Positions 1 through 64,000 of a DNA stretch of 64,000 nucleotides are shown piece after piece. The stretch is from Thuidium tamariscinum. Its lineage: Eukaryota > Streptophyta > Bryopsida > Hypnales > Thuidiaceae. Location: positions 27,605,501 to 27,669,500 of the forward strand of contig OX344749.2 of assembly GCA_947034885.2 (NCBI GenBank), read 5' to 3'. A program made the translations under genes and the position numbers. Position 1 is the stretch's first letter, and each line of letters starts with the position of its first letter. The notes under the pieces were generated by a model. The model saw only the letters and a program-made list of their open reading frames with translations, did not search any database and was not told the DNA's origin.

Positions 1-404
1 CGTATGTCATTCACGTCGATGGAAATGGCAAAGCCAAAGGAATTCATAGACATAAATGGCAAGCGGCAATTCGAGGACAATGTGGACGGCTTGATCCAAG
101 CCTGGACAACATAAACCACCATCCCAAGCATCTGGTGAACAGTATCTGGCAAGCTCTAGAAAGTGAGTGGGAATTTCAAGGCTTCACCCATAGGGCGCGG
201 GAGATGTTTGAGCGGTCTGCCACCAAATGCATGAGAAACAGGAAAATGCAATTGAAGTACAAATCACAGAAAGCGACTGATGGAAAGAAACCGGACGACG
301 TCAGCAGAAATCACTGGTGTAAGATAGTGGAGTTGTCAAAGAAATCAGGAAAAGAACCGACGTCCGCAATCTCCGTGTTGAGCACATTAAAAGGAAAGGA
401 GTAG
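1..404 (+). pseudogene. CACTA/En-Spm-like transposon protein, N-terminal fragment
   Basis: One frame is open from base 3 at the window edge to a stop at 404, so the piece enters from outside the window and no start codon is assigned. It encodes about 133 residues. A segment of the type G-x-P/H, RHKWQAAIRGQ, then IWQALESEWEF, is followed by a basic stretch with SATKCMRNRK and a later GKKPDDVSR. This order (short DNA-binding-like part, W-x-x-L/I-x-x-x-F/W, then S-x-x-NR-x-K, basic and glycine-rich) is what I know from plant CACTA-class transposon proteins. A matching C-terminal module lies at 2735-3037 on the same strand. No transposase catalytic core is visible, and the frame dies at 404, so I treat it as a decayed fragment or first exon of an inactive element. 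Homology is judged by eye only. Confidence 0.45.
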
Positions 405-2734
405 GTATCAGGTGATCACCAGGAAGATGGACGACCGCCACTTCAATTACTGGTACGTTGACTGCCATCCAGTAGAAATTATTCACTACGTGTTTGCAAT
501 AGTTTCAGTCGTTATGGAGGAATGTTTTACGTGTCAGAGTAATGTGTGTTCATGAATTATAAGATTAAGAGAGCTGTGCGTGTTGGCAGTCGAATTCACA
601 ATTATATATGTGGAATAGCGATTCCCTCTTGTATTTTGCTTTTATAACTGGACTGCCAGATTTTAGGTGAAGGAAGTAAAGAATTCCGTGAACATCGATC
701 GAAGCGTGTCAAGGAGATTGGAAATTTTGCAGTCAACATGTCGATAACATGTAAAAGTAGAAATGTCATCGTCAATCGTAGCTCCGAATCTGTTATTGTG
801 AGGTGAGTGTTCTTTGTCATGGAGTGGTAGACTTTTTTTTGGCAGTGGAGTGAAGAACAGATCGGAAATGACAGTTTGAAGACTGGGAAAGTCGAAGACG
901 TCGTCCAAAGTTTCGGGGAAGATGAAGTTGAAGCTAAGATTCGAAATTTGTAGTCGGAGTTGCTGAGGCTTCAGGAAGCAAGAAAGGTCAGTTTGTCGAT
1001 ATGGGAGTGCATGTTGTTAAGTCAGGTGGACATGGAATTAACGTACTCACTAGTTTCTGTGGAGTATTTTTGCTCTTGTGAATACTGACTTCGTTACTTC
1101 TTCATTGAATAAAATTGTGTGGTGCGGGTCGTGAAGTTTGGAGTGCGATCGATATCCCTCCTCTGTAATATGCTGTGACCGGGAGCTTTTGCAGTTGATG
1201 GGTGTGTGCTATTAAGGGGGTATGGAACATGGAGGAGATGAACGTGCTTTTTATTAGTCGAAATGATAAGTGTGCAGGGAAATTATCATGCTCGACAGGA
1301 AGCCACCTTGCCGGGATCCAGTGAAGCAGGAGAGAAACTTCCGAGTACTTTCTGGGAGGAAGGTGAATTGTACATGTTCAATTGAAACTGAACTACTTGT
1401 TATGGCTGTCTTTGTTATTGACAGATTAGTTTGAAACCAATGTGAGTCCTGAAGTACAAAGTTTGCCGCATCAGAGATGACTCCATCGACAGCATGTTCC
1501 AGTAGTCGAATGAACATTCCATTCATTGAAGGATTTAGTCTGAATATGTGAGGAATAAGTGAATTTTTGTACAGTCCTGTTGACCGTGAAGAGAGTGCAC
1601 CGAGTTCTTGAAGAAACGGAGGAGTTGTGAATTGAATTTCGTTTCGGAGTTGTGGTCTCTCGGTAGTACTAGTGGAGGACGGCAGTCTGAGTGCGTAGTC
1701 GTTGGGAACAAGTGAATGATGAGAAGTAAGAGGGTCCAGTGTTTTGAGTTAATGGAATGCCTAACGTTGATATGCTTCTCACATGCCATTGTCCTATATT
1801 CGGTGTAGTGTAAGAGTGCTTTTATTTTCCTTCCAGACACGAAGGAAATCTCTGCTCTCGAACCACAGGACTTCATTCCAGTATTTGTGTATTGAAGTAC
1901 GGTTGAAGGGTGTGCAAGAATGTATAGAAGTGCATAGGAAATTGTTGAAAAGCTTTGAATTAATTGAAAGCAACAAGTAGCTCTTGCAGTAAATCATGCA
2001 AAAGTCAGAAGAAGAGTTGAAGTTACAATGTGTGTGCACTTGCAGGAGGAACGAAAGAGAACGCGCAGCCAACTAATTGGAATGACGAAGTCTTACTCGG
2101 GTCGTGTTCAAGGCATCAGTTGAAGCCACCGGAGTCAGTGGCTTCAGGGAAGGGGTCCACTGGAGTGGAAGTGAAGAAGAAGTCGTCATTACTGAAGGAG
2201 TTTAAAAAATTCGAGGAAGATGAATCAGCATCAGACGTCCGGGAATCGCAGGTCAGTTTCCCTTGAATGCACGGACGGAAGTCTTCAATTTTGCTCGTGA
2301 ATCAGTGAATCCTGTGATGCATTAGTAGTGATCGATCCTTAAGTGTGTCGTATGCACGTCATATATTGAAGAATGAGTGAAGAGGTTGTTGCTACGTGAC
2401 TCTGTTATTTAGAAGTTCTGATTATTGTGCGTTCAAGAAGTGAGGAAGCCTATGCAGGAGTGAGGTCCGCAATCCCTGATCAATTGCGACGTCCAATACA
2501 GTGTGGTTTAAATTGCATGTTCTTCATGGGACGGGAAAGAATTTATGTATGAGAGGTCCTTGTTGTGAATGAATGCAAGTGCTGTGGGACGAAAGTGAAG
2601 TATTTGCTTGGAGGTCGTCAATGTCACAGCTCAAGCTTTTCGTACAGTTATATAACCATGTGTGTTTCATTATTTCCTTTGCAAGCTTGCATTCATTTGT
2701 ATTGTTTGCACTGAATAAAAGGAAGCTGAAATGA
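405..2734. other. Interior of the transposon remnant, no confident gene
   Basis: This stretch has many short ORFs on both strands and no recognisable product. A lysine/glutamate-rich open stretch at 2030-2266 (+) could be an exon or relic of the same element, but nothing in it is diagnostic. The region lies between the two transposon-protein fragments and is most simply read as its introns or decayed body. Confidence 0.35.
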
Positions 2735-3037
2735 ATGTTACTGATGCAGATGGGATGCGGTGACCTTGTCCGCCTGTTCGCACAAGTCAATGGAATAGAG
2801 AAGGAGATAGCGAAAGGTATTGTAATGGGTCTGGCAGGCTCGAAAATTGCAAGGAAAGTTATTCCTCAAGGATGGCGTTGTATCAAAGTCACATCATGTA
2901 CATGCTATGCTGGTAGTGTGCCTTGTCCATCTCCAAATGCATGGACGGAGCAGGTGAAACAGCAGAGCGTCAAGGAAGCAAGCGGTCGAACTATAGTGTG
3001 GCCCGATTCGCTTCTGCATACCTTGCTGCCAAATTGA
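2735..3037 (+). pseudogene. CACTA/En-Spm-like transposon protein, C-terminal module
   Basis: This 100-residue ORF has the order EIAKGIV, then IARKVIPQGWRCIKVTS, a proline-bearing spacer, and finally ASGRTIVWPDSLL before the stop. Plant transposon proteins often end with this arrangement: an 'AKG.V' strand, a 'G..L/W...V.V' strand, a variable linker, and a closing 'A.G..I.WP...L'. The match in order and spacing is good although divergent. The ORF opens with TTG in the reading used here, so the true upstream exon boundary is unknown. It is probably the last exon or a relic of the element whose N-terminal part is at the left edge. Confidence 0.5.
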
Positions 3038-3063
3038 CTTCATACCTTGCTGCCAATTGACTT
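3017..3063. repeat. Short tandem duplication at end of transposon ORF
   Basis: A block of about 23 bases beginning CATACCTTGCTGCC is repeated back to back, with one A missing in the second copy. The first copy contains the last codons and stop of the transposon C-terminal ORF. Confidence 0.7.
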
Positions 3064-5537
3064 CAGCGGCCTTGAAGAGAAGTTTGAAGTTATTTCATTT
3101 TCTGTTGGCTGAACACCATCTTTGAGCCACATGTTCAATTCAAGGTTCAGCCCCAACAGAGGAGGGCAATTTATAGTGTAATGACTACGACTTGAAGTAG
3201 AAGTTAGTATGTAGTTCTGTTTTGTTTTTCCATGCACACTCCTCAGACGAAACTGCATATAGCATGGAGATGTAGCAGTTGTAAGCAGAAACGTAGGTAC
3301 CCCTGTGTTTATAAAAAGACTTATGAATAAATTAAATTATGCTTTCAAAAGAAGAGAATATGCTGTTTATTCTTTAGAATTCTACCATTCCTACGGAGAC
3401 ATGTGGCCCTCTTTGATGAGGAATTTGAAAAAATACCATGCAGGAATTTACCAGAGTAAGCACTGTTCCTGCAGTTCAAAGCAGTTAGAAACTGCCAAGT
3501 GTGAAGGGAGGAACGCACTCCAAAAAAACTACCGAAGTGAAAATGCCAGAGTGATAATGGGAGTGAAAAACTCAATGATTACCACAATAGATTTCTACAT
3601 GTGAAAAGTGCATTTACTCTTTGCTGGAAGTACAGCACCTGTCTAATGAAGCCGGTATATTGAAGCATGTCCTAGACAGAAGTTTTCCAGCCGATTCTAC
3701 TGAAAGTACGCAACCTTCCAGTATGCCGTTTCTGACTGAATACTTCGCTTAAAGAACCAGCTTCTCTTGTAGTGAATAGCCAGTCTATTCAGTTGAAGGC
3801 TGGTCAACCAGGTTGACCCAAGCTGAATACAGAACCTACTTGCTACTTAGCACTCCCTTGAGTGCTGGACACACCTCACCTCCGTTTTGAGTCCGGTTGC
3901 TGGACTGGAGTGCTGGAGCAAAAACTTTGCAATCTCTCCACTTGCAAATTCACGATCATACTCTCCAACACAAACACGATACAAGTGCAATTGAAGTCCA
4001 TAACATTGGAGATTGGAGTTTAGAAGAAGGAGTTAGCCCAAGGAGAACCAACCGTTTGGAATGGTTGACTTTTTAACCATATTTTAATTTAGAAGAGATA
4101 CAACTAGGAAAAAACAAAGGAAAGAATAGTTTGACTTTGGAGTCGTTCTAGAGGTTGCTAAATTAGAGAAGAAATTGGAAAACCTTAGTTGTTGTAGAGT
4201 TTGACTTTAGAAACCATTTAACAACTAATTTGTAGGTTAAATTATATCCGCTTATTTTATGTGTTGACTTTTAAGGTTATTTGGAAAGATAAGGAAGCGG
4301 TCCAAAAGATAAGAAAAATTCCCAAAAAGAAAGAAAAGAAGAATGGAGATATAGGAGATAGTATAACACCCAAGGTATAATTCGCGTGCCAAGTACATCA
4401 TTCAAACCAAGCGTATTGGAGATGGAGGTGGAATTAGCGCCACGTGGAGAATTGATGGGAATGCACGAAGACCCCGAGGTTGCTATGTTGGAGGTTAGTT
4501 TTTAAACCTATTTTCTCATTTACCCTTCTTCTTGATTTTATCTAAATTAGATTCTAGTCTAGACAACGTATCAACTAGGTGATTCTTCAATTAGAGTTAA
4601 ACATAATCAATTAGCATAGGAAAGTTCCCTAATTCAAACCAAAGACAACAATTCGAACAAACATTCTAAAGATAATCCAAACCAACAATATTTCCAAGAT
4701 TAAACCAAAGTTAGAGAAATTAGGCTTTAGAAATCTAGACAATTGATTAGAACTAAAAGTAGAAGGATAAAACCCAAAAAGCACTTCCAAGGTAAAAAAC
4801 AAGAAATAGGTAAATTTTGGAGAACCGGACAACGGTCAAAGTTTACTTATAATTCATTTTATCCAAGGATTTAAAAGGTGGAATTTGAATTAGGATTAAA
4901 ACCAAGAAAGATAAAAGTCAACTAAGGATTGGACTCTTCGGTAAAAAAGGAATTCAATTAGGTAATTTTGATGAACCGGTTAAACGGTCAAAATTTACCA
5001 TAAGAAATTCATGTTTACTTCACCGTCAAAAGTTGAGGTTTTACTTCTGGGAAGGTAAAATTATTCTTTTTGGGCTAAACCCAATTCACTTATTCCAGTA
5101 TTAGCCAAAATAGTCAAGATTAGTCAAGACAAACATCAGTTAAATCAAAAACCAATTAAAGACAAGATAAGAATAGAATTATCCAAAAGATATCTTAGAA
5201 CGGAAAAAACCCAAAGAAAGGAGAAGCTTAGCAAAGACTTAGGCCTTGAAGGAATAGGAAGTAACCAAAGACACTCATTTGATTCCGATAGATAGACCTT
5301 TATCAATCACAAGTGCGGAAACCAAGTGGCTAACTTTTAAAATCCAAGGATAATTAACTCAGCATTTGCCAATAGACGAATTAGGAGTAGGAATTAGAAA
5401 GATCCATTGCTTGGAAGGCGTAATTGGATTACACGTAGGTTAGACACCCACTAGGAATCACACATAAAAGAGTAGAACGTGGTTGTGTACACTTTATTCC
5501 AAGGGTGGGAATAAAGCGCCTACACAGCGCCACGATA
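3064..5537. other. AT-rich noncoding region, no supported gene
   Basis: A 99-residue ORF at 3305-3604 (+) shows no motif I recognise. From about 4000 onwards the plus strand is A/G-rich, with many stops in all frames. Part of it is internally repeated (see 4805-5017). It could be old retroelement DNA downstream of the minus-strand ORFs at 5.5-7.2 kb, but no LTR pair or primer-binding site was found. Confidence 0.4.
4805..5017. repeat. Imperfect ~55-bp direct repeat, ~153-bp spacing
   Basis: The blocks at about 4805-4860 and 4958-5017 share the order TAGGTAA-TTTT, GAACCGG, AACGGTCAAA, TTTAC, then TTCAT. They are about 80 percent alike by eye and lie in the same orientation, suggesting an old tandem duplication within repeat-derived DNA. 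Confidence 0.5.
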
Positions 5538-6461
5538 CTAGGAGTCCAAGTTGGCGCCGTCGTTGACGTCGGCATCATGCCCGCCATCGTTCATTCCATC
5601 TGACAACAGTAGTGGCTGATTTGAATTTCTCCCCCCCTTTTTCGAACGCGTCCATTTTCCCCGTCCTCGTAACGGTCTCTTTCCAGCTTCTTCAAGCCCC
5701 CCTTCCCGTGCCTTGTATTCCAATGTCATCGATTGCATCTGATTTGTTCTACAGGAGCGAGCTACCGTTTCATGACAAGGGCCTTGCTTAGTATCACCTC
5801 GCCCATACTTGAGGATTGGTGGTTGGGAAGCCGGAGTGTGTAGTCGTGGGCGTGGTCGTCCTGCAGCCTTGTAGGTGTCCTCAAACATTGTGGAGTCCGA
5901 GTCCACTTCTCTCTGCATGGGGTCATATTCAGCCGCTCCTCCGCTCCCCAGGTCACCATCGCTGTTGGAGTCATTGACATCATCTCCAGGTGAAGACGAT
6001 CCTTCACTAATGTCGTTGTCGTCTGTACTGAAGAAGTCGTCCCCCGAAGAAGGATGTGCATGCCCTTCGACGTCAGTTCCACTCTCATGCGCGCCTTGCC
6101 GTCCAGGGACATCATAACCTTTGACTCCATGTAGAACGGGTCCAGGTCCATACTGTGCGTTTCTTCCCTGCCGTTGCCTTTCAATCCGTAACGCTGCACC
6201 CGAGCAAATCTCGATCTCCTCCCCGTCATCAAATCGGACAAGTAAGTACACCACATTTGTCGTGGGATCCAATCGTTCACTGAGAACGTGTGCTACAGTC
6301 CACTCTTCAGTTTCCAATGATGTCTCTAAGTCTACTTCTTTCCTCAGTAGCTGCCTTTGTATTTTTACTACTTCTAATCTATTGTTGGCCGGGATAGGTG
6401 CATCAAAATTTTTTGACAACGGTGTCCTGACTTGTGGTGTTGACTTCGTTGTTGGTGACCG
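5538..6461 (-). CDS. Hypothetical acidic protein with chromo/Tudor-knot-like segment
   Basis: The frame is open from just after a TGA near 6462-6464 down to the stop at 5538. The best marked part, starting near 6419, has about 293 residues. No ATG lies near the front of the frame, so it probably continues the upstream ORF by splicing or read-through rather than being an independent gene. Residues about 38-72 (W-T-V-A-H-V-L-S-E-R, then V-V-Y-L-L-V-R-F-D-D-G) resemble a chromodomain or Tudor-knot strand pattern. A long acidic Ser/Asp/Gly region with EGSSSPGDDVND follows. The C-terminus is basic (RGRGKWTRSKKGGR). A chromatin- or DNA-binding role, or a retroelement accessory protein, would fit; neither is proved. 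Confidence 0.4.
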   Translation of the reverse strand, partial: RSPTTKSTPQVRTPLSKNFDAPIPANNRLEVVKIQRQLLRKEVDLETSLETEEWTVAHVLSERLDPTTNVVYLLVRFDDGEEIEICSGAALRIERQRQGRNAQYGPGPVLHGVKGYDVPGRQGAHESGTDVEGHAHPSSGDDFFSTDDNDISEGSSSPGDDVNDSNSDGDLGSGGAAEYDPMQREVDSDSTMFEDTYKAAGRPRPRLHTPASQPPILKYGRGDTKQGPCHETVARSCRTNQMQSMTLEYKAREGGLEEAGKRPLRGRGKWTRSKKGGRNSNQPLLLSDGMNDGGHDADVNDGANLDS

Positions 6462-7212
6462 TCAGAGTAATGGTATGCCGGAACTTGGTAAGAGCCCAAG
6501 CTCCGTCAACTTCTGCAGAGCCACCGTTGTCTCTTGCTCGACAACCGTCACTCTCATCCCCTCTGCGTCGATGTTGAACCCCGTCGTGGTCCGGTGATCG
6601 ATATGCGGAAGTGGGATCGATCGATCTGCTGCAGTTGCTGTCGATCTCTTCTTGCTCGGTTGATCTTCCGCATCCACCATCTGGTCCGGGAAGCCCACTT
6701 GCTTGTCTTCGCCTACTGTACACGATGATGGCGCGCTCCTCCGTACTTCGTGGGATTCTCGACTCTGATCCAGTGTCGGCCTCATGTGCTGCATGCCTCC
6801 ATTCAATTGCCTCGCCTGACTCTTGAGACTCTTCATGCTCTATTTTAGGGAAAGGGAAGATGTGATCCCTAAGCGTTGCAAATAATTTAGTTGAGAAACC
6901 GCCTCTCTGCCCTACAGGTCTGAAACGTTTCCATCCTAATAGGAGAGCACTCCAGCGCAACCACAGGAACCTAAGATGAGCTGGAGATTGATCGAAATGG
7001 AATGGACCACTATTATCACTCTCTAATTTTGGCAAGCTGATGAGGTAATTTTCATCTAGCATGGCCATCATGTACCCAATCTGCCATCTTCTTGCATTGT
7101 GTTTGATCAGTAATTCAGAAGCTATGGCAGCAGCCTCTTCCGCGCACCAACTAGGATGCGGGATGGGTTCTGGCAAGTGATCAAAATGTCTCTGAGCGCT
7201 ATACTTCGACAT
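6403..7212 (-). CDS. Hypothetical protein, ORF 1 of an overlapping minus-strand pair
   Basis: This 269-codon ORF starts at a clear ATG (MSKYSAQ). The first ~125 residues look coding: proline- and tryptophan-bearing, with LLLGWKRFRP and KIEHEES. I do not recognise a family. After about residue 125 this frame becomes arginine-, serine- and glycine-rich with little pattern. The neighbouring frame (6836 to 6462) instead encodes a more convincing sequence containing AEGMRVTVVEQETTV and LQKLTELGLLP. The real protein may therefore change frame near 6830-6700 through an intron or an old frameshift. The next ORF (5538-6461) lies in that second frame after one TGA. A retroelement or lineage-specific gene are both possible. 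Confidence 0.4.
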   Translation of the reverse strand: MSKYSAQRHFDHLPEPIPHPSWCAEEAAAIASELLIKHNARRWQIGYMMAMLDENYLISLPKLESDNSGPFHFDQSPAHLRFLWLRWSALLLGWKRFRPVGQRGGFSTKLFATLRDHIFPFPKIEHEESQESGEAIEWRHAAHEADTGSESRIPRSTEERAIIVYSRRRQASGLPGPDGGCGRSTEQEEIDSNCSRSIDPTSAYRSPDHDGVQHRRRGDESDGCRARDNGGSAEVDGAWALTKFRHTITLTVTNNEVNTTSQDTVVKKF

Positions 7213-8405
7213 TGCTAACTGTAGAAATTTCTAGCGTTCTCTCCACTTTCAATTTCGGCATTGCAATTGCTATCCACGCTTTGCTTTCGCGGACCCCTCA
7301 AGAAGATCAGAGCATTCTCGTTTGGGTCCGCCGCCATTTCCTTCAGTGTTGCCGTGAGTTGTCGACGTTGAGTAATTACAATCTCGAACTCGTTGAAGCG
7401 GGTCCCTCTTTTGAAGTATTTTTTAGTTGATTATGTCCTCGTGTCTAGTCCATGTGGAGGAGGCCTAACTGCTCTCTATCTTGTCCAAGTTTCATGAATT
7501 GCCCATTTACTGGCAGGTCAGAGATGCGGATAGGCTCTCTCAAACTTGGTCACACAATATGTTTTCCATGGTCAGTCGCAGCAGTTTGGAAGAGAAAACT
7601 TTGAAACATGCCCGCTTCACATATTTGGGCACTCCACTCTTGAACTTTGCACGCCCTCCCCTTCCTGTTTTTTGGACAGTTTTTATTTTGGAAAAATCAC
7701 AAGCGGCTAAATCATTGCACTGACAGTATTGCCGTGTACACAACTTGACGTACTACCTGATTACCACAGTTCTGGATGAATTACTGTCATCCCTTTGCAA
7801 CCACGGGAGATATTCTTCATCCAAACGCCACAAAATGGCATCGCCGGCGTTTAGGGGTTAATAATTTACATCCATGTTGCAATGTGTACAATGTTGTAGA
7901 CATTCTACAATGACATAAATAAAGTAAATTTTGGACAAACCATTTTAAATATATAAAACACCTTACCACCACCACTGGTGTGTGAGTGAGTAAGGTATCA
8001 GGCTCTAAAATAAAGCGGGCATTAAGAATGGAACCTATAAATGGCATTGAAATGGACAATATGTGGTTCTTAAATGGACCTCTATATTCATTGAATGAAA
8101 TGAAGATAGAAGCATTGGGAATAGTGAGAGCCAATCATTCTCCTTGCTTTTTCATATTTTCTTTGAAATTGCAAGTGAACCATTCATGGAGGATCTAGGG
8201 ACATAAATAGGGACCTACAACCCATTTTGTTTGAAAATTCATAACTAATTCAAAAATGCTCCAAAAAATATGAAATCACTTGTGTTAGATTCCTCATCTA
8301 TTTTTCTTCCTCTGAAAAATGGGCTAGAAATATTTCTGTTTGTTTAATTACATGAAAAAGGCAGATCAGCTCTTAGATGCTCCATTCCTGAGCCTTCTAC
8401 CTTAT
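7213..8405. other. Intergenic, includes promoter side of the minus-strand ORFs
   Basis: Only short ORFs without recognisable content are present. The first few hundred bases would hold the promoter of the minus-strand ORF that starts at 7212, but I see no clear TATA box. Confidence 0.4.
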
Positions 8406-8408
8406 GGA

Positions 8409-8484
8409 TTTGGTGAGAGAATGTGATACTACAAAATGGGTGAGAGAGTGTGATATTACAAAAAGTGAGAGAATGTGATATTAT
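8409..8484. repeat. Short tandem repeat, unit about 26-29 bp
   Basis: Three imperfect units of the type GTGAGAGAATGTGATATTA with AC-rich spacers follow one another directly. They lie at a sharp change from AT-rich DNA (left) to GC-richer DNA (right). Confidence 0.65.
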
Positions 8485-10243
8485 GGAGAACATCAGTGGA
8501 CCGATATTCTTTCAAGTCGGTTTCAACGCACGTTCGGACGGCCAGGTTGTAGGCGCCTTAACTTATGCCGCAGGGGACTTGCGTCAAAGCCCTTGTCAGT
8601 CGTTAAGTTTCTCTTCGCTGCCGCGTTTCGGTACTGTTCTCGAAGCTCCAGACGCCTGGACTCCTGGAGCTTCTCTTTGCGTTGACGGATCTCTGGGGAA
8701 AGCTCACCCCATATCGCTAGAGCTGCTCTTCAGTCATCCTGCAAGCCTCCCCATCGACGTTTTCAACATTCTAGGGTACGAACTAGCATCTCCTTGCAAT
8801 GATTGGCGCTGAGGAAAGCCAGAAGAGCAGTTCAAGCGGTGCGGACTCTGCAAGTAGTGGACTGAACTGGGTTTGGCAAAACATCACAAGCTAAGCTAGC
8901 CTCTGTTTCGAAGGAGATTGAGTCTTGTGTGGGAGATTCATTCCGGGGCTGAACTAGCTAGGTAGCAGCTAGTGAGGTTGTGGGTGGTGAGAGCTGCTTA
9001 AGTTAGCCCTCTTTCAGGGTTTGGTGTCGGTGGTTTGAAACTACTGACCGTGGTTACGGAAAGCTTTGAATCGCTGGTGGTTGCACTGAAGGGATGGTCG
9101 GGGATGTTGACTGGTTCGAACTACTTGTAGGCTGGATGCCTGTGGGGGATTGTAGGGTTCACAACTTGGTCCAGCACCATGTTATCTGTGGCGCCCGGGG
9201 CGTCGATCAGCTTCTCTGTCGTGGGGACCATCTTGAGGGTTTGGCGTGCTTTGGCGGAACGCACTCGAGGATTGAATGACACTTACTTGGTGAGCATTGG
9301 CACGCCCTGGCCTACTTCGTCTTCATGCTTGAAGCCCTCTTTTCTGGAATTCATGGGGTAGAACTCGCCGTAAAGAAGTTTTTGTTGGGGATACTTATAG
9401 TAGTCTATTTTTTTGTATCTTCTTGTTAGCGAATGTCCGAGGATTTCGACGCACCAAAGAATGTGGTATTTGGATACGGGATGTGAAAGTTATGAGGGTT
9501 CAAAGTTTTGGTGGTAGATCACCTAAAATTGACACTTGAACAGATGCTTTTTCTGATTTTTAAGGCGGTGGGTTTTAGTCAGTGGCGATGTCTGGTGATT
9601 TTTAGGTCGAAGTAGTTACCATGGTGCACCACTCTGGGGTCGAGTCAGACCTACCCTGCAGAGTTTCATCCGAGAATCCGCAGGTGATATTGCAGAGGAA
9701 TGGCGAGAACTGTAGCATGATCTAGAAATGTAGCATATGTTTTAGATTTTGTTGCCCACGGTCCACTTTGGGAAGGAGTGAATGCTGTTCTATAACCCAG
9801 GAACATTCGTTTTCCGTTTCTGAAGACGCACTTCTCTTTGCCGGTTTCAGGTTCTTGTATTTGTAATTCTTACCCCCTGAAGGATCAAGAAACCTAAATT
9901 GGTCCTCATTTGTTTTTGAAATTCTTACCCCCTAAAGGACCAAGAAACCTTAATTGGTCCTCATTTGTTTTGAAGTACTTTGAGTGGGTTATGTGGGGAC
10001 TTTCTTTTTTGTGTTCAATTTTATTTTATTTTGATCAGTATGTGCAATTTTGTTTACTAATTGCGGTGAATTGAGATTTTAACTTCATTGGAATTATACT
10101 TTTCACAGTATTATTAAGGTTCATTCTCGATCCATGAATGACTATTTGAGGTCTTGGTGTATGATTTTCCGGGTCACGCAGTGCGGTGTATCCCCCGAAA
10201 TGGTTTGGAAAAATGTTCAGTCTGACATGTTCAACCTTCTGTT
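8485..10243 (+). other. Probable leader/promoter region of the kinase gene
   Basis: Base composition is richer in G and C than the left flank and continues into the kinase gene. A 109-codon open stretch starting at ATG 8483 (MENISGPIFF) ends at 8812 and resembles no family I know. The most economical view is a long 5' untranslated leader, perhaps with introns, before the ATG at 10244. No promoter could be fixed. Confidence 0.35.
9853..9974. repeat. Tandem duplication, ~60-bp unit, upstream of kinase
   Basis: Two adjacent blocks contain ATTCTTACCCCCTRAAGGA, then CAAGAAACCTWAATTGG, then TCCTCATTTGTTTT. They differ at only a few positions, so the duplication is recent. Confidence 0.75.
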
Positions 10244-13200
10244 ATGAATGATCAGAGCTTGTCGTGGAGGTCAGAACCCGAAACCCAGACATCACAGGAA
10301 CTGTTCAAGCGCACAGTTTTCGTGATCAGCCGGACAGAGCGCCTGGCAACCTCTCTAAACTTCAACCATTCCCTGTGCGAGCGGTTCGTGAGCCACTATT
10401 TACGTCGTGCTCGAGAGTTACTGGAGGATCGGAAGGTCGACATTGAAACCTACGGGGAGGAATGTGCCCCCACCTTGGCTGCCCTGTACACCACAGTGAA
10501 GGAAGCCGAGTTTTTGATTCAAAAGCACTGCACCCGGGGCAACTGGATTGAAGCCGCGGTTGAGCTCGTGGAGAATACGTCCGCCTTTGCGGAGGTCATC
10601 CTCGACCTGAAATGGTACATCCATGCCCTTCGTATTTCCATCGAACATGCCTCTGGCACTACGCCCCGGCAGTCGCAACAGAGGCAACAGAGGGTATGGG
10701 ATCTTCAACGCTCCGCCATGGTGGAGTATTCGAATTTCCTTGAGAACTGGGAGCATGAATGCCAGCAGCTGTGTCTTCACAAGGATCGTGAGGTGCTGCT
10801 TTTGAAGCTGAAATCTGGCAGCAGAGATCAGATTTCAGGAATTCGGAGTTTAGACTTGTACTTGGCCCGTAAGCTGTCGCATCAGGACAAGTCTATTCAT
10901 GTGCGAGAAGCGCTGAATGTGGACGTCAGTGCATCTGAGTTGCTGCAGAACAAGGTTTTGTTAGGGGAGGGCGCGTTTGGGAAGGTTTACCAGGTGCAAT
11001 GGCTGGGTATGCAATGTGCTGTGAAGCAGATCGGTGGCAAAACCGCCATCGACGAGGAGGTCAAGATTTTGTCGAAGCTCCATCACCCGAACATCATTCA
11101 GTTGTATGGATACTCTTTAGATCAAGGGACGTTGTATCTGATCATGGAGCTCATGGATAAAACTCTGGGGGAGTACATATATCAGAATCAGCAGGGGGCA
11201 CCCTTTTCTCTCCATGTAGCGCTGGACTCCATGCTGCAAATCGCGAAGGGCATGCGGTATTTGCATAGCAAAGGGATGGCGCACCGGGACCTGAAGGGGG
11301 GCAATGTGCTTGTGAAACCTTGTGGGAATCCTGAGCTTCAGAGAAAAGGCTACTTGTGTGTGAAGCTGACAGACTTTGGGATGGCCAAGGCCAACCTGAG
11401 ATACACGACGTACACACCGCAGTCCATAAACGTGGGCACTCTGGTGTGGAAAGCCCCGGAGCTTTTCAGAGTGTTCCATTCGGAGTATAGTAATAGTGGT
11501 GGCCAGAAGCTGAGAACCCGAAACTACTACCCGTTCAAAGCCGACGTGTACAGCTTCGGTATGGTTTGCTACGAAATTTTGTGCGGGAAGAGACCGTTCT
11601 CGGATGTGCCCTTTGTGACCACGAGCTCGTTTTATGCCAAAGTGAAAAGAGGGGACCGACCGGAGCTACCAGAGTATAAACTTCTCCCAGGGTTGTCCGA
11701 CTACATCAAGAGATGCTGGGATACTGATCCGGTCAGGCGTCCCGACTTTGTCGAAATCTGCAAACGAATTCGCCACTTTCGTGATTCTTTGCTTCAGGTT
11801 ACTGCTTACCAGGGTTGGGAGCTCAAACCTCATGAAGGCACGAGGCCGGTTGTCCAGGCCCCTTCCACCATAGATGAAAATGATATTATAGGTAAATGCG
11901 TCTGCACTAACCTTCTTGGTCAGTTCGTTTGGTCGGAATTATGGTCTGAATGAGTATGTCTCGTGTGCCAGCTTCTTGTATAATTTTGGTGTCTGCTCCA
12001 AGGGGAGAGACTAGCAATGGTTTGCAATTTTGGAAAGTTCTGGAAACCGATGGAAATGAGTCGTGTTTAAAGCCATAGCTGCATGTTAAAGCCTATCATA
12101 TCAATTAATGGATTTGTTTTGTTTTGTAGAATTATGGATGTGGTTTCAGGAAGAGTGGCATTCGAAGATTGTCAATCAGGGGTTTTATTTGTTATCTATG
12201 AGTGAGGATTGTACTTAAGATCGTATGGAATGTGACATTTGAAGATCATAAATTTCTGTTTAGGGTTTAGAGACGCTTGCGATTAGCCGCCTGTCTCTGT
12301 GTACTGACTATTTTCCTGTTGAGATATATTGATTATATTGGTTGCAAGTGGTTGAGGCATCCTGCAGATAGATCTGCGCGTCGTGAAGACTCACTAGGTG
12401 AACTTGTCTATGGGTACAGATGCAGATGATTGGAACTGGGAAATAGAATATAAGGACGTCGTCCGCGGCGACAAACCGATACCTGGAGGCAGCGGCTTTC
12501 ATGCCGTATATCCTGCGTGGTGGAAAAGCTCGGAGCAGGTGCTGGCCAAGTACATAGAGGTCACGCTGATCGACACCGATGACAGAATTGCTAATTTTAA
12601 GCGTGAGGTTGCACTCCTCGTTCGGATGCAGCATCCGAACTTGGTGCATTATTTGGGGGCATCGAGCAAGCCATTCGTGGTCTTCACGGAGCTCGCCAAA
12701 GGAACGATCTTCCTACGCAAGTTCCTGGAGAGGAACACGACAGTGTCGCAGGTGGACGCAGTTCACATTGCGGAGCAAGTGGCCCTGGGGATGGCGTCTT
12801 TGCACGAAGAGGAGGTGACCGTGATCCATGGTGAGCTTTCTCCGGATTGTATACTGATCAACCCACAGACCTTGACTGCAAGGGTGGCTGACTTCGGCTT
12901 GAGGGACTTCAGGAACCCCCCGCTCAAGTGGCAACCACGCTGGTTCCGAGCAGCCCCGGAGCAGCACCACGTCCCGACCTTGCACACCAGCATGGATGTG
13001 TTCTCCTTCGGCATGATTCTGTACGAGCTCCTGGAGCCTGTGAACGCTCATCATTTCTGGAAGAACAAGAAGGCTGCTGAAATTCTCAGGAAGGGCTCTC
13101 GCCCGCCTTTGAAAACTGCGAAGTGCTATCCCAGTGGTATGAAGTCGCTCATGGAGCGGTGCTGGTCACCAGAGCCTGAAAGGCGACCGAGCTTTGGATC

Positions 13201-13318
13201 GATTGTGTCCGAGTTGCAGAAATTGTCAGACAAGCTATCGCGGTCAAAGGCTTCTCATTTATCACGATCGACGAGCTCCAGCAGCAGCAGCAACCATTCC
13301 AGAAATGGGAGACGTTAG
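10244..13318 (+). CDS. Helical N-terminus / kinase / pseudokinase tandem protein (TKL class), two-exon model
   Basis: Exon 1 (10244-11891) starts at ATG, MNDQSLSW. Residues ~15-200 form a helical region resembling the MLKL N-terminal/HeLo-like bundle seen in bryophyte TKL kinases. The kinase domain follows at ~235-515. It has the glycine loop GEGAFGKVY (~240), the lysine in CAVKQIG (~259), HRD with D349, K351 and N354, DFG at 377-379 and an APE motif near 406, so it should be active on Ser/Thr. If unspliced, this ORF ends at 11953. However, a donor G|GTAAAT at 11892 and acceptors after 12419 or 12425 join in phase (G plus AT) to the pseudokinase exon at 12420-13318. The joined protein would have about 848 residues. 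Known plant tandem kinase-pseudokinases act in immunity, so that role is inferred only. The alternative is two separate genes. Confidence 0.7.
12410..13318 (+). CDS. Pseudokinase unit (exon 2 of the tandem kinase, or a separate gene)
   Basis: The unit is about 300 residues and fills one kinase domain. A degenerate glycine loop (GGSGFHAVY) and the lysine in VLAKYIE are present. The catalytic loop reads VIHGELSPD, so HRD has become HGE and the catalytic aspartate is lost. The DFG motif is retained (VADFGLRDF), the APE is intact (RAAPEQ), and the C-lobe RCWSPEPERRPSF is typical of TKL kinases. A serine-rich, basic tail follows. An ATG at 12410 (MGTDADDW) could start an independent protein, because it lies upstream of the proposed acceptors. 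The N-terminal DDWNWEIEY, which begins directly at the domain with no leader, fits better as an internal exon. Phosphotransfer is unlikely; a regulatory or decoy role is inferred. Confidence 0.7.
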   Translation: MGTDADDWNWEIEYKDVVRGDKPIPGGSGFHAVYPAWWKSSEQVLAKYIEVTLIDTDDRIANFKREVALLVRMQHPNLVHYLGASSKPFVVFTELAKGTIFLRKFLERNTTVSQVDAVHIAEQVALGMASLHEEEVTVIHGELSPDCILINPQTLTARVADFGLRDFRNPPLKWQPRWFRAAPEQHHVPTLHTSMDVFSFGMILYELLEPVNAHHFWKNKKAAEILRKGSRPPLKTAKCYPSGMKSLMERCWSPEPERRPSFGSIVSELQKLSDKLSRSKASHLSRSTSSSSSSNHSRNGRR

Positions 13319-14401
13319 GCACAAAGGGACCCAGTTCCCGAGCGGGCTCCTGGGTAGAAGGTATGGGTTGCGTTCCGTGATTATCAAATAGCTATTTTGG
13401 TAGCCGTACTTTTACCGATCATTTTTTACGATTGAGGAACCAATAATGTCAAATTGAAGAGTGTTTCATGACCCTCTTCCGCTTCATGATGTAAAAGAAC
13501 CTCCTGAAGACCAAGCTTTGTATTCGATGCCATGAAGGGGTTTTATTTGGTTTCATGGTACTTGTCTTTGACTTCTCCTGGCTATTCTTCCGACCCAGCA
13601 GTGCTAGTCCATCTTATTTTTAGAAATGGATTACGAATTTAAGACATTTGAATGATGTGCTGTCCACCGTAGTCCAATCGGTGTCTATGTGCACGTGTAT
13701 TTTTCATGAGAGCATCTTCACGTCTATCCATTGTTTGATGGATCAGTTAGCCCGCGCTGGTTACTTTGCAGCTACATCGATCATGCTGCATGTTTGAGAT
13801 GGTGGATGTCTCTAGCTTCCAGGATTTTACGTGAAATTTTTGCTTGTTTTTGCTCGACTAACAGTTGGTCGAGAAGAGGACACTATTTGCATCACTTTAA
13901 GCATTTCATCATTTGTAGGATATTGATTTTGTGGAAATTTTTAGATCTCTGGAGAGATACTGTATTTGGATACGAGAGCCAAATCTGTTACAAACGAATA
14001 TTTATCTGCATCTCATGCAATTTCAAAATGGGAGGCTGTAGACCGGTTTTGGTGACAAAAGGTGATCCCATTTCCATTTAGAGGTAGGTGGTCATGGATA
14101 TTTAGCCAAGCTAATGTGTTAATGAATGAGTTGCTGCTGGTAATGTTCATGGGCCAGAAATGAAGTCGGGATCAGATTCCTTAACGATTTTGGCCTTTAT
14201 TCTTTTGAAACATCAGTTTTTGCACGTTTTCATTTATTTTGTAGAATTGAACATCCAGATTGCTAATGTACCGGACTTCACGCCATGGATGATTAATTAG
14301 CCTACGCTGGATTATAGTGCTTCCATCTAACTAGTGCATTGGAAAAAGTTGTCTGCTGCAACTTATTATTGATGATTGATCCGATCAGAAGAGCCTTCCA
14401 T
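13319..14401. other. 3' untranslated and intergenic sequence
   Basis: This is downstream of the kinase stop codon. A 116-codon ORF at 13731-14081 (+) has no recognisable pattern. I see no RNA gene. Confidence 0.4.
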
Positions 14402-14605
14402 TCAGTCTCCACCTTCTAACTGGCCTCCTTGGCCGAGCTGGGCGGCATGTGCAAGACTCCTTTGTCGCTTGTTCTCGCAGTGCCTTCGCATCATGTAGGG
14501 TATTACCCAGAAACAAAGCAGGACAGCGCACGAGGCGGTAACAAAAAACTTGTAGCAACTCCATGATGCGAAGTACGCACAGGTATGTTCCTGATTGGGC
14601 TCCAT
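14402..14605 (-). CDS. Small single-span membrane protein, family member D
   Basis: This encodes 67 residues from the ATG at 14605. A short polar N-terminus (MEPNQEHTC) is followed by a hydrophobic span at ~17-40 (FFVTASCAVLLCFWVIPYMM) and a basic, glutamine/glycine-rich tail starting RRHCENKRQR. The layout matches the ORFs at 15463 (+), 21152 (+) and 63647 (-): short N-terminus, one membrane segment, polar tail of 40-70 residues. Sequence identity is low, but the upstream promoter block is clearly shared. A TATAAATA on this strand lies at 14744-14737, about 130 bp before the ATG. The charged residues after the span suggest a cytosolic C-terminus. Function is unknown. Confidence 0.5.
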   Translation of the reverse strand: MEPNQEHTCAYFASWSCYKFFVTASCAVLLCFWVIPYMMRRHCENKRQRSLAHAAQLGQGGQLEGGD

Positions 14606-14736
14606 GATGCAAGTATGTTTCTGGAAATACAACTTCTCTCGCTCCTTACCTTTCTCTTTTAACGAAGATGTGAATACTCAGTCTGAGGCAACTTTACAGG
14701 AAGTTGGGGTGATCAAGCTTGTGTTCCATGCTGTGA

Positions 14737-14830
14737 TATTTATATGGTGGGATTGAACTCCAGCTTGGTCGTGCGCTCTGCTTTACTCAGCAACGAAGAT
14801 GAAGAGACGAAGGCCAACTTGAAGCTCAAG
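14737..14830 (-). promoter_or_regulatory. Shared promoter block D with TATAAATA
   Basis: Read on the minus strand, the block at 14830-14770 (CTTGAGCTTCAAGTTGG, then CTTCGTCTCTTCATCTTC, then GCTGAG) matches blocks in front of three other small membrane-protein genes in this window. A TATAAATA box follows 20-30 bases later at 14744-14737. The block can also be read as peptide on the plus strand (LSNEDEETKANLKLK), see findings. Confidence 0.6.
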
Positions 14831-15170
14831 AGACTCGATCTGATTCTCTTGTCCTCTAACGATCACCAAACGCCGTGTGCCTGTCTCGTCTTGTACGAAG
14901 AATTTGAACCAAGTCAGGTAACTCATCAGCCTTTTTCTTTCCAATTGACATCAGCCTTTCGATCGTCTATACTATTTACCGAAATTGCCTCATTTGAAGA
15001 ATAACGTGCTTTCCTGTCACGAAAGATTCATCCATTTTGACTTCACATGTTCACCATTTCTCAACCTTCCATCCACTTTGGGCCTGGCTCCTGAAACACC
15101 CGTTTTTCTATCCTCTTTAGTCTTCGTCTTCCATTTGTTCTTAGTGATCAGGAGAGGACATTCAACGACT

Positions 15171-15255
15171 CCTGGACTTCAAGATGATCTTGGTCTCTTC
15201 ATCTTCACTGCTGAGAGCCGCACACTCAGCACATTCGCCATGTTATTATATGAAT
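15171..15255 (+). promoter_or_regulatory. Shared promoter block C
   Basis: Same module as in front of the other family members: CCTGGACTTCAAGATGATC, TTGGTCTCTTCATCTTCAC, GCTGAG. A weak TATA-like TTATTATATGA follows near 15243. It is inverted relative to block D, so C and D form a divergent pair about 340 bp apart. Confidence 0.55.
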
Positions 15256-15462
15256 CCCATGATAAAATTCTCACAGAGCAGTGTCTCCCGACATCATGAT
15301 GATCTAAATGTAGCGCAAGCTCGATCTGATACACCATTTCTTCCTGTGCGCGGTTACCTTAAAGTTGATCGCACAGTGCCGTCAATTCCCTGAAAATTTA
15401 AAGAGGCAAATTAATATTTAAGAAAAGGCTGTGTTTTCGTGTCCGAGCGCTTGCATTGCATC

Positions 15463-15690
15463 ATGGACAATGTTACTCTGAGTGTCATCGCCTTCTGCGT
15501 GTTCCTCGTTGTTATCCACGCCACGCTAGTTTTTTCTACGATTTGGAATCACAAGCAGCTCGAAACGGTCCGCGAGGAGCTTCAGGAACTCGGTCGATTG
15601 TTGGTCGCCCGGCCCCCGGCCCAGCTACCTCCACATCGAGCGACGCGGACCTCTCAAAATCGTCCCAGCGCGTCTAGGAACCCCACCTGA
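15463..15690 (+). CDS. Small single-span membrane protein, family member C
   Basis: This encodes 75 residues from the ATG at 15463. The frame is open a little upstream but has no earlier ATG. MDNVTLSVIAF leads into a strong hydrophobic span (~5-28: VIAFCVFLVVIHATLVFSTI), then a short amphipathic helix (KQLETVREELQELGRLL). The tail is proline/arginine-rich (PPAQLPPHRATRTSQNRP). With one membrane helix and no signal-cleavage motif it is probably a signal-anchored protein. It sits divergent to member D, with the shared promoter block lying 220-290 bp upstream. The product is not a family I can name. A coding role rests on the membrane span, the open frame and the conserved upstream context. Confidence 0.55.
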   Translation: MDNVTLSVIAFCVFLVVIHATLVFSTIWNHKQLETVREELQELGRLLVARPPAQLPPHRATRTSQNRPSASRNPT

Positions 15691-15945
15691 AGAATCTCAC
15701 AAGCACAGATCGACGGAGGCCGGGGACATGGAGAATATATATCGAATGATATTCATTAGAATCTTAGACTGTTCTCAATTCGGCCGAAACTGAGATGCGG
15801 TAGTCCTCACTCCTCAGTCAGTCTTCCTTCGAAACAAGTTTAGGCTGGACTTTAACAGTCGTACTAGATTCTTAATTCAGTTTGGTACAATTGCACAACC
15901 ACTGAAAACTGCCGATTACATGATGCAGATGCCTTTCAAGCTAAC

Positions 15946-16053
15946 GATCAACAGCTGCAGAAACTTGAAGTCTTGTACGCGGGTAGGCAGACTTAATCCG
16001 ATCAACAGCTGCAGAAACTTGAAGTTTTGTATGTGGGTAGGCAGGCTTAATCG
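15946..16053. repeat. 54-bp tandem duplication
   Basis: Units at 15946-15999 and 16000-16053 both run from GATCAACAGCTGCAGAAAC to GGGTAGGCAG-CTTAATC. They differ at about five positions and lie just downstream of small gene C. Confidence 0.85.
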
Positions 16054-17042
16054 TCCATTAACCATACCTTGCAGCAGATTCAGAAATCCAGGGCACTTTG
16101 ATCAACTAAAAAAGTAGATGTTTGGGTATTGAAGAATCATTCAATTAATTACTCAATAGGATATGTCCAATAGTAAGCCTATTTGAGCCTCCTAATTCAG
16201 AAAATTTGTTTTGCCCATTTGAACTCTACATTTGTTTGATTTCTCCTGTGTCCCATTGCAAGTGATGATAGCCTTGGGACTGTAAACCTTGGGTCATTTG
16301 GGTAGGAATTGTAAAGCAAACAAAGGTCTGGAGCATGCAAATTTCAGATGGAAGTGTGGTGTAATTAATTTATCCAATACATGAAAACCTACTATTGTGC
16401 CAAAAGGGTCCCTCATAGCAATTGCAGCTGAAATTTGCAATGAAAGGGAATCACAATTCCAAGTACTTGTCATTTTTTAATAAAAAAAAATTTCATTTTA
16501 TTAAGTGAGGTGTGTAGACTTAGGATTTGCATATGGAGCACAATTGAGTACCTGTATGGCTGTATTATCGAATTTGGATATGCCGGAAACTTGGAGGCGA
16601 CATTCCATTGTTTGTTTGGAGAACTTTCACCTCTTGTTTTCTTGTACACCCAATCATTGTTCCTTTTGGGAACTTCCACCTCATGTTTAATTTCCTCCTC
16701 TTTAGAAGGAATGAGTTTTTTCCCTTGACTGTATACTCAAGAGGATTTCATGTACTCTTTATGAAGGTCTGATTTGCCACCCTAAGTCCTAAGTGTCAAA
16801 AATTGAGTTTCCATGTCAATTTCTCGTGGGTCCATGTCACATCAAACCATTAAGAAGGTGACATGTGTCACTTTTTTTTCAAAAATGACTTGATTTTTGC
16901 TGAATCTCACCTTTGTCTCACCTTTGTGTATGGTAATTCATCACCTTCAAAAGAATGAAAAAAATGATTTTTGCGGAAAATGCAAACTCAATTAATACAA
17001 TTATTCTAAAATTTAATCTTATAAATGAAAATAAATGATTAA

Positions 17043-17762
17043 GGGTGATTGCAAGAAACACCTATCCTATTTGTTGTGTTTGGCTGATTTTTTTGGGAGT
17101 ACTTTAAAATTAAAAAATTAATTTTAAGAAAATTTGAAAAATATGAATAATCTATGATGAAGATTTTCACTGAAGGAAATGGATAGAAAAATTCTCTAAC
17201 TAGGAGAACTTGAAAAGTGCCAAACCTCTAGAAAATACATATCTTCATGTTTTAATTAGGGAAAAATAGTAAAAATAGATATTTTCAAAAAAAAAAAGTG
17301 TCCATTTGCAACAACTTTATGGAGATGTCCATTCACCAAAAAAATACCAAAATAATATTTTATATGTTTTAAAATACAAGCAAAAGGGAGCTCACTTTGT
17401 AGACCTCCACACCACATAAAATTAATTATTTTTAAAAATCCTTCCCTGGAAAGATAGAAGTCTACTAGAAGACCATCTCATCCAAATTTCATATTAAAAT
17501 CATTAAAAAAAGGTATTCCCAGGCACTACTAAAACCCCCTAAACTATCAAGTGTGACATCCAATTGGGGGCTATTTTTGGATAGTAAAATATTTTTGAAA
17601 ATTATGAAAAAAATTATGGAAGATTTATGATAGTTATGAGTATCTTTACTACAAGTTTTGAGTCAATTGGAGATAAAACACAAAAGTTATGGCCAAATAA
17701 CAGATCAAGATCAATATGCAACGTGTGACACAAAATAGGACAAGTGTTTCTTGCAATCACCC
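17043..17762. mobile_element. Inverted-repeat element, GGGTGATTGCAAG family, copy 1
   Basis: This is a 720-bp element. The left end reads GGGTGATTGCAAGAAACAC and the right end is its reverse complement. The next bases are also related (CTATCCTATTTGTTGTGT against CTGTCCTATTTTGTGTCAC). It is flanked on both sides by TTAA (17039-17042 and 17763-17766). There is no coding capacity, so it is non-autonomous. A second copy with the same ends is at 54457-55742. Confidence 0.8.
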
Positions 17763-19081
17763 TTAAGATAATTTCAAACTTAATTTTTTTTATAAATATT
17801 CAAGTATATGTGGTGCCTTATCTAGAAAATTGTTAATGCAACAAATATAATATATTTTTTAAAATTATAGGGCTTATTGTACTATTTGAACTAAAAATGA
17901 AGTACTTACAAATAATGTCACTACAACAATACTAAAATCCCAAGCCAATTGTACAATATGCTCTAATGCTACATAGTACAAATATACACTTGTAGTATAT
18001 AACTCTATATTTGTAAATACATAGGCACTAATTATAAATTTTATATTTTTTAGATGCAAAGCTAAATTTCTTGAATCATAATCCCATGAATTGATTTTAG
18101 CCTGGCACGTATACATGTATATGGAGGATTCATATACACATGTATACATCCCTTCATCCATATACATAGATTTATATTCATTCATACATGTAAATATCTT
18201 TTTTTCATATCCCTTTTGGAGGAATTGGGAGGTAAGCATTTATAAGTGCATTGCATGAGGGTCATTGTATAATATGACACCTTCCATTTTCCTCAAGGGA
18301 CTTATAGTTCCAAATATTTGGGTGTTCTATATGTCCCCATAAAGTAAATCTTGTTTATAATAACTTTGGTATACTAGGGCAAAACATGACACGGGACACT
18401 ATAAGGTTGAAAACATTGGAATTATTGTCATAGTGCCCTCCAATAGTATATTGTACATTTTAGGAAGTATACTTTGAAGGCTATGGAAGAACACCAGAAC
18501 ACTCTAACTAACTTGAATTTCTTTGTGAGTTGACAAAAGGTAGGTACAATAATTGATAAGGTAACAAAGTGGTTATAGCGTAACAAATTGTATACAATGT
18601 ACAATGATTATAGGCTATGCTTGTCATTGTTTGAAAACACTACAACTTTGACATGTGTATGCAATGAATTATACTATCAATATTTGATTCACAATTCAAA
18701 TACATGCCATTACAAGGGGCTATCGAATAAATCTTATAGCTTTGATTTATTTTTCAAAAATTGAATAATTTGCTTCAATGCACAATACAACTATCCTTAG
18801 ATCATGCTGATATCCAATATGATTTTTTCCCTTGCCAAATATGAATTTGTCTACATTTTTTGAGAACTCCACTATTTTGCATACCCTTTAGAAATTTATA
18901 AAAGAAATTTATGTAGAAATTTTGCATTATTCATAATTAAGAAAGAAAATTGAAAACGATTATTACAATTGATAATAGTATGTTTTTGAAAAAAATTCTT
19001 AAAAAGATTCAATATGGATAGGATTATTTTTTGAAAAATATTGAGGTTTATAATTATATTTTTTAACTATTTTACTATTAC

Positions 19082-19375
19082 ATGGCAAATTTTGTTAAAA
19101 GGGCGGTTCAGACCTCATGGTCTAAACTAAAAACTGACATCTAGGATTGGTATAGATTTTTAGACATCTCAAATATATATAGATTTCCAAATTCTAAGAA
19201 GGATTTAGATTTCAGACTACATAGTTTAAAACATTTTGGATGGGTATAGATTTGAGACATCTAAATATGTATAGATTTCAAAAATCTATGGCAGATTTAG
19301 ATTTCAAACTATGTGGTTTGAATCCTCAAAAGTGTCAAACTAATGGAATGTGGCCATTTTAACAAAATTTGCCAT
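19082..19375. mobile_element. MITE-like element with ATGGCAAATTTTGTTAAAA ends
   Basis: This is a 294-bp element with terminal inverted repeats of about 24 bp (ATGGCAAATTTTGTTAAAA, then GGC). The interior holds two ~93-bp tandem half-units (about 19138-19229 and 19230-19322), each with GGTATAGATTT, GACATCT and GGATTTAGATTTC-like words. No clear target duplication was found. It is non-coding. Confidence 0.65.
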
Positions 19376-20868
19376 ATACTACCTCAATTAGAAATTAGTG
19401 TATCTGTTTTGTTGGTGTGATCACTACTAAGAATGGATACACTATAATTTTCAAATGGAGGTAGTATGATGTTGCAACCTTACTCACTACACAAGTGTAT
19501 GAGATAATTTTAGAAAAGGAAATTCTTAAATGAATTAACAAATTCAAAGATGAAGAGTTCATTTAGTTATATGTTAAGATAATTGTTGCAATATGTTCTA
19601 CAATCACTAAGTTGTTTTTGGGTTTTTTTTTTTGGCTTTCTAGTGCCAAATTGCACTAGAAAAAATAATTTGGCTAAAAGATGGCAACAAAATGTGAAGT
19701 TTTTCTCTAGAAAACTTTGTATTAAATTTTTTTGGGACAAAATCACTAGATTGTGGATGAAATCAATATTATGGAGTATGGACATGTGATATGCCATGCA
19801 CTAATGTGATGTTTTCTATCCAATATGTTGATGAATGTTGAAATTTAGGCACCACTCTAACATTTAATGTTGCTACTTTGGCACTTGATAAAAAATGAAA
19901 AAAAAACTCTTGGTAATCATCAAATGCTTCAATCTTCACTCATTAGCGACTTAAAAAATTAAAATCAGTATCAATTATACTAGTACAAATGAGGGTACAT
20001 AAATTATTAAATTCTAGTAATGATATAATAGGCCCTTCAAAGATGAAGCTTTTAATTCCCTCACAATCAACTATAATACTTATTTTGCCATTAGATGAAA
20101 TTTGAGGCCTCCAAAGGGCTGTTTTAGGTCTACTCGTGAAACAATTCCCAAAATAGTTGGCTGCTATGAAGCCAACATTTACCAATTTTAAAATTAAAAA
20201 TTGCAGGGTCTCGAAATGCAAAAAGAAGTCCCAAATTTAAAATAAAATAAAATTTAATGACATGGCATTGTTGAGGCCACGTCAGATTCTTGCAATTTTG
20301 TAGTTTCCACGTTTCTAGACTACGGGAACTTGTAGTCTCCTAGAGGCTTCCAATCTTTCCTAATGCCACTTTGTTAAAATTTGGTACTCTGTTAAAGTTT
20401 GGTATCGGCCTTGAACTTGAGTGATAGAAATATCATGCCAATATCAACCTCACTAGTGTGCCTGTGCCATTGCCACGACACAATCAAAATCAAAATAGAA
20501 GTAATTTTCCAATTTTTAGAACCAAAATAAGTCATAAACTCATAACTTTCTTATCATGCATTGGAATGCCATGAAACAAAGCCCGTGCACCCCTCTTGGC
20601 AAAAGGCTTTCCACCAGTACCAAGAATGCACCCGAGCGATGCACAGACTGGGATATCTAAACGTGACAAACAAAACAAAACAAACAAACAACCTGTCTTA
20701 ACCTGTCTTAAAGTATAGATTCCTTAGGCACCATATCTTATCAGAAATCAAGAAAAAATATATCTTTCTTTCCACATTAATAATTATAGAATTCTATAAA
20801 ATTAATTAAGGTCAATATCCCTCCACCGTTAATGATTCACATCTATGAGGAAATGAAGAACTAATCCC

Positions 20869-20967
20869 TTGGACTTCACATTGATCTTCGTCTCTTCACC
20901 TTCAGCGTTGAGAAACCAGACCACATTCGGCAATGAAGAGTTATAATTTATTTTCGAGATATAAATA
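20869..20967 (+). promoter_or_regulatory. Shared promoter block A with TATAAATA
   Basis: The block starting CTTGGACTTCACATTGATC, continuing CTTCGTCTCTTCACCTTCA and GTTGAG, is followed by TATAAATA at 20960-20967. A second TATA run (TATATATATA) lies at 21041-21050, about 100 bp before the ATG at 21152, and could be the used box instead. Confidence 0.6.
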
Positions 20968-21151
20968 TCGTGTTGATCTCGGACAGTACGTCTCAAGCAA
21001 CAGGAATCGCTCGTTAACGGTGCTCTCTGAACTGCATTTCTATATATATAATATTAACCTCTAGACGCCCTTCATTAACTCGTAGCAATTAAGAAAAGTT
21101 GTTTCAAGATTTCATCTCGATCAGGCTAAGCGACTAAGCGGCACTAGCATC

Positions 21152-21466
21152 ATGACACTTACATGCGACTCCTGCGAGAAAGGCTTGTCGATCTGCATTG
21201 GGGTCGCCATTGTCGTCGTGTTCTCGATCCAGTTTGTCTTGTGCATCATCTGTTTCGCAGTCAGCAAGGTCGCGCTATTCCAAGAGGTTGCTCGAGTTTC
21301 ACAGATTCCAGCCGCAACCCCAGCCGCAGCCCAGCCAGAAGGGCGCGACAAGGAGAGTGTTCGGCCCACGTACATTCCCGCGACGCGCCACTTCCTGCTA
21401 TGGTGTCTCCTCGAGACCTTCTTGTCAACTGAAGTTTGCAAACCAAAGAGTAGACTGTCAAATTGA
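21152..21466 (+). CDS. Small single-span membrane protein, family member A
   Basis: This encodes 104 residues from ATG 21152. MTLTCDSCEKG is followed by a strong hydrophobic span at ~12-38 (ICIGVAIVVVFSIQFVLCII), then VSKVALFQEVARV and an alanine/proline-rich tail. The first ~65 residues match member B (63647-63375, minus) almost exactly. After QPEG the two differ, because copy A carries one extra G in the GAAGGGCGCG area (B has GAAGGCGCG). B's ending (IVSPRDLLVN) survives in A only in another frame. Either A has gained a new C-terminus by frameshift or B is the altered one. An AATAAA signal lies near 21710. N-terminal Cys pairs could be lipidated or bind metal; function is unknown. Confidence 0.6.
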   Translation: MTLTCDSCEKGLSICIGVAIVVVFSIQFVLCIICFAVSKVALFQEVARVSQIPAATPAAAQPEGRDKESVRPTYIPATRHFLLWCLLETFLSTEVCKPKSRLSN

Positions 21467-21838
21467 CACCATCTTTGTATCAATGGCAGGATTTCCCATA
21501 AATAACTCATTCATGAGCACATATGCATATTAATTCCAGCAGAACAAATCAGAACTCTACGCACCCGCCCTAGGTAATTCGATATGACAAGTCGATCGAT
21601 CGATCGCAGTTGTCCAAGGCCTATTGGGTCGGAGGCTTGGTATTGATCCTCACCGATCGATTGGTAGTCGACCCATTCGCACCTTCGGTGTGAGTCCTTT
21701 GTTATTAATAAAATAACCTATTGAATATCTGCTGCTGTCAGTCTGTTTACCAACGTGTGCTGAGAATTTCAGTGACTATTCCTGAACGACAGACTGCATC
21801 AATTGCAAGTCGATTTACTGTATGTCTGGAAGATTAGT

Positions 21839-22261
21839 CTAGTTTAATTGCTCGGAATTCAAATTGGGTTTCTTCCTTAATTTCTTCCGATGCTTCGGTG
21901 ACGAACCAGGCTCTGCATAAAGACCTAGTGCGGTCCCGTTATCTAGATGAATTACGATGACCTTCGAAAGCTCAAACCCCATATGAAACAGAGTTGCCAA
22001 ATCTAAGATCAAATCTAAGATTACATTTTCCCCTGAATTCCACTTGTAATCGGTCAATTTATTGTTCGTGAAACACATTTGATGAGCAGGGGGGCAATAA
22101 TTGTGAAACAAGAAGTTGGAAGGCTCGTCAAATACAGATATGAAATTATAGCATGTCGATTTAATTTTTCCGTTCAGGGGTGGCGATGCCCCTAAGGTCA
22201 ATTTACGACACATGTGGTGTTTAGATTTATGAACTCTTGTGGGGGGGTACTGGTCCGACAA
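21839..22261 (-). CDS. Hypothetical protein, 140 residues
   Basis: This encodes 140 residues starting MSDQYPPTRVHK, from the codon at 22261 (TTG if strictly read; no better upstream ATG was confirmed). The middle has a hydrophobic/acidic run (ENVILDLILDLATLFHMGF) and ends with a basic KHRKKLRKKP stretch. I recognise no domain. It lies tail-to-tail with small gene A. It may be an exon of a longer gene or a chance ORF. Confidence 0.25.
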   Translation of the reverse strand: MSDQYPPTRVHKSKHHMCRKLTLGASPPLNGKIKSTCYNFISVFDEPSNFLFHNYCPPAHQMCFTNNKLTDYKWNSGENVILDLILDLATLFHMGFELSKVIVIHLDNGTALGLYAEPGSSPKHRKKLRKKPNLNSEQLN

Positions 22262-23895
22262 AATTCCGTTCCTTGTTTTTTAATGCTATTTCAAACGGAT
22301 TTTTCACCAGAAAATGAAATAAGGCTTGCATCGGTTATTAGACAATCAAGCCCATCAGATCTTGAAGATCTGTGACTCTCTGAAAGAATGCACGGAGGGT
22401 AGCTTTATGATCCAAACCCCTCTTCCACTTCCATTTCTCCAATCGCGACATGCCATGCTACGAAGAATATGACAAGACTAAGTAACGCAAAAACTTTCTT
22501 TATTACTCTTCCGATCCTCAAAAAAGTTGGAGCTTTGGATTCGGTGCAGCAAGGACCTCGGGACGTGCGAAACTGAGAGTACTACGGACGTCATGTGCAG
22601 GGCCCAAATGAAAACAACCTGAAAAATGTGCACATGCTCAGTCACCATCCAGGTGCCTCAAGCCTGGCATGGATTGCAAGCACGTACCACAACGCCAAGC
22701 GTAATCGTGACACCACGCCAGGCAGCTACCGATCAGAGGTCGCAAAAGCTTTTTTCGCCAGAAACGACAGAGATCGACATTTCGATCAATTGGCAGGAGA
22801 GTGTCTTACTTCCGCCGTTGAGATCATTCGATCGAACTGAAGGAATTCTTGCGGAGATCCGATTCATCAATGGAGGGTGACGAGGCCTGAGTGACCTGCA
22901 GCTCCCCTCCGAAAGCTACCGAAGCGGACTTCCCCTGATGGATCGCATTGAGAGTCTGGACTGGAGCCCTCGATGACTTCGTACGTGAGCATGCATCACC
23001 AATTTAGGAGGTCAGAGAATCTCATCACCTTCAACTACAGCAACTTCGCCAAAGGGAAGCCCTCTGTCCTCGGGTGCGGCGCGCGCACCACCTACTTACT
23101 TCTGGGAAGCCGAGGGAATCCCTTGGGTGAAGGCCCCCGGCCTCACGTACCGACGACCCTCGGCCTCACGGGCTTGCCTGCCACCAGAAATGCTACAATC
23201 TGCGACAGGAGGAGCTTGAATGCAAGCTCAAGTTTGGGATGTGTGGCCGCTGTTGATTCAGCATGAGTTTCCTACCGAATGGTTGGACGCAGCGGTGACA
23301 GTCCAGGGCGGATTGGGAAGTTACCCCAGGGAATTCTTCAGCTATGCGAGGACGGGAACACTTCAATGCTGCGAGACCCGATCACGGAGGTGGTGAATAA
23401 GTATAACGTAGTGGGACGCCCCAGCGGGGTGACATCCGAGTGATGTGACATCAGATGCATGACATCTAATGTGTGGGGAGGCTGTTCAAACTTGGATTTG
23501 AGCATCTTTCTTAGAATAATGGGCATCATATAGTTTGTTCAAATGACCAATCAATGATGAGTTTCTGTCTTCTTCAAGGTTAGGGGCAACTTGAAAGTTA
23601 TCATTCAAGAATTTTAATTATCAAACTTTCCAATGCTAAAACTACAAGTTCAAGTTGTGATTCAAAACAAAAGACTTGCATTAATAGGTACATTTTTCAA
23701 AGACAAAGAGGATATTACTAAAGAAGTTTGAATGTACATAGTTTCTTTGGAAATTCAATTCGTCAAGCCTCCTGCTATATCCTAAGCTTTGGGTAGTTGG
23801 TGTGATTATCAATATAGACTAAGTGCAAAGCATTTCTATCAAAATTTTAGTGTTGAAAGACATGCCATCTTACACAAGAGACTTTTTGCTTTATA

Positions 23896-24078
23896 ATTCA
23901 ATGACTTTAATAAAAAAAAATTGATGTTCCTATATTCAAACTAAATCTCTATAATTCAACGACTTTAATAAAAGAACTTAATGTTCCGCTATACTTAGAG
24001 TAAATCTATGACTTTAATAAAAGGACTTGATGTTCCTATTCTGAGAGTAAATCTCTTAAACTATAATTCAATGACATT
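23896..24078. repeat. Degenerate tandem repeat, ~55-65 bp, three units
   Basis: Units share AATGACTTTAATAAAA, a short spacer, TTGATGTTCCTAT, and AGAGTAAATCT. The units are about 80 percent alike. Confidence 0.6.
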
Positions 24079-24239
24079 TGCAAAGGAATTCATTATTCAC
24101 ATTCAATTCAACTTGTGTTGGAAAGCTTATGAGTTATATATTATTTAATATTATAAACCTTGTCACTTTTCATTCTTTGAAATAGCAACAAAGCATACTT
24201 AGGGTGAGTGGCAACTACATGCTACAAACAATAATTCAC

Positions 24240-24515
24240 TTTCAATTGAGTTATTCGTAAAGTACCCTAAATCGGGGTTTAATCCCATGAGTTTTGTGAA
24301 AACGACGGTTGAGTTAAAAAAGTCAAAATAAAAATGGATATGAAAGTTATTTTTCCATCAAAATGGTGCCTAAAAAAGTTTGGTCCCCACTTTTAAAGTG
24401 GTGTGGCATAAGTATCTTGCAAAAAAGTTTGACGCTTCAACTATAATTGCCTTCTCAACTTCAAAAAAAGTCATGCCCAAAGTGGGGGACTTTACAAATA
24501 ACTCAAATGAGGAGA
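24240..24515. repeat. Imperfect inverted repeat, possible small MITE
   Basis: Left arm CAATTGAGTTATTCGTAAAG (24243 on) pairs with right arm CTTTACAAATAACTCAAATG (about 24492-24515). A second inner pairing (AATCCCATGAG / GATGGGATT) is weaker. No clear target duplication. Confidence 0.45.
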
Positions 24516-26081
24516 AAAAAACGATGGGATTTGCTCTAATGACAGCTCCTAAGCTTTGGATCGGAATCGGCTGAGTCCACTATAGCTGGCCGATGTGTCA
24601 TTCCACATCAACCACTTGGACGCCACCTCAACAAAAATAGGGCCACATCAGCGGCCACGTCATCCGGACGGAGCCTTTCATTCGTCGAGTTTGGCGTCCC
24701 GGTTTTCCCTCCAATCACCCCTTACCTGACTCAAATTAGGGTTTGGAAAATTTCGTAGTAGTGGAGCGCTGTGCAGGCGCAAACGGCAAATATTGGACAG
24801 GGTCCTGTGGATAATCGAGGCTTCTCAACGGAGGTGTGAAGTTTCTCGCCATTGTGGACGTAGCACGCGTTAAGCATTTGCACTCGGTCGGTTGTGGAGA
24901 GCGGAGGTTTCTCCAACCTGGATTAGTTCTCTTGAGCATTCGGGGTTTGAAGTTTGTCACTGAGATAACCCAGCCATTCTTATGGTGGCATTGAATTTTT
25001 TCTTTTGAAAAGGATTGACCACAATTTGTCCTCTAATTGCACTGCCGGTTTAAGTCTGTGTCGCGATTTTCCTCTTCGTTTCTGTCTGTAGGTTAATGAA
25101 TTTGAACTCCGAGCTCTAGATAGCTGCACAGAATTAATTTCTTCCGAAAATCTGATTGAGCTGTCCGATTCTTGTTGGCGATTGTGGTGACTTGATTTGT
25201 TGTGCAAAGTAAGTGGGATTGTCGTGGAGAGATTCAAATTGATTAGTAGAAATTGTGTGATTGACGGTTGAGAAAGAATGCTTGTAAGAGGCTGGTTGAA
25301 ATTGAAGCTCGGACATTTGGTGACTACAGTAGTGCTAAGTCGAGATTGTGATCATTTATTTCAAGAATTCGGATTGTGCTTGTTCAATTGAGGACTGTGC
25401 AAGGTGAGAGCATTCCAAGAATTTTGAGTGTTGGATTAAAATTGTGAGATTAGTCTGCGAGAGATGCCCAACAGACTCAGGTGGGTGTTCCTCCTGGCGC
25501 TCCCGGCCTGCTTGTGTCCCGCAGTCCGTTATGCTATGCTACGGAGGGTTGTTTTATGAGACCGAGCCTGATTCGTAGAATTGAGAGTTTGAGTGATCAG
25601 GGTAAGAGATTGAGAATTTGACGTAGTCGGCATCGATGGCTCTCTATCATGATGAAGTACCTCCATAGTTGGATTTTAATTTCCCGTGGTCCAAAAGTCG
25701 TTTCCAGAGTTGGGTTCCCGTACGTGACTTGCGGGTTGTGCTCTCCTTTTTTGCAACGAATATATGTATCGTTTAATATGCTTCAGAAAGGAAAAAGAAA
25801 GTTGATTCAAATGCCACATCATCTGAGGTAAACCAGCCCACTCCAGAGTCCAGAGTCCAGACCAAATGGCAGAAAGCTCATTCCGGATCCAGGAGCATGT
25901 CGCCATGGCTTTGGGTTCTGATTACTAAGGAGTTTAAAAAAATACATAACTTGCTCGTCTTTGATTTTCCCCAGGAATTTTGCATCGTAAGCCCTAGCTG
26001 CTTATTGAGCAGGCAAGTGAATGGGACTAGTGATTGAGTGTTTGGTATAAGTTACAAGGAGGGGAATCGATCGGAAGGGAT

Positions 26082-26095
26082 GAGATTAGGGTTTG
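26082..26095 (+). promoter_or_regulatory. Telo-box (AGGGTTT) in RFWD3 promoter/leader
   Basis: ATTAGGGTTTGGG lies about 60 bases before the start codon at 26147. Telo-boxes are common in plant promoters and leaders of growth and cell-cycle-linked genes. Another AATTAGGGTTTGG is near 24736. Confidence 0.55.
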
Positions 26096-26146
26096 GGAGG
26101 AGAGAGAGGACTGGAGGAATGCGTTGTGAAGGAGACTGAGAAGAGG

Positions 26147-29100
26147 ATGAAGGAGGATGGCGAGATTGCGGGTGATGGCCTGCATTCCTCTAAGCGCCTC
26201 CGCCTCTCCATTCTTCGATCTCAGAACAGGGGGGGTTCTCGTATTCGCTCGGATTCAGCTGGTCCGTCCTCCCTCGGCGCTTCAACGTCTTCAGCTGCTG
26301 TGAATTTGCCTTCAGTTCCCCATTGTATTGTGCAAGTGGGAGTCAACGTCAATGTCAGGGAGTCTAGCAGCATTGAAGCAGGTACACCTCTAATCTTGAG
26401 TTCAGTGACTTTGGCTGACCTGAAATCGGTTCGAGGTTGGTCTCGAAAAAATTTAATTGAAAAATAATTAGCATATTTATTGCATCGGAAATCCAGGTCA
26501 GTTAGGATGCAAGCATGTGGAATTGAGGGGAAATAAGCATTCATGGCTGAGCATTTTCGTCTGGATTGGAATGAATGTGTGACTATTGGATATTCTAGTA
26601 TGATTTTAGATGTTTTATGCGGTTAGAAACAGCGAAGTTGTCCTTGTTTTCATTGCTGATTAAGGCATCCCTTTTCCGCGCGAGAACGAGAATTGGAATA
26701 GACTATTCTAATTATTCGATAGTTCTCAAGGTTGTGCGCTTGCTGGACCTGTATGAGAACTACTCCGAATTGAAATCATCACTAAGCATGTGCTGACGCC
26801 ATTCTAGAGGTTGACTCGACTAATTATGAAGACTCAAAGCAACCTCATATACATGCTACGGAAGAGATTATGGAGATTGACATGATTTGGTTAATGTGCA
26901 GAGCCAACATCACTAAATGATTACTCTTGCAGACACGCCCTACAAAATGCCACCCCTGTCGGGACCGTCGATGATTCTCTCCCCGGCAATGAAGAGAATC
27001 TCTCTGGTGTCAGTGACACCCGCCAGCAGTCCACTGAGGCAGGCAATGGTTTGCTGCATATTGTCGGCGACATCCCTGACGATGTTGCAAATCAACAACG
27101 GGAAGTCCATGGGAGGCAGCTTGAACATGGGTCAATCCATAGCATGGAGAGCATTCCAGCAGAGCCCGCAGTTGAAATATCTGCTGCAATAACTGTTGGC
27201 CCTGTCGTTCCACCTCGTGGACACGATTATCCACTTTCATCGGAAGAGGACGAGACAAATGATGCATGGCAGGGTGTCGATGTCTCAGGCAATTCATTTG
27301 GCATTGAATTTTGGTTCCTGATTCGATTTGCTCATGTATTGATTTAATTCTACACGGTGTACTTGTCAAAGACATCAGCACAATGTATGTTTTTGGAAGC
27401 AGTATGTCTCTGTTTTGTCCTACATTTGGTGGTATTGCTACTTCCAAGAGTAGGAACTAAAGCAGTTTTCTTTTCTTTTGCAGGAGATAGCCATAGGAAC
27501 CACCTAGAACAAGTAGCCGACGTTGTAGCATTTCAAGAGATTGAATCAGAAGTGGTACCTCTTGGTTCTCAGCAGCAAGATGAGACACTTCCTCACAATG
27601 TGACGAGATTTGGTCAATCTGAGACCCTAGCCTTGGGGCGTGAGTACCAACAATTTTTTATCATTTCGAAGTAGACGTTGTCTTTTGTCAGTTGGAGGAA
27701 TGTAGATATTTCATGTCCTTAATCGTCTTGAAGTTCTTGAACCATTAGCAAGCTGATCCCTTCATTTTTAACAGACACTGACGTATTGGAAACGAGTCTC
27801 GAGATTGTGGATGCCCAAGAGACCGAGAGTGCAATCTTACATGCTGACGCACGCAACCCAGCCGTTGAGACGATTGAACTTTCTGAAGATGATGTGGATG
27901 CTGAATCAGCGGATCCAGCACTTACGGCTTCAGCATTTGCTGAACCTAGGCTGACAGCCGAAGATTTTGACGCTTTTGCACCCGATCCTCATCATTTTCC
28001 TCAGTCTGTGCCCAAAGGTGATGATCAATCACTTCTTTTTTGTTGACTTCCAAGTCGTTGTTCCATTTTATGCTTTCAGGTTGTATAATATTATGACAAC
28101 AGATTCTTGATACCGCAGATTCATCTGCAGAAGCAGGAACCTCCAATCCTGAGCGATTTGATACCCAGTTGGATTCAGAGGGCACTACATGTCCAATCTG
28201 CATGGAGCCGTGGACGAACACAGGCAGTCATCGCATCTGGTAAGCAGTGCAGGCATCTCGTCATTTACATCAGAATCTTTGGTTTCTGTTTCTATTTCAC
28301 CACATGTTGGACATTGAATTATGAAGGGTACTGGTTGGAACTCTTCGTTGTATGCGTTGTTGCAGCAGATGACTCTCTGATTTGGCGTAGAATTTAACGC
28401 GATCTTTACGAGACCCCAATCAGAATCTTTGGTATACGGTGCGCAAAGCGTGTCAACTGCATTAGAGAGAAATGCTAAAGGTCCACTTTTGTGATTATGA
28501 TACAGCTCCTTAGCGTGTGGGCACCTGTTTGGGAAGGCTTGCATCAAGCGTTGGCTGAAACAAGCTGGCAGAAAACATGGCAAGGTCAGTTTTTCCTATC
28601 TTTCCTTAGAGTTTCTTCTTGTAATGTAATTGCAGTACCTAGACCTTCAGGATTCAACAACTCTATTTCTTACGCTTTAAGTATCCGTCGGATTTTCCAA
28701 GATAAGATCAATTCTGCTTTTTTGTAGTTTCAATCTATATGATGTTCTTTTGACAGTGTCCACATTGCAACAAGAGGGCGAGAGCTGAAGATCTTCGAAC
28801 TTTGTACGTTTCTCGTATTGCAGTGGTCGATGGGGAGACCCAGCTGTATATGGAGGTGCCCACTGCTTCTTTCTTTTCTTTTTTTTAACTTTGTCTGCTT
28901 CTACACTAATGAGCTACCCTGGTTGATAAGGTGGTGAGTAGGAGATATAGCCACTGTCCAAGTCTATTCGGTAGGCTGTGTTAGCCATCGAGAATTACAT
29001 CAACACTAAAACGGATATTCACGAAGATGTATGGTAATCGTTGATGGATAGTGGGCAGTCAGTACGAAGACTCCCTTGCACTGACTTTAAACGAATAAAT

Positions 29101-32100
29101 ATATACGAAGATATTAGCGAAGATACCAAGCTTTGTTTTTGCTATATTGCTTGATTCGCAAATCACTTCACTTTTCAGGTTTGGTTGAATTTCAGCATTA
29201 GCATCATGGTCATTAATAGTGTATTCAATACAAAGCTCTTTAGTTCGAAGGTCTCCAGTGCAATTAGAAGTTGTTCATAGTGGGATATGTCAATGTCTTA
29301 GAAAAAGAGAAGTACGTTTGTAGGCGCTACTAGCAGTTTAGAAGTGTAGGCGCTGCAATTATGTTGGAACGCAATATCAGCATTTCTGTGGTACGATCTT
29401 CAGATTACATTACACATGATATAGGCCAATGAGTTTCTTTGTACTCAACTTGCTTGTGTTTTGCTTGTTTTGGAGCTTTAGGAAGCTGGTCTATTGCGCA
29501 CTGAAAATGAGCAGCTGAAGAAGCAGGTAACGATTTATTTGGAAATTTATTTCTCGACTTTCATTCAGTTTTTGGCAGCGCGGTTTGAGTATTTGGATTT
29601 TGCTGTGTTTAATTGTGCTCGCATGACATTTGCTATGCATAATACTGGTAGAAGTCTGCTTGTGTATGAGCAAGAGTTACGTTGATCTTGACCCATCGAG
29701 TACAATAATGATTAGCATGATCTGATGGCAAGTAAAAATCTACGAATTGCAAGGGTGTTTATTTGATGAGCATTGCTTTGACTTTCTGGAAGAACCGTGC
29801 ACCTTGTTAGATATGAATTGCTTTCATCTGTGGTTTATGTTCGATTTGCTTGCTGAAGAAACACACTCGTTTGCCACTCTTATAGGTTGTCGACCTACGA
29901 GAAGAAGTTCGTCGCACTCAGGTTTGTGGTTGCGTTCGTCCTGTCTCTCTGTAATCCTTCTGCTGCATTCACGACCGTTGTGAATAAACATACGCTGGAA
30001 GAAGCGTTTTTATTTAACTTGAGAGACAAGTGGTGTGTAAGAGGAGTTCTATTAATTTCATCTCACACAAGATAATGTATGAAGCCTGTAGAAATATATT
30101 TGCTTTGATGCGGTGAAGTTAACTTGAACTTCACCGGTTCTCATTTGTGCAGGCCCTGTTTAGAGCTTTAGCTGGAGATCAGCGTGAGGCTTTTAGTACG
30201 TTCAGACCTTCAATTCCGAGGCCCCAGGATCAACGAGGCCGTTATACTTCTGATAACAGAAGACACAACATAGCTCACCATGCCTCACGTCCAGCCCCTC
30301 ATGGGAGTATATTAGATGACCATTTCAGTCTTCAAAGTGGACGATCGACTAGAGAAAGGCCACGGGTTGAGCACCTCTTATTCGAGAGGAATACTGAAGA
30401 CTTCATGTCACGCTCAAATCCACAAGATCAGCAAAATTGGAGGCGATTTGATGGCAGGAACTCAGGAGAGAGTCGTGGATTTGAAAGGGGATTCGTTTTA
30501 CAGGTGCAGCTGGTCATGCTCGTTCACTGAAGATAGTATCGATTTCTATGTCCCTTGATCGTCTTAACTTCTGTTTTTTCATTTGAATAATGTTCTCATG
30601 AGTATACTATGGCAGGATGAAAAGTCATTGAATGGAGCAAAGGTTTTTGACATGGACGCTCAGAGTCAATTACTGCTTGTTTCTGGGAGACCACCGGATT
30701 GCGAGACTAGCTCTGGCTTAACGAAAGTTTGCACCTCCTCTATTCCTGGTCATTTATTTCATCATATTGACGACTTGCAGTTCACTTTGGTTCAGGGTAG
30801 AAGACAATTTTCCCGCCGCCTGGTGGCAGACTAGAATTTTCAATTCTCTGCCCAACTGGTCAAACTCTTCTCTACTTAATACCATATTTCTAATTTTTAG
30901 GGTTTCACTGACGCCTGATGTTGCTTTGCAGATAAATCTATTGGCTTTATCCGAAGGTGAATGTATAAGTCTTCCTTTTGGGACTGGTGCTATTCGTGAC
31001 ATCCGCATTGCTCCCTCTGGAACAAGAGCTCCAGGGAGACTAGCTTTGATCGCTTCCTTAGGCAAGAAGCTCTCTCTTTTTAGGTATTTTTTTCTGCCAT
31101 GGCCATCTCATTACTTTTTTCATGTAGTTTAAAACAATTCCTTTGGTGCTCGATGAGTCATCCTTAAAAATGTCCAATGTCATGCTAATGAATCAAACAG
31201 TAATTTGAAGTTTCCTTGTTATTGCCTTGAATTCTTTCTATTTCTGGTATCATTCAGGAGGATTCTAATTTGTGTTGTGGCAGTTTGGAGAGCAATAATG
31301 TTGTCACATCATGCACGCTTCCGGTGGGACATCATTCAATTCTACTTCTATTAGACATGTTGTCGTTTATATTGCTTCGTTCTCTCAGTGGAAGTCCGTA
31401 ATGTTTCTCCTTCTTTGTTGGGCGCATCTTGGTGCTATTGCGTCTAGTCAGATTACTTTTATTCAAATAGAGTTGTGTGTGCTTCGATATGCTAAGGGTC
31501 TTAATTTTCTCTTGGATGCAGAACCCATCTTGGGCTTGCTCATGGGACCCATGCGATCCTAATCGAGTTTACACCGGCTTGCAGGTCTATGCTTGTTCTA
31601 CTCTCTTTTGTAGGATCATGATTTCCTATCAGAAATATGGTGATAGATTGTTGCTTTGTTTGAATGCCGTTTATTGTGACCATTAATCCTTGTCTGATGT
31701 CTTATTGCGTTGACAGAATGGAACATTGCTTACATTTGATATGCGTCAAACCTCTTCACCACTAGACACCCTCAAGGGTCCGAACTCCACGCCTATACAT
31801 ACTTTACAATATGTTCCTGAGATTGGAAGGATTATCACTCATGACGATGGTATTAGCGGGAGCAGGGGCGGGGGATTGCTGAGCGCATCTTCCAATACAC
31901 TTCTGTTCTGGCCTGCCATTGATCAACCGCAAGAAAAGAGGTTAGTGACTTGAGTTTTTTTCCTAGACGACGAACTTAAAAAATCACATCTTTACAAGTG
32001 TGCTTAAATTACTTGCTATCATTTCTCTTGTCACAATTCACGAATGAGGCCAGTCAGAGCAGAACAGAAGAAATCTGTGGCTAATTACGACGCGTTTTGC

Positions 32101-32733
32101 AGACCGATCTGTATATCTCAACCAGGAGGTTCATCCGTCTGCGTATCAGTCTCCTACAATGCTGCGGTCGATGTAATGGTCGCATCTTTCAGACCCAAGC
32201 CAACCCCGGTGCCCTTGAATGACGGTGCCTCTGCATCCACTCCCTCGACATTTTCACAAGCCGACTGGCCAAGTCAATCCACTTCAAGCCTACTTCCTGA
32301 GTCCGCCCCTACAGCATCTGTTAGTGTTCACGTCCCGACGCACTTTTCCTACGTCCGAGAGTCGAGACCTCCAGTAGACAACAGTACAACGTCAGGAACA
32401 AACAATACTTCATGGGAGCAACGTGGGCCAATGGTGGGGCACAAGAGCCAGGCCGTGCTATCCAGGACTGCAATCGTTAATGAATGGACAGATGGGCGAC
32501 CACCACAACTGGAGGCAGGTGATTCTCGTCAGGGCTGTCTGTTTGCATCCGGAGACGAGGGTAGCAAATCCGTTTGGCTATGGGATTTGGCCTCACCGAC
32601 AGCCAAGCAAATGCTCTCATCGCATCCGTCGCCTGTGCTGGACGTTCGAACAGCGCACGTTGCAGGCGTGGACCTCTTGGGGTGCATCAGTGAGCGAACG
32701 TTGCAGCTCTACAGGAGATCATTGTATAGGTAG
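26147..32733 (+). CDS. RFWD3: RFWD3-type E3 ubiquitin ligase (RING, coiled coil, WD40), multi-exon
   Basis: Start is ATG 26147 (MKEDGEIAG). Exons: 26147-26381, ~26808-26889, 26933-27273, 27484-27639, 27775-28017, 28119-28239, 28506-28584, 28757-28855, 29482-29526, 29886-29921, 30153-30503, 30616-30726, possibly 30781-30795, 30932-31083, 31284-31323, 31522-31584, 31717-31940, 32103-32733. Most junctions are GT-AG and phase-consistent; the 26889/26933 join would create TGA, so that intron is unresolved. The acidic N-terminus holds a SIM-like patch (ETIELSEDDVD). The RING runs CPICMEPW...HRIC...CGH...CIKRW...CPHC, followed by NKRARAEDLRTLYV, the RFWD3 signature. Then come a short coiled coil (TENEQLKKQ, DLREEVRR), an arginine-rich linker and WD40 strands (AKVFDMDAQSQ, WACSWDPCD, VWLWDLAS). 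Total is ~1000 residues. In animals RFWD3 ubiquitinates RPA/RAD51 at stalled forks in the nucleus; the same role is inferred. Confidence 0.88.
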
Positions 32734-34127
32734 TTTCGTTTTTACAATTGATTGTAGTTTTATGGACAGGAACGACCTCAACTCATTGCAGGTTCTCCTA
32801 GAGAGATTAGTGCAGGCCCACTGGAGTACATAGAAGTCGTATCTCTTTTACCGTCTGTGATACGAGATCTTTGAAGAGAGCAAGAGTTTAAGCCCTTTGA
32901 TTATTTCACGTAACGGAGTTTCTGATGTTAATTACGAGTGAGTTAGCAGAGATCTATTGGTATGAAGGCGGAATCCAATTCCTACTCATGGCCATGCTCT
33001 CCTACTTTTCTTTTCTATTTTGGTATTACATCATTGACAGCCACTATGCAAAAGGAATTTGAAAGAGCAAGCATGGCTAGCAGGACAGGAGTAGGACTTA
33101 GATTCTTATATAGGTGCCTTTGGATTCTTGTGAAGGAGCTGTTCTGATCCTAAATTAAAGCCTTCAGTGTTCGCTACAGATTATTTAGAAGTGCTAGGAG
33201 GGTGTCTTTGGACGTCATGCAAAAGAAAAATTTATTTGAGAACGTGAAGAATTCATGGAAAATCGTTACATAATTGATTGAAGAAGAGCAATATTGTACT
33301 CTCGAGCTCAACTGCACTGATTGGTTTTTATTGCAACTAAAAATCATTTCATTTTTATTTTTGTATTTGCTATTGGGAAAAGAAGGGGGTATCTTCTTTG
33401 TTTCAACATTAGGAAAATTTTGAAGATGAATTTTTTTCTGGAATTCTTAAACAAATTTGATGTCATGTGATTAATTTTATAGGATCCCATTACAAATCAT
33501 AAAAAACTTGGCACTTCTTGTGACACTCGTGCAAAAATTGGCTACCAAGTCCTTTGGAATAGGGCTCATTGGTAGTATCTTCAACATATTGTTGTCACAA
33601 CATTTTGATTAATTTAAAAATACAAGGTTCACTACTTTAAAAATAAATTTGTGACATACATACATACAAATAGATGTTCATTGCGCATTTGGTTGACAGG
33701 GTCTACTTTGCCTTGAAAATCTAAGAAAGATGGATGATTTGAGCCTACAATTGATAGGTTCAAACACTTGAAATTTCAAAAAAAAAATTCTTATTTAATA
33801 TAGTCTAGTAATCCACCCAAGCCATGTGTGATTTCCAGGAATTCCCAATTTCTTCATTTTCTGGCACTTTGCATGTATACATTAATCAAAATAGAGTACC
33901 TCTTCAAAATTGTTTACTACCAAATCTGGAGGAATCATCAACCAATCAAGAATTTCAACCTACCCTAATTCAAAAATATTGTGAGATTTGTAGGGGGTTT
34001 TTGGGGTTTTTTTTTAAACAAATGAAACGGAATTTCATTGCAAAGGGGTGAAAAGATTGGTAAGTTAGAGTCACCTACAGTCCTAAACTAAATCAGTACA
34101 GTGAGTTTGTAAATTGAACGCAGAGGG
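32734..34127. other. 3' region of RFWD3 and AT-rich intergenic DNA
   Basis: No credible ORF. AT-rich tracts from 33200 on. Nothing RNA-like was recognised. Confidence 0.45.
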
Positions 34128-34140
34128 GTTTAGGGTTTAA
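34128..34140 (+). promoter_or_regulatory. Telo-box upstream of EF-Tu locus
   Basis: GTTTAGGGTTTAA stands in front of a region with a plausible first exon (ATG near 34455, then a Ser/Arg/Leu-rich stretch RRSQSLLKLILPQSSSS typical of an organelle transit peptide). Telo-boxes are classical in plant translation-factor promoters. Confidence 0.45.
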
Positions 34141-34590
34141 GGCTCTGCGAAGCGATTCCTTGAGCTCATCGCACACTTGTCAGTTTCTACTGCCCGATCT
34201 GTCGTGGCCACATTGCTGGCCCCGCAGAAATTCATCGTCTTCGGGTGTGCGATCATCGTCGCCTGGATTGTTTTCAGGATTATTGCTCTCTGTATAGAGC
34301 GATATTTTTCAATGTTAGGATCTGGAATGCGGAGGTGAACGATGCATGACGAAGAAGAAGCCCTCAGAACTGAGGCTCTGCATTAGGGTGTGGGAGGAGC
34401 GTTGGTTGATTGATTGATTGAAAGAGTGTTTGCAAGAGAAGACTAGAATTTGGCCATGGCAACGGTGATAGTGCACATGCACGGCGGTCGCAGTCGTTGC
34501 TGAAGCTCATATTGCCTCAAAGTAGCTCCTCTGTATGCACGTACCACTCATACGGGCTTTCCGTTGAGAGCCAAAGTCAAGTATTGGATT

Positions 34591-34907
34591 CACTAGAAGA
34601 AAACTACACTATTTATGCCAAAAACTGCGTTAAATTTGCCAAACTTGCATTTTAGTTAACAAAGACTGCGTTGCGTTCAACGTAACGTGTGGAGTGGATT
34701 GTGTTGAGTTCTCCCTTCATAATGCAAAATTTTGTGTTTCAACGTGTCAACACAAAATTGAACAAGGAAAACATAGAATTTTGTGTTAGAATGAAATTTT
34801 TTGCATAACAAAGCAGAACTTCAACACAATCCACTCCATGCGTTACGTTGAATGCAACACAGTTTCAACACAGTTTTTGTCACATACAACGTAGTTTTCT
34901 TCTAGTG
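34591..34907. mobile_element. CACTA-type palindromic MITE 1
   Basis: A 317-bp element beginning CACTAGAAGAAAAC and ending with the exact reverse complement. It is flanked by the 3-bp duplication ATT (34588-34590, 34908-34910), as expected for the CACTA superfamily. The two arms pair imperfectly over much of their length (AACACAAAATT words on both sides). It is non-coding and lies in the 5' part of the EF-Tu locus. Confidence 0.82.
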
Positions 34908-35125
34908 ATTCTTCGTCTACGAGGTCTCAGGAGATGAGTCTATGGAGGAATTACTTGAAGGGGATCATGTCCGTCCGCACAATGGCCACCTTCAACTGAA
35001 AGTGCGTTGCGCCAAAACCTTGTTCGATTGCATTTGTTCATCCCTCTCCTTTGTTAGATCCTTGAATATGCATCAGATTTGATGTGCCCTAAAATCGTGT
35101 GCAATTGCTGTTCTACACCTAGAAT

Positions 35126-35354
35126 CACTAGAAGAAAACCATGTTGGAACCCCCCAAATCACGTTGGGTCGGTACTGTTGAGTTTCTAGTTTCAAACACA
35201 AAATTTTGGTGTTCTGACGTAAAATTTTGTGTTTGCCGGAACAATGCAAAATTTGGAATGCTAGAACAACACAAAATTTTGTGTTTGAAACTGGAAACTC
35301 AACAGCACTGACCCAACGTGATTTGGAGGGTTCCAACACAGTTTTCTTCTAGTG
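35126..35354. mobile_element. CACTA-type palindromic MITE 2
   Basis: A 229-bp element with the same CACTAGAAGAAAAC ends as MITE 1. It has a 3-bp AAT duplication (35123-35125, 35355-35357) and a near-complete hairpin structure (GTTGGAACCC / GGGTTCCAAC, TTTGTGTTT words). Non-coding. Confidence 0.83.
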
Positions 35355-36272
35355 AATGGATTGATTTTTAGTGACAACGATTAATTGAGTATTTACCAAT
35401 GACTTGCATGGTGTCTATTTTAGCATTCCATGACTGTTTGGCAAGGTTTTTGTGAGATGCGTATTGGTATTTTGAGTCTATCTTCAAGGTCATCTATTAT
35501 TTTCGGTTCGAACCGGAACGTTGGATATTAGAGAGTCTAGTGTAACTAGAGATGATATAATCAATGGTTGCAATTGTAATCTCAAATTGAGATTTTGAGC
35601 TCATTTCTCTATCAAATGTGATGATCGATATCTTGATGCAAAGCTATTAAGAGAGCGCCTCATCATTTGAAATTGAGATTTTAGCAAGCAGTCAAACGTG
35701 TGCAGAAAATATGCAGCGGTAGTCAATAGGTAGTTTGGTTTTTGTGTTTTCTTGGTCAATCATGTGAATGATACATTGGTGACCAGTGAATATGCGCTTT
35801 AAATGAACTACAATTCACTTCCTATGATTCGCCTCCTAACTTGAAGTAGTGAAATCATAGTAACTGGCTTGGTTTCAGATGACGTCAGCAAGTACTCGCC
35901 GTTCTAGTTTAGTTTTGTATCAAAAATTGAACATTTAGACTATCCTACGCAAATTACCCTGGTTTGCGGTGCTATGAATATGCCTTTGAATAGGGTATTA
36001 TAATCTGTTTCATAAGATGTCCTTTATAGATGCGTGCTTTTCATGTTGGTGTGTATCTTGACAGAGGAGGGTTTACTAGGATATCTGAATCTAAATTGTA
36101 GGTTCATAGGGATTAGAGTGAGTTCATTATAGCCAAGTTTGCTCAAATTGGCTTTTAAAGTTTAGCCTCATTCGTTTGGCCTTTATTCATGCCATTTGTT
36201 TGCGGCTTCAAATTGGTTTTTGAATCCCGAATGTCTTATTGGTTGATAGTCAATGCATTGTCCCTATCATAC

Positions 36273-39200
36273 AGGCAGGCAAGTATCCTGATGCTTCACT
36301 TGAAGGTTACACTTGGAGGTCTATAACTCTGTATTCTTGTGAGCATTTCAGTAAGCCGCACATGAATATTGGAACAATTGGACATGTGGACCATGGAAAG
36401 ACTACTCTCACAACAGCAATTACCAAGGTCAGTTTGCCTCAATTTCACTTCGTCCATTGTTTTCTGAGATTGCCTCACAAGGTATTGCTAATTTTAGATT
36501 GAAATAACTAGAGTTGTAGAAAACTTTCGATCGAGTCTTTGTTCATGTTTGTTTTGAGCAGGTTTTGGCTGACAAGGGTATGGCTAAGTCAATTGCGTTC
36601 GATGAGATCGACAAAGCTCCAGAGGAAAAGCAACGGGGTATCACCATTGCCACTGTAAGCTCTTCTTAGTTTCCTTTTCGAGAATCTGTTCTTAGGAACT
36701 CCCAGAGTACTCAAGCTGATCTCACGAAGTACATTCTTCAACTTTTTATATCAAGATCGCTTAGCTCAAGTCTTTATTCTTACTAGTTGGTGTTACTTAT
36801 TTGGTGTAGGCGCATGTTGAGTACGAAACAGAGAAACGTCACTACGCCCATGTTGATTGGCCAGGGCACACTAATTACATGAAGGTAAGGTTCATAGTTC
36901 TATTCTACCGATTCCAGATTTTGCTTTCTTCCTTTTGGTCACTTGACCCGCTTACTTATAGTGAATCTTTCACTAGTAGAAATCTGTGTTTGCCTCAACA
37001 AAATCTACTTGACGTGTTTGTTGAGGCAAACGCAAAAACTGCGTTTTCTACGTTTTTCAACGCAGTTTTTGCGTTTGCCTCAACAAACATGTCAAGTAGA
37101 TTTTGTTGAGGCAAACGCAGATTTCTACTAGTGTCTTGAAGAGGATGAGGCTGATGTATTACAGTTTGCTCTTGCAGAATATGATTACAGGTGCTGCACA
37201 AATGGATGTGGGATTCTTGTTGTTTCAGCACCAGATGGGCCTATGCCCCAGACTAAAGAACATATCCTTTTAGCTCGGCAGGTTGGTAGATATTCTCGAA
37301 CCAATTTTTTTGAAGTTGTCATTTTAACGTCGAAGGTGTTTTCCTCGTCATAAGGTTCTGCAACTACTTCCAATACATTAGAAGAGTACGATGAGGTCTC
37401 AAGTTTTCACTTCTGTGGCAAATACGGCAGGTCGGAGTTCCATTGTTGGTGGTTTTCTTGAACAAAGTGGATGTAAGTTGTGGAAGACGAGGAGTTGTTG
37501 GAGCTTGTGGAGATGGAGTTGCGTGGTAAGCTTATAGAGCTAGCTTTGAGTATCCACCGAAGTTCTGGAAATTTTGTGGAACTTTCTCTAAACTACTGAT
37601 GTTTTTGTAGAGTTGTTGTCATTCTACAAGTTTCCAGTCAATGATATTCCTATCGTTAGAGGCTCAGCTCTCGCTGCATTGCAAGGGACAAATGAAGAGC
37701 TTGGAAAGAAGTTGATTTTGAAGTTGATGGAAGCCGTAGACTCGTACATCCCTGAATCCAAGCGCAATCTCGAGAAACCCTTCATTATGCCAATTGAGGA
37801 TGTATTCTCTATCCAAGAGAGATTAACTATTAGGCTCCAGATTACATAGTAGAGGCGCAAGTTCCTAGCAGTTTGTCATTTTATCGATTTTTGAGTGTAG
37901 TCGTTTTGAAATAATTGATGGCTAAGGCCATATTGAGCATTCTCTATGTTGACATTGTTTATTTCTAAACAAAGATTTTGTGACACAGGAAGACTGAACT
38001 CTAGCCATGAGACGAGTATATCTATCAGACGAGTTTATTTCTTGTGATTAGGGTCGCGGTACTGTGGTAACAGGACGTGTGGAGCAAGGCGTAGCCAAAG
38101 TGGGCGAGGAAGTCGAAGTTGTTGTACTACGCTCGGTATACATACTACTTATATTTCTCTCATTTATATTCCTTCTAAATGTTTACCTTTCAGACTCTGC
38201 CGAAGAACTTTCTCTGACTTTCTTCATGTATTGCAGGGCCGAAACCCCAAGACAACTGTCACTGGTGTTGAAATGTTCAAGAAACAATTGGATCAAGGAT
38301 AGGTTTTGTTCTTATTGGAGCCTTCTCATACTTTGGTCGGTCGGTTTTTGTGGCTGAGATATGTATAGCAGATCTGTTAATCTGACTTGAGATGGGTTTC
38401 TCCAAAGTATTCTGATTGTAATTTTTTTGCTAACTTGTATTTAGTGAAGTCTACCGAGTTGGCTTATGAAGGACTCATATTAGGACTTTTACAGCTACGA
38501 TCTTTTCGATAGTTATTCCTTCAGTACAAATATTTGTTCGAGCAGGGTTATGTCTTGAATTTGTTATTGAAATTCAGGGGGTTTCCTGATACAGGCAGGA
38601 GACAACATAAGTCTTCTGATTCGTGGACTTAAGCGAGATGAAGTGCAGCGTGGTCAGGTGAGATACTATTTCATCATTGGCATTTTCTACGACTCAAAAT
38701 AACAGGCAGAACCCCAAATTTTCTTCGAAATCAACTTGATACTTTGGCAATCTGATTGTGACATTACAAAGGATCGTATTTGTTGAAATTATTTCATTGA
38801 ATTTATTTATTTTTCTATTTGTCGTGTATTGGTGGTGTGCAGGTCATGTGCAAGCCTGGTATAGTCAAGACGAGCACAAAGTTCGAAGTAGAGGTTTACA
38901 TTCTTACCAAGGAAGAGGGAGGCCGACATACTGCCTTCTTTTCTAACTACAGACCCCAGTTCTACTTACGTAGTACTGATGTCACTGGAAAGGTAGAGCT
39001 TCCAGAGCACATCAAGATGGTCATGCCTGGAGACAATTTGACTGCCCAATTCGAACTAATCATTCCTTGCCCCCTTGAACATGGTAAGCTTCCTTCTCCT
39101 TGTTTGGCAGAAACTCACTTTGCGAAGCTGACTTTACTGTACAGTATATTGTACACTGTTTTGTTATCTGAAACTCCTTATTATCCTGTTTAGTACAATT

Positions 39201-39305
39201 TATTTTCTTATTCTACATGGAGTTTCGTTTGCAGGACAACGCTTTGCTCTTCGAGAAGGAGGAAGGACAGTTGGTGCTGGGGTTATTTCAAAGCTAGTGG
39301 CTTAA
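36273..39305 (+). pseudogene. TUFM: Mitochondrial-type elongation factor Tu gene, decayed
   Basis: Exons at ~36273-36426, 36562-36654, 36810-36884, 37178-37281, 37431-37525, 37611-~37817, 38052-38135, 38237-~38300, 38594-38656, 38843-39083 and 39235-39305 together encode an EF-Tu. The G1 motif [50 protein letters not shown], the [11 protein letters not shown] barrel and EGGRTVGAGVISK are all present. Breaks: G3 reads DWPGH in place of the invariant DCPGH. One base is missing near 37208 (QMDGG), and one is extra near 37475 after LNKVD. Two donors (after IQ near 37817 and after LDQG near 38300) have lost GT, the second leaving an in-frame stop. The remaining splice sites and the stop at 39305 are intact, so decay looks recent. 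EF-Tu brings aminoacyl-tRNA to the organelle ribosome; this copy probably cannot. Confidence 0.85.
36971..37133. mobile_element. CACTA-type hairpin MITE 3, inside an EF-Tu intron
   Basis: A 163-bp element that is almost a perfect palindrome. It starts CACTAGTAGAAATCTG and ends with its reverse complement, and the inner words (GTTTGCCTCAACAAA, AAACTGCGTTTT) mirror each other too. It lies in the intron between 36884 and 37178, about 45 bases before the acceptor. Flanks are TTT and TCT, so the 3-bp duplication is imperfect. Confidence 0.82.
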
Positions 39306-47180
<7,875 letters not shown>

Positions 47181-50100
47181 TTATTATCAAAAAATACAAT
47201 TGTAGAATCAATTCATAATACTCCATCATCATCAACTTCACTTCTACCTATAGAACAAGTTGTATCACCACCAATCCATGCATATTTGAATAATGAAATT
47301 ACAAATTTGCATTGTATTAAACATCATTCAAATCTTAATTCATCCATTAGTCTCCAAGAAAAAAATCAAATGAATTTGGATACAATACTAAATAAAAAGA
47401 AAAAATATAATACAAGATCTACAAATTTGCCAAAAGATCTTACATTTACAAGTGATGCAAGTGTGAACAATTTACCTCAAGAAATAACTAGTCATGTTAT
47501 ATCATGGCCAAATTCTCATAGAAGAAAAAGAACCCATATTTCAAAACCCTTGTATATAGCTAAAAATTTAAGCAAATCCTTATTTAATGAAGGCCCAACA
47601 AACAAAAGAGCAAGAACACCTCTTTCTAATTCTCCATCGTCACCTTCCCATCAATCACCAGTAGAAACTCGTACACAATCACCCTTACCAATTGTGCATC
47701 AACTTCAAACTAGCCTTGTTAATGTCTCAAATACTAGTCAAAGTGAAGATATACTAGATTCAAATGATACATCTTTTATTTCTAAAATTCCTCTAACTTT
47801 TTCTAATTATGTTGAAGAGATAAACGACGTTATGGATATTTCAATAGATGATTATGATATTCATGAAATATCAAGGCAATATACTACAAGTACCCATTCT
47901 ATGGTTTCTCTTCCGTTACATATTGAACATGCTAACCAATCTTTTAGTGAAGACTTTAGTAATAAAAGTAACCTTGAAAGTAATTCAAATGAAATGGGTA
48001 TTGAAAAAATTGATAAAGTTCAATGGATTTCTTTTGTTGAAATGATGAATGATTCTAGCAAAAAAGGATTCGTAATCGAAAAAACAAACAATGATGCAAT
48101 AATAACTCAACCAAACTTTGGAGAAACTAATATAACTTTAGGAGATTCCATTGATAAAATAACAAATGATGTTACTGAAGAAACAAACAATGAAACTTCC
48201 TTACTTGAAATGATGAATGATGATTCCTTACTTGAAATGATGAATGATGACGTAGAAGGTCTTACATTAGAAGAAACAAATGATGATTCAAAAACAACTC
48301 AAAAACATCAAGAAAAGTTGACAAGTGAATTATTAGGAGTACATATGAAGAAAAAAAATTGGGTGGCAATATTACCTAGGTCACTTTATAAGGGTGGTAA
48401 ATATTGGGCCCTTGGCCAATATGCAACTGCTGAAGCGGCTGCTAGGGTACGAGACTTGGTAGCTCTTAAAATAAGAAAACACAAGGATGAAAAATTTGAA
48501 TTAAATTTTCCTTTATCTGATTATAGTGATGACTTAATAGAAATGAGAAATTGGAATAAAAGAGATTATATATGGTCACTTTATAGACAATCATCAGCAT
48601 TTAAAGCAGGGGATACTGGTTTTAAGTGTATTTATCTCATAAAAAATAACAAAAAACCTCAAATGTGGGAAGGAAAAATATGTAATGTTGGTGGAAAATT
48701 GAAAGGATACAAAAATATTGTACATGTTGACAAAAATCCAATAAAAGAAATTCCTGCTATATTTTGTGATCTTGTAAATTTGCATCTCCATGGATGGGAA
48801 TATATGACTAATTTTCGTCCCGGACTATATAGTAAATCTGATGTCAAAGACTTTATAGCTTTGCTTGAAAAAAAAGAACAGAAAAAAGCATATGAATGGG
48901 ATCTTATTAAACGGGTACTACTAGAGCCTTTGCCATTTAATAGTTACATAGAGAATCCTACATTGATAAAAAGAAATGAATCTAACAATTCTAGTGCTAA
49001 AATAGTGCCAAAAAAATTCTTAGGAGTATCTTGTATAAGAAGCAAATATTGGAAAGCAACCATGGTTAATCCAAATAGTAGAAACAATGCAAGGTGGACC
49101 ATTGGACATTACGCAACTAACGAAGAAGCTGCTAAGGTTCAAGATTTAATAGCTCTAAAATTAAACTATCATAAAGACAACCAAAATTATCATTTCAATT
49201 TTCCTATATCTGATTATAATGATGATTTACAAGAAATGAAAAATTGGAGTGAGACGGATTATATTTGGTCATTGAGAAGACAATCTTTGGCCTTTTCTGA
49301 GAACGAATCAAGTTTAAGATGTGTCAAGTCTTCTAATAATATTGAAGGAAAAAACAAAGACACCAAAGATTTATGGGAAGGATGTGTTATAAACCATGGA
49401 GGAAAAGTAAAAGGATTTGAAAGTACAATAATCATTGGTCCATATGACACTAAAGAAGTACCTGCAATATTTTGCGACCTCATAAATTTGTATATAAAAG
49501 GTTGGAATTATATGACAAATTTCCGCCCTGGACATTATTCTCAAGCATATGTAGAAAATTTTGTATCCCTTCTTCAAAAACATCAACAAGATGAAGCATG
49601 TGAATGGAAACTTATCAAACAAATATTAGCAAAGCCACTTCCTTCTATAATTTACATTAAAAATTCTTCAAGTGAAAAGATTGGTGAATCAAATACACTC
49701 CATTTTGATGACATACAAGCCAATGATAATAATATAAATGGAAGTCTTCCAAATCTAGTTCAAAATAATGTACATGAAAAAAATAATATTTTGGATCTAG
49801 ACATTGACAATTTAATACAAGACAATATACAGTTTGAAGAAAATAGGTTAGACATTAGTTTTGACAATTTGAAAAAATTTGATATCAACACTAACCAAAA
49901 TTCCAATGCAAAAGTGCAACCAAGAGATATGGCTAAATTTTTCATTGAATGTCCTTGGGAACAACTTGATGCTTTATGGGCATTAGTTAAAAAATCTAGT
50001 GGTGGTTGTGATTTGGACTTTGAAAACTTTCTTCTTGGAAAGTATGGAGCTTCAACTTGGTCACCATCTGATATCAAATCAAATGATTTTGAATGCAAAC

Positions 50101-51368
50101 AAAATAAAGAATACAAGTTCTATTTTCCATGTGTCATTGCTACAACTTCTACTGAAATGAATATACAAAGACGCATTCTTGGATTAGATTATTTTCAATA
50201 CAAAATGAACTTGTCTTATACTTTCATTGAAGATATTCAAAAGCAATGGGTGAACGTTCCAAACATTAGATATTTAGAAATAAGCTTCACTAATATTATT
50301 GCTAGTGATGGTGGACTTCTTGTTGTAAAAGGAGGAAAGCAATCACCTCAATTGAGTAATGAAATGAACCCAATGGATAACTTATTTGCAACTTATAACC
50401 ATTATTGGGCAATGAATGATTACATTAAAGTTAAAAATCAATCTATGATTATTGTAACAAATCCCCTCACTGAGGAAATCAAATTGTTGCCTCCAATTCC
50501 ACAAAAAGTATTACATAAAATAATTGCTCGATTAAGCTTCTATGATAGTGAAAGAACAACTTATCGCTTAATTTTGATAGGAACTTGTCATTGTGAGGAA
50601 GAAGTGGTACAAGAAAATATAGAAACAATGAAAAATGTAGAGCTTGCATTGGTAGTGTATTGCTCTATAAAGAATTCTTGGGTGCATTTTGATAAAGTTT
50701 TAAATGCAGCTCCACCTTCTAAAACATTAGGACTTCCTACTCTTGTTTTTCATAAGTATTCTATTTATTATGGTGGTGTACAAATTCACCCTCAATTGGG
50801 AAGAGAACCAATTTCAAAACCAGTTATAATCTATTTCAATACACACATTTCTCGAAGACAAAAATTGATCATTGATTTTGCTGAAGCAGGAAAGTCTTAT
50901 TCCGTAAATGTTGTTGAACCACCAAAACTTGTTCAAATAGGCTTCAATGCAAAGATTTATGCGGTAACTCGGGAAGCACAATTTCAAAAAGCAATAGACA
51001 CATTATTTATCATTGAAGTTGTTGTAAATACAGATGGTACTCCTACAGGTTCTTATAAGGTATTGTCAGAAGGTGTCATGCCCAAGACAATGTACTCACT
51101 ATTATTTAGAAAGACCAATATGAATGAAGATGAAGTATCAATGAATAATAGTGACAATTTGTCTCCATGGGAAGCAATGGGGAGTGCTAGTGATATAGCC
51201 ATTAAAGTTATTGGCTCTGATCCAATGATTGCTCTCTACAATGTTCAAGATGGACATTGGAATTATTCCTATTTTCCATATTTTGAACGTTCTAGAAAAT
51301 CCTCCAATTATGAAGCATGGAGATTAATTCCAGGAGTTTATGAACCAAGATGGAATGCAATGCCATAG
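47181..51368 (+). CDS. Double AP2-like protein fused to an F-box-associated/kelch-like C-terminus
   Basis: One exon is open from 47181, directly after an acceptor-like TATTTTAG, to the stop at 51368. The first ATG is at 47370, but coding-like sequence (SSSTSLLPIEQVV) precedes it, so an upstream exon is likely. Residue numbers count from 47286. An Asn/Ser-rich N-terminus (1-345) includes a short duplication of SLLEMMNDD. AP2-like domain 1 is ~350-412 (W-V-A-I-L, WALGQYATAEAAARVRD, LNFP) and AP2-like domain 2 is ~577-643 (YWKATM, WTIGHYATNEEAAKVQD, FNFP). Each is followed by an E-M-x-N-W...DYIWSL-R-Q-S segment, like the ANT/AP2 linker, then a repeated WEG module (~459-550, ~695-785). The C-terminus (~940-1355) resembles F-box-associated/kelch domains (IIVTNPLTEEIKLLPPIP, LALVVYCSIKNSWVHFD), but no F-box is seen. 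It is very AT-rich, like its surroundings. Possible roles are DNA binding or a degradation adaptor; both are inferred. Confidence 0.72.
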   Translation, partial: LLSKNTIVESIHNTPSSSTSLLPIEQVVSPPIHAYLNNEITNLHCIKHHSNLNSSISLQEKNQMNLDTILNKKKKYNTRSTNLPKDLTFTSDASVNNLPQEITSHVISWPNSHRRKRTHISKPLYIAKNLSKSLFNEGPTNKRARTPLSNSPSSPSHQSPVETRTQSPLPIVHQLQTSLVNVSNTSQSEDILDSNDTSFISKIPLTFSNYVEEINDVMDISIDDYDIHEISRQYTTSTHSMVSLPLHIEHANQSFSEDFSNKSNLESNSNEMGIEKIDKVQWISFVEMMNDSSKKGFVIEKTNNDAIITQPNFGETNITLGDSIDKITNDVTEETNNETSLLEMMNDDSLLEMMNDDVEGLTLEETNDDSKTTQKHQEKLTSELLGVHMKKKNWVAILPRSLYKGGKYWALGQYATAEAAARVRDLVALKIRKHKDEKFELNFPLSDYSDDLIEMRNWNKRDYIWSLYRQSSAFKAGDTGFKCIYLIKNNKKPQMWEGKICNVGGKLKGYKNIVHVDKNPIKEIPAIFCDLVNLHLHGWEYMTNFRPGLYSKSDVKDFIALLEKKEQKKAYEWDLIKRVLLEPLPFNSYIENPTLIKRNESNNSSAKIVPKKFLGVSCIRSKYWKATMVNPNSRNNARWTIGHYATNEEAAKVQDLIALKLNYHKDNQNYHFNFPISDYNDDLQEMKNWSETDYIWSLRRQSLAFSENESSLRCVKSSNNIEGKNKDTKDLWEGCVINHGGKVKGFESTIIIGPYDTKEVPAIFCDLINLYIKGWNYMTNFRPGHYSQAYVENFVSLLQKHQQDEACEWKLIKQILAKPLPSIIYIKNSSSEKIGESNTLHFDDIQANDNNINGSLPNLVQNNVHEKNNILDLDIDNLIQDNIQFEENRLDISFDNLKKFDINTNQNSNAKVQPRDMAKFFIECPWEQLDALWALVKKSSGGCDLDFENFLLGKYGASTWSPSDIKSNDFECKQNKEYKFYFPCVIATTSTEMNIQRRILGLDYFQYKMNLSYTFIEDIQKQWVNVPNIRYLEISFTNIIASDGGLLVVKGGKQSPQLSNEMNPMDNLFATYNHYWAMNDYIKVKNQSMIIVTNPLTEEIKLLPPIPQKVLHKIIARLSFYDSERTTYRLILIGTCHCEEEVVQENIETMKNVELALVVYCSIKNSWVHFDKVLNAAPPSKTLGLPTLVFHKYSIYYGGVQIHPQLGREPISKPVIIYFNTHISRRQKLIIDFAEAGKSYSVNVVEPPKLVQIGFNAKIYAVTREAQFQKAIDTLFIIEVVVNTDGTPTGSYKVLSEGVMPKTMYSLLFRKTNMNEDEVSMNNSDNLSPWEAMGSASDIAIKVIGSDPMIALYNVQDGHWNYSYFPYFERSRKSSNYEAWRLIPGVYEPRWNAMP

Positions 51369-51484
51369 ATACCTTATGTGTATACATACAAATCCATGAA
51401 TAAACTTATGATCAATGTACGGGAAGTGCCAGCAGTTGGTTTCAAGTTGGCCGGTTGATTTTGTGAATTTCCAAACGAAATAGA

Positions 51485-51782
51485 CTAGGGGAGGACACTT
51501 CCCGTTTTTTAATAACCTACGTGCGGCGGAATATAGGGTACATTTAAGTAATCTTAGGTAAAATTTATAAAAAATTTACATATAAAATAGGGGACATTAA
51601 AAAGGCAAAGTGTTTTAAAAATAAAATAGGGATAATAATATGGCTGATTTTTCCGCTTTATAGTAAAATAGGGGCTCTTTTAATGTTGCCAAGTAATGAT
51701 TACAAGTAATTGATAGCCCCCCTAAAAATACCCCACCGCCACATGTGGGTCCTCCAAATATACAAGAAGTGTCCTCCCCGGG
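51485..51782. mobile_element. hAT-like MITE, copy 1
   Basis: A 298-bp element with ends CTAGGGGAGGACACTTC and the near reverse complement ending CCTCCCCGGG. It is flanked by the 8-bp duplication GAAATAGA (51477-51484, 51783-51790), the size typical of hAT elements. It begins about 116 bp after the stop codon of the AP2-fusion gene. Confidence 0.9.
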
Positions 51783-51790
51783 GAAATAGA

Positions 51791-54456
51791 AAAGTGTAGG
51801 AAGTGGTTTTGAATGAAAAAAGGAGATTTTTGGAAATGGACCGAGTAGCAAAAAAAATTCTTGGCAATTAGGCCATGCTCCCTTAGAGTATGCAGGAAAA
51901 TTACCGATTTATAGGCCTTTTTTTTGCCAACCAACCAACTGGGCACATACTTTCTAGGAATTTTTTTGAATACTATGTCCATGATATTGTATTGTACCAA
52001 ACTATATTACCAAATAACCAATAATGAAGTATCCTAAGAGTTGGTATAATCATGGAAAGTTGGGAACCACTAAATTCTATGCTATGAACATGGTAAATGT
52101 ATTAAGGTACTAGCTCTCACGCTCTTACCGTGATAAAGTTGGGTGCTTGGATTTAATTGAAATTATAGAATAAGAATAATGCTGATTAAGTTATGGAAAT
52201 TGGGATTTTTTAGAATGCAAATCATTGGCTTAGTTCCACACTTCCACTCACAAGCTTTAGCATTTTGATAGTATCATCAATTCATTATGTCAATGGCATT
52301 ATGATTTATGCTTTCAAATTTTTTTTAACACAAATGAAGCAAGATTCCATTGCAAAAGAAAATTATGTTTTCATACTAAACATCATTAAAAACAAGATAC
52401 AAATAAGCCAAATAAAATCGTAAAATTGTAAATGAGAAAAGTGTTGTAATGCGATGGAGCAATATTGTAAGGGAACACCATCACGGATGGCATTCAATTA
52501 AATGGTTTGAACATGGTTCCCTTATTGAATTTTAAAAGAGTTGGTTGAATCTTGTTATGTTATTAGTAGTCAAAAAGATATTCTAGATTATCTAAAAATG
52601 CATTTTTAGACTAAGCTTGAATGGACTATGAATTTTCAAACTACTAAAAATAGGTGTATATATAATCCACCAAAGGCTCTCATGTATGGAAGTTATATAT
52701 AGAAGGTAAGAATCTAGATGGGATGATTTTATAATCACTAGGATATTCTTGTAAGTTAGCTAATTGCCTTATTATTCATTGTAGATATTAGATATAGATT
52801 TGATTAAGGCACAAGTTAGGAAGAAGTTGGGCAATAAGAATTTAGAGGCAATGATGAGATAATGCTATCCTTCTTTGGAAGAACAATAGCAAAACCATTT
52901 CTTGTTTGGTAACCTGTCTTCTTATTTGAATTCACTAAATGGGTCTAGTGTAAGTAATGCATTTTGTTCACCCAAGGCACTTGATACTGACAATAGTGGT
53001 ACATAAATTTTTTGTTTTGCAATTCGAACCATTGTAACTAGCCTTCAGAAAATACTTGGACCCTTTTTGGATCCTTGTCTTTTTGGAAGGCTACATCCTT
53101 AGCCCTAGGATGGTAGGGGCTTTGCTAAGTTCAAGTCTTGCCAAGGATGCTTTAAAGAAAAAAAATAAGGAGTGAATGCCAAAAACACTTGGAAGAAAGA
53201 AAAATAGGGAGTGAATAAAAATTGACTACCAAAACACAAAACTAGCTTCATTTTTGAAATTTAGGAAAGCAGAAAATGGAAAAAATAAATGTCGGCTAAT
53301 TGCCAAACTACATTAGAAAATGGGAGATATCAACTGATAAAATTTGCACTCTTTAGGCCTACTTTTGGGTAAAAATTGAAAAATCCAAGCTACCTTGTAA
53401 AAGCTAGGAAATTGTCCAATTTTTCTACAAAAGTCCCCGGATTGTGCTTATGATACATGTATAGATATTTATTTATTTACATATGGATTCAAATATGGTT
53501 AAGTATCTCATACGTTTGGATGCACTTTTTCAATGATTTATTGATTTTTATATATCATCGATGAGAAATTTGTCCAAAAAATATTTTACAATTACATGTG
53601 TTTGAATAAAATGCTAGAAAAATGGACCCTTTGAATTTGAAAAATCATCTCTTTAATGGAGTTGGATGTATTGAGGTCATGAGTAATTAAATATCCCCTC
53701 AAAAGACTATCACATGTGGCATGTGAGGGTGTTATTCAAATTATTGTTAATTACAAGTATGTAGAGGTGGAGAATTAGTTTGGAAGGCTTGGAACATGGA
53801 TTGCCACAAAAGACACTTAAAGAGGAGTTTTTGACTTTGGAGTCTTGGCTTTTGGCCTTGTTGGTATCTTTTGAGATCTCATTTGAGCCCTCCAAAGCCC
53901 ATATGTTTCATATGTGTTTATAACCTCATCCTCTATAAATTAACTCTCCCACATGATGGAGTGAGGGGCATTTACCTCTTTCTTAGCTTATTCTAGCATA
54001 TAGACATTTTTTAACCCCTAAAGGACTATATTAAGGTCATGACATGGCTTCTAAAACTATATTTGTAGAAAATTCAAAATGTGAACCTTATTGATAACTA
54101 GTTTGTGAATGATAAAGAGATTGTAGATGTTTTTCTTTCCTTGAACACACTTGTGCAATTCAATCCAAAAATGATCAAATGTGCAATTTCTAGTAAATTT
54201 CATGAGAATCAAGAATGTTCTTTGGGCCAACACTTGTCATCTTTTCATCATTTTTTCCCACACTTTCAAAAGATTTGAAAAAATTATACATCAATATCAT
54301 GACATGTGACACGTATCCATGGCTAACAAACTTAAAAGTCTTTTTAGTACTTTTGAGCATTCCTTTGTTTAGTGTATGAATAAAATACCACGCATATAAG
54401 ATCCTTTATCAATCTTGTCAATGGAAAAATGGCATTTCTTCAAAAATTGTGTAATT
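51791..54456. other. AT-rich noncoding region
   Basis: No credible genes. An ORF at 53710-53895 (-) and others are short and featureless. Confidence 0.5.
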
Positions 54457-55742
54457 GGGTGATTGCAAGAAACACTTGTCCATTGTGTTTTTTTTCCCCT
54501 TGACCTCCAATAGGTATTTTTTTGCTCATAAATTTTGCATTTTTTGTTCTTTTGACTTGAAATATGAAATGAAGGTACATGAAAAAGTTTTAAATGTTTA
54601 ATAATTTTTCCAAGTTTTTTCAAAATAGTTTACTATTTTTAACTTTCTCCAACTAGGTATTTAACTTGGGCATTTGAAGGGATTAATTTTAGTCCTATTT
54701 TTTATCCAAAAATCCAAATTTGAAGCCACAAATTGTACAAGTAGGAGGTCTATTAACATTACAAGGATCGACTATCTCCTGTAATTAGAGAAATCCACCC
54801 AAACCTACACCCACACCTCCAGGAAAATAATGGCCATTGATTAAAAGCCCCCCCCCTAAAGAATAAACAAAACCATTGAATGAAAAAAAGAAGTACCCTC
54901 TCCCCTACCATCAATCTCTAGGGTGGTGCTTCATCTATACCGTTCATTTCAACTCCCGGATATAATACATGTATGGTACACATTTTGTATATGATTATAG
55001 TATAAATATTGAATTACACGAGCAAATACGGATATGGAAGGGGAGGGATGGGAGATAATCCCATATTGATTGTCAAATTCACTACTGTAGTGTTCAAAAT
55101 TATAAATAGGGGTTGGAAAGGGAGGGATGGGAGATAATTCATTTTAATTAATTAATTTTTGTGTAGCCCAAGAAGTGATGGGAGAAAATTTTAAAATTTT
55201 AAAATTTTTTTGGCACACTTTTTTGGCTGTCTTTTGAATGGATGTATCCCTTACTATCCATTCAAAAGATAGCCCACAAATTCACAATGACAATGAGTTT
55301 TTTTGAAAATAGCAACATGTATGTTGCGCACATAAGGTCATGACCTTCCTTTGTGCATAGGCTAGGAAGATGGAAATTTTTTCTTAAAAGAATTCTTTAT
55401 TGCAATATGAATGCAATGACACAATCTTGTTTAGAAAAAAGGATTTAAAAAATAATAATTTTTGAATTTTTTTTGAATTACTAAAAATGAAAAGGTCCAC
55501 AAATCCCTTTTTTGCTACTAGTGGCCTCTATACTCCGTAGTACTTTGTACCAGTTTATAGTACTGCATAGTACTAAATTGATGGTTTAGATTTGTAGGCA
55601 CTTTGAATTGACGGTTTAGGTTTGTAGGTGCGCTGCTCATACATGGTATTGGTAGTATTGCACTATCACGTAGTATTGCAAGTCCTATGGCCAAAAACTA
55701 CATTTTTGAGTTCAAAACATGAAGTGTTTCTTGCAATCACCC
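54457..55742. mobile_element. Inverted-repeat element, GGGTGATTGCAAG family, copy 2
   Basis: A 1286-bp element with the same ends as 17043-17762 (GGGTGATTGCAAGAAACAC and its complement). It is flanked by AATT on both sides (54453-54456, 55743-55746). No long ORF is inside; it is non-autonomous. It includes a short internal direct repeat around 55575-55630 (GATGGTTTAGATTTGTAGG / GACGGTTTAGGTTTGTAGG). Confidence 0.8.
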
Positions 55743-55746
55743 AATT

Positions 55747-58700
55747 TCATTGATCTTTTTTTTTAATAGAAAAGCTACATAGGTCTTTTTTATATTTCAA
55801 TAGTGGCAATCATTAAAATTATTTGACGTAATTAAAGAATAGTATGCTTGTTATCACAGCTAATAAAGAAAACAAGATCTATGGTCAAACACCCTTGGTC
55901 CTTTACATGCTTAGAGTTGTTTAGACTTTGGTTTCTAATGAGTTTTTTCTAGCTTTTACATGAGCTTTTTTGTTACCCTTGATTACGTAGAAAAAATCTC
56001 ACTATATGAATAGCTATAAGTGTACTAGAAAAATGTCATCTTTTGCCTCAAAAAAACTAGTTTTTGAGTGTTTTGGATTACATTTTATATATTAGAATTG
56101 CAAGGGGAGATAATGGTTGGTGTACTAAAGCAATAGGTTTAGGTGTTTTGGACCATGTATGGAAATATGCATCAATCCATAATAGTATTATTTAGAACAA
56201 GTTTAGGCCTACAAACACATTAGAACAACAAAAAACTAATGGAAGGTGAGTTCCCAATATGGAGGTTGTTATTTTTTGAAAGTGAACAACAAAAGTAACT
56301 TGGGACATGCAATTTATGAACCTTGAAATTGGACAGAGGGAAAAACTTGACATTCTAAGTGAGGCCCATAGTAGCTTGAAGATTAAGAGTGGAATAAGGA
56401 ACTATATGACAAATTGTATTAAAAAGGTGATATTCCATATACCATTTTCAAATCATGTAGTATAAACCATCTAGGACATGATTGTATATATTTCAAGATG
56501 CATACTTTAAACCATTTTGGACTATACAATGCAAATTGTAAAAAAACCAAAGTTGCAAAAATGATTGTCACTATGTCAACAAAATTCTCCATCTATTTTG
56601 ATTATATATCATGTTTAAGTTCAAGGATCTTATTTTGGTGATTAGGGTTTGTTTGTGTTGATCATTCCTTTTTATCTACCTTATCATAGATATGAATGGA
56701 AGGCTAGATACATCAATTCTTGTTTGAAAAGGGAGTTTGCAATGAAAATACAAGAATTCAGTGGTAGTAAATGTTGGTAAGGTAAGTTAGCCTATGAGAA
56801 GCCAAATGGGAGCTAGCCCATCACATGTAAAATTATTCTAGTCACGAGTGCTCAATGAAAAATGGAAATATGCATGATTGAAACAATTTTGCCTATAATG
56901 GGTTGGCTCCCATTTCGCCTACCTTTAGTTGTAATAGTTATGTAGTTGATCTTTCAGATTTGCAAAATCATCTTATTGAGATCACCCTGGTAAGAAGTGC
57001 TATGGATTTGGATAAGTACTTAGCATTATAAGAGGCTCAATACTTATTGCTATTGTGAAGAAAACATTGCATTGTAAGGTGTGCAAACCTATTATCATCA
57101 CTAATTACAATCAAGTATAGTAATTATTATTAAAGAAAAAGGTTTCATTAGATCTTATTGGTAAGTAAAAGAAAATTTGAACACAATCATCCTACAATAT
57201 TTGAAGATTATATCAATTAGTTATGAATTTTCAAAATTTTGTTCCTTCGTGACTTTGTGATCAAAATTCAACATCAATTCTCATATACTTTTGTATTTTG
57301 ATTGAAATTAAATTCTAATTGCCTAATTGCTTGTATATGGTCAATTTCAAATCTCAAGTTTGTTTCTATATATGTAGTTAAATTCCTATGACCATTTAAA
57401 AAAAATTTATAGTCATAATTGAAGGCTAACTTTTATTTTTCTTTGAAAAGCGTAAATATTTTATTTTTGAGGATTCCTCAAAGGCATATATATACCATTA
57501 GTGGAAGAATAAAGCTTGCCAATTTCAGTTCATTTCCTAGCTTTAAACAAAACTTGCTACATTTAGTTGATTTGAGATTTTTAAAATTGTTCTTATCCAT
57601 TTGCTTTGAAAATGGTCCCAACGGAGAGAATGAAGCATTTTTGAAATTTTCACCGTTGAATATCCAAACACACAAGTGTTGATTTGGACTTAAAAAAATT
57701 GCTTTTAAACAATTCCAAGGTCATGGATTGTATTATGAATTTGATAGGTCATAGCTTTTCCATTAGGGGAGATTTGAGCCTTTAGAAGACTATGAGTTCC
57801 CCAATTTGGGGAATGTTGTAGGAACACTATGAATGTTGCTACATCAACAATTTGATGTGGTTGGAAGATTGCTATGTCAAATAATAATTATTAAATATTT
57901 TAAAAATTCCAAAAAAATTGAATTGTTTTTTTTGCTTTTTAGTACATTCTGAATTTTTGGAAAAAAAACTTCACTTTTTTTTAAAAAATTCAAGAATTTA
58001 GACCAACAAGGATTAATTTGTCACATTGGGAATAGTTTCTAGGAGTGGCACTAAAATAGTCTCTTATGGGCCAAAACTCCTCTAATGATTAGAACCTAAG
58101 GTTTTTGGAAACGCATTTTAGTATGCAAATACAATTTCTAATTGTTCATGTCACCTCCCATCCCAAGAAACTCTTATATGCAAATTTTTCAAATATTGTA
58201 GAGAAAGATAGAACATTAAAAATAAGATATGTACATTACTCCTATTATAATCTTACAAACTCTTATCAAATTTCCCACTCAATATTGGTGTATATTCTAG
58301 TAAACAAACTCTTAAAACATCAATACAATTAGATTTTGAAAAAACACAATTTGCATCATTAGATATAACTAGCTATAAGCCCATATTCTTTATTGACAAG
58401 AAAAATACACTTGAAAAGGCTTGGGTACTCAAAGTATGAAGATTAATTATTAAATTTTTTAAATTCAAAATTCAATTTTCTAATACGAAAAGTTTTAAAT
58501 CAAAACGTATAGTGTAAAAATCTAAAGTTAAAAGGATTCAAAGTCTTATAACATGAAGGCATCCATAAGCAATCAAATAAACAATTTTCAACATTATCTA
58601 GAGTAGTGCAAGTTGAAGAAAATATTTTTAGAGGTGCAATGATAGCAATGATGGGGATTGCAAAAACTTTGGTAATTTTATCACTTAAATTGAAATCACT

Positions 58701-58799
58701 TAAAATTTTGAAAGGCAAAAAATGCTCTAGACCTATTGCAAATGTCTAGACTCTTCTAATTTTGATCATTCAAGAATTACTTTCCTACTCAATACTTAC
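55747..58799. other. AT-rich noncoding region
   Basis: No recognisable gene or RNA. Short ORFs (57419-57682, 58105-58332, plus strand) show AT-driven composition only. Confidence 0.5.
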
Positions 58800-58805
58800 T
58801 ATTTT

Positions 58806-59035
58806 CTTGCTCATTACTTTGGAGCATGTGATGAACATCCTAATCCAAACTTTGAAAAGAGAAAAGCACTTTGGTTGGAAAATTCCACACTTTGGTTGGA
58901 AAATTTCTTGCTCATGTATTACTTCCTAACTTACTTTCTTGCTCACTACTTTGGAACATGTATAATGAACTTATTAGTCCCAACTTTGAAAAAGAAAAGA
59001 ACATGCATATATTACACACTTCGGTTAGAATTTTA
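58806..59035. repeat. Imperfect tandem duplication, offset ~132 bp
   Basis: Both units share CTTGCTCA-TACTTTGGA, ACATG, then CCAAACTTTGAAAAGA-like words and a closing ACTT-GGTT-GAA. The second unit starts near 58938. Confidence 0.6.
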
Positions 59036-59570
59036 TTTTAGCCTTGGTTGAAAATAATTGTAGTCTACAAGTTCGATATGAAATGTTAGTTAGGAATGGG
59101 TGCCTTTGCCTTAGTCTTGTATAACAAAAGAATGTGATAAGAAAAGGTTATTTTTACTTTAAAAATTGATATCTTTCAATCTATAAAGTCAAACTTCACA
59201 AAAAATTTATCATAAGTTCTTATACAAGTTTAGTATAAGATTTTATGGTTCAATATTTTTTTTAAGAATTTTTTTTGTTTACTTGCCTCAATGCAATAAA
59301 AATGACAATTCTAAGTTATTTTTGATATAAGAAATAGACTTGGAACTTTAGAGGTTAATACCAAAGATGTATGCAATTAGAACACGACAATCCATGAAAA
59401 CCAACTAAATGAATGAGAGACTACTATGCATTTTTGATACTCCCAAACACAATATTGTGGACAATACTCAACAAAATAATCTATAACTTATTCATTTGGA
59501 GTCCAAAAAATGCACACAAAAGTAAATCCGAATTCATTGAATTTCAATCACTTGCCACCAATACAAATTA

Positions 59571-59799
59571 AGGTGGATACATCCAAAAGTGCACAACTAA
59601 CCTTAAATTGCCATCTACATTTGGTGTACATTTCTAAAATTAGTTATGGACATAGGCTATTTTAGAAATAGACTTTGATTCTTTAAAACTTTTGTATATT
59701 GTATCCACTTGCCAACAAGACTCTATATGAAAATTTGAACAACTTTATAATAGTAATGAGGCACAGTGCCAATAAATGGCACTTTGGGTGTACCCATCT
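59571..59799. mobile_element. TA-target (mariner-like) MITE, copy 1
   Basis: A 229-bp element with ends AGGTGGATACATCC and its partner ending GGGTGTACCCATCT. It is flanked by TA dinucleotides. The interior matches copy 2 (AACTTTTG-ATA-GTATCCA, CCAACAAGACT, AATTTGAACAAC, AGGCACAGT). Confidence 0.72.
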
Positions 59800-60040
59800 T
59801 AACTCCTAAATGCCCAAGGCACTTGAATTTAATGTTTGCAAAACTTTGAAGTTAAATAAAACCTAACCAAGTTTCTATTTTTAGTAGTTTCTATTTTGGA
59901 AAGTTCTTTTAGATGTCTGATTTTAGTGTTTTGGAAGAAAATGAATGATAGTGATTTTTCTATTCAAGATTTTGTACAAAGGTACCCATTGCAATCTTTA
60001 GTTTTTGTAGTGTTGAGAGCTCTTGAAAATGAGCCTCAAA

Positions 60041-60338
60041 CTAGGGGAGGACACTTCCCGTTTTTTAATAACCTACGATCGGCGGAAGATAGGGTACATT
60101 TAAATAATCTTGGGTAAAATTTATAAGAAATTTATATATAAAATAGGGGACATTAAAAACGCAAAGTGTTTTAAAAATAAAATAGGAATGATACTATGGC
60201 TGATTTTTCCACTTTATGGTAAAATAGGGGCTCTTTTAATGTTGCCAAGTAATGATTACAAGTAATTGATAGCCCCCCTAAAAATACCCCACCGCCGCAC
60301 GTGGGTCCCCCAAATACACAAGAAGTGTCCTCCCCGGG
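60041..60338. mobile_element. hAT-like MITE, copy 2
   Basis: 298 bp, the same length as copy 1, and roughly 90 percent identical by eye, in the same orientation. It is flanked by the 8-bp duplication GCCTCAAA (60033-60040, 60339-60346). It interrupts a short ORF. Confidence 0.9.
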
Positions 60339-61546
60339 GCCTCAAATACACTAAATCTTGGAGAAAAAATCACATTCAAAATTCATTTAGAAAAATTGTA
60401 GAGTAGATTTTGAGAAGCAATAAATTGATTGGAGTTATGCATGTTAGACCCTTTAACCTCATATTTTGTTGGTCACCAAATTTTCAGATTTGACTTGCAA
60501 AAAGAGGATAGAAAGACTTCACACATCACTTTTGCAGTTTAACCTTAAGGACCACAACTATGTTTCCACCAAAACTGCTCAAAAACTGTCATTTCTAGGA
60601 CAGCTACCAAATTTCATAATTTTTTTTTTTTGAAATATGTAACCAAAGGATCTTTTAGTGCACTAGTTTGGAAAGATGTAGAAAAAATTTCAGAAATTTC
60701 CGCTATGTAGATTGCAAGATATTAGTATTTGAAGTTACAAAAATCATTTTTTTTCCACTGCGAAAAATCTAGGCAGCTGCACTTCAAAAGGCCATATTTG
60801 TATGAAAAAATGTCCAAAATAGTTGCAACTCTTTGGATTAGTTCTCCAATTCAAGTTGGCTACATTCTTGAAAATTTTCATATCATTTGGAACTGTACAA
60901 CATGTACAAAATAATAATAAGTAGAAAGAAGTAGAGAATGATTCAAAATACAAAAATGGTAACAATTTATTTATTGAATTGAAAAATGCCAATCCCAATG
61001 GTTCAAATGTTGTAATAAACAACCTACACCCAATGTTTTTATTTTTTTTCAAAAATACCGAAAATTGAGTAAAATAAAGGACTTCAAAGTTTATTTTAGA
61101 ACTGAGAGAATCCATAACTACCCGCAAACTAAAATTCTTCATAACTTTTGACTCATTAATCCAAATGGAATGATTCAAATCTTTCCATGTATATATAAAT
61201 CTATAAAACCAATTTCAAATTTTTATTTCCAAAAAAAATTGATTTTTTCTGATCTGCCCGAATTGCCCGAGTTGAGAAACAAACAACATTTTATGCAATA
61301 ACTTTTCAACCTTGTAGTCAAAAGTCATAAAAATTGTTGGGCTTTGAAGATACTCCTTGTCCATACCTTCTATTAAAGTTTGGTTCCAAAATATGGAAAT
61401 CTCTAGCCGCACGTACCTGCCGAAAATCACTATATTGCCAAAAAAGGCATGTTGGTCTATGTGATATTGTTGTGTTTTCTTTTCCTATGCAATCTCTACC
61501 ATGTCTAGTTTGAATTTGTACAGTTGTAATTAAAAAGAAATTGATA

Positions 61547-61818
61547 AGGTAGGTACACCCAAAATGGCACCTGACCTTAAAGCGCTCTGTACAATGTGCA
61601 TAGATTTTCAAAATCAGTCATGTACCCAGACTATAGATGGCGCTTTCAGAAACACACTTTGACTATTAATAACTTTTGCATACGGTATCCAAATCCACTG
61701 TTCTTTGGTGCGTTGGAACATGCTTTCACTCACCAACAAGACTGTAAAAAAATTTGAACAACATAATAACAGGAACTAGGCACAGTAGAGAAACTGGCGC
61801 TTTTGGGTGTACCTACCT
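61547..61818. mobile_element. TA-target (mariner-like) MITE, copy 2
   Basis: A 272-bp element. Terminal repeats AGGTAGGTACACCCAAAA are perfect over 18 bases, with TA on each side. It shares its interior with 59571-59799. Confidence 0.82.
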
Positions 61819-62989
61819 TACAACTTATCAGAATGTTGGCATTTTGTTCAACTTGGAGCAAATTCCAAGAAGCCTCGGGCATTTAGGGGATCACTACTGG
61901 GCATTTCCCAAGACATGCCATCCCAACTTTTTCGAATGCAAGTAAAACTTCCCTGCCTCCAGTCCCGGCCCTGTCTTATTTCGTAATAAGTGGCGTCGCC
62001 ATCACTTGTGAGAAGACCGTCCTAGCTACCCTCACAAGACCTCTCCCGTCGCCATCGCCCTGTGAGAACGGGCCAGCCTTTCACTTCAATGGCCTGTCCT
62101 CCCCAGCCACGACGTAATTATGCATTTGATCTCGCACACTCCACGCATTTCCAAAACCTCAAGCTCCATATCTCACAAACTATTTGCTCTCGAGATCAGT
62201 TCGTAGCTAGTACTTTCGCTGTTTTCCCAGTTGATTTCGGAGCCAGCTTCTCGCTCTTTGACTGCATACATGCAAACGTTCTAGCTAGCCTGCAAGTTCA
62301 ATTGATCAGAGTTTGCGAGGATCGGACAGTTCGATATATCGAAATCTTTCCAGCCATGCCGGTATGCAAGGCTTTGCACTGAGAAGTTTTGCAATTGGTG
62401 CTAGCTGTGTACGAGCTTGGTGACTAGCTGACTTTAATTTTACTTTGCATTGCGTCTCGATCTTGCTAGCTCGCTTCTACATGCAGAATGTACTTGATTT
62501 TGTGGCCTAGCTTTAATTTGTGGCCTGGTGGTCGAAATGGTACGTGTTTTAATTTCTCCAGAAACAACCGAAGAGGGGTGTGGCTGCGGCGCTCTGGAGG
62601 GCCAAGGCGCACAGAAATCGTGTCCCAACGGTGAACGAAATGTGGGAAGCCAAGCGCAGGGCCCGACCACGATCATCCCCGGGAGTAGTGAGGGTATGTC
62701 ATTTCCCTTACACTGCGCATTGATCGATTGAACTAACTGCTTTTATCTTCCATTGAACCAATGATATATTGCACTTGGGGACTTGGGGTACGTATGATAG
62801 CTAGTTTTGTGAGAGCTTTGAGTTTTCGTTTTCCTATTCGAGAGCATAGTTTTGGCAATTGCGAAAATTAGCGCGTTCATTAACAAGTTAGTGATTAATT
62901 TGGACGATCGGTCTGCGGTACCGGCCGGTTGGAAGGGATGAAGTCCAGGGGATATATCCCAGGAGTAAGTGTATGCACGCACAGTAATT
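61819..62989. other. GC-richer block without recognisable gene
   Basis: ORFs at 62062-62382 (+), 62528-62731 (+) and 62440-62676 (-) overlap each other and show no family signature. The change in composition next to repeat arm B suggests a separate, possibly transcribed insertion or gene remnant. Confidence 0.35.
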
Positions 62990-63374
62990 CAATCGACCTT
63001 AAACTCTTTCAATTGATGCTCTCAACTCCGTTCAGGAATAGTTACTAAAATTCTCAACACGCGTGGGTTAACAGACCGACAGCAGCAGATAATTAATGGG
63101 TTATTTTATTGATAATGAAGGACTCACACCAAAGGTGCGAATGGGTCGACTACCAATCGATCGGTGGAGGATCAATACCAAGCCTCCCAGTAGGCCATGG
63201 ACAATTGCGATCGACCGAACTTGTCATATTGAATTAGGACGCTGAGAGTTCTGATTTGTTCTACTGGAATCAATGTGCATATGTGCTCATGAATGAGTTA
63301 TAAATTGATGGGAAATTCTGCCATTGATACAAAGATGGTGTCAATTTGACGGTCTGCTCTTTGGTTTGCAAACT

Positions 63375-63647
63375 TCAGTTGACAAGAAGGTCTCGAGGAG
63401 ACACTATAGCAGGAAGTGGCGCGTGGGAATGTGCGTCAGACACTCCCCTTGTCGCGCCTTCTGGCTGGGCTGCGGCTGCGGCTGCGGCTGGACTGCGTGA
63501 AACTCGAGCAACCTCTCGGAAGAGCGCGACCTTGCTGACTGCGAAACGGATGATGCACAAGACAAACTGGATCGAGAACACGACGACAATGGTGACCCCG
63601 ATGCAGATCGACAAGCCTTTCTCGCAGGAGTCGCATGTAAGTGTCAT
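63375..63647 (-). CDS. Small single-span membrane protein, family member B
   Basis: This encodes 90 residues from the ATG at 63647: MTLTCDSCEKG, then a membrane span at ~12-38 (ICIGVTIVVVFSIQFVLCII), VSKVALFREVARV, an alanine run (PAAAAAAAQPEG) and the ending IVSPRDLLVN. It is a near-identical paralogue of member A up to QPEG. The following tail differs because of a one-base difference, plus further small indels. The conserved upstream block and a TATA box (TATATATG, minus strand near 63850) lie about 200-290 bp before the ATG. Synonymous as well as amino-acid differences are seen in the N-terminal part. Role unknown; the common start and membrane span support a real product. Confidence 0.6.
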   Translation of the reverse strand: MTLTCDSCEKGLSICIGVTIVVVFSIQFVLCIIRFAVSKVALFREVARVSRSPAAAAAAAQPEGATRGVSDAHSHAPLPAIVSPRDLLVN

Positions 63648-63840
63648 GATGCTAGTGCCGCTTAGTTACTTAGCCTGACCGAGATGAAATCTTGAAACTG
63701 ATTTTCCTAATTGCTACAATTTAATGATTGAAGGGCGTCTAGAACATAATTATATGGAAATTATGCAGTTCAGATCGAGAGCACCGTCAACGAGCGATTC
63801 CTGTTGCTTGAGACAGTCCGAGATCAACACGAAGGAGTGA

Positions 63841-63942
63841 CATATATATCCTGGAAATACATAATTCTTCATTGCCGAATGTGGTCTGGTTTCTCAGCGT
63901 TGAAGGTGAAGAGACGAAGATCAATGTGAAGTCCAAGGGATT
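63841..63942 (-). promoter_or_regulatory. Shared promoter block B
   Basis: On the minus strand, CTTGGACTTCACATTGATC, CTTCGTCTCTTCACCTTCA and GCTGAG are followed by GAAACCAGACCACATTCGG and a TATATATG box. It is almost identical to block A and clearly related to blocks C and D. Confidence 0.6.
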
Positions 63943-64000
63943 GGTCTTTCAGTGGTTCTTCATTTTTTCCATTGGTCGATATGAATCGGCATGTGACGCT

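Follow-up and report, generated by a model that had tools for sequence, protein, structure and literature searches.

F-box proteins and AP2 factors are among the largest regulatory families of plants. AP2 factors of the WRINKLED1/AINTEGUMENTA class (7wq5; gene L072 in the genome studied here) carry two AP2 repeats and a conserved linker, and both of these features are also found in the protein described below. As described in an excerpt of PMC5819176, AP2 and kelch domains occur as separate additions to NLR immune receptors. Searches of open-licence PMC papers showed no AP2-propeller fusion, and in the main text of F-box surveys that include Physcomitrella (PMC3030570, PMC3719486), as far as the excerpts extend, the term "AP2" does not occur. 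Surveys of this kind start from the F-box and so could miss a gene without one. Here we describe such a gene, in which an array of AP2-derived repeats is fused to a domain of the F-box-protein type. Its architecture and ancestry, as read from sequence, can be given with very high confidence.

The window, i.e., the whole stretch of 64,000 nucleotides that was analyzed, contains an open frame at 47181-51368 (+) with 1,395 codons and no stop; the chance of a frame of this length at its own base composition is ~3e-53. GC at third codon positions was measured in four parts of the gene and is low throughout (0.16-0.22), so that these parts share one codon style. Protein searches with residues 340-1360, or with the AP2 part alone, returned no relatives. 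With the C-terminus as query, three of 3,272 candidates scored E<=10, and each of them comes from JGI: P0002 (83% identical, 305 aa; from another assembly), P0003 (49%, 536 aa) and P0004 (36%, 529 aa). In the gene's own genome, 26 candidates scored in the C-terminal search yielded 28 matches, ranked as the window gene, two paralogues, L037 and L038 (59-61%), then L039, L040, L041 and L043 (23-33%), and then a weak tail. The paralogues, open over 1,223 codons on contig C7 and 1,286 codons on contig C9, respectively, each join one AP2 cassette to the same C-terminus in a single frame. P0003 starts inside the second AP2 repeat of a cassette and continues through a helical tail into the C-terminal domain, so the junction is present in an independent assembly. 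In a tree, the window gene groups with L037, L038, P0002 and P0003 in a single clade (support 100/100). No AP2 cassette was detected with the cassette profile in the 6.5-9 kb around L039, L040, L041 and L043. The fusion is probably lineage-specific, and three such genes were found in this genome.

The gene probably starts upstream of the long frame, near 46360, since both paralogues have an upstream ATG exon, to which a stretch of the window weakly corresponds. The upstream stretches of L037 and L038 are 81% identical over 132 columns and read as an ATG exon that ends at a GT, 828 and 852 nt ahead of the respective long frames. By tblastn, their common exon weakly resembles 46381-46458 of the window (E 0.007 and 0.057), and the frame of this match opens with an ATG at 46360. 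A first guess, with the ATG of exon 1 at 46806, was dropped because it is the 46360 exon that resembles that of the paralogues. Probable exon 1 occupies 46360..46465 (+); its donor is uncertain (46465 or 46422, among others), and 13 splice pairs, including 46465/47205 and 46422/47180, keep the frame open into the long exon. The latter ends with the stop codon at 51368 (+); according to which candidate acceptor is used, it starts at 47206 or 47181. A viral origin was considered and rejected: the C-terminal alignment, scanned on viral contigs, gave 55 pattern matches, none coding for a relative. With respect to capture by a mobile element, there are no direct repeats of at least 60 nt within 38-60 kb, a criterion that smaller or decayed ends would escape.

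Pfam places AP2 in two stretches of the protein (E 9.3e-6) at 26.3 bits, short of the curated cut-off of 33.3; one further match in the same scan was at chance level. In L037 and L038, Pfam AP2 is absent at E<=10. WRI1 has a linker between its AP2 repeats that aligns twice within the protein, in agreement with the two AINTEGUMENTA-like linkers of the preliminary description. Each linker belongs to a cassette, and the two cassettes are 46% identical over 218 aa (E 3e-73). Cassette 1, on the plus strand like all features given here, consists of AP2 repeat 1 (48330..48518; from Pfam, alignment and structure model), the linker (48519..48602; from the WRI1 alignment), a degenerate AP2 repeat 2 (48618..48833; alignment and structure model) and a tail of helices in the model (48834..48935), which is common to the window gene, L037, L038 and P0003. 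The corresponding parts of cassette 2 are repeat 1 (49017..49211), with the best Pfam AP2 stretch at residues 578-627, the linker (49212..49295) and degenerate repeat 2 (49311..49541), both placed by cassette-cassette alignment, and the shared tail (49542..49643). Structure prediction, a check proposed at the outset, gave an AP2 fold over both repeats of the cassette with modest confidence (mean pLDDT 51.7; residues 79-140 below 50). The part following each linker had been taken for a separate WEG module of ~90 residues, and Pfam finds nothing in either of these stretches at E<=10. The alignment and the AP2 fold in the model rule out independent AP2 and WEG modules: the WEG part is AP2 repeat 2 of each cassette together with the helical tail, which makes four AP2-derived repeats in two cassettes. 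An AP2-class origin of the repeats, as first proposed, is thus supported by the sub-threshold Pfam match, the WRI1-like linker and the modeled fold. In the cassette tree, cassette 2 falls outside the group of cassette 1, L037 and L038 (support 87/89); a topology with cassettes 1 and 2 as each other's closest relatives is not rejected by the AU test (p 0.099).

The first strands of the AP2 repeats read IYRGVTRHRWTGRYEAHLW in the canonical gene L072 and, aligned with it, LLGVHMKKKNWVAIL, FLGVSCIRSKYWKATM, PIGVHLIKGKVWQATL and FKGIYKVKGGWQVTL in the four fused cassettes. The canonical DNA-reading arginines, presumed to touch DNA, are replaced in all four fused cassettes compared, and lysines are kept in the DNA-facing strands. 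The loss of these arginines had been noted before, and the doubt that it cast on DNA binding is a fair one: with the canonical arginines gone, AP2 DNA binding by the window protein may be lost, or the cassettes may bind DNA in an altered manner. The excerpt of PMC8218904 does not list contact residues.

Searching the genome with the cassette gave 11 places, four of which are the cassettes of the three fusion genes. Five of the other seven were read: L072 is canonical and WRI1-like, and L069, L070, L071 and L073 are divergent, stand-alone double-AP2 genes, each a single frame; L071 lies ~45 kb from L038 on C9. The four divergent genes share with the fused cassettes the linker motif (D)(F/Y)(L/I/V)W and a repeat 2 ending in TNFRP.xY. 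Since both features are missing in WRI1, this group is the likely source of the fused cassettes, in a tree without an outer group. Unlike the window gene, its members have no match to the C-terminal domain nearby, their coding GC is 0.51-0.54, versus 0.31 in the window gene, and three of the four are closer to the AP2 consensus than the fused cassettes are.

The C-terminal F-box-protein-type domain, assigned from its kinship with F-box/propeller proteins encoded elsewhere in the genome, occupies 49920..51365 (+). It opens with a lead-in that has no F-box (49920-50243) and contains NPLTEEIKLLPPIP at 50460-50501 (+). No Pfam family, including the FBA, kelch and propeller models, matches the C-terminus at E<=10; the FBA- or kelch-like label of the preliminary description therefore does not hold at the Pfam level, and the kinship is visible only in profile-profile comparison. 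Among 17 frames of the genome scanned with Pfam (L037 and L038 included), seven have an F-box, above the cut-off in L047, L023 and L028 and just below it (E 0.0007-0.0022) in L048, L033, L034 and L035, and several of the seven match KIB1-4 or At3g26010-like propeller models. In a broad test, in which both profiles include intermediates, a 10-row family profile matched that of four F-box/propeller-type frames at 99.4% (E 5.2e-22, 301 columns, hhalign identity 12%). In a strict test, five rows of the fusion clade against ten tail frames (seven with an F-box, two with a propeller match only and one without Pfam matches) gave 96.2% (E 2.7e-9, 110 columns, hhalign identity 24%), with a score of 76.2 versus at most 26.5 for 50 column shuffles and 14.9 for a kinase profile. 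This profile-profile homology bears out the F-box-protein-type assignment, and the domain is probably a beta-propeller. Its structure model is poor (pLDDT 36.6), so the propeller fold and the number of blades are taken from homology. A Foldseek search with this model, not counted as proof, had a best E of 0.012, with none at 0.001, and several propellers, e.g., FBXW8 and Keap1, among the best 50 of 351 matches. Against solved structures, the C-terminal profile gave no match at E<=1.

The N-terminal region is fast-evolving, with NG86 dN/dS of 0.49-0.83 among the window gene, L037 and L038, and drifts except for two elements. The first is a basic block with KR-rich ends (SHRRKRTH...NKRARTP; 47514..47621, +), found by N-terminus alignment and kept in both paralogues, which is predicted to be nuclear-localization-like. 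The second is the acidic-hydrophobic motif S(F/L)xEMMND, present three times within 48030..48251 (+; at 48030-48053 and in a 27-nt tandem repeat at 48198-48251), once in L037 and three times in L038. This motif, which was picked after being seen, may be activation-domain-like.

Several readings would deny the fusion gene its integrity or its function. That two neighboring genes, or an assembly chimera, were taken for one is extremely improbable: L037 and L038, which lie on other contigs, have the same order of parts in a single frame, and the independent metagenomic protein P0003 crosses the junction. Almost as improbable is an SCF receptor whose F-box, within 49920-50243, diverged beyond recognition. 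The lead-in does occupy the F-box position of the F-box relatives, and the poor model shows helices there; however, Pfam finds no F-box in the window protein at E<=10, and hhalign of seven lead-ins against three F-box stretches gives only 0.3%, which also disposes of a hidden F-box and leaves the original claim of its absence intact. A decaying or functionless gene copy, in turn, would fit the fast N-terminus and dS estimates close to saturation. Neutrality was to be judged by dN/dS, and the ratios are below 1: NG86 gives 0.36-0.41 among the three C-termini, 0.40-0.59 among the cassettes and 0.38-0.40 between cassettes 1 and 2, where LWL85 is weaker (0.38/0.63, ~0.60). dS is probably underestimated, given AT-rich codons and high estimates near saturation. 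Selection acts against amino-acid change in the fusion genes. Moreover, three long frames remain free of stops (1,395, 1,223 and 1,286 codons), and P0002, from another assembly, is 83% identical, so that decay is very unlikely.

What the fused product does is a matter of graded proposals. Our preferred reading, which we hold with about even confidence, is that of a nuclear adaptor linked to transcription. The N-terminus, which is acidic and probably nuclear, precedes two AP2-linker-AP2 cassettes (one each in L037 and L038) descended from AINTEGUMENTA/WRI1-class transcription factors. The putative substrate-recognition propeller, lacking an F-box and thereby freed from the SCF ubiquitin ligase, would hold a partner protein, the AP2 array would dock either on other proteins or on DNA, in the latter case with an altered specificity, and recruitment of the transcription machinery would fall to the acidic motifs. 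The preliminary description had offered a transcription regulator with a protein-recognition tail or a captured mosaic; the tail domain stands, a local mosaic does not, as two further genes and another assembly show the same architecture, and regulation is a predicted role. Alternatively, the propeller may act as a decoy that competes with its F-box relatives and shields their substrates, the cassettes serving only to localize to the nucleus or to dimerize. F-box-bearing propeller kin in the same genome, a window protein without an F-box and the lost contact arginines fit this. However, the cassettes are constrained too, and the propeller's distance from the F-box members (identity 12%, or 24% over 110 columns) makes shared substrates unlikely; we regard a decoy as unlikely. 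We are somewhat more doubtful of a sequence-specific transcription factor with a new DNA motif, whose propeller is an ordinary interaction tail: the AP2 fold over both repeats, the retained lysines and the acidic motifs speak for it, the replaced reading-face arginines in all four compared cassettes against it. The adaptor reading can be extended, tentatively and with less confidence than in the adaptor itself, to a new class of nuclear regulators, in which a propeller taken off ubiquitination and joined to an AP2-AP2 array would bring a one-time degradation target to transcription targets or keep it from them. The array would have been doubled in the window gene, and the class would be older than the split from the P0003 genome.

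If functional, the family would show how a receptor for degradation can become an adaptor linked to transcription. Standard Pfam annotation misses the fusion, since neither half reaches the Pfam cut-offs, and relatives elsewhere may therefore be unannotated. Compared with the WRINKLED1/AINTEGUMENTA class, the window gene carries the cassette twice, has lost the DNA-reading arginines and has in addition a helical tail after repeat 2 as well as the F-box-protein-type domain. With the F-box proteins of KIB1-4, At3g26010-like or kelch propeller type (L047, L048, L023, L028, L033-L035) its C-terminus shares an order of motifs, W..LP.L.YLP, GGL, NPLT...LPP and Y.V..G; it differs from them in lacking the F-box, in its low identity (~12-24%) and in the AP2 cassettes in front. 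The F-box-less proteins P0004, L039, L040, L041 and L043 cover the C-terminal domain entirely or for the most part, at 23-34% identity, and P0004, unlike the window protein, carries no AP2 cassette within its 529 aa. The NLR fusions excerpted from PMC5819176 likewise hold AP2 and kelch domains inside fusion proteins; in the window gene, by contrast, AP2 and propeller are joined to each other, with no NLR part found. Known domains are thus brought together in a new combination, which has been kept as a family of at least three genes.

Within the coding sequence of the window gene, a frame with two AP2-linker-AP2 cassettes ahead of a C-terminal F-box-protein-type domain, a perfect 27-nt tandem duplication occupies window positions 48197-48250. 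It doubles the acidic motif SLLEMMNDD, a sign of recent gain of this motif. Elsewhere in the window, the plus strand carries two protein kinase frames (10244-11953 and 12398-13318), an RFWD3-like WD40 stretch that falls below its cut-off (32044-32733) and a stretch of EF-Tu C-terminal domain (38819-39193).

Relatives of the C-terminal domain also occur without AP2. One of these, L041 (C1:27301001-27310000), is intron-split and lies on the same contig, C1, as the window gene, at a distance of about 345 kb. A further relative of the domain, L042 (C6:22198001-22204500), extends across three consecutive frames with stops between them, a layout as in a decayed copy or an unusual gene. In the relative L040, the domain belongs to an AT-rich frame of 1,051 codons (L040:3094-6246, plus strand). 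The N-terminus preceding it is a different one, long and acidic, and no AP2 match was found in it.

L071 (C9:20827401-20829000), a stand-alone double-AP2 gene, is about 45 kb away from L038, one of the other two fusion genes found in this genome; both are on contig C9, and this neighbourhood is possibly close to where the fusion arose.

Coding GC is 0.30-0.31 in the window gene (47181-51365), in the fusion genes L037 and L038, and in L040, all of which are AT-rich. In contrast, the AP2-only relatives, with coding GC of 0.51-0.58, are not AT-rich, and neither are the F-box relatives L047 and L048 (0.49-0.50).
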